DNA of 64,000 nucleotides from an uncultured bacterium (GTDB lineage Bacteria; Bacteroidota; Bacteroidia; Sphingobacteriales; Sphingobacteriaceae): NCBI GenBank assembly GCA_903828245.1, contig CAIKLP010000018.1:1-64000 (forward strand), given 5' to 3'. Under the pieces are notes generated by a model, which searched no databases, was not told the DNA's origin, and saw only the letters and a list, made by a program, of their open reading frames with translations. A program made the translations under genes and the position numbers. Below, one piece after another: positions 1 to 64,000 of this stretch (positions are counted from its first letter, which is position 1; the number at the start of each line of letters is the position of its first letter).

Positions 1-132
1 ATTGGTTTCGGGGTTTGGGCCACCAGCCTTCACAGCCATTACAATGTCTTTGCCAATGCGGGTAAATGTTTTAGCCATTTTACCCCAACGTTTCATTTTG
101 CGTTCTTTACGAAATTCGAATGCTCTTCCCAT
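1..132 (-). CDS. YebC/PmpR family regulator, N-terminal fragment
   Basis: The first 44 codons are read on the minus strand from an ATG at 132 to the window edge; the rest lies outside. The sequence begins [20 protein letters not shown] and continues with [21 protein letters not shown]. This is the Bacteroidota form of the conserved N-terminus of the YebC/PmpR family (TACO1 in mitochondria), which has a Lys/Arg-rich start followed by the F-T-x-x-x-K-x-I-x-x-A-x-x-x-G-G-P-x-P signature. Members are described as DNA-binding regulators or as factors that help ribosomes through difficult sequences. Only the N-terminal domain is visible, so completeness cannot be judged. Confidence 0.85.
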
Positions 133-210
133 ACTATTTTTTCAAATGATGTACGAAGGTATAGAAAATTTAAAATTTCTACAATAAATTAACCTTCCTT
201 ATAAATGTAA

Positions 211-795
211 TTATAAACCTGTATTGTGTCTGAAAAGCTTAATGGCTATGGCTAGCAAGATAATTCCAAATGCTTTTCTTAGAATATTTAAGCCTGTTTT
301 ACCAAGCAGTGTTTCGAGTCTTGAAGTGTTTTTTAATACAGCATAAACAAAAATCATATTAATAATAATTCCAAAAATGATGTTTTGTGTTTCGTATTCA
401 CTTTTTAATGATAATAGGGTGGTCATAGTGCCCGCGCCTGCAATAATTGGAAAGGCCAATGGAACAATCGAAACAGAATCTGGAATTTCATCTTTGAAAA
501 AATTTGCACCCAATACCATTTCTAGTGCAATGATAAAAATAACCAAAGAGCCTGCAATGGCAAATGATTTAACATCTAAGCCAATAACGGCCAGTAATTG
601 CTCTCCTAAGAATAAAAAGATAATCATTAAAATTAAAGCGACCATCGATGCTTTTTCGGATTGAATATGCCCTGCTTTTTTGCGCAATTGAATGATTATG
701 GGTATGGCACCAACAATATCAATAATGGCAAATAAAATCATGGTGACCGAAATGATTTCTTTGAAGTTGAAATAATGCAAGATGGTATTTTTCAT
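211..795 (-). CDS. MarC family integral membrane protein
   Basis: This 194-residue protein is almost entirely hydrophobic with about six membrane segments. It matches the MarC (UPF0056) family: an N-terminal FAIIDIVGAIPIII segment, a central GSLVIFIIALEMVLGA helix, and the family's SIVPLAFPIIAGAGTMTTLL stretch near residues 108-127. Family length is about 200 residues, so it is complete. MarC proteins were named for multiple antibiotic resistance, but that role was later withdrawn for E. coli and the function is unknown. It lies 75 bases downstream of the amino acid permease, behind a clear terminator, so it is probably expressed at a low level by readthrough or from a promoter I could not identify. 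Confidence 0.85.
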   Translation of the reverse strand: MKNTILHYFNFKEIISVTMILFAIIDIVGAIPIIIQLRKKAGHIQSEKASMVALILMIIFLFLGEQLLAVIGLDVKSFAIAGSLVIFIIALEMVLGANFFKDEIPDSVSIVPLAFPIIAGAGTMTTLLSLKSEYETQNIIFGIIINMIFVYAVLKNTSRLETLLGKTGLNILRKAFGIILLAIAIKLFRHNTGL

Positions 796-811
796 ATTGT
801 TTAATTAAAAA

Positions 812-849
812 AAAGAGCCAGTATTCAAAAATAAAAATACTGGCTCTTT
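812..849 (-). terminator. Rho-independent terminator of the amino acid permease
   Basis: A perfect 14-bp inverted repeat (812-825 with 836-849, core AGAGCCAGTATT) encloses a 10-base loop. Read on the minus strand the stem is followed by a run of T (positions 815 down to 807). It sits just after the stop of the permease gene and before marC. Confidence 0.9.
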
Positions 850-870
850 GTAATATTAATTTCGTGTTAT

Positions 871-2322
871 TTATTTCTCTGAATTACGAATTTTACTATG
901 GTTTTTACTGTAGGCATAATAAATAATAATGCCTAAAATCATCCACAATGCGGCAACTTTTAAGGTGGTATAATCTAATGCAACAATCATTCCACCGCAT
1001 ATGATGATACCTAAAATGGGTACTAATGGCACCAATGGTGTTTTAAATGGGCGCTCTAAATCAGGGCTCTTTACTCTTAAAATCCAGATACCTGCACTTA
1101 CCAACACGAATGCCAATAAAGTTCCGAACGAAGTTAAATCGCCGGCAACACTACCTGGTACAAATGCTGCAAATAAGCCTACCAAAACAAATAAGATCAT
1201 ATTGCTTTTGTGTGGTGTGCTATATTTTGGATGTAATTCTGAAAATACTTTTGGTAATAATCCGTCTTTAGACATGGTATAAAATACACGGGATTGTCCT
1301 AATAACATCACTAAAATAACAGATGAAAATCCTGCTAAAATAGCAATGGTTACACCAGTTGCTAACCAACTATAACCACTCATGTAAGTAGAAATAACAT
1401 AGGCAACAGAAGCTTCTTTTCCTTTAGCTGGATCAGCAAATTCGCTCCAATTGGCTACACCAGTTAAAACATGTGAAAACAAAATATAAAGAATGGTGCA
1501 AATAACTAATGAACCTAAAATACCAATGGGCATATCTCTTTTTGGATTTTTTGCTTCTTGTGCTGCAGTAGAAACCGCATCAAAACCAATGAATGCAAAA
1601 AACACAATCGCTGCGCCACCTAATACGCCACCCCATCCCCATTTAAAAAATCCTTCGTGACCAGGTGTTCCTTCTGGAATCATAAATGGTGTATGGTTTT
1701 CTGGTTTAATAAACTGCCAGCCTAAAACAATAAATAATAATACGATGGCAACTTTAATAAATACAATGATACCATTGAGTTTAGCAGATTCTTGCGTACC
1801 TCTAATCAAAACCATGGTTAATACGAATAATATAACAAGTGCAGGTAAGTTAATAATACCAGAAACTCCGTTTAAAGATTCGAAAGGAGAATGGGACCAT
1901 TCATAGGGTATGGCACCACCTAATAATTTATTTAGATATTCGCTCCAAGCAATAGAAACGGTTGCTGCACCAAGTGCATATTCCATTATTAAAGCCCAGC
2001 CAATAATCCAAGCGACTAATTCGCCCATGGTGGTATAAGCATATGTATAAGCGCTTCCTGCTATTGGAATCATGGCAGCAAATTCTGCATAACACAAACC
2101 TGCAAATGCGCAACCTACGGCAGCCACAATAAACGATAAGGTTACAGCAGCGCCTGCGGCTTCACCCGCAGCAGCAGCAGTTCTAACAAATAAACCTGCG
2201 CCAATAATTGCGCCAATTCCTAATGCAATAAGATTCCAGCTACCTAGCGTTCGCTTTAAGCTACCTTCGCCAGTTGCATTGGCTTCTTTTAATAAATTCT
2301 CTATTGATTTAGTATATTTCAT
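871..2322 (-). CDS. APC-family amino acid permease (cationic amino acid transporter type)
   Basis: The 483-residue protein has about twelve membrane helices and belongs to the amino acid-polyamine-organocation superfamily. The substrate-binding G-x-G motif of helix 1 is in LIALGIGAIIGAGLFVRTAA, near residues 32-50. The conserved FFAFIGFDAVSTAAQEAKNP loop of helix 6 lies near residue 242. The overall sequence resembles the CAT/YfnA-like group. It should exchange or import amino acids with protons at the inner membrane; the substrate cannot be read from the sequence. It is monocistronic, with a TAnnTTTG element upstream (2345-2352) and a strong terminator downstream. Confidence 0.9.
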   Translation of the reverse strand: MKYTKSIENLLKEANATGEGSLKRTLGSWNLIALGIGAIIGAGLFVRTAAAAGEAAGAAVTLSFIVAAVGCAFAGLCYAEFAAMIPIAGSAYTYAYTTMGELVAWIIGWALIMEYALGAATVSIAWSEYLNKLLGGAIPYEWSHSPFESLNGVSGIINLPALVILFVLTMVLIRGTQESAKLNGIIVFIKVAIVLLFIVLGWQFIKPENHTPFMIPEGTPGHEGFFKWGWGGVLGGAAIVFFAFIGFDAVSTAAQEAKNPKRDMPIGILGSLVICTILYILFSHVLTGVANWSEFADPAKGKEASVAYVISTYMSGYSWLATGVTIAILAGFSSVILVMLLGQSRVFYTMSKDGLLPKVFSELHPKYSTPHKSNMILFVLVGLFAAFVPGSVAGDLTSFGTLLAFVLVSAGIWILRVKSPDLERPFKTPLVPLVPILGIIICGGMIVALDYTTLKVAALWMILGIIIYYAYSKNHSKIRNSEK

Positions 2323-2344
2323 AAAGATTGAATAGATCTATTTT

Positions 2345-2352
2345 CAAACCTA
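2345..2352 (-). promoter_or_regulatory. Putative -7 element of the amino acid permease promoter
   Basis: The minus strand reads TAGGTTTG, matching the Bacteroidota -7 consensus TAnnTTTG, 22 bases before the permease ATG. No TTTG is found at the usual 19-base spacing, so this is a partial match. Confidence 0.45.
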
Positions 2353-2404
2353 ATTAATTTTAACCAAAAAACATAGCCTAAATAGCATTTTGTTGGCTTA
2401 ATAA

Positions 2405-2441
2405 CAAAAAAAAAGAGCGCTAATGGGCGCTCCTTTTTTTT
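2405..2441 (-). terminator. Terminator downstream of the membrane pyrophosphatase
   Basis: GAGCGC (2415-2420) pairs with GCGCTC (2427-2432) around a six-base loop. An A-run lies on the left and a T-run on the right, so the hairpin can end transcription on either strand. It serves hppA, whose stop is at 2457. Confidence 0.8.
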
Positions 2442-2456
2442 ATATCTTCTGAAAGA

Positions 2457-4895
2457 TTATTTTTCTTCGTTTGTTGATTTGCTTGCTTCGGTTTTAGCAC
2501 TGCAGCTAGCTTTATCTTTACAATTAGCTTTGTCTTTACAAGCTTCCGAACTTCCGCTGCATTCCGACATATCGATGCCTTTATGCGCTTCTATCATTTT
2601 GATGCAAGCTGCTTTTTGTTCTGGGGTGCATTTCATGCTATCGCAATAAGCGGCACATGCTTCAGGAGTCATGCTCATGCATTTTGATAGGTCACAGTTA
2701 CCCATGTCTACCGAATCCATGCCTGCACACATTTCTGTTTGTGCATGACAATTCATTTCTTTGCTTTCTGCATTAACTACAGCAATATAAGGTGCAATTA
2801 CTAAAGAAACAATCGACATTAATTTAATTAAAATATTCATCGATGGTCCAGAAGTATCTTTGAATGGATCGCCTACGGTATCACCAGTAACAGATGCTTT
2901 ATGTGGTTCTGATTTTTTGTAATACATTTCGCCATTAATCATCACGCCTTTTTCGAAAGATTTTTTAGCGTTATCCCAAGCACCACCAGCGTTTGATTGG
3001 AAGATTCCCATCAATACACCAGAAACAGTTACACCTGCTAATAAACCACCTAATACTTCAGGGCCAAAAATAAAGCCAACAAGAATAGGAGTGATCAAAG
3101 CAATGGCACCTGGCATCATCATTTCGCGGATAGATGCTTTGGTAGAAATAGCTACACATTTTTCGTATTCAGGTTTTGCTTTGTATTCCATAATTCCAGG
3201 AATTTCTCTAAACTGACGACGCACTTCTTGTACCATATCCATGGCTGCTTTACCAACTGCTTGTATACACAATGCAGAGAAAATAAATGGAATCATTCCA
3301 CCTACAAATAAACCAGCTAATACATTTGCTTTGTAAATATCAATAGCATCAATTCCGGCAATACCTACAAATGCTGCAAATAAAGCCAACGATGTTAATG
3401 CTGCAGAAGCAATAGCAAAACCTTTACCAGTTGCTGCAGTTGTGTTTCCTACGGCATCTAAATTGTCTGTACGCTCACGCACTTCGGGAGGTAATTGACT
3501 CATCTCAGCAATACCACCTGCATTATCAGCAATTGGTCCGAATGCATCAATAGCTAATTGCATAGCTGTTGTAGCCATCATACCTGCTGCTGCAATGGCA
3601 ACACCATATAAACCTGCACAGTAGTATGAACCCATAATACCCGCAGCCAATGTTAAAATTGGAATAACAGTAGATTTCATTCCTACCGATAAACCACCAA
3701 TAATATTAGTAGCATGACCAGTTGATGATTGCTGAATGATAGACATTACAGGCGCTTTGCCCATTGCAGTATAATATTCTGTTACTATACTCATGATGGC
3801 ACCTACTAAAGTTCCAACAACAATGGCATAGAATACATTTAATTTTGTAAACTCATAACCTCTTAAGCTTAATGTTTCTGGCAACATCCAATTAACAATA
3901 AAATAAGAAGCGGCAACAGTCAATAACATAGAAGACCAGTTACCAATATTTAAAGCATTTTGTACACTCGATTTTTCATCTTTAATAGTTACAAACCAAG
4001 TTCCTACAATAGAAAACAAAATGCCTAAACCACAAATTACCATGGGTAATAAAATAGGAGACATGCCATTAAAATTATCGCTGCTTGCGTTAATTTCTTG
4101 ACCTAAAACCATAGTTGCTAAAATAGTTGCTACATAAGAACCGAATAAATCGGCACCCATACCTGCAACGTCACCTACGTTATCGCCTACGTTATCTGCA
4201 ATAGTTGCAGGATTACGCACGTCGTCTTCTGGAATTCCAGCTTCTACTTTACCTACTAAATCGGCACCCACATCGGCAGCTTTGGTATAAATACCACCAC
4301 CCACACGCGCAAACAATGCAATTGATTCGGCACCTAATGAGAAGCCTGTTAATACTTCGATCGCTGTGGTAACGGTGTTTGCACCTAAATCAGCAAATAT
4401 GCTTAAGAATGCGATAAACAATCCACCTAATCCTAAAATGGCTAAACCAGCAACTCCTAAACCCATTACGGTTCCACCTGTAAACGATACTTTTAAAGCT
4501 TGCTTTAAACTAGTACGAGCAGCTTGTGTAGTACGAACATTCGCTTTGGTAGCTACTTTCATACCTATATAACCAGCAGTAGCCGAAAATACAGCTCCAA
4601 TAATAAACGAGATAGAGATAATCCAACTAGAATGAATGGCTTTGCCATTTACTTCGTGGATGGTTCCAGAATAAGCCAATAATGCTGCTGCAAAAACAAC
4701 AAAAATGCTCAATACTTTCCATTCTGCTTTTAAAAATGCCATGGCACCATCTGCAATATAACCAGCTAATTCGGTCATTTTTGCATCGCCAGCATCTTGT
4801 TTAGATACCCATGCGCTTTTGATAGCCATTACAATAAGGCCAATTACGCCTAATGCGGGAATAAAATAAATTAAATTGCTTTGTAAAAAATCCAT
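2457..4895 (-). CDS. hppA: K+-dependent membrane-bound pyrophosphatase (H+ or Na+ pumping) with Cys-rich C-terminal tail
   Basis: This 812-residue ion-pumping pyrophosphatase couples hydrolysis of pyrophosphate to transport across the inner membrane. The diagnostic substrate-binding region is present: [20 protein letters not shown] followed by [20 protein letters not shown], around residues 206-248. Later come the DNAGG and [16 protein letters not shown] segments. The Ala in [10 protein letters not shown] occupies the position that is Lys in K+-independent enzymes, which indicates the K+-dependent class. Whether it pumps H+, Na+ or both cannot be settled by eye. The family core ends after the last helix (about residue 707). 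A further 105 residues rich in Cys, Lys, Glu and Met follow, making the protein longer than usual (typically about 670-770). A textbook promoter precedes it and a terminator follows, so it is transcribed alone. Confidence 0.95.
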
Positions 4896-4938
4896 AAGGT
4901 TTTTTTGATTTATGTTAAAATTAAAAATTCAAGGATTG

Positions 4939-4969
4939 CAAAAATACGCCCTTTAGCCGAATAATCAAA
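4939..4969 (-). promoter_or_regulatory. Bacteroidota-type promoter of hppA
   Basis: On the minus strand TTTG (4966-4969) is followed after exactly 19 bases by TATTTTTG (4939-4946). This fits the -33 TTTG / -7 TAnnTTTG consensus of the primary sigma factor in Bacteroidota. The predicted start of transcription leaves a leader of about 35-40 bases before the ATG at 4895. Confidence 0.75.
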
Positions 4970-5067
4970 CCTTAAGGATTTTTATTGTGTAAAATGATGA
5001 ATATCATTTGCATAATTCACTATAAATCATATATTTAAATATCTTTTAATTTATAAAAATACAGCCT

Positions 5068-5496
5068 ATGAGCAATCTAAATAAGTTAATTGCACTGAAA
5101 AACAAGCATGTTTTTAATATCTCTCCTAACGAAAACGTATTTAGTGCCTTAAAAATGTTGGTAGATAATAATATTGGTGCTTTAGTAGTAATGGAGCAGG
5201 GAAAGACTTTGGGGCTTTTTACAGAACGTGATTATGCAAGGAAAGTAGTTTTGTTAGGTAAAAACTCTAAAGAGGTATTGGTTGCAGAAATCATGAATAA
5301 ACAACCAGTTATTTTAGCTCCGAAAGATACTATTGCAAATGCTATGCAATTGATGACTGATAAAATGGTTCGTTACATTTTAATTATGGAAAACGAACAG
5401 CTCTTGGCCATTGTTTCGATTGGCGATTTGGTAAAGTATATTATTGATCAACAAGACCAAACCATACAATATTTAAATAAATATATTTCCAGTTAA
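5068..5496 (+). CDS. Two-CBS-domain protein
   Basis: The 142-residue protein consists of a tandem pair of CBS domains and nothing else. The first spans about residues 8-68, with NIGALVVMEQGKTLGLFTER. The second spans about 75-135, with MVRYILIMENEQLLAIVSIG. CBS pairs usually bind adenine nucleotides and act as energy or ligand sensors; stand-alone copies in Bacteroidota have no firmly assigned partner. It is transcribed away from hppA and converges on msrA with only 2 bases between the stop codons. Confidence 0.9.
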   Translation: MSNLNKLIALKNKHVFNISPNENVFSALKMLVDNNIGALVVMEQGKTLGLFTERDYARKVVLLGKNSKEVLVAEIMNKQPVILAPKDTIANAMQLMTDKMVRYILIMENEQLLAIVSIGDLVKYIIDQQDQTIQYLNKYISS

Positions 5497-5498
5497 AT

Positions 5499-6137
5499 CT
5501 ATTTTAATTTGTTTTTAAATGCTTTTTGAAACTTTTCCACTTTAGGTCTAATCACAAATTGGCAATAAGGTTGATCGCCGTTTTGGTTGAAATAATTTTG
5601 ATGGTATTTTTCTGCTTCGAAGAAAATAACTGCAGGAACAATTTCAGTTACAATTTCATTTTCGAAAGCGCCTGATTTTTGCAATTCAGTTTTGTAAAAT
5701 TCGGCAGTTGTTTTTTGTTCACTTGAGTGATAAAAAATAGCTGAACGGTATTGTGTTCCTACATCGCCGCCTTGTTTGTTTAAAGTTGTTGGATCGTGAC
5801 TTTCCCAAAAAGCTTGTAATAAAGTTTTATAAGTTACTTTTTTAGGATCAAAAATGAGTTGACAAACTTCTGCGTGACCGGTGTTACCAGTACAAACTTC
5901 TTCGTAAGTTGGGTTGGCGCGCGTGCCTCCTTCGTATCCAGATTTAACCGTTACGACTCCTTCAATTTGCTGAAATATAGCTTCAACACACCAAAAACAG
6001 CCTGCTCCAAAGGTAGCGGTGTCGGTCGTTTGCGGGTTTTCGATTTCTTGGTTCATGGTAATTTTTTTTGCGTTCAATGGAACAGAGGTACATCCCAAAA
6101 TAACGGTTAACAATACAATTGGGAGAATTATTTTCAT
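5499..6137 (-). CDS. msrA: Peptide-methionine (S)-S-oxide reductase MsrA, exported
   Basis: MsrA reduces methionine-S-sulfoxide in oxidised proteins. The active-site GCFWC motif lies near residue 46 within TATFGAGCFWCVEAIFQQ. The family blocks YEGGTRANPTYEEVCTGNTGHAE, GGDVGTQYRS and the C-terminal HQNYF are also present. The N-terminus MKIILPIVLLTVILGCTSVP has a hydrophobic segment ending in a lipobox-like LGC, so this copy is probably a periplasm-facing lipoprotein. It begins 3 bases after the stop of the TonB-dependent receptor gene and probably shares its transcript. Its stop converges on the CBS gene. Confidence 0.93.
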   Translation of the reverse strand: MKIILPIVLLTVILGCTSVPLNAKKITMNQEIENPQTTDTATFGAGCFWCVEAIFQQIEGVVTVKSGYEGGTRANPTYEEVCTGNTGHAEVCQLIFDPKKVTYKTLLQAFWESHDPTTLNKQGGDVGTQYRSAIFYHSSEQKTTAEFYKTELQKSGAFENEIVTEIVPAVIFFEAEKYHQNYFNQNGDQPYCQFVIRPKVEKFQKAFKNKLK

Positions 6138-6140
6138 TTT

Positions 6141-8441
6141 TTAAAAAGTCATGGTTATACCAAAACTAGGCAAGAATGGCAATTGGTATTTCTTTGCATA
6201 AGATATTCTATCAAAATAAAATAAATTATTTCTATCGTAAACATTTGTTACGCCCAAGGTAGTTTCTAAAATATTGTTTTTACTAAACTCCCATTTCTTT
6301 TTCATAGAAATATCTAAGCGATGGTACCAAGGCAAACGGCCTAAATTTAATTGTCCATAAATAACACCTAATTGTCCATTTTGTTCGGTATAAGAACTAT
6401 TAATATTTTCGAATAAAATTTTCTCGTAAAATCCTTGCGTTTGAGTGAATGGGAAGCCCGAACCTAAGTTCCAGCGACAATCAAACTCCCAATTGTGTTT
6501 TTTACCAAAAGCATAAGTGCCCACAATGTTTACATTGTGTCTTCTGTCGTAATGTGGGTTATAGTTTCTGATACCATCGTACCTGCTCACATAACCCAGC
6601 GAATAGGTCGCCCACAAATACAAGTTTTGTTTTTCGTATTTAAAGGTAAAGTCAATTCCTTTGGCTACACCATCTTCAATAACATAGTCTTCTCTTTGAT
6701 AGGCAGGTTTGTCTTTATATTCAGCTGTATTTGGATAAATTTTATCTCGGTTAATATTCGTTAACTGATCAAATTGCTTTATATAACCTTCCACATTAAT
6801 TTGGAATCGGTTGGTTACATCAAATTCAAAACCTGCAATAATGTGACGTGCTTTTTGAAGTTTGCTGGTTACTGGTTTTCCTCTAAAAGTAGCAGGTGCA
6901 TCTTCTGGTCCCGATAAAAATCCATAAAACAAGTTCACGATATCACGATCAGAACCAGCGCTCAATAAATTTTGACTAAAGAAACCAGATGCTAATTTAA
7001 ATCTGACAAATTCTGTAATAATATATTTGGCACTAAACCTAGGCTCTATAGACATTTCGGCCAACGAAGCATAATAATGTGCGCGAATACTTGGTTCTAA
7101 AATGAGTCTGTTGCTTGCATATTTATATTTAGTAAATGCAGCAATTTCTGAAGTAAATTGTTCTTGTTTAATAACGGTATTAGCCGCATTGGTAAATTGA
7201 AAATCGGTTTGGAAACCTAACATTTCAATGCCATATTTTAATTCATCTTTACCAATAAAATAAGTGAAATTTAATCCAGCGTTGAAACCATTAATTTTAC
7301 TAAAACGGGGCTTGCTAGTTAATTCTTTCATGCTAATATCATAACCAGAATAAGCGAAAGAACCATCGACTAAAACCGAAGAGGAACCAGGTATAACCAC
7401 AAAACTACCGCCAAAACCAGTGCTATTCCAAGCAATGGCTGCTGGCGCTTTGTAATTTACTTGGTCGGTAAACTTAAAGCCAAACAAGTTGAGTTTGCTA
7501 CCATTGGTGCTATTGAAAGAAATTTTTCCATACAAATCGGTAAAATTATAAGGTAATCCAGCGGTATCTACATAGCTATAAATATTTTTTGCGGTGCGTT
7601 CTAAGTAAGAAGTTCTGCCAGATAAAATAAAAGAAGAAGTGGACTTTCCTTCTTCATATTTACTTAAAGGTCCTTCTAATAAAAGTTTACTCGTAAATGG
7701 ATTGCTACCAATTTTCCCGCTTAGTTTTTGTTTATTTCCATCGCGTGTGGTAATATCCATTACAGCAGAAATTCGGCCTCCGTATTCTGCGCCAAAACCA
7801 CCGGTGTATACATCTGCATTTCTAATAATATCTGTTTCGAAAACAGAAAATAATCCTATCGAGTGAAATGGATTATAAACAATCATGCCATCTAACAATA
7901 CTTTATTTTGAATAGGGGAGCCACCACGAATATATAATTGACCGCCTTGGTCGCCTGTAAAGACAACGCCTGGTAGTATTTGAAGGTATTGTGCTAAATC
8001 TGGTTCGCCACCTACAGAGGGAATTCTATTAATTTGTTTTGGAGTAACTTTAGCTACCGAAACTTTTGTTTCGGTTAAGTTTTCGGTTTTATCGGCAGTA
8101 ATATCAACGGTATTAATGTTGACAGATTTTTGTGTTAAATAAATATTTTGTGTTATTCTGCCTCCAGGCTTTAGGGTTATTCTAATTTTTACAGTGTCAA
8201 ATCCAACGCCGGTGCTGCTTAAAATATACGATCCAGGATTTATTTTGCTAAGGTTATAAAATCCGTTTACATCACTTGCATTACCATTGCTTGTGCCTTC
8301 TAAAAATACTTTAGTGAAGATAATCGGTTCGCCTGTTTTTTTATCGTAAACAAAACCTCTTACTTCTGCAAATTGTGCTAAAGCAGGAATTGCAGTTAAA
8401 GTTAAAAACGCAAGAAGCAGGATTTTTTGTATTCTTTTCAT
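6141..8441 (-). CDS. TonB-dependent outer-membrane receptor with carboxypeptidase-like N-terminal domain
   Basis: The 766-residue protein starts with a signal peptide (MKRIQKILLLAFLTLTAIPALAQ). A carboxypeptidase-regulatory-like beta domain follows (about residues 25-105, EVRGFVYDKKTGEPIIFTKV). The plug domain covers about 125-235 (QLYIRGGSPIQNKVLLDGMI, GGFGAEYGGRISAVMDITTR). A 22-stranded-type barrel ends with an aromatic residue (SFGITMTF). No SusD partner is adjacent, so it is not a standard SusCD pair. The cargo is unknown. It is co-oriented and almost touching msrA, which could help maintain envelope proteins. Confidence 0.9.
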   Translation of the reverse strand: MKRIQKILLLAFLTLTAIPALAQFAEVRGFVYDKKTGEPIIFTKVFLEGTSNGNASDVNGFYNLSKINPGSYILSSTGVGFDTVKIRITLKPGGRITQNIYLTQKSVNINTVDITADKTENLTETKVSVAKVTPKQINRIPSVGGEPDLAQYLQILPGVVFTGDQGGQLYIRGGSPIQNKVLLDGMIVYNPFHSIGLFSVFETDIIRNADVYTGGFGAEYGGRISAVMDITTRDGNKQKLSGKIGSNPFTSKLLLEGPLSKYEEGKSTSSFILSGRTSYLERTAKNIYSYVDTAGLPYNFTDLYGKISFNSTNGSKLNLFGFKFTDQVNYKAPAAIAWNSTGFGGSFVVIPGSSSVLVDGSFAYSGYDISMKELTSKPRFSKINGFNAGLNFTYFIGKDELKYGIEMLGFQTDFQFTNAANTVIKQEQFTSEIAAFTKYKYASNRLILEPSIRAHYYASLAEMSIEPRFSAKYIITEFVRFKLASGFFSQNLLSAGSDRDIVNLFYGFLSGPEDAPATFRGKPVTSKLQKARHIIAGFEFDVTNRFQINVEGYIKQFDQLTNINRDKIYPNTAEYKDKPAYQREDYVIEDGVAKGIDFTFKYEKQNLYLWATYSLGYVSRYDGIRNYNPHYDRRHNVNIVGTYAFGKKHNWEFDCRWNLGSGFPFTQTQGFYEKILFENINSSYTEQNGQLGVIYGQLNLGRLPWYHRLDISMKKKWEFSKNNILETTLGVTNVYDRNNLFYFDRISYAKKYQLPFLPSFGITMTF

Positions 8442-8521
8442 ATATGCTAAAAGTTTGCAATATAATAGAATATAGCTTTAAAAGCGCGTTTTAATAGGAA
8501 AAAATCGATGAAAAAGGAGAA

Positions 8522-9451
8522 TTAGGCTCCTTGTTGACCAGCCAATAAATAGAGAACAGCCATTCGAATCGCAACGCCGTTTTCTACTTGATCTAGTATA
8601 ATAGATTGTTTAGCGTCGGCCACATCACTCGAAATCTCCACCCCTCTGTTAATGGGTCCTGGGTGCATCACCACAATTTCTTTTGGTAAAGAATCGAGCA
8701 AACTTTTAGTTAAACCATGCATCATGGTATATTCTCTTAAGCTTGGAAAATATTTAATGTCTTGTCGTTCTAATTGTATTCTTAGCATATTGGCTACATC
8801 GCACCAAGCTAGTGCTTTGCGTAAGTCGTGCTCTACGGTAACGCCAAGGCTTTCAATGTATTTTGGAATCAGTGTAGTTGGTCCGCAAACTTTAACTTCT
8901 GCACCTAATAATTTTAAGCAAAGAATATTAGAAAGTGCAACTCTTGAATGCATAATGTCACCGATAATTACTACTTTTTTTCCTTTAACCGTTCCTAGTT
9001 TTTCTCTGATAGAAAAAGCATCGAGTAAAGCTTGTGTAGGATGCTCGTGCGCGCCATCGCCCGCATTGATAATTGGCACATGAATATGTTTGGCTAAGAA
9101 TACTGCTGCTCCTGGATTTGGATGCCTCATCACCACCATGTCTACCTTCATGGCTAAGATATTATTAACAGTATCTATTAGTGTTTCCCCCTTACTTACC
9201 GACGATGAGGCCGCTGAAAAATTGACTACATCTGCAGATAATCTTTTCTGTGCTAGTTCAAAAGAAAGTTTGGTGCGGGTAGAGTTTTCAAAAAATATAT
9301 TGGCAATGGTGGTGTCTCTGAGTGAGGGAACTTTTTTAATGGGTCTGTTAATCACCGTTTTGAAATTGTCCGCTGTTTCAAAAATTAACTTAATATCATG
9401 TTGAGTTAATCCTTTGATTCCTAATAAATGGCGAACACTCAAATTTTGCAT
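8522..9451 (-). CDS. pyrB: Aspartate carbamoyltransferase, catalytic subunit
   Basis: PyrB condenses carbamoyl phosphate and aspartate in the second step of UMP synthesis. The 309-residue length is normal for the catalytic chain. The carbamoyl-phosphate-binding loop FFENSTRTKLSFELAQKRL lies near residue 53, and RHPNPGAA and NAGDGAHEHPTQALLDAFS follow. The C-terminal MHPGPINRGVEI completes the active site. There is no pyrI regulatory chain next to it. It begins one base after the pyrR stop, so the two genes form an operon. Confidence 0.96.
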   Translation of the reverse strand: MQNLSVRHLLGIKGLTQHDIKLIFETADNFKTVINRPIKKVPSLRDTTIANIFFENSTRTKLSFELAQKRLSADVVNFSAASSSVSKGETLIDTVNNILAMKVDMVVMRHPNPGAAVFLAKHIHVPIINAGDGAHEHPTQALLDAFSIREKLGTVKGKKVVIIGDIMHSRVALSNILCLKLLGAEVKVCGPTTLIPKYIESLGVTVEHDLRKALAWCDVANMLRIQLERQDIKYFPSLREYTMMHGLTKSLLDSLPKEIVVMHPGPINRGVEISSDVADAKQSIILDQVENGVAIRMAVLYLLAGQQGA

Positions 9452-9452
9452 A

Positions 9453-10022
9453 TTATTTTTGCTTCTTTTGGTTTGTTAAATTATTTTCTGAAATCAAGAC
9501 TACTTCGTCTTTTCCTTCTGTTTCTTTCCATTTTACAATTACTTTTTCTGAAGAAATAGAATCGATGGCATGGCCAACATAGTCGGGCTCTATAGGCAAG
9601 TGCCTAGTGTATCTTCGGTCTATTAATACTAGTAATTCTACTTTTGCAGGTCTGCCAAAAGCAAGCATGGCGTCCATTCCAGCGCGTATGGTTCTACCTG
9701 TAAACAAAACATCGTCTATTAGAATGACCTTTTTATTTTCTATGATAAAATCAATTTGAGTGGCATTGGGTACCAATGGGTTGGCTCTGTGTCTAAAATC
9801 ATCTCTAAAAAAGGTCACATCTAGTTGTCCAAGATTGATGGTTTTTTTAGGAAGTAATTGTTGTAATTGTGCTTGAATTCTTTTAGCTAAATAAATTCCT
9901 CTGGGTTGTAATCCAATTAAAACAGAGTTGGAGAAATCGTTGTGATTTTCGATTAATTGATGACAAAGGCGTTGAATGGTGATGTCAAACTTAGGGTTTC
10001 CTAATATGATGCCTTCTTTCAT
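9453..10022 (-). CDS. pyrR: PyrR bifunctional protein (pyr regulator / uracil phosphoribosyltransferase)
   Basis: The protein has the PRPP-binding loop of type I phosphoribosyltransferases (VILIDDVLFTGRTIRAGMDA, near residue 108) and the PyrR-typical stretch VLIGLQPRGIYLAKRIQ. The open frame extends upstream to 10082, but I chose the ATG at 10022 (MKEGIILGNPKFD). This gives 189 residues, close to the family's roughly 180, and a TATATTTG promoter element lies inside the longer version. In Firmicutes PyrR binds pyr leader RNA. Here the leader is too short to hold an attenuator, so the enzymatic role or another mode of control is more likely. Confidence 0.9.
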   Translation of the reverse strand: MKEGIILGNPKFDITIQRLCHQLIENHNDFSNSVLIGLQPRGIYLAKRIQAQLQQLLPKKTINLGQLDVTFFRDDFRHRANPLVPNATQIDFIIENKKVILIDDVLFTGRTIRAGMDAMLAFGRPAKVELLVLIDRRYTRHLPIEPDYVGHAIDSISSEKVIVKWKETEGKDEVVLISENNLTNQKKQK

Positions 10023-10038
10023 TTGGAATTTGATTTGC

Positions 10039-10046
10039 CAAATATA
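10039..10046 (-). promoter_or_regulatory. Putative -7 element of the pyrR-pyrB operon
   Basis: The minus strand reads TATATTTG, a full match to TAnnTTTG, 16 bases before the chosen pyrR ATG and downstream of the rpsA terminator. A clear -33 TTTG at normal spacing is not seen. Confidence 0.5.
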
Positions 10047-10085
10047 AGGTTTTTTGGAGATGTCTACGAAAAAATGATGCAAAAA

Positions 10086-10113
10086 AAAGCCCCTCGAAAT
10101 CTCGAGGGGCTTT
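10086..10113 (-). terminator. Rho-independent terminator of rpsA
   Basis: A 12-bp stem (10086-10097 with 10102-10113, core GCCCCTCGA) has a four-base loop. On the minus strand it is followed by eight T residues (10088 to 10081). It separates rpsA from pyrR. Confidence 0.93.
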
Positions 10114-10132
10114 AGGATAGCTTTAAAGCTAA

Positions 10133-12124
10133 TTATTCTGCTGCATCTGCTGCTACATCGGCTGCTGTTTCTGCTGCGCTTGCAGCATCTTTTTTAGCTT
10201 TTGTACCTTTTTCAGATGTTTCTAATGAAGATTTTAAGTTAGCTAATACACCTAAATCGCCTAAAGTGGTTTTTTCTACTGAATCTTTCACTTTTTTAAC
10301 TGCGGTTGAGGCTGCTTTAGCTTCTTTTTTCTTCTTATCAGTTTCTTCTGCTCTTGCTTCTGCTTTAGCTTCTTCATGAAGTTTAGCATGTGAAACTACA
10401 ATACGCTTAGCATCTTTGCTGAATTCAATAATTTTGAAATCTAACACTTCTTCGTTTGTAGCCATTTTGCCGTCTTCCTTCATCAAGTGTTTAGTAGGAG
10501 CAAATCCTTCTACACCATAAGGCAATGTGATAACAGCACCTTTATCGGTAACTTTTACAATCGTACCTTGATGAATAGAATCTATAGTGAAAATGGTTTC
10601 GAAAGTTTCCCAAGGGTTTTCTTCTAATTGCTTGTGACCTAAACTTAACTTGCGTTCTTCAGCATTCACTTCCAAAACTACAACGTCTAATTTATCACCA
10701 ACTTTAGTAAACTCATGAGGATGATTTACTTTTTTAGACCAAGATAAATCTGAGATATGGATTAAACCATCGATACCTTCTTCGATTTCAACAAACACAC
10801 CAAAGTTAGTCATGTTTTTCACAACTGCATTTTGTTTGCTGCCTACAGGGTAACGATCTGCAACACCTACCCAAGGGTCTGGCGTTAATTGTTTAATACC
10901 TAATGACATTTTTCTTTCTTCACGATCAAGTGTTAAAATAACAGCTTCCATTTCGTCACTTACTTTCATGAACTCTTGTGGAGAGCGTAAATGTTGTGAC
11001 CATGACATTTCTGAAACGTGAATTAAACCTTCTACTCCTGGGATGATTTCTAAGAATGCACCGTAATCTGCAACAGTAACGATTTTACCTTTCACTTTAG
11101 AACCAATTTCAATTTTGGTATCTAATGATTCCCAAGGGTGAGGTGTTAATTGTTTTAAACCTAATGCGATACGTTTTTTCTCGTCATCAAAGTCTAATAC
11201 TACTACATTGATTTTTTCATCCAATTTTAATACTTCTTCAGGATGCTCTATGCGGCCCCAAGAAATATCTGTTATGTGTAATAAACCATCTACACCACCT
11301 AAGTCGATGAATACACCGAATGCGGTAATGTTTTTAACAGTTCCTTCTAATACTTGACCTTTTTCTAATTTAGAAATGATATCAAATTTTTGACTTTCTA
11401 AATCGTCTTCGATTAATACCTTATGAGAAACAACTACGTTACGGAATTCTTGGTTGATTTTAACCACTTTGAATTCCATGGTTTTTCCTACATAAATATC
11501 GTAGTCACGAATTGGCTTGATGTCAATTTGTGAACCAGGTAAAAATGCTTCTACACCATCGATGTCTACAATTAAACCACCTTTAGTTCTGCTCTTCACA
11601 AAACCATTGATGATTGCGTCTTTCTCTAATGCAGTATTAATATTATCCCATGATCTTTGTGTCTTAGCTCTTTTACGAGATAAAATTAATTGACCATTTT
11701 TGTCTTCTTGATCTTCCACGAAAACTTCTACTACATCACCTAGCTTTAAACCTGGTGTGTCGCGAAATTCAGAAAGTGGTACCATTCCATCAGATTTAAA
11801 TCCAATGTTTAATACAACATCTTTTGTGTTCATTGATACAACAGTACCAGAGATGATTTCTCCTTTGTTGATTGAACTAAGTGTAGTGGTGTAAAGAACT
11901 TCTAATTTAGCTCTTTCCGCATCTGAGTAACCACCTAGTTTTTTGTTGTCCATATCCCAATCGAAATCATTGCTGTTGTGGATAATGGAATTTGATTTAA
12001 TTTCATCAAGCGATAGAGAATCAGCTTCTGATTCAATCACTGTTTCTTCAGTGTTTCTGTTAACGAATTCAGCATTCGCTTGAGATGCTAGTAATTCTTG
12101 GTCTGTGATTTGTTTTTTTGCCAT
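10133..12124 (-). CDS. rpsA: 30S ribosomal protein S1
   Basis: The 663-residue protein contains six S1 RNA-binding repeats in tandem between about residues 85 and 590. Examples are GTVKNITAFGVFIDLGGVDG, KIVTVADYGAFLEIIPGVEG and VVKNMTNFGVFVEIEEGIDG. The C-terminal tail is rich in Ala, Lys and Glu and probably disordered. S1 binds mRNA on the small subunit. The reading frame continues upstream to 12166, but that start lies inside the -7 promoter element. The ATG at 12124 (MAKKQITDQELL) with GGAG about 12 bases upstream is the likely start. The gene is monocistronic. Confidence 0.95.
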   Translation of the reverse strand: MAKKQITDQELLASQANAEFVNRNTEETVIESEADSLSLDEIKSNSIIHNSNDFDWDMDNKKLGGYSDAERAKLEVLYTTTLSSINKGEIISGTVVSMNTKDVVLNIGFKSDGMVPLSEFRDTPGLKLGDVVEVFVEDQEDKNGQLILSRKRAKTQRSWDNINTALEKDAIINGFVKSRTKGGLIVDIDGVEAFLPGSQIDIKPIRDYDIYVGKTMEFKVVKINQEFRNVVVSHKVLIEDDLESQKFDIISKLEKGQVLEGTVKNITAFGVFIDLGGVDGLLHITDISWGRIEHPEEVLKLDEKINVVVLDFDDEKKRIALGLKQLTPHPWESLDTKIEIGSKVKGKIVTVADYGAFLEIIPGVEGLIHVSEMSWSQHLRSPQEFMKVSDEMEAVILTLDREERKMSLGIKQLTPDPWVGVADRYPVGSKQNAVVKNMTNFGVFVEIEEGIDGLIHISDLSWSKKVNHPHEFTKVGDKLDVVVLEVNAEERKLSLGHKQLEENPWETFETIFTIDSIHQGTIVKVTDKGAVITLPYGVEGFAPTKHLMKEDGKMATNEEVLDFKIIEFSKDAKRIVVSHAKLHEEAKAEARAEETDKKKKEAKAASTAVKKVKDSVEKTTLGDLGVLANLKSSLETSEKGTKAKKDAASAAETAADVAADAAE

Positions 12125-12163
12125 TAAGTTTTTTTCTCCTTTTTCCTGTGATTTGCAGGAGGC

Positions 12164-12194
12164 CAAAGATAGAAATTAATATCTGAATAACAAA
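12164..12194 (-). promoter_or_regulatory. Bacteroidota-type promoter of rpsA
   Basis: On the minus strand TTTG (12191-12194) and TATCTTTG (12164-12171) are separated by exactly 19 bases, an ideal match to the -33/-7 consensus. It gives a leader of about 35 bases containing GGAG before the ATG at 12124 and rules out the longer reading frame as the start. Confidence 0.8.
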
Positions 12195-12279
12195 CAAGCT
12201 CAATAGGGCATTATTTGATTAAAAAAGGGTTTTAAGAAGCATTTTAGGAGGTTTTTAAAGAAAACTGCTTTTAAACGCT

Positions 12280-12957
12280 TTATAGCACGATTAATTGACG
12301 GCTAATGAGTAAATCTTTGACAAAATTTAATTGTTCAAGGGGGTTAAGAAAGGTATTATCTAAGACAATTGCGTCTTCGGCTTGTCTTAGTGGGCTTTCG
12401 CTGCGGTGGGTATCTTCGAAATCGCGCATATTGAGGTTTTCCGCAATTTCTGCTAAACTTACTTTTTCGGGTTTTTGTTGTATTTCATCGAAACGTCTTT
12501 TTGCACGAACTGCAGGATCGGCCGTCATGAAAATTTTTAGTTGTGCAGCTGGAAATACGGTTGTGCCAATGTCTCGGCCATCCATGACCACATTTTTATT
12601 ATTTCCGATGGCTTGTTGAAGCGCAACCATTTTAATCCTTACAGATTTGATGGCAGATACTTTACTCACCAGTTGCGAAATTTGCATACTGCGAATGGCG
12701 GCAGAAACATCTTCCCCATTCAGTAAAAATTGATTTTCATGCACATCCAGTTCAATTTCGTTTAATGCTTGATGAACAGCATCGAGGTTATCGAGGTCAA
12801 TGTTTTGAGTGATAAAATATAAAGTAACACAACGATACATTGCACCAGAGTCGATATAGTTAAAGCCAATATCCTTTGCCAAAGCTTTAGCCATGGTGCT
12901 TTTGCCGCAAGAGGAGTAGCCATCAATGGCAATGTTGATAAATGAATTTGGCTTCAT
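12280..12957 (-). CDS. cmk: Cytidylate kinase
   Basis: Cmk phosphorylates CMP and dCMP with ATP. The 225-residue protein has the P-loop GYSSCGKSTMAKALA near residue 13, and a DSGAMYRCVTLY segment typical of bacterial CMP kinases. The VVMDGRDIGTTVFPAAQLKIF block and the lid sequence RAKRRFDE follow. It starts 36 bases after porQ ends, an arrangement common in Bacteroidota. It has its own TAAATTTG element 7 bases before the ATG, so transcription may also start there. Confidence 0.95.
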   Translation of the reverse strand: MKPNSFINIAIDGYSSCGKSTMAKALAKDIGFNYIDSGAMYRCVTLYFITQNIDLDNLDAVHQALNEIELDVHENQFLLNGEDVSAAIRSMQISQLVSKVSAIKSVRIKMVALQQAIGNNKNVVMDGRDIGTTVFPAAQLKIFMTADPAVRAKRRFDEIQQKPEKVSLAEIAENLNMRDFEDTHRSESPLRQAEDAIVLDNTFLNPLEQLNFVKDLLISRQLIVL

Positions 12958-12964
12958 GGTGCCA

Positions 12965-12972
12965 CAAATTTA
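12965..12972 (-). promoter_or_regulatory. -7 element just upstream of cmk, predicting a leaderless mRNA
   Basis: The minus strand reads TAAATTTG seven bases before the cmk ATG (12957). With the usual distance of a few bases to the transcription start, the RNA would begin at or next to the start codon. No -33 TTTG is visible at 19 bases. Confidence 0.45.
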
Positions 12973-12993
12973 ATTAAATTAATGAGGGCAGGC

Positions 12994-14037
12994 TTATTTT
13001 TTCTTAAAGAAATCATTTGGATTCACGATCAAGCTCACCATATTGGTATAGCCCGCTAAATGGTTATTCGCGCTACCATAATTGAATCTTATTTTGCTAA
13101 TTTTTAGTCCAAATCCCCAAGAAAATCCAACGGTCGATAGGCGAGTTTCTAGGCCAAGTTCTTTTCTTTTTTGATGGTTATAGCCAACCCTAAATTGCAT
13201 GTTTTCTGAAAAAATAATTTCGGTACCAATAGCCACATGTCGTAGCAATTTATCGGTAAAACTAAATTCTTGTAAAATGGGTAAGCCGGTAGCTAAATCA
13301 ATCTGGGTAGTTCTTTGATTCGGATCTAAATAGGTTAAATCAAATCTTTGTAAGTTGTGTAGCGTTAAAGAAAAACGAAAAGGCGCATGGGCTAATTTTT
13401 TTGAAATACCGAATTGTGCTTCAAATGGCATCGTTTCTTTTTCGTTACTAAAAGTATTGGTTTGCGCACCTATATTTTTAAGTACAAAAGATGCCGTAAA
13501 ACCATTGATGGTGTCGGCGTAGGTGCCGCCAAGGTCTAGTAAAACAGCTCGCGCGTCGTATTCGGCTAATTGGCTAAAAACGGTTTTGATACTTGCACCA
13601 TAACTAAAAAGTTGACGGGTATAGGCATAACTAAAATTGAGCGAATTTTCTTTGGCGTTAAAATTGCCAAGTATGTCGCCATATTCGTTGGTTAATTCAA
13701 AATTACCATAGTCTATGTATTGAATGCCAATGCCAAAAGTGCCATACCTATTCATAGAAAATGCAGTGCCCAAATAACCATAACTGATGTCGCCAAAATA
13801 ATTGCAGGTATTAAATGCATACCTATTATCCATTTTAGCATTGAGCAAGGCAGGGTTTTGCGCCACATTGTTTAGATCGGCATCTACACTTGCAATACAA
13901 TAGCCCCCTAAAGCGGTAATTCTAGCAGAATTGGGTAGCGTTAAAAACTTATGCGTTCCGTAGCCACCTGTTTGCGCGTAAAGCGGAAATGCAGTGCTCA
14001 TGGCTAGTACAATGAAAAGGAATTTTAATTTGTGCAT
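12994..14037 (-). CDS. porQ: Type IX secretion system protein PorQ
   Basis: PorQ is an outer-membrane beta-barrel component of the type IX secretion system, working with the surface-attachment machinery. The mature protein begins after MHKLKFLFIVLAMSTAFPLYAQ. The family opening GGYGTHKFLTLPNSARITAL and GGYCIASVDADLNNVAQNPA follows, and the barrel carries on with repeated aromatic beta strands. The start at 14037 is preferred over the frame's upstream codon at 14061 because it gives a clean signal peptide and 347 residues. Its position next to cmk agrees with many Bacteroidota genomes. It is the only clear core T9SS-associated gene here; cargo proteins with sorting domains occur at 21518, 30162, 37147 and 46072. 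Confidence 0.88.
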   Translation of the reverse strand: MHKLKFLFIVLAMSTAFPLYAQTGGYGTHKFLTLPNSARITALGGYCIASVDADLNNVAQNPALLNAKMDNRYAFNTCNYFGDISYGYLGTAFSMNRYGTFGIGIQYIDYGNFELTNEYGDILGNFNAKENSLNFSYAYTRQLFSYGASIKTVFSQLAEYDARAVLLDLGGTYADTINGFTASFVLKNIGAQTNTFSNEKETMPFEAQFGISKKLAHAPFRFSLTLHNLQRFDLTYLDPNQRTTQIDLATGLPILQEFSFTDKLLRHVAIGTEIIFSENMQFRVGYNHQKRKELGLETRLSTVGFSWGFGLKISKIRFNYGSANNHLAGYTNMVSLIVNPNDFFKKK

Positions 14038-14084
14038 AAATTCAAAAAGTATTAACGACAAACGAAGTTAATTATTTTTCTTTG

Positions 14085-15515
14085 TCAAAAATTATCTTTT
14101 GGCAGGTCTATGATAAAATCTTTATTAAAATTAACTAAAAATAATTGTTCAGAAGCTCTAGTAATAGCGGTATACAACCAACGTATAAATTCTTTATTTA
14201 CTAACTCGTCGGTTAAATAGCCTTGGTCCACAAAAACGGCTTTCCATTGTCCACCTTGAGATTTGTGACAAGTAACAGCATAAGAAAATTTAACTTGCAA
14301 GGCGTTATAATAGGGGTCTGTTTTAATTTTGGCTAATCTTTCCGATTTGTTTTTAATGTCTGCATAGTCTAAGGCCACTTGTTCGTATAAATGTTTTTGC
14401 TGTGCGCTACTTAGTGCCGGACTATCCGAATCTAATGTATCTAAAATAATTTTTGCAGTAATGATTGGCTGCGTTGGAAAATCTACTAATTGCAAACTGG
14501 CATCGGCAAATTTTAAACCATACATTTCTTGTTCGTTTCGAATGCGGATTACTTTTGCAATTTCTCCGTTGGCAATAAATTCGCCATCTGTTGATTCTGG
14601 AAGCCAATGGTAATTATTTTTTACTACCATTAAAAAATCACCGCTGGAAATAAATTCTTCTCTAAATAAAATGCGGGCCCTAATTTGTTGATTGTATAAA
14701 TTGGCATTCTTGTTAGACCTGCAAATAATAAGGGTTTCGTCCATTCCAAAATGATCGTAGGCGTAATTAATGCCATCCACTAATTTCTCGCCGGTGATGT
14801 AAAAAAAGTCTTTGAAATTTTTTACCTGCATGCTTGGTTTGCTGATATTCTCCGCTAATAATTGCTCCCTTAATGCAGTTGCGTTTTCTAAAATACCCGA
14901 TTTTTTTTCTTGTCTTAATACTTCTTTTAGTTCTGCGCTAAAAACTTTTAAACCAAAATGATCTTGTAAGTAAGTTGGATTAAGCGCTGGGCTTTCAGTA
15001 GCACCAACCGGCGGTAGTTGTGCGGTATCTCCTAAAAATAATATTTTGCAATTGCTATCCGATTCGTAAACATAAGTGATTAAATCGGAGAGTAAACTGT
15101 TGCCACCAAAGTATTGTCCTTCTTGCACATCACCAGGTATCATAGAAGATTCATCGACTATAAATAAGGTATCGGTATGGGTGTTTTTGGCAAGACTAAA
15201 GCCACTGCCGAATTCCACCGCGCTTTTTTTTCGGTATATTTTTTTATGAATGGTAAAAGCTGGTTTTTGCGAATAATTTCCTAAAACTTTTGCAGCCCTA
15301 CCCGTTGGGGCAAGTAAAATGGCTTTCATTTGGTATTTAGGTAATAACTTCACTAAAACACTCATCGAAGTAGTTTTACCAGTACCAGCATATCCTTTCA
15401 ATACAAATAGGGAGTTTGGCGCTTCGGATTTCAGAAAGCGATCTATTTGTCCAAACAAATTAACCTGATCGGCGGTTGGTTGGTGTTTAAAAAGCTGTTC
15501 AAATAACTGGTTCAC
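14085..15515 (-). CDS. RecD-like ATP-dependent DNA helicase (superfamily 1)
   Basis: The 476-residue protein has the Walker A motif GYAGTGKTTSMSVLVK near residue 42 and a Walker B/DExx region TLFIVDESSMI near residue 115. The motif III-like GDTAQLPPVG follows. The UvrD_C_2 module at the C-terminus contains SYAVTCHKSQGGQWKAVFVD and the arginine of YTAITRASEQLFLV. This is a short RecD2-type 5'-3' helicase without the long N-terminal region of RecD2. It starts with GTG at 15515; an overlapping ATG a few bases upstream is out of frame. It is probably a chromosomal repair helicase, since RecB and RecC are not adjacent. Confidence 0.88.
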   Translation of the reverse strand: MNQLFEQLFKHQPTADQVNLFGQIDRFLKSEAPNSLFVLKGYAGTGKTTSMSVLVKLLPKYQMKAILLAPTGRAAKVLGNYSQKPAFTIHKKIYRKKSAVEFGSGFSLAKNTHTDTLFIVDESSMIPGDVQEGQYFGGNSLLSDLITYVYESDSNCKILFLGDTAQLPPVGATESPALNPTYLQDHFGLKVFSAELKEVLRQEKKSGILENATALREQLLAENISKPSMQVKNFKDFFYITGEKLVDGINYAYDHFGMDETLIICRSNKNANLYNQQIRARILFREEFISSGDFLMVVKNNYHWLPESTDGEFIANGEIAKVIRIRNEQEMYGLKFADASLQLVDFPTQPIITAKIILDTLDSDSPALSSAQQKHLYEQVALDYADIKNKSERLAKIKTDPYYNALQVKFSYAVTCHKSQGGQWKAVFVDQGYLTDELVNKEFIRWLYTAITRASEQLFLVNFNKDFIIDLPKDNF

Positions 15516-15578
15516 GGCATAAACTTAGGCAGAAATTAGCAAAATCATTTTAATTTTCTACAAATCTTTATAAAATAA

Positions 15579-15586
15579 TACATTTG
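15579..15586 (+). promoter_or_regulatory. -7 element just upstream of the DUF3822 gene
   Basis: TACATTTG matches TAnnTTTG and lies only five bases before the ATG at 15592. It overlaps the alternative GTG start at 15586, which argues for the ATG and for a leaderless or nearly leaderless transcript of the DUF3822-rsmD-coaD operon. Confidence 0.5.
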
Positions 15587-15591
15587 TGACA

Positions 15592-16449
15592 ATGAACGGA
15601 TTATTACATAAGGTAGAAAAAGCAGAACGAGTAGATGAGAGTTTTTATTTCGATACAAAAACACCCTATCATTTATTCTTGCAATTAGATGGCAGTTACT
15701 TTAGAGCTGTTGCCTATAGTAATACGCGCGAAAAGTATGTAATGCAAGCCGAATTTGGTTACGACCAGGCCAATGATACTTTGAAAGAAATTTTTGAAAA
15801 AACGGACTTTTTAAAAAGAGCCTATACCAAAGTTCGTTGTATCGTAACAACACCAGCACAAACTTTAATTCCGGTAGTGGAGGGTTTAAGTATAGATCCA
15901 GATACAGCACTTGGTTTCAATGTTAATTTAGGATTTGATCAAGATATATTTACCAATGCATTGGCTAGTATTGATGCGGTGATGGCATTTGCGGTGCATA
16001 AAGAATTAGTATCGATTGTAACCAATCGATTCCCTCAAGTGGAATTTATTCATGCAGCAGCCAGCACCATTTCATACGGCCTTGAATTAGCGGCAAGTAA
16101 TACGCAAGCGGCCATGTATATTGTTTTGCACGAAGGTTTATTAGAAATTTGTTTGATTGAAAACAATAAACTAAAACTATATAATACTTTTGCTTTTCAA
16201 ACACCAGAAGATTTGGTGTATTATCCATTATTTATTGCAGAGCAGTTTAAGCTTAGCACCGATCAATTGCATGTAAATTTAGCAGGAAATATAGCGCGCG
16301 AAACTCCTGCATTTGATATCCTGCAAAAATATTTTGCTAATGTTCAAATTGCGCCACTCGATAAGCGTTCTAAATATGCTGTCAGAATGGAAGAAGAGCA
16401 GGTTTATCCTTCGTTTTTAACATTATTTACTACTCGTTTATGCGAATAA
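15592..16449 (+). CDS. DUF3822 family protein
   Basis: This 285-residue protein matches the DUF3822 family, which in Bacteroidota is encoded directly before rsmD. The family has no established function. The sequence opens with FDTKTPYHLFLQLDGSYFRA. In its second half it has AMYIVLHEGLLEICLIENN, a long helix-rich stretch, and then a strand-turn LHVNLAGNIARE. This alternation looks like the repeated halves of actin-like (FtsA/PilM) proteins, but that is my inference. There is no signal peptide. Its stop overlaps the rsmD start by 10 bases, so translation is probably coupled. Confidence 0.8.
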   Translation: MNGLLHKVEKAERVDESFYFDTKTPYHLFLQLDGSYFRAVAYSNTREKYVMQAEFGYDQANDTLKEIFEKTDFLKRAYTKVRCIVTTPAQTLIPVVEGLSIDPDTALGFNVNLGFDQDIFTNALASIDAVMAFAVHKELVSIVTNRFPQVEFIHAAASTISYGLELAASNTQAAMYIVLHEGLLEICLIENNKLKLYNTFAFQTPEDLVYYPLFIAEQFKLSTDQLHVNLAGNIARETPAFDILQKYFANVQIAPLDKRSKYAVRMEEEQVYPSFLTLFTTRLCE

Positions 16450-16979
16450 TTAGTGGAAAATGGAGAGGCATTCGTTTGCAAGCGCCTACTAATTTGCCAG
16501 TAAGACCCACAACCGATCAAGCAAAAGAGGCATTGTTTAATATCTTAATCAATAGTTTTGATTTCGATGGTTTGAAAATATTAGATTTGTTTTCGGGAAC
16601 GGGGAATATGAGTTACGAATTTGTTTCTCGCGGTTGTACCGATATTACTTGTGTTGATAAGCACCTTAATTGCGTAAGATTTATCAAAGAAACCTTTCAG
16701 AAATTAAAATTCGAAAATGCCAATTTGATAGTAGACGATGTGTTTAAGTTTTTAAAATTGGAGCAAACAACATATGATATTATTTTTGCAGATCCGCCAT
16801 ACGATATGCCCCGCATTGCAGAGATAGCAGACTTGGTAATGGGACAAGGAATATTAAATACGGCCGGTGTTTTAATTATTGAACATGCCAGTTTACAAAA
16901 TATCAGTAATGGTAAAGGCTATCAAGAAACCAGAACCTATGGTTCTACTAGTTTTTCTTTTTTTAAATTATTAGCATAA
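16440..16979 (+). CDS. rsmD: 16S rRNA (guanine966-N2)-methyltransferase RsmD
   Basis: RsmD methylates G966 of 16S rRNA in the small subunit using S-adenosylmethionine. The 179-residue protein has the N-terminal MRIISGKWRGIRLQAP and the RPTTDQAKEALFNIL region. The SAM-binding motif ILDLFSGTGNMSYEFVSRG lies near residue 48, and the catalytic DPPYDMP near residue 117. It overlaps the DUF3822 gene and is followed 7 bases later by coaD. Confidence 0.95.
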   Translation: MRIISGKWRGIRLQAPTNLPVRPTTDQAKEALFNILINSFDFDGLKILDLFSGTGNMSYEFVSRGCTDITCVDKHLNCVRFIKETFQKLKFENANLIVDDVFKFLKLEQTTYDIIFADPPYDMPRIAEIADLVMGQGILNTAGVLIIEHASLQNISNGKGYQETRTYGSTSFSFFKLLA

Positions 16980-16986
16980 AAAGCAA

Positions 16987-17463
16987 ATGAAAAAAATTGC
17001 ATTATTCCCAGGATCTTTTGATCCAATAACAGTAGCTCATATTGATATTTTAAAAAGAGCATTGCCTTTATTTGATGAAGTGGTCGTAGGTATTGGTTTA
17101 AATAATACCAAGCAAGGTTTTATTTCAAATGAAAAAAAAGAAGAAATGTTGCAATTGGTTTTTCAACAGGAACCCAAAATTAAAGTAGCCACTTACGAAG
17201 GTTTAACCGTCGAATATTGTAAGCAAATAGGCGCGCAGTATATGATTCGGGGCATTCGTTCTGCCTCAGATTTCGAATACGAAAAAGCCATTTCACAAAT
17301 GAATCAGTCGATGTATCCAGATATTGAAAGTGTATTTATTATAAGCAGGCCAGGCTATTCGGCTATTAGCTCTACTATTGTTCGAGATATTTTAAGAAAT
17401 GGTGGCGACATTAGCCAGTTTGTGCCAAAAGAAATTGCAGGCATGCTCTTAGGCTTAAAGTAA
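16987..17463 (+). CDS. coaD: Phosphopantetheine adenylyltransferase
   Basis: CoaD transfers AMP to 4'-phosphopantetheine, the penultimate step of coenzyme A synthesis. The 158 residues match the family length. The nucleotide-binding GSFDPITVAHIDILKRA lies at the N-terminus, the ISSTIVRDILRNGGDISQFV signature near the C-terminus, and YMIRGIRSASDFEYEKAI in between. It is the third gene of the DUF3822-rsmD-coaD operon. Its end overlaps the end of the opposite-strand NUDIX gene by 9 bases. Confidence 0.96.
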   Translation: MKKIALFPGSFDPITVAHIDILKRALPLFDEVVVGIGLNNTKQGFISNEKKEEMLQLVFQQEPKIKVATYEGLTVEYCKQIGAQYMIRGIRSASDFEYEKAISQMNQSMYPDIESVFIISRPGYSAISSTIVRDILRNGGDISQFVPKEIAGMLLGLK

Positions 17464-18051
17464 TTTGCAGATAATTTCATCGATCGAAGCATAGGTGTTC
17501 TCGCGTACTTTTTCGAATTGATTGATAGCAAGCCAAGCTGTTTGTGTAATGCCTTCTTCTAGTTGAGGGATTAAATTCTTCTCCTCACTTTTCATTAAAT
17601 ACCAATTGGTTTGCTTTAAAATCCAATCGTTATTTTCTTCATAAATATGATAGCTTAGGTGGTATAAATCGCCTAGTTCAATATGGGTGATGCCGCATTC
17701 TTCTTGAACCTCTCTGATAGCCGCTGTTTCAAAATCTTCCCCTTCGTCTAATTTCCCTTTAGGTAAATCCCATTTTCCGCGTCGAAAAATAAAAAGATAT
17801 TCTGATTGGCTATTTTTAACTAAGCCGCCTGCTGCATTAATCAGCGTAAATTGTTGTTTTAGTTGGTTGAAAACGGCTGTGGGGTTTGCACATATGATGT
17901 TTTTTTGCCCAGTGATGTTTATTATTTCCTCTTTAGAAATAGTTAAAGCAGCTGATTCAGAATTGTTTGCAACATTGTGTAAAACTTCTTGACTAAAATT
18001 GTCTAATTGTGAAATAACTAAGACGTTTTGATTTATATAAATTTTATACAT
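17455..18051 (-). CDS. NUDIX hydrolase
   Basis: The 198-residue protein carries a complete Nudix box, GKLDEGEDFETAAIREVQEECG, near residues 122-143, preceded by IFRRGKWDLPKGKLDEGEDF. About 90 N-terminal residues are unlike known domains to my eye. NUDIX enzymes cleave nucleoside diphosphates linked to another group; the substrate cannot be predicted. The frame extends upstream to 18123, but that would overlap pyrE by 65 bases. I chose the ATG at 18051, which leaves a seven-base divergent gap to pyrE. Confidence 0.88.
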   Translation of the reverse strand: MYKIYINQNVLVISQLDNFSQEVLHNVANNSESAALTISKEEIINITGQKNIICANPTAVFNQLKQQFTLINAAGGLVKNSQSEYLFIFRRGKWDLPKGKLDEGEDFETAAIREVQEECGITHIELGDLYHLSYHIYEENNDWILKQTNWYLMKSEEKNLIPQLEEGITQTAWLAINQFEKVRENTYASIDEIICKLL

Positions 18052-18054
18052 TTG
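18047..18054 (+). promoter_or_regulatory. -7 element just upstream of pyrE, predicting a leaderless mRNA
   Basis: TACATTTG lies four bases before the pyrE ATG at 18059. A TTTG at 18027-18030 gives a spacer of 16 bases, shorter than the optimal 19. The element also spans the start codon of the divergent NUDIX gene. Confidence 0.55.
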
Positions 18055-18058
18055 TGCT

Positions 18059-18700
18059 ATGTTTAATACCAAAGAAACTTCTTTAAAAGTAGCAGAATTT
18101 TTGTTACAAATCAAAGCAATCAAATTGCAACCACAAAAACCATTTACTTGGGCTTCGGGTTGGAATTCACCAATATATTGTGATAACAGAATTACTTTAT
18201 CCTATCCACCTGTAAGAACATACATTCGTCAACGATTAGCAGAAGTAATCCACGAAGAATTTGCTTCTGCAAATTTAATTGCAGGTGTTGCTACTGCAGG
18301 AATCCCCCAAGGTGTTTTAGTAGCACAAGAATTAGGCTTGCCATTTGCTTATGTTCGTTCGGCTCCTAAAGATCATGGCATGAACAACATGATTGAAGGG
18401 GAAGTAAAAGAAGGTCAAAAAGTAGTAGTAGTAGAAGATTTAATTTCGACTGGCAATAGTAGTTTAAAAGCGGTAGAAGCTTTACGAGTAGCAGGATGCG
18501 AAGTAATAGGCATGGTTTCTATATTCACTTATGGATTCGATGTAGCTAATCAAAATTTCAAAGATGCTAATTGCAAGCTTATTTCCTTGAGTAATTACGA
18601 CGACTTAATCGACCAAGCATTGGAGTCTTGTTTTATCAATGCAAATGATGTTGAATTATTGAAGTCTTGGAGAGCAGATCCAGCCAAATGGAATAAATAA
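18059..18700 (+). CDS. pyrE: Orotate phosphoribosyltransferase
   Basis: PyrE makes orotidine monophosphate from orotate and PRPP, the fifth step of pyrimidine synthesis. The 213-residue protein has the PRPP-binding motif KVVVVEDLISTGNSSLKAVE near residue 121. The orotate-binding region FTWASGWNSPIYCDNRITLS is near residue 29, and AYVRSAPKDHGMNN carries the catalytic loop. It is transcribed alone, with about 150 bases before clpB, and divergently from the NUDIX gene. Confidence 0.96.
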   Translation: MFNTKETSLKVAEFLLQIKAIKLQPQKPFTWASGWNSPIYCDNRITLSYPPVRTYIRQRLAEVIHEEFASANLIAGVATAGIPQGVLVAQELGLPFAYVRSAPKDHGMNNMIEGEVKEGQKVVVVEDLISTGNSSLKAVEALRVAGCEVIGMVSIFTYGFDVANQNFKDANCKLISLSNYDDLIDQALESCFINANDVELLKSWRADPAKWNK

Positions 18701-18853
18701 TCAGCGACAAAATTTCCTATTTTTTTTTCTTGAATCAGTAATTAAGGCAGTTAATTTCGCTTTACAACAGACAGAATTTCAGTTGTTTGCTTACTTTGGC
18801 CTTTGGCTTGCCATTTGAGTATTGATTGTTACGCTATATTAACAGCGTTGAAC

Positions 18854-21448
18854 ATGAACTTTAATCAGTACACCATTAAATCTCAAGAGGCGATTAACAA
18901 AGCAGTAGAAATTGCCCAAGCTAATCAACAACAAGCCATCGAACCCGCTCATATTTTAAAAGGGATGTTTTCGGTAGATGAAAATGTAATTCATTTTTTA
19001 TTTAAAAAACTCAATATTGCGCCGCAGCGTATACAAGAAGTAAACGATGCCCTTGTGTTGGCTTATCCAAAAGTTCAAGGTGGCGATCCATTTTTTTCAA
19101 GAGAGAGTAATCAAGTTTTCCAAAAGGCCAGTGCTTTATTGGCTACTTTCAAAGATGAATTTATAACGGTAGATCATTTGCTGCTAGCCATTTTAGCAGG
19201 AAGCGATAAAACTGCTAGGATGTTAAAAGATGCTGGTCTACAAGAAAAAGAATTGAAGGCCGCCATTTTTGCATTAAGGGGCGATCATAAAATTACAGAT
19301 CAAAATGCAGAAGCCACCTATCAATCTTTGGCAAAATTTGCTAGAAATTTAAATGATGCGGCAAGTTCTGGAAAGCTAGACCCAGTAATAGGTAGAGACG
19401 AAGAAATTAGAAGAGTTATCCAAATTTTATCACGCCGTACCAAAAATAATCCAATCTTAATTGGCGAACCGGGTGTTGGTAAAACCGCCATAGCAGAAGG
19501 AATTGCGTATAGAATTGTGAATGGTGATGTGCCCGAAAACTTAAAATCGAAATTAGTTTTTTCATTAGATATGGGTGCCTTAATTGCTGGTGCAAAATAT
19601 AAAGGAGAATTCGAAGAAAGATTAAAAGCAGTAATTTCTGAAGTCATCAAAAGTGATGGACAAATTATTTTATTTATTGATGAGATTCACACGCTTGTAG
19701 GAGCGGGTGCTTCCGAAGGGGCAATGGATGCGGCAAATATTTTAAAACCTGCATTGGCTCGTGGCGAGTTGCGTGCCATTGGTGCCACAACCCTAAACGA
19801 ATATCAAAAATATTTCGAAAAAGACAAAGCGCTAGAACGTAGGTTTCAGAAGGTATTGGTAGCCGAGCCAGATATCGAAGATGCCATAAGTATTTTGCGT
19901 GGCTTAAAAGATAAATACGAAATACACCATAAGGTAAGAATTAAAGATGAGGCAATTATTGCTGCAGTAGAATTATCGCAGCGTTATATCGCAGATCGTT
20001 TTTTGCCAGATAAAGCCATCGATTTAATGGACGAAGCGGCAGCAAAACTGCGACTAGAAATGGATTCGGTACCAGAGGCATTAGATGAAATTGAACGTCG
20101 AATCATGCAATTAGAAATTGAAAGAGCAGCCATTAAACGCGAAGGAGAAACTAAAAGATTAGCAGAGTTATCGGAAGAGATTGCCAATTTATCGGAGCAG
20201 CGCAATAGTTTTCGTGCCAAGTGGAATGCAGAAAAGCAAATAGTTAATCAAATTCAAATGCAATTAGATTTATTAGAAAGATACAAGCTAGAAGCAGAGC
20301 AGGCAGAACGTTCGGGCGATTATGGCAAAGTGGCAGAATTACGATATGGTAAAATAAAAGAAGCTGAAAATACCGTTGAGCAATTAAAAATTGAACTCGA
20401 AAAAAATACTTCCAGAATCATGAAAGAAGAAGTAACAGCAGAAGATATTGCAGGTGTAGTTTCGCGTTGGACGGGTATTCCGCTAAATAAAATGATTGCA
20501 TCGGAACGCGATAAATTATTGAATTTAGAGCAAGAGTTACATCAACGTGTTGTTGGGCAATCGGAAGCCATTGAAGCCATTGCCGATGCAGTTAGACGAA
20601 GCAGAGCTGGGTTACAAGACAAAAAGAAACCCATTGGTTCTTTTATATTTTTAGGCACTACAGGTGTAGGTAAAACAGAACTAGCAAAAGCCTTAGCCGA
20701 TTTCTTATTCAACGATGAAAACTCTTTAACAAGAATTGATATGTCTGAATACCAAGAGCGACATGCTGTTTCGAGGTTGATTGGTGCGCCTCCAGGATAT
20801 GTTGGTTATGATGAAGGTGGACAATTAACAGAAGCCGTTAGAAGAAAACCATTTTCGGTTATTTTATTAGATGAAATTGAAAAAGCGCATCCAGATGTAT
20901 TCAATATATTATTACAAGTATTAGATGATGGGAGATTGACCGATAATAAAGGGAGGGTAGTTAATTTCAAAAATACCATTATCATTATGACTTCTAATAT
21001 TGGAGCCAATGTGATTCAAGATAATTTTGCAGAAATGACAGATGTAAATCGAGAGGAGATTATTGCCAAAACTAAAAATGCGGTATTCGAAGTGTTGAAA
21101 AAAACGATTCGTCCAGAGTTCCTCAACAGAATCGATGAGTTAATTATGTTTACGCCTTTAAGTAGAGAGGAAGTGCGCGAAATTGTTGATTTGCAATTCA
21201 AAGGCATTCAGAAAGTTTTACTAGAAATGGACATTACTTTAAATGCAACAGAAGAAGCATTAGACTGGTTGGGAGAATTAGGCTACGACCCACAATTTGG
21301 TGCGCGTCCGTTAAAAAGGGTGATGCAAAAAAGAATTTTAAACGATTTGTCGAAGCAATTATTAGCCGACAAAGTGCTTAAAGACGCCGAAATCATGCTT
21401 AAATTAAGTCCTAAAAAGGAATTTATTTTCGAAAATATAGCGGTTTAA
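18854..21448 (+). CDS. clpB: ATP-dependent protein disaggregase ClpB
   Basis: ClpB is an AAA+ chaperone that works with DnaK to resolubilise aggregated proteins after heat stress. The 864 residues match the family. An N-terminal Clp repeat domain begins [23 protein letters not shown]-1 has Walker [14 protein letters not shown] and the pore loop [14 protein letters not shown]. The middle coiled coil (about residues 400-530) marks ClpB rather than ClpA. AAA-2 has [15 protein letters not shown] and the pore region [13 protein letters not shown]. The frame begins upstream at 18803, but the ATG at 18854 fits the family N-terminus. An imperfect inverted repeat sits just upstream. Confidence 0.96.
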
Positions 21449-21517
21449 ATAGTAGAGGGATTCTTTTTTTATTCTCTTTATTTAGTTATATTGCTTATAA
21501 AATTGAATTTAAATCCC

Positions 21518-24154
21518 ATGATGAAAAGAACATTATTGTTGCTTATAACAGTTGCTACTTTGTCGGTTTCCGCAAAAGAGACAAAACAATTACCTGCATC
21601 TTTTAAATTAAAATTAAAAGAGTTTCAATACAATGATCGAACTAATTTTCCTTCGTTCATGGTTTTCGAAAAAGGGCAACACTTAAGGGTTGATAAAACA
21701 TCATCTGCTTGGGCTAAAAATATATTTGATTTAAATTCGACAGACGAATTGCATTTTCAATCAGAAAAATCGGAAGTGTTAAATAATACAGCTTATCGTC
21801 ATTATACCTTTCAACAATATTTTGCGAAAACACCAGTAGAATTTGCAATAATCAAAGTGCACGAAAAAGCGGGCGAAATTGAAATTATTAATGGCGATTT
21901 TCATGCGGGTATTTTGCCGGTGAATACGCCTAGTATCTCAGCAGAACAAGCATTGAGTATTTCAAAATCTTTGATGCCTGCTGTATATTATAAATGGGAA
22001 ATGAATGGAACTAGCCTTCAAAAGCAGGCTAACAATGAATTTCAGCCAAATACCCATTTAGTTATACTGCCTTTGCAAGAAGAAGGGCTAACACAGTTTT
22101 ACTATGCATATAAATCAACCATTTATACCGAAATGCCTTTGGCCATTGCCGATATTTACATTGATGCAAGTACTGGACAACAATTAAAATTAATCAATAA
22201 ATTATGTACAGCAAATAGTAAAGGTACTGCGGTTACAAAATATACCGGTACCAAAACCATTACAACAGATAGTTTATCTGCAGTACAATTTGTATTGACT
22301 CAAACAAATCGTGGAAATTCTGGTACTGGAATAATAACCTATAATTGCCAAAAACAATTCGAAAATAATGCCATCCCATTTACTGATTCAAATAACTATT
22401 GGAATAATTTTAATGCGAATTTAGATGAAGCTGCAACCGATGCTTATTATGGCGCAGAACAAACATTTGATTTCTTTAAAAATGTACATAACAGAAATAG
22501 TATCGATGACAATGGGAAAGCGATGGAAATGTATTTGCATTATGACTTTAATTATTTCAATGCATTTTGGAACGGAAGTTATACCGTATTTGGAGATGGC
22601 AATAGCCAGCCCTTAACTCATATAGATGTTGTAGGGCATGAATTTGCACATGCAGTCACACAATTCAGTGCAGATTTAATTTACGAAAGTGAATCGGGTG
22701 CGCTGAATGAGTCGTTTTCAGATATTTTTGGTTCCGCGATAGAAATTTATGCCTTAGATTCTAATGCTAGCTGGAAAATTGGTAGAGGTAATTTTTCATT
22801 GAGAGATATGTCTAATCCAAATGCATTTCAAAATCCAGATACTTATGGTGGCTTGAACTGGACCAATACCAAAAATTGTGTTCCTAGTGGCAGTAACGAT
22901 CAATGTGGCGTGCACAACAACTCTGGCGTACAAAACTATTGGTATTATTTATTATCGGATGGAGGTGCAGGTAAAAATGATATTGGAAGCACTTTTGATG
23001 TAACAGGAATTGGTTACCTCAAAGCAAGTAAAATAGCCTATCGAAATTTAACAAATTATTTAAGTCCATCATCAGATTTTAACGATGCTAGAAAGGGCGC
23101 AATTCAATCTGCTATTGATTTATACGGCTTTGGTTCGCCAGAATATATTGCCACAACAGATGCATGGTATGCCGTTGGGGTAGGAAAGAAATATACAGCA
23201 ATTCCAACACCCGATTTTTACATAGAAAAATTAGTATGTGATTTAAATACAGATATGCAGTTTGTAAATACTTCGGGAACTGCTACTAGTTACCTATGGA
23301 AATTTGGAGATGGTCAAACAAGTGCGGCTGAAAATCCGATGCATGCTTATACCAATAGCGGAAAATATACGGTTACTTTAATTGCTACTAACCCAAATGG
23401 TTCGGATACTTTAGTGAAAAATAATTATGTTGAAGTATATGCATCAAAGGCAAAAGCGACTAGCTGTGCCGGTGTTGTAGCCGATCCATTGAGTAATAAT
23501 TCTATTTACAATGTGAGTTTTGCAGATTTAAATAATAGTTCAACCAATGCTGCAAACGAAGGTGGTTACGTAGATTTTACCTGTAAAAGAGCCATTGTAG
23601 AAGCAGGCAAAACCTATCCAATGACCATTACCACCAATACGGCTGGATCTGTATTTACCAGGGTATTTATTGATTTTAATAATGATGCCGCATTCGAAAC
23701 CAGCGAAGAAGTTTTCCAAACAGATTTAACCGTTAAAACACACGTAGGAAATATTACCATTCCAACTAATGCGATAAAGAATACACCGCTTCGCATGCGA
23801 ATTCGTACAGGAAGGGCATCGGGTAATATTCCGAGCGACCCATGTGGCACTATTAAATTCGGACAAATAGAAGATTATTCTGTTGTGGTTATGCCAGCTA
23901 CAGGAATCGCAATGCAACATTTTCAATCTATATCTGCCTATCCAAATCCTGCTACTGAAGTTTTGAACATAGCTAATCCATTGGCGTTGCAAGCTTCCTA
24001 TACCTTGATAGATTTATTTGGCAAAGTGGTTTTTGTAGGTGAGCTTTCGAGCGAATTAACACAAATTCCTACAGCAAATTTTGCTTCGGGTGTTTATTTT
24101 TTAAAGATTGCAAACAATACAAGTTCGCAACATATTAAAATTGTATTGAAATAA
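21518..24154 (+). CDS. Secreted M4 (thermolysin-like) metalloprotease with PKD, GEVED and T9SS sorting domains
   Basis: The 878-residue protein has a signal peptide (MMKRTLLLLITVATLSVSA), an FTP-type propeptide, and a zinc protease domain. That domain carries HEFAHA near residue 372 and the second-metal-site helix SGALNESFSDIFGSAIE downstream. A PKD domain follows (SYLWKFGDGQTSAAENPMHAY), then a GEVED-type domain (FIDFNNDAAFETSEEVF ... QIEDYSVVV), and finally a type A T9SS C-terminal signal (SAYPNPATEVLNI ... GVYFLKIANN). It should be exported through the type IX machinery and degrade extracellular proteins. A frame upstream to 21491 lacks a sensible signal sequence, so 21518 is chosen. hupE/ureJ starts immediately after its stop. 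Confidence 0.93.
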   Translation: MMKRTLLLLITVATLSVSAKETKQLPASFKLKLKEFQYNDRTNFPSFMVFEKGQHLRVDKTSSAWAKNIFDLNSTDELHFQSEKSEVLNNTAYRHYTFQQYFAKTPVEFAIIKVHEKAGEIEIINGDFHAGILPVNTPSISAEQALSISKSLMPAVYYKWEMNGTSLQKQANNEFQPNTHLVILPLQEEGLTQFYYAYKSTIYTEMPLAIADIYIDASTGQQLKLINKLCTANSKGTAVTKYTGTKTITTDSLSAVQFVLTQTNRGNSGTGIITYNCQKQFENNAIPFTDSNNYWNNFNANLDEAATDAYYGAEQTFDFFKNVHNRNSIDDNGKAMEMYLHYDFNYFNAFWNGSYTVFGDGNSQPLTHIDVVGHEFAHAVTQFSADLIYESESGALNESFSDIFGSAIEIYALDSNASWKIGRGNFSLRDMSNPNAFQNPDTYGGLNWTNTKNCVPSGSNDQCGVHNNSGVQNYWYYLLSDGGAGKNDIGSTFDVTGIGYLKASKIAYRNLTNYLSPSSDFNDARKGAIQSAIDLYGFGSPEYIATTDAWYAVGVGKKYTAIPTPDFYIEKLVCDLNTDMQFVNTSGTATSYLWKFGDGQTSAAENPMHAYTNSGKYTVTLIATNPNGSDTLVKNNYVEVYASKAKATSCAGVVADPLSNNSIYNVSFADLNNSSTNAANEGGYVDFTCKRAIVEAGKTYPMTITTNTAGSVFTRVFIDFNNDAAFETSEEVFQTDLTVKTHVGNITIPTNAIKNTPLRMRIRTGRASGNIPSDPCGTIKFGQIEDYSVVVMPATGIAMQHFQSISAYPNPATEVLNIANPLALQASYTLIDLFGKVVFVGELSSELTQIPTANFASGVYFLKIANNTSSQHIKIVLK

Positions 24155-24724
24155 ATGGGGCAAATATGGCTGTTTTTGCAAGAGGGTTTTTTTCATATCG
24201 TATCTCTTGATAGTCTAGATCATTTACTTTTTTTACTGGCTTTGGTTGCTATTTATACTGTAAAAGATTGGAAGAAATTATTGATCATGGCTACTGCTTT
24301 TACAATAGCACATGCCATGTCTTTAGCAATCAGTATTTTTAATTTGCTAACAATAGCGAATGAAACAATAGAATGGTTAATTGCATTGACCATATTTTAT
24401 ACTTGCATCGCTAATTTATTTTTACAGCATTTTCAAAGTGCTAAAATTTATATGGTCTTCGTTTTTGGTTTTATACACGGCATTGGATTTTCGCAAGTAT
24501 TGCGAACATTATTTACCCGATTGAATTACGATCCATGGCAAACCTTATTGCCATTTAATATAGGGGTAGAGTTGGGGCAATTGCTGATGTTGAGTTTATT
24601 TGTTTTATTGATTGCTTTTATTGGAAAGATAAAATGGATGACTCCAAAAAAGGTAAATCAACTCATTTCTATTCCAGTTGCATCTATTGCTTTTTATTGG
24701 TTAATACAAAGAAATATTTTTTAA
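24155..24724 (+). CDS. HupE/UreJ family membrane protein
   Basis: The 189-residue protein has six or seven membrane helices. The family's His/Asp motifs are present: SLDSLDHLLFLLALVAIY near the N-terminus, TAFTIAHAMSLAIS in the second helix region, and VFGFIHGIGFSQVLRTLF centrally. The family was named after hydrogenase and urease accessory genes and is suspected of nickel or cobalt transport. No hydrogenase or urease is present here. In Bacteroidota a homologue of this size is often found beside an M1 peptidase and a DUF6702 gene, as here. Its ATG follows the M4 protease stop directly, implying co-transcription. Confidence 0.87.
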   Translation: MGQIWLFLQEGFFHIVSLDSLDHLLFLLALVAIYTVKDWKKLLIMATAFTIAHAMSLAISIFNLLTIANETIEWLIALTIFYTCIANLFLQHFQSAKIYMVFVFGFIHGIGFSQVLRTLFTRLNYDPWQTLLPFNIGVELGQLLMLSLFVLLIAFIGKIKWMTPKKVNQLISIPVASIAFYWLIQRNIF

Positions 24725-24739
24725 TACATCAAATTTTTT

Positions 24740-27055
24740 ATGAAAATTAAATTACTGAATTGCTTTTTTTTTGGAATCTTAATTCCATTTCAATTATTCG
24801 CTCAAAACAATTATGACAAGAGTAAATTTCATCAATTAGAAGATTGGTGGCCAACTGCAAATGAATATAGAAATGGCGCGGGTGCGCCGGGTCATGCTTA
24901 TTGGCAACAAAAAGTGGATTATGTAATTGACGTAAAATTAAATGATGAAAAGCAAGAATTAACTGGTTTCGAAAAGGTTACCTACACAAATAATTCGCCC
25001 GATGTGCTTAGTTATTTATGGTTACAATTAGACCAAAATATTTTTGATCCAAATTCTATGACTTATTTGACAGAAACGAAAGATCAAATGAGTAATATGA
25101 GTTTTGAAGGAATGAAATATATTTTCAGAAATGAATTTGAAGGTGGATATAAAATTCTATCCTTAAAAGACAATCAGGGTAAAGCTTTGAAATATACGGT
25201 AGTCAATACCATGATGCGTATTGATTTACCATCTCCATTACAAAAAGGCGAAAAGTTTGTATTCCAATTAAAATGGAATAACAAAATTAACAACACTAAA
25301 TTTAATGGTGGAAGAGGTGGTTGCGAGTATTTTCCGGAAGATAAAAATTACCTCTACGAATTGGCGCAATGGTTTCCCCGTTTGTGTGTATACGACGATG
25401 TAGATGGTTGGCAGCATAAACAATATTTAGGAACAGGCGAGTTTGCTTTAGAATTCGGAGATTACAAAGTTTCCATTACTGTACCAGCAGATCATATAGT
25501 TGCGTCAACTGGTGTATTACAAAATGCTTCGCAAGTGCTTAGTCCATTACAATTGAGCAGATTTAATGCTGCTAAAAACGCCAAAGAACCGCTCTTAATT
25601 ATTACACCAGCCGAAGCGCTCAAAAACGAAGCAAGCAAAGAAACAAAAACAAAAACTTGGATTTTTGAAGCAGAGAACGTGCGTGATTTTGCATGGGCAA
25701 GTTCTCGTAAATTTATTTGGGATGCGATGGGGGTAACAGTTGGTAAAAATAAAATTATGGCCATGTCTTATTATCCTAAAGAAGGCAATCCTTTATGGGA
25801 GAAATATTCAACACAAGCCATTGCACATACTTTATTGGTTTATTCGAGATATACGGTAGACTATACTTATCCAGTTGCTATTTCCGTAAATGGTCCTATT
25901 GGTGGAATGGAATATCCTATGATTTGTTTCAATGGTCCAAGGCCGGAGAAAGACGGTACTTACAGCGCAAGAACGAAGTATGGTTTAATTTCGGTTATTA
26001 TTCACGAAGTAGGGCATAATTATTTTCCGATGATTATTAATTCTGACGAACGCCAATGGTCTTGGATGGACGAAGGTTTGAATACATTTTGTCAATATTT
26101 AGCAGAACGCGAATGGGATGAAAAATATCCTTCTAGTAGAGGCGAAGCAAGATCCATCATACCTTATATGTCTAGCGATCAAGCAAGCTTAGAGCCCATC
26201 ATGACCAATTCTGAATCGATTCAACAGTTTGGTAATAATGCTTACGGCAAACCAGCAGCGGCCTTAAATATTTTAAGAGAAACTGTCATGGGTAGAACTT
26301 TATTCGACGATGCATTTAAAATTTATGCTAATCGTTGGGCATACAAACATCCACAACCTGCAGATTTTTTTAGAACCATGGAAGATGCAAGTGGCGTTGA
26401 TTTGGATTGGTTTTGGAAGGGCTGGTTTTACTCTACAGAACCATGCGATATTGCATTAAATTCGGTAACCGCTTACACCATAGATTCTCAGAATCCGACC
26501 ATAGAAAAGCCAGCTAAAAAGTCAAAGCGTGATGCAACAGATATTTCCATTTCTACTATTCGAAATAAAACAGCCATTAAAAATTATCGATTAAATAATT
26601 ATCCTTCGCTTTCCGATTTTTATAATAAATACGACGCTTTAGATGTAACAGAAAACGACAAAGATAAATTCAAGAAATATGAAGAGTCTTTATCGGCAGA
26701 TGACAAAAAAATGATCTCGAATAAATTATTTTATTATATCCTTGATTTAGAAAATGTGGGTGGCTTAATCATGCCTGTTATTATTCAATATGAATTAGCC
26801 AATGGTCAAAAAGAAATCTTAAGAATACCTGCAGAAATTTGGAGAAAAAATAACCAAAAAGTTTCCAAGCTAATCATCACAACTCAAGAGGTTAAGCAGT
26901 TTGAGTTGGATCCATTACAAGAAACAGCAGATATTAACCGAAAAAATAATTACTTCCCCTCTAAAATAATCGAATCGCAATTTCAATTATTTAAAGAACA
27001 GCAAAAAAATAGGGAGCCAAATACTATGCAGTTAGACAAACAAGGTAAATTATAA
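24740..27055 (+). CDS. M1 family zinc metallopeptidase, exported
   Basis: The 771-residue protein starts with a signal peptide (MKIKLLNCFFFGILIPFQLFAQ). An aminopeptidase N-type beta domain follows, then a catalytic domain with HEVGHNYFPMI near residue 421. Downstream WSWMDEGLNTFCQYLAEREW supplies the third zinc ligand (HExxH-x18-E pattern). The GAMEN-equivalent lies in GPIGGMEYPMICF. The C-terminal 180 residues do not match standard domains to my eye. Substrates are unknown; M1 enzymes remove N-terminal amino acids. It lies 15 bases after hupE/ureJ and 4 bases before the DUF6702 gene. Confidence 0.9.
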   Translation: MKIKLLNCFFFGILIPFQLFAQNNYDKSKFHQLEDWWPTANEYRNGAGAPGHAYWQQKVDYVIDVKLNDEKQELTGFEKVTYTNNSPDVLSYLWLQLDQNIFDPNSMTYLTETKDQMSNMSFEGMKYIFRNEFEGGYKILSLKDNQGKALKYTVVNTMMRIDLPSPLQKGEKFVFQLKWNNKINNTKFNGGRGGCEYFPEDKNYLYELAQWFPRLCVYDDVDGWQHKQYLGTGEFALEFGDYKVSITVPADHIVASTGVLQNASQVLSPLQLSRFNAAKNAKEPLLIITPAEALKNEASKETKTKTWIFEAENVRDFAWASSRKFIWDAMGVTVGKNKIMAMSYYPKEGNPLWEKYSTQAIAHTLLVYSRYTVDYTYPVAISVNGPIGGMEYPMICFNGPRPEKDGTYSARTKYGLISVIIHEVGHNYFPMIINSDERQWSWMDEGLNTFCQYLAEREWDEKYPSSRGEARSIIPYMSSDQASLEPIMTNSESIQQFGNNAYGKPAAALNILRETVMGRTLFDDAFKIYANRWAYKHPQPADFFRTMEDASGVDLDWFWKGWFYSTEPCDIALNSVTAYTIDSQNPTIEKPAKKSKRDATDISISTIRNKTAIKNYRLNNYPSLSDFYNKYDALDVTENDKDKFKKYEESLSADDKKMISNKLFYYILDLENVGGLIMPVIIQYELANGQKEILRIPAEIWRKNNQKVSKLIITTQEVKQFELDPLQETADINRKNNYFPSKIIESQFQLFKEQQKNREPNTMQLDKQGKL

Positions 27056-27059
27056 ATTA

Positions 27060-27569
27060 ATGAACCCGTTAAACATTTTTCGTCCAATTCAAGTATTAGT
27101 ATTACTCTTGCTGCCATTCACATTGCAGGCACACAAGTATTATACTTCTGTAACGCAGTTAGATTTTAATCCAAGCGAAAAATGTTTTCAGGTTACGATG
27201 AATGTTTTTATTGACGATTTAGAAGCGGTTTTGACACAAGAAAATTTGCAGGTTGTTAAATGGAAATCGGATCAACCCGAATTAAACGCTTTGTTATTAA
27301 AATATTTGAATAAACATTTCAACGTTAAATTAAATCAAAAACCTGCTGGTCAATTTCGTTTAATTGGCACTAAAGAACAAAAAGACTTATTGACTATTTT
27401 TTTTGAAATTCCGGTAGCAAAGGCCCTTAAAAATATTGAAATAACAGATACCTTTTTAATGGATAAGTTTCCGGTTCAATCCAATATAGTGAACTTAAAT
27501 TACGAGGATCAGAAGCATACTTTCTTATTCCAAAAAAGTAAAAGCACTCAGTTTTATTCCTTGAATTAA
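27060..27569 (+). CDS. DUF6702 family exported protein
   Basis: The 169-residue protein has a signal peptide ending around FTLQAHKYY. The short family-typical opening HKYYTSVTQLDFNPSEKCFQ follows, and then MNVFIDDLEAVLTQ. The rest is mainly beta strand. DUF6702 has no known function; proteins of this type are usually found next to an M1 peptidase, as here (4-base gap). It ends the M4 - HupE - M1 - DUF6702 gene run. The family assignment is from memory of its sequence pattern. Confidence 0.72.
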   Translation: MNPLNIFRPIQVLVLLLLPFTLQAHKYYTSVTQLDFNPSEKCFQVTMNVFIDDLEAVLTQENLQVVKWKSDQPELNALLLKYLNKHFNVKLNQKPAGQFRLIGTKEQKDLLTIFFEIPVAKALKNIEITDTFLMDKFPVQSNIVNLNYEDQKHTFLFQKSKSTQFYSLN

Positions 27570-27677
27570 TTCAATGATGAACTTTGGCATTTACTTTGAA
27601 ATACTATATATGCCAATCAATAAAGGGCTAATATTGCCCTTTAGACTGACAAAATGACTATTTTATAAATTGCAGCC

Positions 27678-30161
27678 ATGAGCATTTTCGACCCATTTAA
27701 TATTAATAACCTAGATTCTAATAGTATCAACGACGATACCGAGTTTTTTCCATTGTTATCTTCAGAAGATGAAGAAATCATGAATTCGGAAGAAATGCCT
27801 GAAGTTTTGTCAATACTGCCATTGCGTAATACCGTATTATTTCCGGGTGTGGTTATTCCAATTACCGTAGGACGAGATAAATCTATTAAGCTCATTAAAG
27901 ATGCTTATAAAGGAAATAAAATCATTGGAGTGGTTGCCCAAAAAGATGCGAGCATTGAAGATCCAACTTTCGAAGATTTATACAAAGTGGGTACGGTAGC
28001 CTATATTGTTAAAATGTTGCAAATGCCAGATGGTAATACCACCGTGATCATTCAAGGTAAACGCAAATTTCATTTAAAAGAATTAATTCAAGAAAATCCA
28101 TACATCAAAGCAAATGTGGAAAATTTTGAAGAAAGTGCTTACGATAAAAATAAAGAATTTGCTGCCTTGGTTGCCTCTTTAAAAGAATTAGCCATTCAAA
28201 TTATTCAAATTTCACCTAACATTCCTTCGGAAGCGGCATTTGCCATCAAAAACATTGAAAGCCCTTCTTTCTTAATCAACTTCATTAGTTCTAATATGAA
28301 CGCCGAATTAGTTGATAAGCAAAAAATGCTAGAACAGCTAAATTTAGTGGTTCGTGGCGAGATGGTTTTAGAACATCTTACCAAAGAGTTACAAATGTTG
28401 GAATTGAAAAATCAAATTCAATCAAAAGTAAGGGTAGATATTGACCGCCAACAAAGAGAGTATTTTTTGCATCAACAAATGAAGCAAATTCAAGAAGAAT
28501 TGGGCGGAGATGCACCCGACTTAGAAATTAAAAACTTAAGAGAAAGAGGCGAACAAAAATTATGGAATAAAGAAGTAGCCGATGCTTTTAATAAAGAGCT
28601 AGATAAATTGCAACGCATGAATCCGGCTGCTGCAGAGTATTCTGTATTATTGAACTACGCAGAATTATTATTGGAATTGCCATGGAACGAGTTTACCGAA
28701 GACTTATTCGATATTAAAAAAGCGCAGAAAATTTTAGACCAAGACCATTTCGGTTTAGAAAAAGTAAAGTCGAGGATTTTAGAATATTTAGCTGTTTTGA
28801 AATTAAAACATAATATGAAAGCGCCAATCCTTTGTCTGGTTGGGCCTCCGGGGGTTGGAAAAACTTCTTTAGGTAAATCCATTGCGAAAGCGGTAGGCAG
28901 AAAATATGTGCGTATGGCTTTAGGTGGTATAAGAGACGAAGCGGATATTAGAGGTCATCGCAAAACATATATTGGTGCAATGCCTGGAAGAATAATTCAA
29001 TCTTTGAAAAAAGCACAATCAGCTAATCCGGTTTTTGTTTTAGATGAAATTGATAAAGTTGGAAATGATTTTAGGGGTGATCCCTCTTCTGCTCTTTTAG
29101 AAGTATTAGATCCAGAACAAAACAATGCATTTTATGATCATTATGTCGAACTCGATTATGATTTGTCGAATGTGATGTTTATTGCAACAGCCAATTCCTT
29201 AAACAATATTCATCCTGCCCTAATTGATAGGCTTGAAATAATTGAAGTTTCTGGCTATACTGTTGAAGAGAAAGTTGAAATTGCGAAACAATATTTAGTG
29301 CCTAAACAAAGGGAAGCACATGGTTTGAAGCAAAAAGATATTGTGATTAAGCCAGAAATAATTGAAAAAGTGATCGAAGATTATACCAGAGAATCTGGCG
29401 TGCGAGGTTTAGAGAAAAAAATTGCCACGCTTATTCGCGGTACGGCAAAATGTGTTGCGGTAAAAGAAAAATATAATAAGACCTTAAACAATGCCGATGT
29501 AATACGCATTTTAGGCGCTGCAGAATACGATAAAGATATGTACCAAGGAAATGATGTGGCAGGAGTAGTTACGGGCTTAGCATGGACTTCTGTAGGTGGT
29601 GATATTTTATTTATTGAAGCAAGTTTGAGCCCAGGAAAAGGTAAATTAACTCTAACGGGAAGTTTAGGCGATGTCATGAAAGAATCTGCTGTTATTGCCA
29701 TGGCTTATATTCGTGCCAATGCAAAAAATCTAGGCATCGATTTTAGGGTGTTGGATCAATGGGATATGCATGTACACGTGCCTGCAGGTGCTGTACCAAA
29801 AGACGGCCCTTCTGCAGGAATTACGATGTTAACTGCTTTAACTTCTGCATATACACAAAGAAAAGTAAAGCCTCAATTAGCCATGACAGGTGAAATTACT
29901 TTAAGGGGAAAAGTTTTACCCGTAGGCGGTTTAAAAGAAAAAATCTTAGCAGCAAAAAGAGCAGGTATTAAAGACATTATACTTTGTGAAAAAAATCGCA
30001 AAGATATTTTAGAAATTAATCAACGTTATTTAAAAGAATTAAAGTTTCATTATGTAAGCGATATGCAAGAGGTAATTGAACTCGCTTTGATGAAACAAAA
30101 AGTAAAAGCACCAATCGATTTAACTTTTAAAGAAGCGATCACTAAATCAATGGTTAATTAA
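27678..30161 (+). CDS. lon: ATP-dependent protease Lon (endopeptidase La)
   Basis: The 827-residue protein has all Lon parts. The N-terminal LON substrate domain begins [20 protein letters not shown], near residue 40. A coiled region follows. The AAA+ module has Walker [21 protein letters not shown] near residue 393, then [10 protein letters not shown]. The protease domain carries catalytic Ser in [11 protein letters not shown] near residue 711 and catalytic Lys in [15 protein letters not shown]. It degrades unfolded and regulatory proteins in the cytoplasm. Its stop abuts the stop of the convergent surface-protein gene with no base between. Confidence 0.97.
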
Positions 30162-32678
30162 TTACCTAACCAAAGAAATAGTTCCTTTATCGACGAAGCC
30201 ATCGCCTTCAATGATATATACATAGGCGCCTATAGGGCATGCTTGGCCTTTGTATTTGCCATCCCAAATAAGTTTACCTTGGTTCTCTAAACTATCGTAT
30301 ATGGTTTCGCCCCATCGATTAAAAATGCGCATGCTTTTAATGGCACAAGGATGAGTCTCTCCGATAATTTCAAATACATCGTTTATTTGATCATCGTCTG
30401 GCGAAAAAACTTCAGGAATTCGACGCAAATCTTTATCTACAAAAGGAATACTAATTACCAAGGAATCTTCTGCTCTGCATGGTGCTTGCTGATTGGTAAT
30501 TAATTTAACGGTAAAAATTCCTTGTTTTTGATATTGGTGATTTTGTTGGCTACTAGTACTGGTAAATCCATCTCCAAAATCCCAAACAAACTGGCTATTA
30601 CTTAAGTCTGCAATAGACGAAACTTGAATGGTTCTTGCGCAAGAATCAAAGCTATAATTAAAAGCGGCACTGGCCGAATCTACCACAAAAACACTTACGC
30701 TATCGGTGCTCATGCAGCTACCATTAAGGGCCTGTAATATAAAAAGGGTAGTGCTTGCAGGGTTTGCAAATGGATTCGCTATTTCGGGGCTATCTACTAG
30801 AAAAGTAGGATACCAATTATAAGTTCCGTAATCCGAACCGCTTGCTTGTAATCGAACCTTTTGACGACTACAAATTATTTGATCGATACCTGCATTTGCG
30901 ATTGGAAAAGTATCTACTTTTACCGTTACACGATATACTTTTTCACAAATTCCATTCGTAATGGTTAATATATATTTAGTGCTAGTATCCGGATTAGCTA
31001 TTGGATTGGCAATGGTATCGCTCGACAATCCAGCACTGGGTACCCAACGGTATTTTTTGCCACCCGAAGCTAAAAGTTGAACATTGCCATTTACACAAAT
31101 CGAATTCAAGGTGTCTTTGATTAAAAGTTCAGGTGCAAAAACGTTAAAAGTTTTTTGAGAGCAAAAAGTTTCGTTGTCAATTTTTACCGTAACAATACTC
31201 GAATCCAATACATTAAATAGAGGGTTTGCTACCGAATTATTTGGGCTAAAAGAACCTACATTGGAAGACCAAAAATATTTAGCATTTGGGAACGCACTAG
31301 TAGCAAATAGTGGTAATTGATCTCCAATACATACGGTGGTATCAGCGTTTGTAGTAATAGGGTAGAATTTGAGCTTAATCGAATCTTTAATAGTTAATCC
31401 AGTACATTTTTCAATACTATAAACATAATGGTAGCTAGTATCTCCATTTTTAACATTGAAAGAATTTCCATACTGTAAAAATACTTTGTTTTGGTTATAC
31501 CATTTAATAGAATCGAGTTGATCGTATTGAACAACTGCAATGGTTGTGATACTGTCGTTACAAGCCAATTGCGTTTTTAATTTAACAATCGGTTTATAAT
31601 CCGAAATACCTAATGCTGCTTTCGCTGTATCGCAAATAACAGGGTCTACAATTATTAATTTTACCGATTCTGTAGCTTCGTTTAAAAAATCTGTTATAGG
31701 TTTGATTTTCACAAAGGCGCTTGTTGCACCCGATGCAATAACTACCTGGTTGGCTGGTGTAGCTAAGTAATCGCTTCCATTTATTGCCGTTCCTTCAAAA
31801 ATGTAATTAACCGTGATGGCTTGTGATTTATCTGGATTGATGCGTGTAATGACAAAGCCCGAACTATCGCATTCTGAAATTGATAGTTTTTGTTCATAAG
31901 TGCTCACTGCTCTTGGGTCTATGCTTTGAAAACTTTGTGCTTCAATAAAAATTCCTGAATCAAAAATAAAATCTTTGACATCGGCTATGGCAAATTTTAA
32001 GGTATAATCTTGACAAGGCTGCACAGTAGCTGTAATTTCTATTACTTTGGTGAAGGCGTCAAACTGCACACTGGTGCCATTTGTATTGTCTATATAATAA
32101 GAAGAATTAGTATTTGCATTAATTGTTTGAATGGAAATGGGATCGTTTGTAGATGGAACCAAAGCAATATTTTGCGCGCCGGTAAAGCCCGGTCCAGCAA
32201 TAAAAAAACCAAAAACATCATTGAAATTTTTTGCAATACTTTCGGGATATTCTTCTGATCCAAATACAAATCTAAATTTTACTTGGTTGGCTTGTGGACT
32301 AAAAGAAAAAGAAATCCAAGTAGCATCGTATGTTGGAAAGTTTGGACTCAATAATTGTAAATCGGCATCACCAGGTAAATTATTGGAAGAACCTTTATTG
32401 CCGATATTATTTGGTCCAATAGCGTCTATTACTTTTCCGGTCGATAAAATTAGGCCACTGTCTAAACCAATGTTGGATTTTTTGCCATTGAAAAAACCAA
32501 TATTTCCTGTCCCAACCGAATATTGAATATTTACAATATCTACCCCGCCACCTGCCAAAACATTTTTTACCAAATCATTCACCGTTCGATTCGTTTTTAC
32601 AACAAGTTGTGCCTGCAAAGTCGAAAAGCTAAGTAGTATAAGGCATGTTAAAAAAACACTTAATCTAAAAATTCTCAA
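30162..32678 (-). CDS. Choice-of-anchor L surface protein with type B (gliding-associated) T9SS sorting domain
   Basis: The 838-residue protein begins with a TTG codon and a signal peptide (MRIFRLSVFLTCLILLSFST). The choice-of-anchor L domain (about residues 30-260) has GNIGFFNGKKSNIGLDSGLI and FRFVFGSEEYPE. A Calx-beta-like segment, immunoglobulin or PKD-like repeats (FVWDFGDGFTSTSSQQNHQY) and a C-terminal FSPDDDQINDVFEI ... RWGETIYDS module follow. The last module is the gliding-motility-associated (type B) signal for type IX export. It is likely a surface or secreted adhesin-like protein; the ligand is unknown. It is a paralogue of the gene at 37147. Confidence 0.88.
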   Translation of the reverse strand: MRIFRLSVFLTCLILLSFSTLQAQLVVKTNRTVNDLVKNVLAGGGVDIVNIQYSVGTGNIGFFNGKKSNIGLDSGLILSTGKVIDAIGPNNIGNKGSSNNLPGDADLQLLSPNFPTYDATWISFSFSPQANQVKFRFVFGSEEYPESIAKNFNDVFGFFIAGPGFTGAQNIALVPSTNDPISIQTINANTNSSYYIDNTNGTSVQFDAFTKVIEITATVQPCQDYTLKFAIADVKDFIFDSGIFIEAQSFQSIDPRAVSTYEQKLSISECDSSGFVITRINPDKSQAITVNYIFEGTAINGSDYLATPANQVVIASGATSAFVKIKPITDFLNEATESVKLIIVDPVICDTAKAALGISDYKPIVKLKTQLACNDSITTIAVVQYDQLDSIKWYNQNKVFLQYGNSFNVKNGDTSYHYVYSIEKCTGLTIKDSIKLKFYPITTNADTTVCIGDQLPLFATSAFPNAKYFWSSNVGSFSPNNSVANPLFNVLDSSIVTVKIDNETFCSQKTFNVFAPELLIKDTLNSICVNGNVQLLASGGKKYRWVPSAGLSSDTIANPIANPDTSTKYILTITNGICEKVYRVTVKVDTFPIANAGIDQIICSRQKVRLQASGSDYGTYNWYPTFLVDSPEIANPFANPASTTLFILQALNGSCMSTDSVSVFVVDSASAAFNYSFDSCARTIQVSSIADLSNSQFVWDFGDGFTSTSSQQNHQYQKQGIFTVKLITNQQAPCRAEDSLVISIPFVDKDLRRIPEVFSPDDDQINDVFEIIGETHPCAIKSMRIFNRWGETIYDSLENQGKLIWDGKYKGQACPIGAYVYIIEGDGFVDKGTISLVR

Positions 32679-32719
32679 TTTGTGTTAGGTTAATTATATT
32701 TACAAAAATACTATAAAAA

Positions 32720-33754
32720 ATGAGGTTCATAGACTTAAGAAGCGATACGGTTACCAAACCAAGTCCCGAAATGCTGCAATTTATGCTACAAGCCGAATTG
32801 GGTGACGATGTATATGGCGACGACCCAACCGTAAATATGCTGGAAGCAGCAGTAGCTGAGCATTTTGGCTTCGAATCGGCGGTTTTTTGCGCTTCTGGTA
32901 CCATGACCAATCAAATAGCGATCAAAACCCATACCATTGCTGGCGATGAGGTGATTTGTGATATTACTTCGCACGTATATAATTATGAGGGAGGAGGCAT
33001 TGCTTTTAATTCTGGGGTACAGGTTCGGCCGGTTATGGGAACTGCAGGTAAAATAACAGCCGAACAAATGGAAGCGCAAATACAACCTGCTATTATCAAT
33101 CTACCTCGAACATCGTTGGTTGTTTTAGAAAACACTTTAAACAAAGCGGGTGGAAATTTTTATTCATTAGCAGAAATTGCACCAATCGCCGCAATGTGTA
33201 AAAAGTATCAATTGCCTTTACATTTAGATGGTGCAAGAATATTTAATGCATTAATAGAAACAAAAGATAATGCCAAAGACTATTCAAATTATTTTGATAG
33301 CATTTCAATTTGTTTTTCAAAAGGGTTAGGTGCACCGGTTGGTTCTGTTTTGGTCGGTAATAAATTATTTATTGAAAAGGCAAGAAGATACAGAAGGCTA
33401 TTTGGTGGGGGTATGCGACAAGCTGGAGTGATTGCTGCTGGTGCATTGTACGCTTTAAAAAATAATATTGAAAGGTTGACAGATGACCATAAACGCGCAA
33501 AAGCAATAGGCGAGTGTTTAGCACAATGTACATTTGTGCAAGAATTATTTCCGGTATGTACTAATATTATTATTTTTAAATTAAAAGACCAAGTACCTTC
33601 TGATATGTTTTTAGAAAAATTAAAAGTAGAAGGTATTATTGCAAATACCATGGGTAAGCAATGTATTAGATTTGTTACGCACCTCGATTTTAATGATGAA
33701 ATGTTAGCCAAATTAATCATAACCTTAAATAAAATTAGTAACTTAGTAGAGTAG
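32720..33754 (+). CDS. ltaE: Low-specificity L-threonine aldolase
   Basis: This PLP enzyme of fold type I cleaves L-threonine (and allo-threonine) to glycine and acetaldehyde. The 344-residue protein has the family opening MRFIDLRSDTVTKPSPEML and DDVYGDDPTVNMLE. The PLP lysine lies in SISICFSKGLGAPVGSVLVG near residue 202, and LHLDGARIFNA supplies the Asp that contacts the pyridine ring. The short spacer to the divergent surface-protein gene (41 bases) must hold both promoters; TATATTTA is a near match for this gene. Confidence 0.93.
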   Translation: MRFIDLRSDTVTKPSPEMLQFMLQAELGDDVYGDDPTVNMLEAAVAEHFGFESAVFCASGTMTNQIAIKTHTIAGDEVICDITSHVYNYEGGGIAFNSGVQVRPVMGTAGKITAEQMEAQIQPAIINLPRTSLVVLENTLNKAGGNFYSLAEIAPIAAMCKKYQLPLHLDGARIFNALIETKDNAKDYSNYFDSISICFSKGLGAPVGSVLVGNKLFIEKARRYRRLFGGGMRQAGVIAAGALYALKNNIERLTDDHKRAKAIGECLAQCTFVQELFPVCTNIIIFKLKDQVPSDMFLEKLKVEGIIANTMGKQCIRFVTHLDFNDEMLAKLIITLNKISNLVE

Positions 33755-33770
33755 TATAAACCCAATAGCC

Positions 33771-34130
33771 ATGAGAATTAAGATATTAATCATACTTGCT
33801 ATTTCTTTTATTTCATTTTCATCTTGTAAGCATGAAATTGATTTAAGCAATGCACCCGAAATGACATTTAGTTATGATGTACAACCAATAATTGCTACTC
33901 GATGTGCCATGCAGGGTTGTCATAGTGCTGTTGGATATGAAGAATTACCTTTAGTAACCTACGAAGATGTAATGGAAATTGTGGAAGCCGGTTCAGCAGA
34001 CAAAAGCGAATTATATGAAGTGATCACCGAATTAGATAATGAAAAACGCATGCCACGTGATACCAAATTAGCAGATAAGCAAATTTTAAATATTATGGTT
34101 TGGATAGAACAAGGGGCAAAAAATAATTAA
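33771..34130 (+). CDS. Cytochrome c-like lipoprotein with CX4CH motif
   Basis: The 119-residue lipoprotein has a signal sequence ending in the lipobox FSSC (Cys19). The mature part resembles the small planctomycete-type or Bacteroidota c-type cytochrome domains. The heme-attachment-like CAMQGCH has four residues between the cysteines instead of two. A distal Met candidate is in KRMPRD, and the fold ends with the typical ILNIMVWIEQGAKNN. It may bind heme covalently in a non-standard way, or it may have lost heme. It begins the three-gene run with the lipoprotein at 34138 and the DUF5777 barrel, with spacings of 7 and 5 bases. Confidence 0.7.
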   Translation: MRIKILIILAISFISFSSCKHEIDLSNAPEMTFSYDVQPIIATRCAMQGCHSAVGYEELPLVTYEDVMEIVEAGSADKSELYEVITELDNEKRMPRDTKLADKQILNIMVWIEQGAKNN

Positions 34131-34137
34131 GTAAATC

Positions 34138-34524
34138 ATGAAAAAAGTATTTTCAATGTTAATAATATCAGCTAGTTTTTTGTCTGCATGTTATTACGAT
34201 AATTTTAAGGAATTAAATCCTTTTTTAGAAGAAGCTGTTTGTGATACGGCATCATCTACAATAATTAGTTTTGCTAGTCAAGTAGTTCCTATTTTACAAA
34301 ACCAATGTAGTACCGGAAGTGCCGGTTGTCACAGTGCAAGTTCAGGTAGAAACTTATCTACTCACACTGGAGTAATCAATACCTATACAGGTGCTAAATT
34401 ATTAAGTTCCATTAAATGGGATGGAAATGCTTCTCAAATGCCAAAGGGCTCGGGAGCTAAAATAGATGATTGTTCAATTAAGACCATCGAGCTATGGATT
34501 AATCAAGGGAAATTAAATAATTAA
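34138..34524 (+). CDS. Cytochrome c-like lipoprotein with CX6CH motif
   Basis: The 128-residue protein has a lipoprotein signal ending FLSAC. Like its neighbour it has a VVPILQNQCS opening and a heme-like motif CSTGSAGCHSA with six residues between the two cysteines. A candidate distal Met follows in SQMPKG, and the C-terminus TIELWINQGKLNN is the family hallmark. Extra Cys residues (near 36 and 113) could form a disulfide. It looks like a diverged duplicate of the preceding gene and probably works with it, perhaps as an electron carrier at the outer membrane. Confidence 0.68.
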   Translation: MKKVFSMLIISASFLSACYYDNFKELNPFLEEAVCDTASSTIISFASQVVPILQNQCSTGSAGCHSASSGRNLSTHTGVINTYTGAKLLSSIKWDGNASQMPKGSGAKIDDCSIKTIELWINQGKLNN

Positions 34525-34529
34525 ATACC

Positions 34530-35417
34530 ATGAAAAAAATACTGCTAATTTCTTTTTTAATTATTTCAAGTGCATTCACATTAAGCGCTCAAGACATCGA
34601 TCCAATGTCACTTTTACAAGGTTTAGCAGAAGCACCTAAAGACGAGCCCGTCATTGCTACCTTTAAAGCTACCAGGCTAATTAATCAACAAACAATTGAA
34701 GTAGGAGGAACGAGGTCTTTAGATTTTAGAATTCATCATCATTTTGGACCGTTTAATTCGGGCGCTTATGATTTTTGGGGAATAGATGGCGGCGCAAGTA
34801 TTCGTTTGGGCTTAGAATATAGTTACAATGGTCGTTTGCAGTTTGGACTAGGTAGAACTTCTTATGAAAAACAAATCGACGGGTTTTTAAAATATAGATT
34901 ATTAAGACAGTCTAAAAGTGGTTCGATGCCAATTAGTGTAACCTTATTTTCTGGAGCTTATAGAAACGGAATAAAAGGTTTGCAGATTGGTGGAATAGAT
35001 AAATTTAAATATGCATCAGATCGATTATCATTTGTTCAGCAAATTATTATTGCTAGAAAAATTGACGATAAACTTTCTATTCAAATAACGCCAACCATGG
35101 TGCATTATAATTTAGTAGAAAACTTATCTGACCAAAATGATGCTTATTTTCTTGGAATAGCTGGAAGATATAAAATTTCTAACCGTACAGCTATTACTTA
35201 TGAATATGGTGCTAAACTTTTAAATTATTCGGAAAGTAAATACTACGATTCAATGGGAATAGGCTTAGACATTGAAACAGGTGGTCACGTATTTCAAATG
35301 TTCTTGACTAATTCTTTTGGAATGACCGAAAACCAAACCTTTGCTAGAACAAATTCATCTTGGGCAGACAGGGGTTTTCGTTTAGGCTTTAATGTTTCAA
35401 GAATGTTTACTTTGTAA
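34530..35417 (+). CDS. DUF5777 family beta-barrel protein
   Basis: The 295-residue protein has a signal peptide (MKKILLISFLIISSAFTLSA). A beta-rich sequence with alternating hydrophobic strands and a terminal aromatic or hydrophobic residue (NVSRMFTL) suggests an outer-membrane barrel. Family-like features are ATFKATRLINQQTIEVGGTR and LDFRIHHHFGPFNSGAYDFWG. DUF5777 barrels in Bacteroidota are frequently encoded with small c-type cytochrome-like lipoproteins, as here. The function is not known. The gene is third in its operon and converges on pepT. Confidence 0.75.
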   Translation: MKKILLISFLIISSAFTLSAQDIDPMSLLQGLAEAPKDEPVIATFKATRLINQQTIEVGGTRSLDFRIHHHFGPFNSGAYDFWGIDGGASIRLGLEYSYNGRLQFGLGRTSYEKQIDGFLKYRLLRQSKSGSMPISVTLFSGAYRNGIKGLQIGGIDKFKYASDRLSFVQQIIIARKIDDKLSIQITPTMVHYNLVENLSDQNDAYFLGIAGRYKISNRTAITYEYGAKLLNYSESKYYDSMGIGLDIETGGHVFQMFLTNSFGMTENQTFARTNSSWADRGFRLGFNVSRMFTL

Positions 35418-35432
35418 ATAAGATATTATTTA
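35415..35432. terminator. AT-only hairpin between convergent genes, possible bidirectional terminator
   Basis: TAAATAA (35415-35421) pairs with TTATTTA (35426-35432) around GATA. Both stop codons lie within the stem. A T-rich stretch follows on the plus strand. The stem has no G-C pairs, so termination strength is doubtful. Confidence 0.35.
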
Positions 35433-36683
35433 TAAAGTTTTTTCTTCCCAAATAGCTGCTAAATTTATAATGGTATCTACTGCTTTTTGCATGTCTTGAA
35501 TACTTACCCATTCTAACCTAGAATGAAATGCATGTTCGCCTGCAAAAATATTAGGACAAGGCAATCCCATAAAAGATAACCTAGAACCATCGGTACCACC
35601 TCTAATGCCGCCTGCATGAGGTTTCATACCTGCTCTTTCAATTGCTTCTACCGCATAGGTAACAATTTGTGGATGCGCTAGTAACACTTCTTTCATGTTT
35701 CTGTATTGTTCTACAACTTCAAATTCGAAACTTGCATTAGGATAAGCAAGCATAACCTTTTCAACTATTTTTTTTAATTCGTTTTCGTAAACCGCTAATT
35801 GTTTGGTATCAAAATCACGAATAATAAATTGAACAGTACTTTTTTCGATGCTTCCGCTTATGCCTGTTGGATGAATAAATCCTTCGCGGCCTTCGGTAGT
35901 TTCTGGAGATAAATTATTTTTAGGAAGTGCTGCTATAATTTCTGCTGCAATTTTAATTGCACTCTCCATTTTGTTTTTTGCAAAACCTGGATGGGTAGAA
36001 ACGCCATGTATCGTAATATTAACTGCATCTGCAGAAAATGTCTCATCTTCAATGTGGCCAAGTGTTTCGCCATCTATTGTGTAAGCAAATTTGGCGTTTA
36101 CTTTGGCTAAGTTTACTTTTTCAACACCTCTGCCAATTTCTTCATCGGGTGTAAATAATATTTTAATATCACCATGCTTGATGCTTGGATTTTGGATAAG
36201 TTGATAAATGGCATCCATAATTTCTGCCACACCTGCCTTATTATCTGCACCTAAAAGGGTAGTGCCATCGGAAGTAATAATATCGTTTCCAATTTGATCT
36301 TTTAAAGCAGGATGTTCATCTGGATGCAAAGACAAATTTGCGTCGCTTGCGTATAAAATACTACCACCGGTATAATTTTTATGAATAATTGGTTTAACAT
36401 TTTCGCCGCTACAATCGGGCGAGGTGTCCATGTGCGAGCAAAAACAAATGTTGGGCACTGCCTTATTTGTATTTGATTTTAGGGTGCCGTATACATAACC
36501 ATTTTCGTCTAGCTCTGCGTCCGAAATGCCCATTTCTAAAAGCTCTTGGACTAATAGTCTACCTAAGTTTTTTTGTTTCTCGGTTGATGGGCAAGTAGGA
36601 GAATTTGGATCTGATTGGGTATCGATGGTCACATAATTTAAAAATCGATCGGTGACGGTATATTTTTTAGGAACTAATTGCAT
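35430..36683 (-). CDS. pepT: Peptidase T (tripeptide aminopeptidase)
   Basis: PepT is a di-zinc M20 peptidase that removes the N-terminal residue of tripeptides. The 417-residue protein has the metal-binding FCSHMDTSPDCSGENVKPII near residue 81. TTLLGADNKAGVAEIMDAI near residue 141 and KILFTPDEEIGRG near residue 174 follow. The C-terminal GGIRGGTDGSRLSFMGLPCP carries conserved substrate-binding residues, and FAGEHAFHSRLEWVS the last metal His. It lies 5 bases downstream of a small membrane protein gene and is probably co-transcribed with it. Confidence 0.95.
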   Translation of the reverse strand: MQLVPKKYTVTDRFLNYVTIDTQSDPNSPTCPSTEKQKNLGRLLVQELLEMGISDAELDENGYVYGTLKSNTNKAVPNICFCSHMDTSPDCSGENVKPIIHKNYTGGSILYASDANLSLHPDEHPALKDQIGNDIITSDGTTLLGADNKAGVAEIMDAIYQLIQNPSIKHGDIKILFTPDEEIGRGVEKVNLAKVNAKFAYTIDGETLGHIEDETFSADAVNITIHGVSTHPGFAKNKMESAIKIAAEIIAALPKNNLSPETTEGREGFIHPTGISGSIEKSTVQFIIRDFDTKQLAVYENELKKIVEKVMLAYPNASFEFEVVEQYRNMKEVLLAHPQIVTYAVEAIERAGMKPHAGGIRGGTDGSRLSFMGLPCPNIFAGEHAFHSRLEWVSIQDMQKAVDTIINLAAIWEEKTL

Positions 36684-36688
36684 GTTTT

Positions 36689-37135
36689 TTATTTTTCTAT
36701 TCTTAATTCTGGTCTTCTAATTTGACCTCCGCTATGTCCTGTTTGAACAACAAAATAGATACTGATAAAACTGATGATCAATGTAAATCTGATCAACCAT
36801 TTACTTATTTTTTTATCTGTCGCAATAGACAATAGGGTAATTAAAGCCATGGCAGCTAATAGGTCAACTACAAGTTCTGTTTTTTCTGCAATTTCTTCGT
36901 GTTCTTCAATAAGGTAGCGGGCTACGCCTGGTTGATCTCCAACTTCATGTTCTATTTTTTCGCCAGTATACATCGTCGGAAAAAACATAATTGCCGAAAA
37001 AATAAACATACAAAGCCCAACTATTTTTACTTGTTTTAAATGAAAGAGCATGCCAATCAATAAAATAACGCTACCAAAAATAACGCTAATAATGGGCAGG
37101 TGGTTAAGCAGTAAATGTTGTTGTACGGGTATCAT
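36689..37135 (-). CDS. Four-helix membrane protein with conserved His motifs, function unknown
   Basis: The 148-residue protein has four predicted membrane helices. Histidines lie near helix ends: HLLLNHLPIISVIFG at the start, a loop YTGEKIEHEVGDQPGVARYLIEEHEEI, and a C-terminal VVQTGHSGGQIRRPEL. This pattern resembles the DUF2231-type small membrane proteins suspected of binding heme or metal, but I cannot assign a family firmly. A TAGTTTTG element (minus strand, 37150-37157) lies 14 bases before the ATG. It overlaps the end of the upstream gene, so this gene and pepT may have their own promoter. Confidence 0.7.
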   Translation of the reverse strand: MIPVQQHLLLNHLPIISVIFGSVILLIGMLFHLKQVKIVGLCMFIFSAIMFFPTMYTGEKIEHEVGDQPGVARYLIEEHEEIAEKTELVVDLLAAMALITLLSIATDKKISKWLIRFTLIISFISIYFVVQTGHSGGQIRRPELRIEK

Positions 37136-37146
37136 TTAATTTAGAA

Positions 37147-39738
37147 TTACAAAACTATAGCAACCGTGCCAGTTTTTTTAATGCCTTTGCCTTCGAGGTA
37201 ATAAAAATAAGTTTCTGCGGGTAAGGCTTGGCCATTATGTTTTCCATCCCATGGCTGAATGTTTTTGCCTGTTTGCTTATAAACTAATTTACCCCATCTA
37301 TTATAGATATAAATGGCCTCAATATTACAAGCAACATTACCTTCGGCAATCACAAATTTATCATTTACATTATCCCCATTAGGAGTAAACACATTTGGAA
37401 TATCTTTTATTTCAGCATCTAATGGAAAAACCAAATTAACTTCTACCGAATCAATACATTCCGTATTGCGATTGGCTATTAATTTTACCGTGTAATTTCC
37501 AGCCGTTTTATATTTATGAATTGGGTTTGCTTCAGTCGAATAGGTGGTATCTCCAAAATTCCAGAAAACAGAATCGGTACCAATGGTATTGTTTTGTAAG
37601 GCGATGGTTCTTGCGCAAGTATCTACCGCAATGGTAAATTTTGCACTAGGCGTATCAACTACATAAACAACCATAGTATCAAAACTGAAACATGCATTGT
37701 TCTTCGCTTTTAAAATATAGGTTGTGGTTGCAATTGGTGTTGCCTTAGGAGTCGCGCTCTTAAAATCATCTAAACTATTTTTAGGCGACCATTCGTAAGT
37801 ACCATAGTCCGAACCGCCTGCATTTAAAGTCACTTCAGATCTTCTGCAAACAATACGATCGGTTCCGGCATTTGCTTTAGGAAGGGTATCAATTTTTACA
37901 CTAACACTATATTGATTTACACAGCCGATGCTATCGGTAATATCTACGGTATAGCTTTGGGTTGACCAAGCTCTAGGATTAGCAATGGTATCGTTGCTCA
38001 ATCCTGTTGCTGGGTTCCATTTATATTTTACACCACCATATGCTAATAGTTGAGCAGTATCGTACAAACAAACATAGGCGGGTTTTTTACCATAAATTCC
38101 TTTTGGTATAATTGATACCCGAATTTCTATTGGATCGGCACAGGCTTCTTCGTTGGTTAAAGTAACCGTAATTAAAATTTCGTAAACCCCTGTAGGTACC
38201 GAAAATATTGGGTTTGGAATGGTGTCATCGTCAAACAAACCAACGGGTTGTAAACCTAAATCGGTTGCCGTCCAAGTAAAATGAGGATTGGGCAATGTTA
38301 CATTAGCAAATAATTGCAACAACGAACCCGCGCAAACCACCGTATCGTTAATCGTGTTAATATCTACAGGAATAATAGGCGCAATATAAATGGTATCTTT
38401 TACTAAGGTATTGGTACAAGAATCATAAACAGAAACTACATACATGGTTACGCTATCTGGCGAAACACGAATGGTAGAAGATCGACTAATGGTGTCTATG
38501 CCTAAGCTGTCGGTCCAGGCATAACTTAATCGAACCGACCCCCCTGTAGTTTTTACTTGCCAAAAAACAGTATCACCTTCACAATCTACTTTTTGAAATC
38601 CAGAAATTCTAATGGTATCAAAATCGGTAATGTTTAAAGAGTCGGCCGAAACAAAACATCCACCATTACTGATCATTTCAATTTTAAATTTTTCTGCAGC
38701 TTCAACTATATTATCATCAGTAGGGAAGAAGTAAAGATCTGTGCTGAGTTGGCCTTTTGGAATGGTGATGCTGCCCGAAAGAGTGGGATAGTCTAAGCCC
38801 ATTGTTGCAATACCGGCAAGCGCAGAAGTATTGGTGGCATAGCTTCCAAGCAAGGCGCTACTGGTATCGGTATTGGTTCGACTAAATCGACAAACTACAC
38901 TATCACATTTTTCGGTAATGGTTCCTCCGGTTGGGTGAACAATTTCTACCCGCATATTGTCAATGTTTTCGCTCTCGAAACTTTGCGCTTCTAAAAATAT
39001 ACCCGAATCATAAGCTCTATCTATGACATCGGAAATAGCTAATTTAATGGTATAGGTTTGACAAGCTGTTAAATTCTGAAGAGTTACTTCAATTACTTTT
39101 GTAAATGCATCGTATTGTATGCTGAGCCCGTTTGCATTATCTACATATAAGCCCGAATTATTAAAAGCATTAATCGAATTAATAGCAATTGGGGTATCTA
39201 AAGTACCTGGTACAACAGCAATATTTTTCTTGCCTATAATACCTGGTCCGCTTACAAAAAAGCCAAATGCATCGTTATAACTTTGCCCCACAAATTCTGG
39301 ATATTCTTCCGAAGCAAATACAAATCTTAATTTAATGGAATTGGTAACAGGAATAAAATCAAATTGTAAAGATGCCGCATCTACTGTAATTCCACCAGCT
39401 ATAGAATTTAAATCTATGTCGCCACCTTTGTTATTGGAGCTACTTACTTGAAGATTGTTTGGGCCTATCGCATCTATTGCTTTTCCGGTCGAAATTAAAA
39501 CCCCACTGTCTAAACCTAAATTAGAATTAGTACCATCGAAAATAGCAATGGCACCAGTATCTCCTCTATAAATAATATTACGAACAGTAATGCCTTGGCC
39601 TACCAAAACATTACGTACTAATTTTCCCATATTGGGTTCGCGTCTTATTTTAAGTTGGGCATTACTAATTGAAATAGATGTTAATGAAATCAAAAACATC
39701 AGGAGTAAAGTAATATATCTTTTTCGAGTAATAGTCAA
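37147..39738 (-). CDS. Choice-of-anchor L surface protein with type B T9SS sorting domain (paralogue)
   Basis: The 863-residue protein starts with TTG and has a signal peptide (MTITRKRYITLLLMFLISLT). The choice-of-anchor L domain (about residues 35-265) has GAIAIFDGTNSNLGLDSGVL and FVFASEEYPEFVGQSYNDAF. Ig/PKD-like repeats (VFWNFGDTTYSTEANPIHKY) and the gliding-associated C-terminus IPNVFTPNGDNVNDKFVIAE follow. It aligns along its full length with the protein at 30162 and is its diverged duplicate. A surface adhesin or matrix role is likely but unproven. Confidence 0.88.
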   Translation of the reverse strand: MTITRKRYITLLLMFLISLTSISISNAQLKIRREPNMGKLVRNVLVGQGITVRNIIYRGDTGAIAIFDGTNSNLGLDSGVLISTGKAIDAIGPNNLQVSSSNNKGGDIDLNSIAGGITVDAASLQFDFIPVTNSIKLRFVFASEEYPEFVGQSYNDAFGFFVSGPGIIGKKNIAVVPGTLDTPIAINSINAFNNSGLYVDNANGLSIQYDAFTKVIEVTLQNLTACQTYTIKLAISDVIDRAYDSGIFLEAQSFESENIDNMRVEIVHPTGGTITEKCDSVVCRFSRTNTDTSSALLGSYATNTSALAGIATMGLDYPTLSGSITIPKGQLSTDLYFFPTDDNIVEAAEKFKIEMISNGGCFVSADSLNITDFDTIRISGFQKVDCEGDTVFWQVKTTGGSVRLSYAWTDSLGIDTISRSSTIRVSPDSVTMYVVSVYDSCTNTLVKDTIYIAPIIPVDINTINDTVVCAGSLLQLFANVTLPNPHFTWTATDLGLQPVGLFDDDTIPNPIFSVPTGVYEILITVTLTNEEACADPIEIRVSIIPKGIYGKKPAYVCLYDTAQLLAYGGVKYKWNPATGLSNDTIANPRAWSTQSYTVDITDSIGCVNQYSVSVKIDTLPKANAGTDRIVCRRSEVTLNAGGSDYGTYEWSPKNSLDDFKSATPKATPIATTTYILKAKNNACFSFDTMVVYVVDTPSAKFTIAVDTCARTIALQNNTIGTDSVFWNFGDTTYSTEANPIHKYKTAGNYTVKLIANRNTECIDSVEVNLVFPLDAEIKDIPNVFTPNGDNVNDKFVIAEGNVACNIEAIYIYNRWGKLVYKQTGKNIQPWDGKHNGQALPAETYFYYLEGKGIKKTGTVAIVL

Positions 39739-39780
39739 AACAAATAAATTTTAAGAAGCTACAATATAGTAAATGATAAA

Positions 39781-40122
39781 TTATTTTTGACTATTTGCGT
39801 TTAATTCCATTTTTTCGGCGAAATGTGCGCAATAATCTCGGAGATCTTCTACAATGTTCTTTTCGCCTGTAGCTTTTAAAAAACTATCGCTCATGGTCAT
39901 GAGTGTTTCATAGAAAAATCGTTTCATTTCATCTACTGGCATATCTTTAGTCCAAAGGTCTAAGCGCAACGAATTTTGATATTGTTGATCCCATAAAGCC
40001 AAGATCATAGATTTACATGGTAATTCCTGTGTGTTTTCTGAATCCGAAGAATACCATAAGATGCTTTCCGGTAAATTTTTGTCGTCTAAAGAAACGGTAA
40101 TTTTGATTTCTGCTGTTTTCAT
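39781..40122 (-). CDS. gldC: Gliding motility protein GldC
   Basis: The 113-residue cytoplasmic protein begins MKTAEIKITVSLDDKNLPES. It has the GldC features of an N-terminal strand, a WYSSDSE segment, SMILALWDQQYQNSLRLDLW and a helical C-terminus (FFYETLMTMSDSFLKATGE). In Flavobacterium johnsoniae gldC aids but is not essential for gliding and T9SS function. The longer frame to 40224 overlaps the helicase gene and its N-terminus is a shadow of the Lys-rich helicase tail, so 40122 is the start. It lies 10 bases after deaD, likely in one operon. Confidence 0.9.
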   Translation of the reverse strand: MKTAEIKITVSLDDKNLPESILWYSSDSENTQELPCKSMILALWDQQYQNSLRLDLWTKDMPVDEMKRFFYETLMTMSDSFLKATGEKNIVEDLRDYCAHFAEKMELNANSQK

Positions 40123-40132
40123 GCGTATGCGA

Positions 40133-41536
40133 TTATTTAATTTTTTTATCCCAGTTTTTCCCTTTTTTACGAGGAGTGTTTTTAGTTTTATCGTCGGTGC
40201 TGCTTTTGGTTTTACTTTTAGCATTTCCTTTGTTAAGCTGTTGCTCTTTTTGCTTAGCTAACTTTTTCTTTTCATCTGCCGAAGGCCTTTTAAATTTCTT
40301 TTCATGAAAAGAACCTTTAAATGTGGGGTCTTCTTTGCGTTTATGTTCGTCTATTTCGCGGGCAATGGCCTGTTTTTCGTTAAAAGAGGTTTCTGCAAAA
40401 ATTACGCCATCAGGAATGGGCAATACCGGTATTTTTTGTCGAATGAGTTTTTCAATTTTTGCTAAATGCAAAGTTTCTGATTCGTTGCTAAAGGTAATGG
40501 ATACGCCTAGCTTTTCTGCTCTACCTGTTCTTCCAATGCGGTGTACGTAATCTTCGTATATCAAAGGCACATCAAAGTTAATGACATGCGTAACTTCCGT
40601 TACATCGATGCCCCTAGATGCCACATCGGTGCCAACGAGCACCCTAACACTGCCTTCTTTAAAGGCCTCCATAGAGTTGATTCGGGTGTTTTGTCCTTTA
40701 TTGGCGTGGATCACTTTTACCTGATCTTCTCCAAACTTACGGCTGATATAATGGTAAACATTATCGGCAATGGTCTTTGTTTTACAGAACACAATTACCT
40801 TTTGAAATGTTTCCTCCTCAAGCAGAAAATGGTATAATAAATTGATTTTTGATTTTAAATTGGGAACCATGTACACCCTTTGTTCCACGTTTTTTGCCGG
40901 GGTAGCTTGTAAGCTTACTTCTACTTTAGTAGGAAATAAAAGAAAATCTCCCACTAATATTTCTACTTTATCAGACATAGTAGCAGAAAAAAGCAGGTTT
41001 TGCCTTTTTTTAGGTATCACTTCTAGTATGCGGTTAATCTTGCTGATAAAACCCATATCCAGCATTTTATCTGCTTCGTCTAGCACTAAAACCTGTAATT
41101 TTTTAAAAACAAGATCGCCAGCTAAGTATAATTCTAACAACCTGCCTGGTGTGGCAATCAATATATCTATGCCTTTGGCCAGCATCTCTTTTTGAGGTTT
41201 TGGTCCTAAGCCACCATAAACAGCCCCAATTCGAAGATCTGTAAATTGACAAAGACTAATGGTATTTTCTTCAATTTGCATCGCCAATTCGCGGGTTGGT
41301 GCTAAAATAACCGCTCTTGGAATTTGATCTTGCGCAAAGCCAAGTTTTTTAATAATGGGTAATAAATAAGCGGCAGTTTTTCCGGTACCCGTTTGTGCAA
41401 TACCCAATACATCTTGTCCATTAATGATGGGAGGGATGGCTTTTTGTTGAATGAGGGTTGGATCAGTATAACCAATGGCCTCAATTGCATTTAAAATCTG
41501 TTTATTGAAACCAAACTGCTCAAAATTATTTTGCAT
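40133..41536 (-). CDS. DEAD-box ATP-dependent RNA helicase
   Basis: The 467-residue protein has the Q motif (FEQFGFNKQILNAIEAIGYTDPTLIQ) and Walker A AQTGTGKTAAYLLP. PTRELAMQI, the DEAD box VLDEADKMLDMGF and FSATMSDK follow. The second RecA domain carries HIGRTGRAEKLGVSITF. The tail of about 90 residues is very rich in Lys and probably unstructured RNA-binding sequence. It resembles the RhlE group. Such helicases act in ribosome assembly and mRNA decay, often in the cold. It has a -7 element 4 bases upstream of the ATG and is followed by gldC. Confidence 0.93.
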   Translation of the reverse strand: MQNNFEQFGFNKQILNAIEAIGYTDPTLIQQKAIPPIINGQDVLGIAQTGTGKTAAYLLPIIKKLGFAQDQIPRAVILAPTRELAMQIEENTISLCQFTDLRIGAVYGGLGPKPQKEMLAKGIDILIATPGRLLELYLAGDLVFKKLQVLVLDEADKMLDMGFISKINRILEVIPKKRQNLLFSATMSDKVEILVGDFLLFPTKVEVSLQATPAKNVEQRVYMVPNLKSKINLLYHFLLEEETFQKVIVFCKTKTIADNVYHYISRKFGEDQVKVIHANKGQNTRINSMEAFKEGSVRVLVGTDVASRGIDVTEVTHVINFDVPLIYEDYVHRIGRTGRAEKLGVSITFSNESETLHLAKIEKLIRQKIPVLPIPDGVIFAETSFNEKQAIAREIDEHKRKEDPTFKGSFHEKKFKRPSADEKKKLAKQKEQQLNKGNAKSKTKSSTDDKTKNTPRKKGKNWDKKIK

Positions 41537-41540
41537 GATA

Positions 41541-41548
41541 CAAAGATA
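41541..41548 (-). promoter_or_regulatory. -7 element just upstream of the DEAD-box helicase, predicting a leaderless mRNA
   Basis: The minus strand reads TATCTTTG, a full match to TAnnTTTG, four bases before the ATG at 41536. There is no TTTG at the standard -33 spacing. Confidence 0.5.
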
Positions 41549-41579
41549 AGATTTGAATTACCATTTGGGCATTTTTAGT

Positions 41580-41587
41580 TACTTTTG
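41580..41587 (+). promoter_or_regulatory. Putative -7 element of pyrC
   Basis: TACTTTTG matches TAnnTTTG, 19 bases before the pyrC ATG. The 70-base gap to the divergent helicase gene thus contains one such element for each direction. Confidence 0.45.
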
Positions 41588-41606
41588 AGCATCAAAAAAT
41601 TGCATT

Positions 41607-42944
41607 ATGAAAAGAACGCTCATCAAAAATGCTATCATCGTCAATGAGGGCAAGCAAATGCAGCTAGATTTGCTCATAGAAGGCGATCGAATTGCTAGAA
41701 TTGATAAAGATATTACGGCCGCAGACGCTAACATAATAGATGCTGCAGGTATGTTTTTAATACCTGGCGCAATAGATGATCAAGTGCATTTTAGAGAGCC
41801 CGGCTTAACCCATAAAGGAGAAATTTATACCGAGGCCAAAGCGGCTGTTGCTGGTGGCATTACTTCTTATATGGAAATGCCCAATACCATTCCAAATGTA
41901 TTCACCCAAGATTTATTAGCAGATAAGTACCAAAGAGCACAACAAGTTTCTTTAGCTAATTATTCTTTTTTTATGGGTGCTTCCAATACCAATTTAGAAG
42001 AAGTGCTTAAAACAAATCCCGAAAATGTATGTGGGGTAAAAATATTTATGGGTTCTTCTACTGGAAATATGTTGGTAGATGATGAACAAGTACTCAGCGA
42101 TTTGTTCAGAAGTTGCCAAGCATTAATTGCAACCCATTGCGAAGATGAACAAACAGTTAAGCATAATTTAGCGCTTTACAAAGCAAAGTATGATACTAAA
42201 GTGACACCAGAAATGCATCCTTTAATACGTTCTGAACAAGCATGTTATCTTTCTTCATCTAAAGCAGTACTTTTAGCTAAAAAATACCAAACAAGGCTAC
42301 ATATTTTGCACATCTCTACGGCCATCGAGACCGCTTTATTCGACAATACTTTGCCTTTAAAAGACAAATTAATTACCTCCGAAGCATGTATTCATCATTT
42401 ATGGTTTTCGGAAGCAGATTATGCCACAAAGGGAAATTGGATAAAATGGAATCCAGCCATTAAAACAGCAAACGATAGAGATGCCATTTTAGCGGCTGTA
42501 TTATCCGATCATATCGATGTTATTGCCACCGATCATGCGCCCCATACCATCGAAGAAAAGTCGGCAGATTACTTAAATGCTCCCTCGGGTGGTCCTTTAG
42601 TTCAACATAGTATAATCGCTATGTTAGAATTAGTTAAGCAAGGAAAAATCAGCATAGAAAAAGTAGTAGAGAAAATGGCACATAACCCAGCCATCTTATT
42701 TAACATCAAAGAAAGAGGCTATATAAGAGAAGGATATTTTGCCGACCTGGTATTAGTGAATCCAAATTTACCGCAAACAGTAAGCAAGACTAATTTGTTA
42801 TATAAATGTGCTTGGTCGCCTTTTGAAGGTTATACCTTTAGTAACAGTATCAATAGCACATTTGTAAATGGGCATTTAGCCTATCATCAAGGACAATTCG
42901 ACGAATCACAAAAGGGTGCTAGATTATTGTTTAATAAAAGATAA
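41607..42944 (+). CDS. pyrC: Dihydroorotase
   Basis: Dihydroorotase closes the ring of carbamoyl aspartate, the third pyrimidine step. The 445-residue amidohydrolase has the zinc motif in AIDDQVHFREPGLTHKGEIY near residue 55, where the classical DxHxH is D-Q-V-H-F-R. GGITSYMEMPNTIPN follows. ATHCEDEQTV and HILHIST supply further metal histidines. The catalytic Asp lies in VIATDHAPHTIEEK near residue 308. It resembles the PyrC/allantoinase-like group used by Bacteroidota. It is transcribed alone. Confidence 0.93.
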   Translation: MKRTLIKNAIIVNEGKQMQLDLLIEGDRIARIDKDITAADANIIDAAGMFLIPGAIDDQVHFREPGLTHKGEIYTEAKAAVAGGITSYMEMPNTIPNVFTQDLLADKYQRAQQVSLANYSFFMGASNTNLEEVLKTNPENVCGVKIFMGSSTGNMLVDDEQVLSDLFRSCQALIATHCEDEQTVKHNLALYKAKYDTKVTPEMHPLIRSEQACYLSSSKAVLLAKKYQTRLHILHISTAIETALFDNTLPLKDKLITSEACIHHLWFSEADYATKGNWIKWNPAIKTANDRDAILAAVLSDHIDVIATDHAPHTIEEKSADYLNAPSGGPLVQHSIIAMLELVKQGKISIEKVVEKMAHNPAILFNIKERGYIREGYFADLVLVNPNLPQTVSKTNLLYKCAWSPFEGYTFSNSINSTFVNGHLAYHQGQFDESQKGARLLFNKR

Positions 42945-42961
42945 GTAATTAATAATAAATA

Positions 42962-42991
42962 AAATAGATAGTTTAATTAAATCATCTATTT
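42962..42991. repeat. 30-bp near-perfect palindrome upstream of hscA
   Basis: AAATAGATAGTTTAA is followed by TTAAATCATCTATTT. The two halves are reverse complements at 13 of 15 positions. It ends 11 bases before the hscA ATG and lies 18 bases after the pyrC stop. It contains almost no G or C, so it is a poor terminator and could be an operator. Confidence 0.6.
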
Positions 42992-43002
42992 AACTAAAAT
43001 AT

Positions 43003-44859
43003 ATGGCTCAAGTTTCCATTAATATTGCAACAGGTACTATTCAGCAAGCGGAATTAATTATTGGAATCGATTTAGGTACTACCAATAGTTTAATTGCCTA
43101 CATCAATGCCCAGCAACAAGCCGAGGTAATCAACGATTTGGGCAAAGGCGTTTTGGTTCCTTCTATAGTTCATTTTCATCCTTCAGGCGAATTAATCGTC
43201 GGAAATGAAGCTAAACAATACTTAATTGCGGATCCAGCTAATACCATATTCTCCGTTAAAAGGTTATTAGGCCAATCCTATAAAGACATTCAATCATATG
43301 AAGGTTATTTTGGCTATAAAATAATTGATGATGATGAGCAAGCTATGCTTAAAGTGAAAGTCGGAGATCGATTTTATAGTCCTATTGAGTTATCCTCATT
43401 TATCTTAAAAGAGTTAAAGCTTCGTGCCGAACACGCACTTAAAACTCCTGTAAATAAAGTGGTTATAACTGTTCCTGCTTATTTTAATGATGCCCAAAGA
43501 CAAGCCACTAGAGATGCTGGAAAACTCGCTGGTTTAGATGTATTGAGAATCATCAATGAGCCAACCGCTGCAAGTTTAGCCTTTGGCATTGGGCTCGATC
43601 CAAACGAAGAAAAAACCATTGCCGTTTACGATTTAGGTGGAGGCACCTTTGATATTTCTATTTTAAAAATTCAACAAGGTATTTTTGAAGTATTGGCGAC
43701 CAATGGCGATACTTTTTTAGGTGGCGATGATTTTGATGCACTTATTCTTCAATATTGGTTAAAAGAGCTAAAGCTCGATCCAGCAGCTGTATATGCGAAC
43801 CAAAACTTGATGCAATCTTTAAGATTGGCTGCCGAAGAAGCTAAAATTGCGCTAAGTACCCAATCTTTATTTAATACAACAGTTCAAGGCATGCCATGTG
43901 GCATTATGCGCAGTACCTACGAAGCTATGATTCAGCCTTTGATCCAAAAGACCATAGATTGTTGTCAAAATGCGCTGAACGATGCTGGTTTAACGATTAA
44001 AGCCATTGATCAAGTAGTTTTGGTCGGTGGAAGTACACGCACGCCAATATTGAAACAAGCCTTACAAGCATTTTTTGATCAAGCTTTAAATGATCACCAA
44101 AACCCCGATGAAGTAGTTGCCCTTGGTGCAGCTATTCAAGCAGATATTCTGGCCGGCAATCGAAAGGATATTTTGTTGTTAGATGTTACCCCATTATCAT
44201 TAGGGATTGAAACCATGGGCGGATTAATGGATGTTATTATACCACGAAATGCTAAAATTCCTACCAAAGCGGGTAGGCAATATACCACCTCTATAGATGG
44301 TCAGGTGAATATGAAAATATCGGTATACCAAGGAGAAAGAGACCTGGTATCTGAAAACAGAAAGCTAGCAGAATTTGAATTGCGGGGCATTCCAGCCATG
44401 CCGGCAGGTTTTCCAAAGGTAGATATCAATTTTATGTTAAATGCCGATGGCATGTTAAAAGTGCAGGCCAAAGAGTTGCGCTCCAATACCCAACAAGAGA
44501 TTATTATTACGCCAACTTATGGATTAACTGACGAACAGGTAGAAAAAATGCTCTTAGATTCGATGGTCCATGCCAAAGAAGATGTGGCCAAAAGAATGAT
44601 TATTGAAGCAAAGCGTGAAGGGGAACAAATGCGATATACCATTGAAAGCTTCCTTAAAAAACATGGCCAATTATTATCCGAATCAGAAATCAATCAAACC
44701 AATGATTTATTGCATGCCTTAAATCATCAGCTTGCATCCGGAGATAAAGATCAAATATTAACAGCCATCGATGCGATTAACGAATTTACCAGACCTTTTG
44801 CCGAACGCGTAATGGATCAAGCTATTTCTGTTGCCATGAAGGGTAAATCTATCGAATAA
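43003..44859 (+). CDS. hscA: Hsp70-family chaperone, HscA-like (Fe-S cluster assembly)
   Basis: The 618-residue protein is an Hsp70. The phosphate-1 loop [17 protein letters not shown] is near residue 19. [20 protein letters not shown] and [13 protein letters not shown] complete the ATPase domain, and [20 protein letters not shown] is the linker region. The N-terminal extension [11 protein letters not shown], the overall shortness and the missing acidic EEVD-like tail of DnaK resemble HscA, which helps transfer Fe-S clusters from IscU. No hscB, iscU or fdx gene is beside it, so an uncommon Hsp70 role remains possible. It overlaps the next gene by one base (TAATG). Confidence 0.8.
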
Positions 44860-45491
44860 TGAAAAAAACCATTGAAATAAAAATTGCTTCTGATGTTGTT
44901 TGCCCTTGGTGTTTTGTAGGTAAGAGACAATTGACACAGGCAATGGAATTGTTAAAAGACGAATACCATTTCGAAATAACTTATTTGCCATTTGAGCTAA
45001 GTCCAGGCATTTCGGCCGAAGGTGTTGATTTTAAGCAGCACATTACCGAAAAGTTTGGAGATTTTGAGCAGTTTATTGCTCGAGCTAGTATGCTCCATGA
45101 GCGAGGTGCCGCTTTAGCTATTGATTTTCAAATTGCTAAAATCGAAGTTTCTCCAAATACTTTCCCCTTGCATATGATCATTCAATATGCCCATCAGTTT
45201 GGTTTACAATCGGCAGTAACCGAAGCATTTTTCAAAGCTTATTTCGAAGAATTGGTTGATTTATCCAAAACAGAAAACGTCATTGCTGTGGCAAAGTCGG
45301 CTGGTTTAGACGAAGAATTAATACCCGCTGCTTTACATTCTGAGGCTTTAGCTTCGCAGACAAAAGATTTGCAAGACAAAGTTTTGGCCTTAGGCATTAC
45401 CGGTGTGCCCTTTTATATTATAGATAACCAATATGGTTTGAGCGGTGCGGTACCGGTTACAGAATTAGTTTCGGCTATCAGACAAGTTTAA
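44859..45491 (+). CDS. DsbA family (FrnE-like) thiol oxidoreductase
   Basis: The 210-residue protein is a thioredoxin-fold enzyme with inserted helical domain. The active site DVVCPWCFVGKRQLTQAM is near residue 15, and the cis-Pro loop GITGVPFYIID near residue 183. There is no signal peptide, so it is cytoplasmic, like other FrnE/2-hydroxychromene isomerase-like members. FrnE has been linked with disulfide handling and oxidative stress. It is translationally coupled to the Hsp70 gene, which suggests a folding role. Its last 27 bases overlap the convergent ribE. Confidence 0.9.
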   Translation: MKKTIEIKIASDVVCPWCFVGKRQLTQAMELLKDEYHFEITYLPFELSPGISAEGVDFKQHITEKFGDFEQFIARASMLHERGAALAIDFQIAKIEVSPNTFPLHMIIQYAHQFGLQSAVTEAFFKAYFEELVDLSKTENVIAVAKSAGLDEELIPAALHSEALASQTKDLQDKVLALGITGVPFYIIDNQYGLSGAVPVTELVSAIRQV

Positions 45492-46064
45492 CATACGGGC
45501 AACATATTTGCCAATAATATCAAACTCTAAATTTACCGTATCTCCAATTTGTAAATATTGCATGGTGGTATGTTCGTAGGTATAAGGAATAATGGCTACA
45601 CTGAAAGAATTTGAAGTCGAATCCACCACCGTTAAACTAATACCATTTACACAAATAGAACCCTTTTCAACGGTTACATTTCCAAGGCTTGCATCGTAAG
45701 CAATTGTATATCTCCAGCTGCCATTTTCGGTAATAATTGATTGCACTTGGCCAGTTTGATCCACATGCCCTTGTACAATGTGTCCGTCTATTCGACCATT
45801 CATTTGCATACATCTTTCCAAGTTTAATGAATCGCCAATTTTAAAGCTTCCCAAATTGGTTTTATGCATGGTTTCGGCAATCGCTGTAACTTCATGTTGA
45901 TGGTCTTCTGTCTTTGTTACTGTTAAACAGACGCCATTGTGGGCAATACTTTGGTCAATTTTTAAGGCAGCAGAAATGCTAGATTCAATTCGAAAATGAT
46001 AGTTGTCTTTTTCCTGAACAATATTTCGAATAATTCCAACACATTCTATAATTCCTGTAAACAT
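45465..46064 (-). CDS. ribE: Riboflavin synthase alpha subunit
   Basis: This enzyme dismutates two lumazine molecules to riboflavin. The 199 residues contain the two internal lumazine-binding repeats. The first is MFTGIIECVGIIRN ... HNGVCLTVTK, and the second begins MNGRIDGHIVQGHVDQTGQV and contains VNGISLTVVD. The start is 7 bases after the end of the surface-protein gene at 46072, so it is the last gene of the accC - surface protein - ribE transcript. There is no room for an FMN riboswitch. Confidence 0.95.
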   Translation of the reverse strand: MFTGIIECVGIIRNIVQEKDNYHFRIESSISAALKIDQSIAHNGVCLTVTKTEDHQHEVTAIAETMHKTNLGSFKIGDSLNLERCMQMNGRIDGHIVQGHVDQTGQVQSIITENGSWRYTIAYDASLGNVTVEKGSICVNGISLTVVDSTSNSFSVAIIPYTYEHTTMQYLQIGDTVNLEFDIIGKYVARMLNLSDSRN

Positions 46065-46071
46065 CTTTCGC

Positions 46072-48711
46072 TTATCTTATTAAATGAACAAATCCTGAAT
46101 AAATTTTTGGCTGGTATCCTTTCACCCTAATTTCAGAAAAATAAATAGAATAAAAATAAACACCAGTAGGCAATTCTTTGCCTGTATTTTGGTCTTTTCC
46201 ATCCCAATTAATTTCTGGATCGTTGGTTTCGTAAACCAAAGTACCCCAGCGGGTATAAATTTTAGTATCAAATTTACTGACAAAATCGGTGGTGTCTTTT
46301 ATCGTCGTAAATAGGTCATTTATTTGGTCTCCGTTAGGGGTAAACACATTTGGAACCGCTATGTTTGGACAATTATCGACACAAATTACATTGCTTCTTT
46401 CACTTTCATTATTTGCCGAATCGATAGCCGTCACAAAGTAGCAACCTGCAATAGAAGTTTTTAAATTATCATCCGTAAAACTGGTATTGCTATTTGGTTT
46501 TATTTGATCAGCTAATAAGGTAAATTCATCTCCCTCAAAAAAAGCTTTATAAATTTTATAAGAGACTATATCCGAAAGACAAGAATCGCTATTGGTCCAG
46601 GTCAATTCATTTTTGTATAAAGCACAACTTGGACTAACTTGAAGTATAGGTGGACAAGGTTTTTCCGTATCGATAGGGCTTACACTCACTATTTGTGATC
46701 GGTTAATCAATGGTTCTGGAAAGCCGCCTGCAGTATAGCGGCCAAGGCTTGCAACATAATATTGATAATTGAAGCCATTACTTAAGGAATCGTCTGTGTA
46801 AGTGGTATTTCGAGTAGAATCTAAAAGCTCAAATACTGCGCTTGAATTATTATAACGGTAAATTAAATAATTCGAATTGGTCCAAGGAACCGAATAAGAG
46901 AAATTTAATACTACGCGATTGTCTTGAGCCAATGCGGTTAAAAAAATACTGGAAGCATTTTTGCTGGTACCAACCAATTCATTATTCGCGTAAATAGCTA
47001 CTTTATACCAATGCTGAATAGCATTAGTATTGATGTTTTTATCAATAAAAATACTGTCGTTTAAATTACCTAAAAAGCCAGCAGTGCTTGAATCTATTGG
47101 GCTGTAGCTTTTGTTATCAATAGATTTTAAAAGCACATATTTATAAGGCCCAATGTATTGAATCGTATCTAATTGGTTTGGCTTTACCCATTTAATGGTA
47201 TCCATTCCATCGTTTATTCCGGTTTGAGAAATATCTATGTTAATGATTGCCGGTACATCTCTTGTGAGAATTTCGCAGCTTTCGTTAGAAACCAAACTCT
47301 CTGCACCATCTGGGAAAGTAGCTACAATTCGATAACAATAATTATTACCAGCGCTTAAACCTTGGCCATTATTATTGTCTGTAAAAGTTTCGGTATTGAT
47401 ATTATTTATTTTCTTGATTAATTCGTAAGCACCTTGGGCTGGAATACCTGTTTCGCAAGCATTTGGCGTGTATGGATAGGAGCCACTTTTTCTGTAAATT
47501 AAATATCCATTTGCTTTGTCGCAACTTGGTTTTTCCCAATTTAAAATAACACTAGACCCAATAGCGTTGCTAGTTAAATTTTTTGGAGCAGGTGCCACAA
47601 CGGTTATCATCCAACTTTCTAAGTCAACTAATTTGGGTATACCATTGTCAATGGCTTTAAATAAAATTTGATAAGGTTGCTTGCGCACCGAATTACAAGA
47701 AGTTTTCCAATAAAATGGTTGGGTAATTACCGAGTTAGCACTCGTGTATTGATTGAATCGAACAGTATCAGGAGGGCCTAATTTAAAGGGTCCGCCGGTT
47801 GCAGTCAACATAATCGAATTATTATCGGGGTCGCTTGCACGAATCATTTGAGAAAGGTATTCGCCCGCAACAATACATGTGTCGTGTAAATCATCGAACA
47901 CAGGCGGACGATTAAAACTTTGTACAATTTCAATTTGCATATCTCGTACAATGTAACCGATACGCAAAAACTTTTTTACGCCACTCACATATCGCCATTC
48001 TTCTACCATAATGGCAAAATTAAAAAGCGCCGATGCTTGGTTGTCGATAATTTGTGGCGTATCCCAAACCAATTGTCCGGTTACGGGGTCTATGCCAAAA
48101 CTGTTTGAAGTGAAACCGTTTTTTAAATTGGGTAATTGAAAGCCAAAAACTTCTACGCCTACATCTTGTTTGCAAGGAATTAATTTAAAGCTAAGGCTAT
48201 CTCCATCTGCATCGTAGGCATTTGGATTGTGCACAAATAATTTATTTTCGGCACCAAAATCAATGGGTTCGTAAAGTAAAACTGGAGAGTTATTAAAGCC
48301 AATAAAAGGATTGATTACCAATTCACATTCTACATAAAATGCAGTTTGTAAAGAGTTCACCATATTGCTCACATTGTTGTTTCTGTTTGGGTCTTGGTAA
48401 CTAATAGTATAAGTAGCATAACCCGGAAAAGTATGTACAAAACGATACTTATTTCTTTGGATATTGGTTACTACGTTAATTTTTTCGAAGCGCGCTGCGG
48501 TGCTAGTGGTACCATCTCCAAAATTTAATTCTGCAGATGGGCGGTCGGCATTATTAGGGTCGCTGATGTCGGTAAAAGTAGTTAAAATGAATTCGTATTG
48601 TAAGGCTGAAATCTGTGTATAGCTTAGTTCTCCGGCACGATTATGCGTAGCAAATAAAAATTTACTAAGCATAAGAAATACCAAGAAAAATGCAATTTTT
48701 TTACAATTCAT
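46072..48711 (-). CDS. Large surface protein with PKD, fibronectin III-like and type B T9SS sorting domains
   Basis: The 879-residue protein has a signal peptide (MNCKKIAFFLVFLMLSKFLFA). A THNRAGELSYTQISALQYEF opening is typical of many Bacteroidota gliding-associated proteins. A PKD-like region (FGDGTTSTAARFEKINV) and fibronectin III-like repeats between about 380 and 780 follow. The repeats contain YRIVATFPDGAESLVSNESC and CYFVTAIDSANNESERSN. It ends with the gliding-motility-associated domain (VPNVFTPNGDQINDLFTTIK ... RWGTLVYETND). It should be exported by the type IX system to the cell surface. Binding partner unknown. It lies 14 bases after accC. Confidence 0.87.
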   Translation of the reverse strand: MNCKKIAFFLVFLMLSKFLFATHNRAGELSYTQISALQYEFILTTFTDISDPNNADRPSAELNFGDGTTSTAARFEKINVVTNIQRNKYRFVHTFPGYATYTISYQDPNRNNNVSNMVNSLQTAFYVECELVINPFIGFNNSPVLLYEPIDFGAENKLFVHNPNAYDADGDSLSFKLIPCKQDVGVEVFGFQLPNLKNGFTSNSFGIDPVTGQLVWDTPQIIDNQASALFNFAIMVEEWRYVSGVKKFLRIGYIVRDMQIEIVQSFNRPPVFDDLHDTCIVAGEYLSQMIRASDPDNNSIMLTATGGPFKLGPPDTVRFNQYTSANSVITQPFYWKTSCNSVRKQPYQILFKAIDNGIPKLVDLESWMITVVAPAPKNLTSNAIGSSVILNWEKPSCDKANGYLIYRKSGSYPYTPNACETGIPAQGAYELIKKINNINTETFTDNNNGQGLSAGNNYCYRIVATFPDGAESLVSNESCEILTRDVPAIINIDISQTGINDGMDTIKWVKPNQLDTIQYIGPYKYVLLKSIDNKSYSPIDSSTAGFLGNLNDSIFIDKNINTNAIQHWYKVAIYANNELVGTSKNASSIFLTALAQDNRVVLNFSYSVPWTNSNYLIYRYNNSSAVFELLDSTRNTTYTDDSLSNGFNYQYYVASLGRYTAGGFPEPLINRSQIVSVSPIDTEKPCPPILQVSPSCALYKNELTWTNSDSCLSDIVSYKIYKAFFEGDEFTLLADQIKPNSNTSFTDDNLKTSIAGCYFVTAIDSANNESERSNVICVDNCPNIAVPNVFTPNGDQINDLFTTIKDTTDFVSKFDTKIYTRWGTLVYETNDPEINWDGKDQNTGKELPTGVYFYSIYFSEIRVKGYQPKIYSGFVHLIR

Positions 48712-48725
48712 TTCAGCTTTAAAAA

Positions 48726-50210
48726 TTAATTGGTCCTATTTTTCTTCCAATTAGAAGTCGTATTTTCGGCAACAGGACTCCTAGCTTTTGTTTTTGCTTC
48801 TTCCATGATTCGGGCCATTACATATGCTGCAGCCTTCGCTTCGTTTTGGTCTGCATGTTGTAGTTTTTCAGGCGTAAAATATTTACCAACAAAATGCGTA
48901 TCAAAATTTCCTGAACGAAAAGCTTCGTGTTGCATCACAAATTTTCCAAATGGGAGCGTAGTTTCTATACCTGTAATTTGGTATTCGTCAATGGCACGAA
49001 TCATACGCTGCATGGCCTCTTCGCGGTCTTTGCCATGGGTAACCAATTTGGCAATCATCGGATCATAATAGATTGGAATTTCCATGCCTTGCTCAAAACC
49101 GTCGTCTACTCTAACACCTAAACCTTGTGGAATTTTATAAGTACTTAAAGTGCCAATATCCGGTAAGAAATTATTGCAGGGATCTTCTGCATAGACCCTA
49201 AGTTCTATGGCATGTCCATTAATTTTTAAATCTTCTTGCGAAAAAGAAAGGGCTTGTCCGTCTGCAATTTTTAATTGCTCTTTTACTAAGTCGATGCCGG
49301 TAATCATTTCGGTAACCGGGTGTTCTACTTGTAAGCGGGTATTCATTTCTAAGAAATAAAAATCAGTATTGTTTTCTAAGATAAACTCTACGGTTCCGGC
49401 GCCCACATAATTACAAGATTTAGCCACATTTACGGCACATTCACCCATGGCCTTTCTAAGCTCGGGGCTCAATACAGCCGAAGGTGCTTCTTCTACTACT
49501 TTTTGGTGTCTTCTTTGAACAGAACATTCTCTTTCGAATAAATGCACAATATTTCCTTTGGTGTCGCCTAATACTTGGATCTCAATATGGCGTGGCGAAC
49601 TCACATATCTTTCAATAAATACCGCACCATCACCAAAAGAAGAAATCGCTTCGCTTACCGCTAAATTCATTTGCTCTTCAAAGTCGGCAGTGTTTTCTAC
49701 AATGCGCATCCCTTTACCACCGCCGCCTGCAGCCGCTTTAATTAAAATAGGGAAACCTACTTCCTCGGCTCTTAATTTAGCAATGGCAATATCTTGAATG
49801 GCTTCTTCGGTTCCGGGTACCATTGGAATCTGGTATTTTTTAGCAGCTGCTTTGGCAGATAATTTATTTCCCATAATTTCCATGGCTTCTGGCGAAGGGC
49901 CTACTAATATTAGCCCTTCTTGTTTTACCCTTCTAGCAAATGCAGCATTTTCGGATAAAAATCCATAACCAGGATGGATGGCTTGCGCGCCTGTTTGTTT
50001 ACAAGCATTAATTATATTATCAAAAACTAAATACGATTGATTAGAAGCAGCGGGGCCAATAAAAACAGCTTCGTCTGCATAACGAACATGAGGCGATAAT
50101 CGATCCGCTTCTGAATAAACGGCTACGGTTTGAATTCCCATTTCTTTTGCAGAACGCATAATGCGCAAAGCTATTTCGCCTCTATTGGCTATTAATATTT
50201 TTTTAAACAT
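48726..50210 (-). CDS. accC: Biotin carboxylase (AccC-type)
   Basis: The enzyme carboxylates biotin on its carrier protein with ATP and bicarbonate. The 494-residue protein starts MFKKILIANRGEIALRIMRS. The ATP-grasp loop KAAAGGGGKGMRIVE lies near residue 160. FIERYVSSPRHIEIQVLGD, ERECSVQRRHQKVVEEAPS and EMNTRLQVEHPVTEMITGID follow. The frame continues upstream to 50279 but the start at 50210 matches the family. About 45 residues beyond the usual AccC end (rich in Lys and Asn) form an extra tail. No accB is adjacent, so it may serve acetyl-CoA or another acyl-CoA carboxylase. Confidence 0.92.
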   Translation of the reverse strand: MFKKILIANRGEIALRIMRSAKEMGIQTVAVYSEADRLSPHVRYADEAVFIGPAASNQSYLVFDNIINACKQTGAQAIHPGYGFLSENAAFARRVKQEGLILVGPSPEAMEIMGNKLSAKAAAKKYQIPMVPGTEEAIQDIAIAKLRAEEVGFPILIKAAAGGGGKGMRIVENTADFEEQMNLAVSEAISSFGDGAVFIERYVSSPRHIEIQVLGDTKGNIVHLFERECSVQRRHQKVVEEAPSAVLSPELRKAMGECAVNVAKSCNYVGAGTVEFILENNTDFYFLEMNTRLQVEHPVTEMITGIDLVKEQLKIADGQALSFSQEDLKINGHAIELRVYAEDPCNNFLPDIGTLSTYKIPQGLGVRVDDGFEQGMEIPIYYDPMIAKLVTHGKDREEAMQRMIRAIDEYQITGIETTLPFGKFVMQHEAFRSGNFDTHFVGKYFTPEKLQHADQNEAKAAAYVMARIMEEAKTKARSPVAENTTSNWKKNRTN

Positions 50211-50241
50211 ATCTGCAGATTCTGGGTTGGTACCGAATAAC

Positions 50242-50249
50242 CAAAAATA
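50242..50249 (-). promoter_or_regulatory. Putative -7 element of accC
   Basis: The minus strand reads TATTTTTG, 31 bases before the accC ATG at 50210. The -33 region is weak. It supports the shorter accC start, as it lies within the longer reading frame. Confidence 0.4.
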
Positions 50250-50292
50250 GTGATTTTGATTGGATAAATTAATAAACAACGCCCAAATATCT

Positions 50293-50300
50293 TATATTTG
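50293..50300 (+). promoter_or_regulatory. -7 element just upstream of ccmB, predicting a leaderless mRNA
   Basis: TATATTTG is followed by CTC and then the ccmB ATG at 50304. With only three bases between the element and the start codon, the transcript should begin at or inside the start codon region. No -33 TTTG at normal spacing. Confidence 0.5.
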
Positions 50301-50303
50301 CTC

Positions 50304-50963
50304 ATGGCATTTATCAAAGAAACAGCTACTTTAATTCGCAAAGAGTTTTTAATGGAATGGAGGTCAAAATATGCCTTAAATGGCATTTTGATCTATGTGT
50401 TTGCCACCGTTTTTATCTGCTATTTAAGTTTCAAAAAAATCGATCCAATTACCTGGAATGCCTTATTCTGGATTATCCTTTTATTTACCTCCATTAATGC
50501 CATTGCAAAAAGTTTTATGCAAGAAAATCGCAGCAGGTATTTATACTATTATACCATTGTTAATCCAGCTGCTTTAATCTTATCAAAAATCATTTATAAT
50601 TTAATTTTGATGAGTCTTATCGCATTTATTTGTTTGTTTTTTTACACCGTAGTTTTTAACAATCCGATACAAGATTTTGCCTATTATTTATTGGCTGTGG
50701 CATTAGGTGGTTTAAGTTTTTCTAGCATGTTTACTATGGTTTCTGCTATCGCTTCTAAAGCCAACAATAACAGTACCTTAATGGCCATCCTTAGCTTCCC
50801 AGTTATCGTTCCATTACTTATGCTTTTAATCAAATTAGCGAAGAATGCAATGGACGGAATTGATAGGGCAAGTAGTGCAAACGAAATTGGGGTATTGCTA
50901 TTGATAAATATCATTGTATTCGCCGTTTCTTTATTGTTATTTCCTTACATTTGGCGAGATTAA
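50304..50963 (+). CDS. ccmB: Heme exporter protein CcmB
   Basis: CcmB is the membrane subunit of the CcmAB ABC transporter that works in system I cytochrome c maturation. The 219-residue protein has six membrane helices. Family features are LIRKEFLMEWRSKYALNGIL at the N-terminus, NALFWIILLFTSINAIAKSF, and a central LGGLSFSSMFTMVSAIASKA with LSFPVIVPLL. The frame opens at 50298 with TTG, but the ATG at 50304 is chosen. ccmA is not adjacent. The ccmC gene starts 16 bases later. Confidence 0.92.
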   Translation: MAFIKETATLIRKEFLMEWRSKYALNGILIYVFATVFICYLSFKKIDPITWNALFWIILLFTSINAIAKSFMQENRSRYLYYYTIVNPAALILSKIIYNLILMSLIAFICLFFYTVVFNNPIQDFAYYLLAVALGGLSFSSMFTMVSAIASKANNNSTLMAILSFPVIVPLLMLLIKLAKNAMDGIDRASSANEIGVLLLINIIVFAVSLLLFPYIWRD

Positions 50964-50979
50964 TTTTTAATATTTACAC

Positions 50980-51648
50980 ATGAAAATAAAATCAGATTGG
51001 TGGAAAATTTTAGGCGTAGTCTTAGTCCTTTTTTCGCTATTTCAAGGCTTAATGGGCAGGGTACCTGTCTTGCCAATATTACACGAAACCATTCGCAATA
51101 TTTATTACCATGTTCCCATGTGGTTTGCTATGGTAATATTGTTTGTTTTCAATGCGGTTTATAGCATCAAATATTTATCATCAGGTAATGAGCACCACGA
51201 TAACATAGCGGTAGAAGCCGCAAATGTGGGTTTGTTTTTAGGCGTATTGGGTTTATTAACCGGTATGCTTTGGGCTAAATATACCTGGGGAGAAGCTTGG
51301 AGCAACGATCCTAAACAAAACAGTGCTGCAATAGGCATGTTGGTTTACTTAGCCTACTTTGTATTAAGAGGCTCGCTAGACGAAGCACAAAAAAGAGCAA
51401 AAATCTCTGCAGTATATAGTGTTTTCGCCTTTCCAGTCATGATTGTATTGCTCTTTATATTACCTCGTTTAACCGATTCTTTACATCCAGGCAATGGCGG
51501 AAATCCAGGTTTCAATAAATACGATATGGACAATCAAATGCGCATGGTATTTTATCCTGCAGTTATAGGGTGGATATTAATTGGAGTTTGGGTGATGCAA
51601 ATCAGGGTTCGTTTATTGGAAATTACTAATCAAATACTTGAAAACTAA
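50980..51648 (+). CDS. ccmC: Cytochrome c biogenesis protein CcmC
   Basis: CcmC attaches heme to CcmE in the periplasm. The 222-residue protein has six membrane helices. The tryptophan-rich motif is AKYTWGEAWSNDPKQNSAAI near residue 105, flanked by conserved histidines in YHVPMWFAMVI (near residue 44) and SLHPGNGG (near residue 169). The size and order after ccmB and before a small ccmD are standard. The transporter and maturation genes ccmA, ccmE and ccmF are outside the window or elsewhere. Confidence 0.93.
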   Translation: MKIKSDWWKILGVVLVLFSLFQGLMGRVPVLPILHETIRNIYYHVPMWFAMVILFVFNAVYSIKYLSSGNEHHDNIAVEAANVGLFLGVLGLLTGMLWAKYTWGEAWSNDPKQNSAAIGMLVYLAYFVLRGSLDEAQKRAKISAVYSVFAFPVMIVLLFILPRLTDSLHPGNGGNPGFNKYDMDNQMRMVFYPAVIGWILIGVWVMQIRVRLLEITNQILEN

Positions 51649-51657
51649 TATTTTACA

Positions 51658-51876
51658 ATGAAAAAAATCTTTATTTTATGTTTATTGACCTTTGTGGTAC
51701 AATGGGCATTTGCACAAGCGCCAACAGCAGCACCAGTAGAAATGGCTGATTTGCTTAGGAGCTCCGGAAAAATCTATGTAGTCATAGGAACTATTTCTGT
51801 AGTATTCATTGGCTTAGCGATTTATCTTTTTTCAATAGACAAAAGGCTCTCTAAATTGGAAAAAGAGCATAAATAA
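51658..51876 (+). CDS. CcmD family small membrane protein
   Basis: The 72-residue protein has a signal-like first segment (MKKIFILCLLTFVVQWAFAQ). A second membrane helix (IYVVIGTISVVFIGLAIYLF) and a charged tail SIDKRLSKLEKEHK follow. Bacteroidota ccmBC genes are often followed by such a short CcmD-type protein, which in other bacteria helps release heme-loaded CcmE from CcmABC. It is 9 bases after ccmC. The assignment rests mainly on context and topology. Confidence 0.75.
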   Translation: MKKIFILCLLTFVVQWAFAQAPTAAPVEMADLLRSSGKIYVVIGTISVVFIGLAIYLFSIDKRLSKLEKEHK

Positions 51877-51964
51877 TTTGCTAATCCTAATTATTAATCA
51901 AACATTTGCTCCATAATTTATTCAAACAAAACAAAAACCTATCATTAACTAGATTTATTTATTT

Positions 51965-53410
51965 ATGGCTAAAACCGTAAAAGCAAAAAAAGCTGAACCA
52001 GAAGTGCATTTCTTCGGAGATGTATGTTCGTTTTTCGATAAAGCAGCTCGCTTTACTCCTCACCCTCAAGGGTTGTTGAATCAAATTAAAACATGTAATA
52101 GTGTTTATCGTTTTCAATTTCCGATTCGAAAAGGAAATGGTCAATTCGAAGTAATCGATGCGTGGAGAGTAGAACACTCTCAACACAAATTACCAACTAA
52201 GGGTGGTATTCGTTACAGCGAGATGGTAAATGAAGATGAAGTGATGGCACTAGCTGCTTTAATGACATACAAATGTGCTGTTGTAAATGTTCCATTTGGT
52301 GGAGCAAAAGGTGGTGTAAAAATTAATCCAAAAAATTACACTGTCGATCAATTAGAAAACATTACCCGTCGTTATACTTCAGAATTAATTAAGAAAAATT
52401 TCATTGGTCCGGGCATCGATGTACCCGCTCCAGATTATGGAACAGGTGAACGCGAAATGTCTTGGATTGTAGATACCTATGCCGCTATGAACCCAGGTTC
52501 ATTAGATGCTAGTGCTTGTGTTACGGGTAAACCAATTTCACAATCGGGTATCAATGGTAGAAGAGAAGCAACCGGTAGAGGTATTTTTTATGCAGTTCGT
52601 GAATGCGTTAGCGTAAGCGAGGACATGAAAAAATTAGGCTTATCAGTTGGCTTAGAAGGTAAAAAAGTAATTGTACAAGGTTTAGGAAACGTTGGTTTCT
52701 ATGCTTCTAAATTTATCCAAGAAGCAGGTGGAATTATTGTTGGTTTATGTGAATTTGAAGGCGCTATTTATAATCCAAAAGGATTAGATATAGACGCAGT
52801 TTTCAATCACCGTAAAAAAACAGGTTCTATTTTAAATTATAAAGGTGCAACTAAAGAATTCAAAAATTCAGCTATTGGTTTAGAGCAAGAGTGTGATATT
52901 TTAATTCCAGCAGCTTTAGAAAACCAAATTACCAGTGCAAATATTTCTAAAATAAAAGCTAAAATTATTGCAGAAGGCGCAAACGGTCCAACTACTCCAG
53001 AAGCAGAAGAGTTCTTTACCAAAAAAGGTGGTATCATTATTCCAGATATGTATTGTAATGCAGGTGGTGTAACGGTTTCTTACTTCGAATGGTTGAAAAA
53101 CTTATCGCATGTTGCTTTTGGTCGTATGGATAAAAGATACGAAGAAAACGCTAGCAGAACTTTCGTAGATACTATAGAAAAAGCAACAGGTGTTACCTTA
53201 TCTTCAGATCAACGCAAAGCTGTAATCAAAGGCCCAACAGAATTAGAGTTGGTAAACTCTGGTCTAGAAGACACCATGATTCGTTCATACCACGAAATGC
53301 GTGAAATTAAAGTAGTCAACAAAAAAATAGACAGTTTAAGAACTGCCGCTTTTGTGGGCGCGATTGATAAAATTGCTGTATCATATATGAATCTTGGTAT
53401 TTTCCCTTAA
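51965..53410 (+). CDS. Glu/Leu/Phe/Val-type glutamate dehydrogenase
   Basis: The 481-residue enzyme interconverts glutamate and 2-oxoglutarate. The catalytic region has [40 protein letters not shown] with the catalytic Lys, and [20 protein letters not shown]. The Rossmann domain has [17 protein letters not shown] near residue 238. It is longer than the common 410-450, with a Lys-rich N-terminus and an extended C-terminal region, as in related Bacteroidota enzymes. It lies 88 bases after ccmD and has its own terminator, so probably its own promoter, although none matches the consensus well (TAGATTTA is a near match). Confidence 0.93.
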
Positions 53411-53432
53411 ACCATGCTTATTATGCAGAAAC

Positions 53433-53462
53433 AAAAAGCCTCGTATTTACACGGGGCTTTTT
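53433..53462 (+). terminator. Rho-independent terminator of glutamate dehydrogenase
   Basis: A 12-bp stem (53433-53444 with 53451-53462, core GCCTCGT with one G-U pair) has a six-base loop. The 3' arm merges into a run of T, ending at 53463. It lies 22 bases after the gdh stop. Confidence 0.9.
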
Positions 53463-53549
53463 TGTTGCTATCTTATTTCTAAAAGGCTTATTAAATAGGT
53501 ATTGTAGCCTAATTTCTCCTAATTTTTTTTTATATTTATTTTGAAAAAA

Positions 53550-54293
53550 ATGGGAAATCCGAAAAACATACTCCTCGAAATTTGTGCTGCAAATTTTGCT
53601 TCTGTGCAAGCGGCTAGTTTAGCAGGTGCGGATAGAATAGAACTATGTTCGGCTTTAGCAGTTGGCGGTTTAACGCCTTCGCATGCTTTGCTCGAAGCGG
53701 TGCAGCATTCGTTTGCAATTCCGGTGCATGTATTGGTTCGTCCAAGAGAAGGTGATTTTTTGTATACTGATGCGGAGTTTCAAATCATGCAAGAAGAAAT
53801 TTTAAAAATCAAACAAATGGGTTTTGCCGGAGTGGTGTTTGGTATATTAAATTCCGATGCTACCATAGATGAAAAAAGATGCGCAACATTAGTCGCAATG
53901 GCAAAACCGATGCAACTTACTTTTCATCGTGCTTTCGACTTTGTAGCCCAAGCCAATGTAGCGCTAGAAAAACTAATCGAATTAGGCTTTGATTATGTTT
54001 TAAGCTCTGGCTTGAAAACTACGGCTGTGTTGGGTTTAACACAATTAACCGACTTAGTAGCCCAAGCAAATAATCGAATTCAAATCATACCCGCAGCGGG
54101 TATCAACGAAAGCAATGTTGCATCAATTATTCAAACAACAAAAGCCAATATTATTCATTGTTCATTAAGCGAGGAAGTACCAAGTAAGATGCAAGTTGAT
54201 AATGGGTCTAATTTAATATTTGTCAACGCGGAGTCGAGCGAAAAAAAGATACGTGCAGTTAAAAAAATAATAACAACCATAAGCCATGCGTAA
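53550..54293 (+). CDS. cutC: CutC family protein
   Basis: The 247-residue protein is a TIM-barrel CutC. It has ILLEICAANFASVQAASLAG, GADRIELCSALAVGGLTPSH, the VLVRPREGDFLYTDAE strand, GVVFGILNSD, LTFHRAFDFV and IIPAAGINESN. The family was first linked with copper handling in E. coli, but its enzymatic activity is not firmly established. The ATG at 53550 is preferred to the TTG at 53541. The stop overlaps the start of the GH2 gene by 8 bases, so it is the first gene of the glycan-degradation operon, which suggests a job outside copper handling. Confidence 0.92.
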   Translation: MGNPKNILLEICAANFASVQAASLAGADRIELCSALAVGGLTPSHALLEAVQHSFAIPVHVLVRPREGDFLYTDAEFQIMQEEILKIKQMGFAGVVFGILNSDATIDEKRCATLVAMAKPMQLTFHRAFDFVAQANVALEKLIELGFDYVLSSGLKTTAVLGLTQLTDLVAQANNRIQIIPAAGINESNVASIIQTTKANIIHCSLSEEVPSKMQVDNGSNLIFVNAESSEKKIRAVKKIITTISHA

Positions 54294-56832
54294 ATTCGGC
54301 TCGATGTTATTTTTATTGATGGCAATTTGCGTACTAGCAAATAATCAAGCACAAGCCCAATCAATAATAGATTTAACAAATGCGGCACCTTGGTATTTTA
54401 AAGAATTCAATAATGCCGAGTCGCAATGGCTGCAGGCTAAAGTGCCGGGTACCATTCACCAAGATTTATTAGCTCATCAATTAATTGCAGATCCCTATTT
54501 ATTAAATAAGGAACAGCAGGCACAATGGCCAGCTCAAAAGGAATGGCTTTACCAAACCACCATTTTATTGACACCGGCTTCGGCGGCTTATCAACAAATG
54601 GAATTAGTTTTCGAGGGATTAGATACTGATGCAGAAATTTTGATCAATGGAAAAGTAATCGCAAGCGTTAATAATATGTTTCGCATTTGGAAGTTCAATG
54701 TTCGTCCATTGCTAAAAATTGGTAACAACGATTTGCAAATAAAATTTTTATCAAGCGAAAATTTGGCGGCTTTGGCTTACCATAAATTGCAACCCAAAAT
54801 TCCATTAGATGAAAGAATCATGGTCCGCAAAGCAGCCTATCAATTTGGTTGGGATTGGGGTCCTCGTTTGGTTACAGCGGGGATTTATAAAAAAGTGTAT
54901 TTACATTGCTGGGATCAATTAAAAATCGAACACATTCAATATCAGCAGTTGCAAATAGATACTGCAATGGCTCGCTTAAATGCAAAAGTCGGAATCAATA
55001 GTCTTGTTGAACAAGAAATTAGCTATCAAATTATCGATAGTACCACCAAGCAAATATATGCAAGTAGTAAATTAAAAGTAGTGAAGGGGCAGCAATTTTT
55101 TTCAATTCCATTTACCATCAATAAGCCCAAGTTGTGGTGGTGCAATGGTTTGGGAGCACCCAATTTATTAAATTTAACATTCATACTACTTAGCAAGAAT
55201 ATAAAAATAGCAGAAAACACCCGCATAGGCTTAAGAAAAATTGAACTCGTTCAACAAGCTGATCAAAAAGGAAAATCTTTTTATTTCAAATTAAATGGAC
55301 TGCCTGTTTTTATGAAAGGGGCCAATTATATTCCGCAAGATAATTTTATACCTCGGGTAAGTATTGCGCAAACAAAAAGTTTAATTCAACAAGCAAAAGC
55401 GGCAAACTTTAATATGTTAAGGGTTTGGGGCGGTGGCATCTACGAGAGCGATGCGTTTTATAACGCGTGTGACGAATCTGGCATTTTAGTTTGGCAAGAT
55501 TTTATGTTTGCTTGCGGCTTAGTGCCAAGTGGCGCGGCATTTGCCAATAATGTTAAACAAGAAATTGCCGATCAACTCATTCGATTAAGAAACCATCCAT
55601 GTATTGCATTGTGGTGTGGTAATAACGAAGTAGCAGAGGGCTGGTCTAATTGGGGCTGGCAAAAACAATTTAATCTGAGCGCTGCAGATTCTATTCGAAT
55701 TTGGGCAGATTATCAAAAAATATTTCATCAAATCATTCCATCGGTCATCGATAGCTTGAGCGATGGCATTGCTTATTGGCCATCATCTCCTCAATTTGGT
55801 TGGGGTAGAAAAGAAAGTTTACTATTTGGAGACATCCATTATTGGGGAGTTTGGTGGGGCGAAGAACCTTTCGAAAAATACCAACAAAAAGTAGGTCGAT
55901 TTGTATCCGAGTATGGCTTTCAATCTTTTCCAAGTAAAAGTACCCTCGAAAAATTTACGAACCTAAACGATCGAAAACTAAATTCGAACACGATGCAAGC
56001 GCATCAAAAACATCCCAAAGGTTTTCAAATCATAGACCAACAAATGGGCTTGTACTATCAAAAACCATCCGACTTCGACACATATGCCTATACAAGCCAA
56101 GTTTTGCAAGCAGAGGGCCTAAAAATAGCCATAGAGGCCCATCGTATGGCAATGCCATATTGTATGGGGACATTATATTGGCAGTTCAACGATTGTTGGC
56201 CGGTGGTGTCTTGGTCGAGCAGCGATTATTACCAAGAAAAAAAAGCGGCCTATTATTTTGTTAAAAAAAGTTTTGCCACCAATATGTTGGCATTCCAAAA
56301 ACAAAATGATAGTTTACAATTGTATGTTGTCAGCGATTCGCTTCAAGCCATGCAAGTAAAATTAAATTTTGTAGTGATGACCCATACTGGAAAAATTGTT
56401 TTCCAATCAAAAAATCAATATAATCTTAGGCCACAATCTGCAACAAAATTAACTCAATTTAGTATGGCCAGTTTAACTAAAGGCTATGATCCAACACGTT
56501 TAGTTGGCGTCGCAACCATCGAAAAACAAGATGGAAGTACGATAACAAACTATTATTATTTTGATGTGATAAAAAATTTAGACTTAGTGGCCGATCGCAT
56601 CAGTGTTAATCAATCTGCAGGCAATGGCCAAATTGCTATTCGCATTTCTTCCCCAACTTGGAAAAAAAATATCCAGCTCAGTACCAGTGTTGCAGGCGAA
56701 TTTTCTGATAATTATTTTGATCTTATGCCCAATCAAACACAAGTTATTTATTTCAAACCTACGCATACACTTTCATTGGAAAATATTCCTTTGACTACCA
56801 AATTTATTTATAATAAAGAATCGAAAAAATAA
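54286..56832 (+). CDS. GH2 beta-mannosidase, exported
   Basis: The 848-residue enzyme removes terminal beta-linked mannose, such as the core mannose of N-glycans after alpha-mannose removal. A signal peptide (MRKFGSMLFLLMAICVLANN) precedes the jelly-roll domain (VPGTIHQDLLAHQLIADPYL, EWLYQTTI). The barrel carries the acid/base Glu in WCGNNEVAEGWSNWGW near residue 446 and the nucleophile Glu in GRFVSEYGFQSFPSKST near residue 541. The QFGWDWGPRL segment is typical of MANBA-like GH2 enzymes. Sequence and length match family beta-mannosidases. It overlaps cutC and precedes GH92 by 6 bases. Confidence 0.93.
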   Translation: MRKFGSMLFLLMAICVLANNQAQAQSIIDLTNAAPWYFKEFNNAESQWLQAKVPGTIHQDLLAHQLIADPYLLNKEQQAQWPAQKEWLYQTTILLTPASAAYQQMELVFEGLDTDAEILINGKVIASVNNMFRIWKFNVRPLLKIGNNDLQIKFLSSENLAALAYHKLQPKIPLDERIMVRKAAYQFGWDWGPRLVTAGIYKKVYLHCWDQLKIEHIQYQQLQIDTAMARLNAKVGINSLVEQEISYQIIDSTTKQIYASSKLKVVKGQQFFSIPFTINKPKLWWCNGLGAPNLLNLTFILLSKNIKIAENTRIGLRKIELVQQADQKGKSFYFKLNGLPVFMKGANYIPQDNFIPRVSIAQTKSLIQQAKAANFNMLRVWGGGIYESDAFYNACDESGILVWQDFMFACGLVPSGAAFANNVKQEIADQLIRLRNHPCIALWCGNNEVAEGWSNWGWQKQFNLSAADSIRIWADYQKIFHQIIPSVIDSLSDGIAYWPSSPQFGWGRKESLLFGDIHYWGVWWGEEPFEKYQQKVGRFVSEYGFQSFPSKSTLEKFTNLNDRKLNSNTMQAHQKHPKGFQIIDQQMGLYYQKPSDFDTYAYTSQVLQAEGLKIAIEAHRMAMPYCMGTLYWQFNDCWPVVSWSSSDYYQEKKAAYYFVKKSFATNMLAFQKQNDSLQLYVVSDSLQAMQVKLNFVVMTHTGKIVFQSKNQYNLRPQSATKLTQFSMASLTKGYDPTRLVGVATIEKQDGSTITNYYYFDVIKNLDLVADRISVNQSAGNGQIAIRISSPTWKKNIQLSTSVAGEFSDNYFDLMPNQTQVIYFKPTHTLSLENIPLTTKFIYNKESKK

Positions 56833-56838
56833 ACACCT

Positions 56839-59760
56839 ATGAAAAAAATCATTCTGTACTTTTTTTGTTTCCCCATTTTGTTGGCTTCGGCACAAAAACA
56901 AAAAACAAATTTAGCAAAAATGGTAAATCCATTTATCGGCACAGGAGGCCACGGGCATACCTTTCCAGGCGCTTCAAGTCCATTCGGTATGGTGCAATTG
57001 AGCCCAGATACTCGACTAGATGGATGGGATGGTTGCGGTGGTTACCATTACGATGATAGTATTATTTATGGTTTTTCTCATACGCATTTAAGCGGCACAG
57101 GTGTTTCTGATTACGGAGATATTTTACTCATGCCCAGTACCAATGCGGCGGTTGATTTATCAAATTATGCTTATGCACAAAAGTTTAGTCATCAAGCAGA
57201 GTCGGCACATGCTGGATTTTATGAAGTACAATTAGCTAATCAGGTTAAGGTATCACTTACAGCAACTAGTAGAGCAGGTTACCATCGTTACCAATTTCCA
57301 AATCAATCAAATGTCAATTTGGTGCTCAATTTAAAACACCGCGACCAAGTGATTGCTTCTAGTTTAAAACAAATCAATGCTTATGAAATAGAAGGGATGC
57401 GCCGTTCCAAAGCTTGGGCGAACGATCAACATGTTTATTTTGTGATGCGTTTTTCCAAGCCTATTCAAAGTATCCAATTAGCGAATCAACAAATACTAAA
57501 AATTGGAGAAACTATTCAAAGTAAAGATATCATATCGCTTATTCATTTTCAGCAAGATCAAAATTCAACGCTAGAGGTTAAAGTTGGCATTTCGGCAGTG
57601 AGCGAAGCAGGCGCTAGGCTCAATTTGGAAAAAGAAATGGCAAACCTATCTTTTGAAAAAGTACTTGCCAATGTTAACGTAAATTGGAACCTAGAATTAG
57701 GTAAAATTACCATCAAAGATCCTCGTGTAAAATTAAAAAATATTTTTTATACGACACTGTACCATGCCATGCTCAGTCCTAATGTTTACAATGATGTAGA
57801 CGGTCATTACAGGGGAAGAGATTTACAAATACATCAATCCAAAGAATTCAATAATTATTCTGTTTTTTCGTTATGGGATACCTATCGTGCCGAGCATCCT
57901 TTGTTAACGGTGATAGATCAGAAAAGAAGCAACGATTTTATTCAAACTTTTATTCATCAAGCGGAACAAGGCGGATTACTTCCAGTCTGGGAGTTATCGG
58001 GTAACGAAACCAATTGTATGATTGGTTATCATTCCGTTTCGGTTATTGCCGATGCCTTTCTCAAAGGAATTCGTCAATATGATGTAGAGAAAGCATTTGA
58101 AGCGATGAAAAAATCGGCGAATCAAAATGAACTTTCTTTAAATGCTTATCGACTATTTGGATTTGTACCTGCCGATATAGCTTCAGAGTCTGTTTCTAAA
58201 ACTTTAGAATACGCATATGACGATTGGTGTATTGCCCAAATGGCAAAGGCCTTAGGGCATCAAGCAGATTACGAAATTTTTATTCAGCGTGCACAATATT
58301 ATAAAAATGTATTTGATCAATCGAGTGGTTTCATGCGAGCAAGAATTAACAATACTTGGATTAGTCCATTTAATCCTTACGAAGTTAATTTTAATTATAC
58401 CGAAGCCAATGCTTGGCAATATGCATTTATGGTTCCTCAAGATATCAATGGATTAATGGATTTGATGGGAGGGAAGAAACAATTTGCCGCAAAATTAATG
58501 CAACTTTTTATGGCAGATACAGCCACAACCGGAAGGGTGCAAGCCGACATCAGTGGTTTAATTGGTCAATACGCTCATGGCAACGAGCCCAGTCATCATA
58601 TGGCTTATCTGTTTAATGCTGCGGGGCAACCTTGGAAAACACAAAGTTTAGTGAGTAACATTTCCGAAGTAATGTATCGTTATCATCCTAACGGTTTAAT
58701 CGGTAACGAAGATTGCGGGCAAATGTCTGCATGGTATGTATGGTCTGCTATGGGCTTGTATCCGGTAACTCCGGGTGCAGCTAATTATGCCATCGGTTCA
58801 CCTATGTTCGAAGAAGTAACAATTCATTTAGAAAATGGTAAGCAGTTTATTATTAAAGTGAAAAAGAATGGAGATGATGCGCATTACATTCAGACTGCAA
58901 AACTAAATCAGCAGCCATACAATCAAAGTGATATTGCTCATCAAACCATAATGAATGGGGCTACGCTTGTATTTCAAATGGCTGATACCGCCAATAAAAA
59001 TTGGGCTACAGATAATTATACCGCTACAACCATTCAAGATCAATTGATTACCGCTACACCCTTTGTAGCACAAGCCACTCGAACTTTTTACGATTCTACT
59101 TTAGTGGCTATGCAAAGTGTGATTTCGAATGCTCGCATTTACTTTACGCTCAATGGAGATGAGCCAAGTGCAAAATCAAATTTATATAGTAAACCGTTTT
59201 ATATTCATCAAACAACATCTATTAAAATGTTGGCCATTGCGCCAAATTCTTTGCCTTCTAAAACGGTGGAGTCGCTACATACTAAAATGATAGATCATCG
59301 TAAGGTGCAAATAAAATATCCTTATGCGCCACAATATGCCGCATCGGGTCCACAAACTTTGGTCGATTTTATCAAAGGCACCACCAGCTTTCAAACAGGC
59401 GCATGGCAAGGATTTGAAGGCGTTGATTTAATAGCAACAGTTGATTTAGGAGAAATAAAAAACATTCAACAAATAGCGACTACATTTCTACAAGACCAAG
59501 GTTCTTGGATTTTCTTACCCAAAGAAGTAAGCTATGCTATTTCAACAGATGGATTGAATTTTAAAGAATTGGATAAATTAAATTATGCTGCAGAGCAAGA
59601 TAATGCAAATAAATTAATACATGCTTTTGTGAAAAGTTTTAATGCAACAAAAGTGAGATATGTAAAAATTAACGCAAAAAATATTGGAAATTGCCCAAGC
59701 TGGCACTTAGGAGCAGGTGGTACTTCATGGATTTTTGCAGACGAAATAGCGATAGAATAA
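56839..59760 (+). CDS. GH92 exo-alpha-mannosidase with C-terminal CHB_HEX-like and discoidin-like domains
   Basis: GH92 enzymes are calcium-dependent exo-alpha-mannosidases that trim high-mannose N-glycans. The 973-residue protein has a signal peptide (MKKIILYFFCFPILLASAQ) and the family opening MVNPFIGTGGHGHTFPGASS. GFSHTHLSGTGVSDYGDILL, LWDTYRAEHPLLT and the catalytic-Glu segment GNEDCGQMSAWYVWSAMG follow. After about residue 735 come two extra domains: a chitobiase/hexosaminidase C-terminal-like domain (ARIYFTLNGDEPS) and a discoidin-like domain (ending NCPSWHLGAGGTSWIFADEI). The latter closely resembles the end of the GH20 next door. The linkage specificity cannot be read from sequence. 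Confidence 0.94.
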   Translation: MKKIILYFFCFPILLASAQKQKTNLAKMVNPFIGTGGHGHTFPGASSPFGMVQLSPDTRLDGWDGCGGYHYDDSIIYGFSHTHLSGTGVSDYGDILLMPSTNAAVDLSNYAYAQKFSHQAESAHAGFYEVQLANQVKVSLTATSRAGYHRYQFPNQSNVNLVLNLKHRDQVIASSLKQINAYEIEGMRRSKAWANDQHVYFVMRFSKPIQSIQLANQQILKIGETIQSKDIISLIHFQQDQNSTLEVKVGISAVSEAGARLNLEKEMANLSFEKVLANVNVNWNLELGKITIKDPRVKLKNIFYTTLYHAMLSPNVYNDVDGHYRGRDLQIHQSKEFNNYSVFSLWDTYRAEHPLLTVIDQKRSNDFIQTFIHQAEQGGLLPVWELSGNETNCMIGYHSVSVIADAFLKGIRQYDVEKAFEAMKKSANQNELSLNAYRLFGFVPADIASESVSKTLEYAYDDWCIAQMAKALGHQADYEIFIQRAQYYKNVFDQSSGFMRARINNTWISPFNPYEVNFNYTEANAWQYAFMVPQDINGLMDLMGGKKQFAAKLMQLFMADTATTGRVQADISGLIGQYAHGNEPSHHMAYLFNAAGQPWKTQSLVSNISEVMYRYHPNGLIGNEDCGQMSAWYVWSAMGLYPVTPGAANYAIGSPMFEEVTIHLENGKQFIIKVKKNGDDAHYIQTAKLNQQPYNQSDIAHQTIMNGATLVFQMADTANKNWATDNYTATTIQDQLITATPFVAQATRTFYDSTLVAMQSVISNARIYFTLNGDEPSAKSNLYSKPFYIHQTTSIKMLAIAPNSLPSKTVESLHTKMIDHRKVQIKYPYAPQYAASGPQTLVDFIKGTTSFQTGAWQGFEGVDLIATVDLGEIKNIQQIATTFLQDQGSWIFLPKEVSYAISTDGLNFKELDKLNYAAEQDNANKLIHAFVKSFNATKVRYVKINAKNIGNCPSWHLGAGGTSWIFADEIAIE

Positions 59761-59761
59761 G

Positions 59762-62047
59762 ATGAAAAAAAGTATAAGGATTATTTTTATTTTGGTAATT
59801 GGCATTTTGCCAATGAGGCTTCTTTCACAAGCCATAGCAACACCCATTCAAATTATTCCGGCTCCACAAAAAATAACACACAGCGAAGGGCAATTTGTTT
59901 TTAATGAAAACACGCAGCTTGTTTTTGATAATAAAAATTCGGAATTAAAAAATACCGCTATTTATTTACAATCATTTTTGGCAAAGGCAACAAATTTGTC
60001 GTTTAAAGTAAGCACCAAAAATGCACCCGATAATAATGTTATATATATTGGCATTGCTACTAATTTGGCGCTTCCTAGCCCAGAAGGCTATCAATTAATT
60101 ATCACAAAAAACAAGGTAAGTATTATTGGAAATAGTTTGGCTGGCGTATTTTACGGTATACAAAGTATGAGACAATTGTTACCAGCAGCAATAGAAAATA
60201 ATGGCAATCTAAAAAGCCTGCTGCAGTTTCAATTACCTTGTCTACAAATTACCGACTATCCAAAATTTGCTTGGCGTGGACTCAATTTAGATTGTTGTAG
60301 ACATTTCATGGATAAAGCATTTATTCTACATTATTTAGATGTGCTTGCTTATTATAAAATGAATAAATTTCATTGGCATTTAACAGAAGATCAAGCTTGG
60401 CGAATAGAGATAAAAAAATATCCAAAACTCACCTCGGTTGGTGCTTTCAGAAAAGAAAAAGAAGGCAATATTTATGGTGGATTTTATACGCAAGAAGATA
60501 TCAAAGAAGTGGTGGCTTATGCTGCTAAATTAAATATCGAAGTAATTCCAGAAATAGAAATGCCAGGACATTCCTTGGCTGCCATTGCCGCATATCCTGC
60601 GCTTTCTTGCAACAAAGCACCGCTTGCGGTTGCAAATACCTGGGGCGTTTTTAAAGACATCTATTGTGCAGGTAACGATAGTACATTTGTTTTTTTAGAA
60701 AATGTATTAACAGAAGTGTTTGCTTTATTTCCTTCTAAATATATTCATATAGGAGGCGATGAAGCACCTAAATATCGTTGGGAAAATTGCGCTGCTTGTC
60801 GGCTAAGAATGCAAAACGAAAAACTCAAAGATGCACACGAATTACAAAGTTATTTTATCAAACGAATGGAAAAATTTGCCAATTTAAATGGTAAAAAAAT
60901 AATTGGTTGGGATGAAATTTTAGAAGGTGGATTAGCCCCCAACGCAACGGTTCAATCGTGGAGAGGAGTAGAAGGTGCAATAGCTGCTGTTAATTCGCAA
61001 CACGATGCCATTGTATCGCCCACCAGTCATTGCTATTTTGATTATTCTTTAAAGTCGATTGATTTAGCAAAAGTGTATAGTTTTAATCCAATACCTGCAG
61101 GCATTTTGGCCGAAAACGAAAAGTACATTTTAGGTGGAGAATGCAATATGTGGACCGAAAAAGCACCTCAAAACCTAGTCGATTCAAAAGTATTTCCACG
61201 CTTATTAGCATTAGCCGAAGTTTTGTGGACCAATCCAATGCCTCGCAATTTCGAAGCATTCAACCAAAGAGTAGTATCGCATTATCCTCGCTTAACGGCA
61301 TTGGGTATTCATTATGGTTTTGATAAACAAGGGATCACTTTTTCGATTCAAGCAAATCCACTAGCTAAAGCCTTTCAAGTGGAATTAATTCCTGCCCAAG
61401 CCGATTTAAAAATAGTATATACTTTAGATCAATCACTACCCCAAATTGGAAATCCAAAAGCAATAGTTTATGATAAAGCCATTCAATTACAAGAGTCTGG
61501 TATTTTAAAAGCCGCAATACAACAAGTCGACACCAATCAATTAGAAGTCTTCAGTCGTCAATTTGATATTCACCAAGCCATTGCCAAGCCTTGCACAATC
61601 AATGCTAAGCCCAGCGATAGTTATGCAGCCAATGGGGCTAATTCATTAGTCGACGGGCTCATTGGTTCGATTGATTTTCATGATGGACTTTGGTTAGGGT
61701 TCCAGCAAAATCATTTAGAAGCCATTATAGACTTGGGGGAAAATAAAAAAATCAACAGCATACAAGCTCATTTTCTACAGAGTATGCCTTCTTGGATTTT
61801 ATTTCCCGAAAGTGTTTCCTTATATACTTCGAGTGATGGCATTCAATTTAAATTATTCAAAGTGCTTGAAAATAAATTTCCTCAAAATGTGAGCGAAACA
61901 AGTATGCAATACTTTAGCTTTGAATTGCCAAATACAAGCACACGTTATATTAAATTGATTGCTAAAAAAGTGGATAAATGTCCCGAATGGCACGAAGCGG
62001 CTGGAAGTGAGGCTTGGTTATTTGTAGATGAAATTAGTATATATTAA
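59762..62047 (+). CDS. GH20 beta-N-acetylhexosaminidase with C-terminal discoidin-like domain
   Basis: The 761-residue enzyme removes terminal beta-linked GlcNAc or GalNAc. Signal peptide (MKKSIRIIFILVIGILPMRL), an N-terminal GH20b domain (IIPAPQKITHSEGQFVFNEN) and the catalytic barrel. The barrel has NKFHWHLTEDQAWRIEIKKY near residue 201 and the catalytic Asp-Glu pair in YIHIGGDEAPKYRW near residue 332. The C-terminal discoidin-like domain ends NKVDKCPEWHEAAGSEAW-like and matches that of the GH92 protein. It starts one base after the GH92 stop. It would clear antennal or core GlcNAc left by the other enzymes. Confidence 0.94.
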   Translation: MKKSIRIIFILVIGILPMRLLSQAIATPIQIIPAPQKITHSEGQFVFNENTQLVFDNKNSELKNTAIYLQSFLAKATNLSFKVSTKNAPDNNVIYIGIATNLALPSPEGYQLIITKNKVSIIGNSLAGVFYGIQSMRQLLPAAIENNGNLKSLLQFQLPCLQITDYPKFAWRGLNLDCCRHFMDKAFILHYLDVLAYYKMNKFHWHLTEDQAWRIEIKKYPKLTSVGAFRKEKEGNIYGGFYTQEDIKEVVAYAAKLNIEVIPEIEMPGHSLAAIAAYPALSCNKAPLAVANTWGVFKDIYCAGNDSTFVFLENVLTEVFALFPSKYIHIGGDEAPKYRWENCAACRLRMQNEKLKDAHELQSYFIKRMEKFANLNGKKIIGWDEILEGGLAPNATVQSWRGVEGAIAAVNSQHDAIVSPTSHCYFDYSLKSIDLAKVYSFNPIPAGILAENEKYILGGECNMWTEKAPQNLVDSKVFPRLLALAEVLWTNPMPRNFEAFNQRVVSHYPRLTALGIHYGFDKQGITFSIQANPLAKAFQVELIPAQADLKIVYTLDQSLPQIGNPKAIVYDKAIQLQESGILKAAIQQVDTNQLEVFSRQFDIHQAIAKPCTINAKPSDSYAANGANSLVDGLIGSIDFHDGLWLGFQQNHLEAIIDLGENKKINSIQAHFLQSMPSWILFPESVSLYTSSDGIQFKLFKVLENKFPQNVSETSMQYFSFELPNTSTRYIKLIAKKVDKCPEWHEAAGSEAWLFVDEISIY

Positions 62048-62057
62048 ATATTTTCAT

Positions 62058-64000
62058 ATGAGAATTAGGAACTTAATCTTTTCGATTATTTGCATGTTTG
62101 CAGCTTCGGCTTGCCAAAAAGAAATGCATTTAATTACCGACACTAATTATTTAGCAAAAGTAGATAGTCAGTTTCAAAGACAAAAAATGCTAGCTGTAAA
62201 TAGAGATTCCGCGCTTTTCAATGTGTTTAAGCAATCCTTGAGTCCATTTGAAACCGAAGCTTTGAAGTTTTTATTTGCTTATATGCCTTTGTCAGATTTA
62301 GCAGATTACGATGGTGCATTTTATTTGAAAAATATTAAATCGTCTGCGCAGGCAAAACTAACCATGCCTTGGGCCGATAAAATACCAGAAAATATTTATC
62401 GACATTTTGTATTACCCATTAGAGTGAATACCGAAACGCTAGATACGGCTCGTTTGGTTTTTTATCAAGCGCTCAAAGATAGGGTAGCCGGCTTATCCAT
62501 GGAAGCAGCCGTTTTGGAGGTGAACCACTGGTGCCACGAAAAAGTAATTTACCGATCTACAGACGATCGTACTTCCTCTCCTTTAAATTGTGTAAAATCT
62601 ACTTTTGGTAGGTGCGGCGAAGAATCAACTTTATTGGTCACTGCATTGCGTTCGGTTGGTATTCCAGCTCGTCAATGTTATACGCCCCGATGGGCTCATT
62701 GCGACGACAACCATGCTTGGGTAGAAGCATGGGTCGATGGAGAATGGAAATATTTAGGTGCATGCGAACCCGAAGGGGAATTAAACAAAGGATGGTTTAC
62801 CGGCCCATCTAAAAGGGCTATGTTGGTTAATACTACGGTATTTGGTGATTATCAAGGACCCGAAGCGGTTTTAGAAAAAACACCTTGGTATACCAAAATA
62901 AATGTTTTATCAAATTATACGAAAACAAAAAAAATAGTTGTTCAAGTTATTGATGAACAAAATCAACCAATCGAAAATGCAAATGTTGCTTTTAAATTAT
63001 ATAACTATGCGGAGTTTTATAGTTTAAGTAATCAATTAACCGATAAAAATGGTTTTTGTGATTTTGAAACTGGCTTAGGCGATTTGTTAATTTGGGCAAG
63101 TAAAGGGGAGGCCTATAACTATCAAAAAGTAACAGTTGCCAATACCGACACCTTAGTTTTGTCAATAGCTACTCAACCTGTTTTTATAAGTACTTCTTTT
63201 ACTCCTCCGGCAGATACTTATCAAGAGCCTAAAAATGCTCATCCAAACCAAGCCAAACTAGCGCAAAGAATAAAGCAAGAAGATTCGCTAAGGGCCAATC
63301 AAATAGCTACTTTCCCAGATAGTGCCCAAATAACAAAATGGGCGCTAAATAATAATTTGCCAATCGAACAATGCCTTCAATATATTAATTTATCGGTGGG
63401 CAACTATCAAACTATTCAAGCATTTTTACTGAGCTACAGTAAACACCAAGATTGGAAATTTGACTTATTAAAATTAATTTCTGAAAAAGATTTAAGAGAT
63501 ATTTCTTTAACGACTTTGTTAGATCATTTAAATAATAGCCAATCATTGGCAGTATTAAATCCTCGAATTGGTAATGAAATGTCTTCGGCATATAAATCTT
63601 ATTTTCAAAAACATTTCGATGCGCAATTTCAGCAAAAAGCAAAAGCAGATATTTCTTTTTTAGTGCAATGGTTTCAACAAAATATCCAAATCGAAAAGCA
63701 AGCCAATTATTATCACATACCCATGAGCCCGATTGGAGTTGCGGAGCTTAAACAGGCCGACCTGCCATCAAGAAATATTTTATTTGTAGCCATGTGCAGG
63801 AGCTTTGGTATACCTGCACGTATAGAACCTGAATATGCTCAATTACAAGTAAAATTTAATTCGCAACCTAATTGGCAAACAATTAATTTTGAGCAAACAA
63901 GTAAAGAAATTGCTGCCAATGCCAGACTTAAATTAGTTTATCAAAACCCTTCCGCAATTAAACTACAATACGGATTGAATTTTAGCATTGCAAAAATTGT
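62058..64000 (+). CDS. Transglutaminase/PNGase-fold lipoprotein, C-terminus cut by window end
   Basis: Translation from the ATG at 62058 stays open to the window end (647 codons seen). A lipoprotein signal (MRIRNLIFSIICMFAASAC) has the lipidated Cys at 19. The transglutaminase-like core has GRCGEESTLLVTALRSVGIP (Cys186) and HCDDNHAWVEAWVDGEWKYL (His219). GACEPEGELNKGWF follows. This order resembles eukaryotic peptide:N-glycanase, where W-x-x-x-D-x-C-E carries the third catalytic residue; here that position is Gly234. A beta-sandwich-like region comes next. Near residue 570-590 a second, degenerate copy (LPSRNILFVAMCRSFGIPAR) occurs. It begins 10 bases after the GH20 stop. Confidence 0.82.
   Translation, partial: MRIRNLIFSIICMFAASACQKEMHLITDTNYLAKVDSQFQRQKMLAVNRDSALFNVFKQSLSPFETEALKFLFAYMPLSDLADYDGAFYLKNIKSSAQAKLTMPWADKIPENIYRHFVLPIRVNTETLDTARLVFYQALKDRVAGLSMEAAVLEVNHWCHEKVIYRSTDDRTSSPLNCVKSTFGRCGEESTLLVTALRSVGIPARQCYTPRWAHCDDNHAWVEAWVDGEWKYLGACEPEGELNKGWFTGPSKRAMLVNTTVFGDYQGPEAVLEKTPWYTKINVLSNYTKTKKIVVQVIDEQNQPIENANVAFKLYNYAEFYSLSNQLTDKNGFCDFETGLGDLLIWASKGEAYNYQKVTVANTDTLVLSIATQPVFISTSFTPPADTYQEPKNAHPNQAKLAQRIKQEDSLRANQIATFPDSAQITKWALNNNLPIEQCLQYINLSVGNYQTIQAFLLSYSKHQDWKFDLLKLISEKDLRDISLTTLLDHLNNSQSLAVLNPRIGNEMSSAYKSYFQKHFDAQFQQKAKADISFLVQWFQQNIQIEKQANYYHIPMSPIGVAELKQADLPSRNILFVAMCRSFGIPARIEPEYAQLQVKFNSQPNWQTINFEQTSKEIAANARLKLVYQNPSAIKLQYGLNFSIAKI

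Follow-up and report, generated by a model that had tools for sequence, protein, structure and literature searches.

A transglutaminase-fold lipoprotein encoded next to CutC in Bacteroidota is a candidate replacement for glycosylasparaginase

The window, which is the whole stretch of 64,000 nucleotides that was analysed, ends within an operon on the forward strand with the gene order cutC, GH2, GH92, GH20, TG and DUF3050, where TG designates the transglutaminase-fold exported lipoprotein encoded from position 62058. The first gene, cutC (53541..54293; PF03932, 7.6e-71), was absent from the preliminary description of this DNA and became a key clue. It precedes genes for a GH2 enzyme with mannosidase Ig-type domains, a probable beta-mannosidase (54286..56832; PF22666, PF17786 and PF17753), a GH92 alpha-mannosidase (56839..59760; PF07971, 4.5e-177) and a GH20 beta-hexosaminidase (59762..62047; PF00728, 1.8e-111). 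The Pfam assignments bear out the preliminary statement that the neighbours of TG attack the mannose and GlcNAc of N-glycans. The enzymes of an N-glycan cluster for alpha-mannose, beta-mannose and GlcNAc are present in the operon, and the enzyme for the GlcNAc-Asn linkage is the role proposed here for TG. TG had also been described as closing the operon, which is incorrect, because the DUF3050 gene follows it 1 bp downstream on the same strand; the same arrangement is found in further genomes of the genus. The DUF3050 protein encoded directly after TG on the window contig (L002:3679-4464) weakly matches a haem-oxygenase-like family. In a sister genome the operon order is conserved, with an additional GH29 fucosidase gene between GH92 and GH20 (L010:5946-7682), which is absent from that place in the window genome.

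The TG reading frame begins with an ATG at 62058 and stays open through the end of the window, which therefore covers residues 1-647 of 872 (62058..64000, forward strand). The complete gene, whose retrieval the preliminary description had advised, codes for 872 amino acids to contig position 64673, with the stop codon through 64676; most of the C-terminal beta-rich stretch and a thioredoxin-like domain lie beyond the window. The N-terminus, MRIRNLIFSIICMFAASAC, constitutes a lipoprotein signal, composed of a signal peptide and a lipobox (AASAC) with the lipid-anchor Cys19 (62058..62114). Of 85 family members, 65 contain a lipobox-like motif according to a simple pattern, and most of the others have a signal-peptide-like N-terminus. 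A helical N-terminal part and the catalytic transglutaminase-like domain follow (residues 22-290; 62121..62927), delimited by conservation and by the AlphaFold2 model. The Transglut_core match (PF01841) has an E-value of 5.2e-25 and 88.3 bits against a curated cut-off of 23, and the earlier assignment of a lipoprotein with a transglutaminase core is therefore correct.

Besides Transglut_core, Pfam detects a weak Ig-like domain. In a PDB profile search, whose query was a profile built from 80 TG relatives, this region (62928..63197) matches the family of 3e8v from Bacteroides fragilis (3.7e-31), which is also its best Foldseek match, and the C-terminus of TG is thioredoxin-like (1.3e-4). A second, degenerate transglutaminase-like domain (63636..63845) surfaces when the protein is searched in pieces, with a PF01841 match weaker than the first (1.9e-6) and Ser571 at the nucleophile position, a serine that is found in 84 of 85 aligned members. 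It may be a pseudo-domain for substrate binding.

The residue numbering given previously is correct. Cys186 in GRCGE occupies the nucleophile position (62613..62615), aligned with the Cys of mouse PNGase; His219 in HAWVE occupies the position of the catalytic base (62712..62714); and Gly234 in GACEPE (62757..62759) stands at the position of the triad Asp, with which it is aligned in PNGase. In an alignment of 85 TG proteins, on which all conservation counts rest, each of the three is invariant (85/85), a degree of conservation far beyond chance. The Cys-His-Asp triad of the transglutaminase-like superfamily is thus incomplete in TG, and the Gly at its third position, noted before from a single sequence, is a fixed, family-defining trait. 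A lineage-specific loss of the Asp is ruled out by the same count. Glu237 (62766..62768), which aligns with the Glu in the DACE motif of PNGase and is likewise invariant (85/85), is one candidate for the missing acid; Glu188, Glu189, Glu223, Cys236, Arg211, Trp212, His214, Asp216 and Asn218 are also invariant.

The loss of the Asp in all members, together with a second transglutaminase-like domain that lacks the Cys, might be taken to mean that TG is a catalytically dead lipoprotein that binds glycans or peptides and merely retains the fold, as the second domain appears to do. We consider this very improbable, since the first domain retains Cys186, His219 and some 35 polar or aromatic residues with little or no variation, as is typical of an active enzyme, whereas the degenerate domain has no such conservation. 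Among family members, sequence identity is mostly 55-68% in the catalytic part, versus about 40% over the full length.

The AlphaFold2 models are confident, with a pLDDT of 90.9 for full-length TG and of 91.6 for the catalytic domain. According to DSSP, a helix starts with Cys186 and a strand with His219, and residue 234 comes directly after the next strand. The triad residues of PNGase occupy the same three topological places (PMC3502110), and in the TG model Cys, His and Gly234 are thus positioned where PNGase has its triad. Mutagenesis cited in the same source indicates that the Cys, His and Asp of PNGase are all essential. When TG is aligned to mouse PNGase, GRCGE and HxWxE coincide, as do the Trp ahead of the third position and the ACE behind it, with Gly set against Asp. 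A Foldseek ranking for TG places 3isr first and mouse PNGase (2f4m) second (E=6e-4), followed by transglutaminases.

Both the profile match and the fold identify TG as a member of the transglutaminase-like superfamily. The sequence score against PNGase is not significant (E 0.34-0.44), and direct sequence homology of the two was accordingly dropped. Since TG lacks a defining triad residue and its score is not significant, it is best read as PNGase-like by resemblance of fold and as lying outside the PNGase (Png1/NGLY1) family. The original PNGase-like label stands in so far as it describes the resemblance in GRCGE, HxWxE and xACE; against a family assignment speak the non-significant E-value, the position of PNGase as only the second-best fold match and the absent Asp.

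The first-ranked structure, 3isr, is a putative cysteine protease that is both the closest solved fold and among the few sequence matches, and many bacterial transglutaminase-fold proteins carry a protease annotation. These observations introduce the main rival to a glycoamidase, namely that TG, as a transglutaminase-like cysteine peptidase, cuts back the peptide around the glycosylated Asn or acts on glycopeptides and leaves the GlcNAc-Asn bond untouched. We judge a peptidase role unlikely, as it leaves unexplained both the absence of glycosylasparaginase (AGA) where TG occurs and the position of TG in the place of AGA beside CutC, which are described below.

TG relatives are found in at least 588 species when one genome per species is scanned, and Bacteroidales predominate among the 80 listed, which were taken from the at least 588 confirmed. 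No characterised member of the family was found, the protein has no NCBIfam name, and a literature search restricted to open-licence papers returned no paper on the family and nothing relevant on CutC together with glycosylasparaginase or on N-glycan loci that contain transglutaminases. A shorter paralogous family of about 400 amino acids has its helical N-terminal part and its Cys/His core in common with TG (L009:1432-2634, G626:C1:4060-4815 and G644:C1:149647-150354, with matches also in G584, G647, G659 and G720); the L009 paralogue has TEYYPD at the position of GACEPE in the main family.

An inspection of TG loci in other genomes reveals that CutC immediately adjoins TG in 21 of 80, and in 15 of these it directly precedes TG in the same orientation. 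Six loci, one of which is from the genus of the window genome, have GH92 in the vicinity of TG (10 kb flanks, many of them incomplete), and most loci have no glycosidase in the available flanks. TG is accompanied in L080 by GH38, GH92 and a LacI regulator, and in L020 and L023 by a sugar symporter of the gluP/fucP/NagP group and a ROK sugar kinase. Neighbourhoods with glycosidases, a symporter and a ROK kinase are compatible with the release of sugar and GlcNAc. The association of TG with mannosidases recurs in lineages that are only about 40% identical (L011, L023, L035, L062 and L080). GH31 lies upstream of TG in three loci (L013, L014 and L017), indicating that the glycosidase partner varies by lineage.

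CutC is annotated as a copper protein and is conserved from bacteria to humans. In Bacteroidota loci that have CutC and no TG (1.5 kb flanks; L106-L135), an Asparaginase_2 gene was found in 15 of 29. This gene is of the glycosylasparaginase type and not an isoaspartyl peptidase, its best PDB match being N4-(beta-N-acetylglucosaminyl)-L-asparaginase (1e-129). Among 198 sampled Bacteroidota genomes, 61 have CutC, 98 have AGA and 60 have both; the only one of the 61 without AGA is the window genome, which carries TG and in which, at 99% completeness, no Asparaginase_2 was detected. In Xanthomonas, cutC (XAC3091) is reported to share a genomic region with the nix cluster for N-glycans (PMC6718126), and XAC3092, adjacent by locus number, is an N-glycan-related asparaginase (PMC5700972). 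The counts for Bacteroidota suggest that CutC in this phylum belongs to the breakdown of GlcNAc-Asn or N-glycans rather than to copper metabolism.

The phyletic distributions of TG and AGA are mutually exclusive to a large extent. Within the genus of the window genome AGA is found in none of six genomes, versus 157 of 195 in the rest of the family (157 of 201 family-wide), and full-length TG is confined in that family to this genus, where five of the six genomes carry it. Across 198 genomes of another order, TG was found in 56 and AGA in 16, with none sharing the two (4.5 expected, p=0.0038, kinship ignored), although these numbers are modest because most genomes there have neither. AGA was found in one (G513) of 50 TG genomes from the scan. 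A reading of the Asparaginase_2 matches in TG genomes as AGA was dropped, since comparison with an AGA reference places all but one of them among isoaspartyl peptidases or other non-AGA kinds. The exclusion thus recurs within one family and across dozens of genera of one order, in tests that ignore kinship.

That the counts ignore phylogeny also lends some substance to a second alternative, in which TG is an amidase or transferase with a different substrate, for example peptides of the cell envelope or a metabolite that it shares with CutC, the N-glycan link is confined to a few operons, and the exclusion of AGA reflects lineage history. The unsettled function of CutC and the lack of glycosidases beside TG in most relatives are in keeping with such a substrate. 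Conversely, the recurrence of the mannosidase association in the lineages of about 40% identity, and of the exclusion inside both a family and an order, makes this alternative improbable in our view.

Based on gene order, conservation, the predicted fold and the phyletic exclusion of TG and AGA, we infer a substrate, a cleaved bond and catalytic residues for TG. On balance, TG is probably an amidase of the transglutaminase fold that hydrolyses the bond between GlcNAc and Asn, as a non-orthologous replacement of AGA. This interpretation sustains the earlier suggestion of an amidase that releases glycan from Asn by altered chemistry, to which the position next to CutC and the mutual exclusion with AGA now lend support. 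The exported enzyme would split the beta-N-glycosidic amide that joins the innermost GlcNAc to asparagine in an N-glycan stub or glycopeptide trimmed beforehand by the neighbouring GH92, GH2 and GH20 enzymes, and would fill the place of the unrelated Ntn-hydrolase AGA, which is kept next to CutC in related bacteria. Free GlcNAc-Asn, glycopeptides and glycoproteins are all candidate substrates. Cys186 would attack the asparagine side-chain amide with His219 as the base, and, with Gly234 in place of Asp, His219 may be oriented by another conserved acid, for instance Glu237 or Glu188/189, or by none. A Cys-His enzyme of this fold is chemically capable of the cleavage, since eukaryotic PNGase performs it. 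Against the proposal stand the E-value of 0.34 to PNGase, 3isr as the best fold match, the missing triad Asp, the majority of TG loci without a glycosidase, and the genome G513, in which TG and AGA coexist.

A more far-reaching version, which we regard as possible though rather doubtful, is that TG represents a new glycoamidase class that combines a Cys-His dyad with an invariant Gly for Asp and evolved independently of AGA in Bacteroidales, with CutC as an enzyme or handler of the product, 1-amino-GlcNAc or a derivative. Such a role of CutC would explain its occurrence with either AGA or TG. The enzymes listed in a 2023 review for the release of N-glycans in bacteria are confined to GH18, GH85 and the PNGase family (PMC10154615). 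If the proposed function is correct, TG would represent a new route by which hundreds of Bacteroidales, among them gut species, complete the degradation of N-glycans, and it might find use as a tool in glycobiology. To our knowledge, the present data are the first genome-wide clue linking CutC to GlcNAc-Asn breakdown in Bacteroidota.

A comparison of TG with known systems reveals different kinds of likeness. Eukaryotic cytosolic PNGase (Png1/NGLY1; mouse 2f4m) shares with TG the transglutaminase-like fold, GRCGE, HxWxE, and the W and ACE around the third position, with the Cys at a helix start and the His at a strand start. By contrast, TG has Gly for the triad Asp in all members and is an exported, multidomain lipoprotein with Ig-like, second transglutaminase-like and thioredoxin-like domains; it has no PUB or PAW domain, and the zinc CxxC pairs were not recognised in it. 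The best Foldseek match, 3isr, is a putative transglutaminase-like cysteine protease of Cytophaga hutchinsonii that is about 20% identical to TG over the core, but lacks the GRCGE motif and has a function that is itself putative. The B. fragilis 'possible transglutaminase-family protein' 3e8v is a TG family member and provides the solved Ig-like domain of a homologue, as a fragment of 82 residues that carries no information on the catalytic domain. Enzymes of the bacterial PNGase F family (PF09112/PF09113) resemble TG in being bacterial and exported and in cleaving the bond proposed for TG. PNGase F has an all-beta jelly-roll fold and is not known to use a catalytic Cys; Pfam finds no N-glycanase_N/C domain in TG, and no sequence relation of TG to this family was found. 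A search of the window genome for PNGase F gave no match, and neither did control genomes. Glycosylasparaginase (AGA; 3ljq, 1p4k) is matched by TG in its gene place beside CutC and mannosidase/hexosaminidase genes, in a complementary occurrence and in the predicted bond. Their folds are unrelated, AGA being an Ntn hydrolase with an autoproteolytic Thr and TG a Cys/His protein of the transglutaminase fold with no Pfam match to Asparaginase_2 (PF01112). Judged by gene position and exclusion, TG would accordingly be like glycosylasparaginase in function only, provided that the proposed activity is correct.
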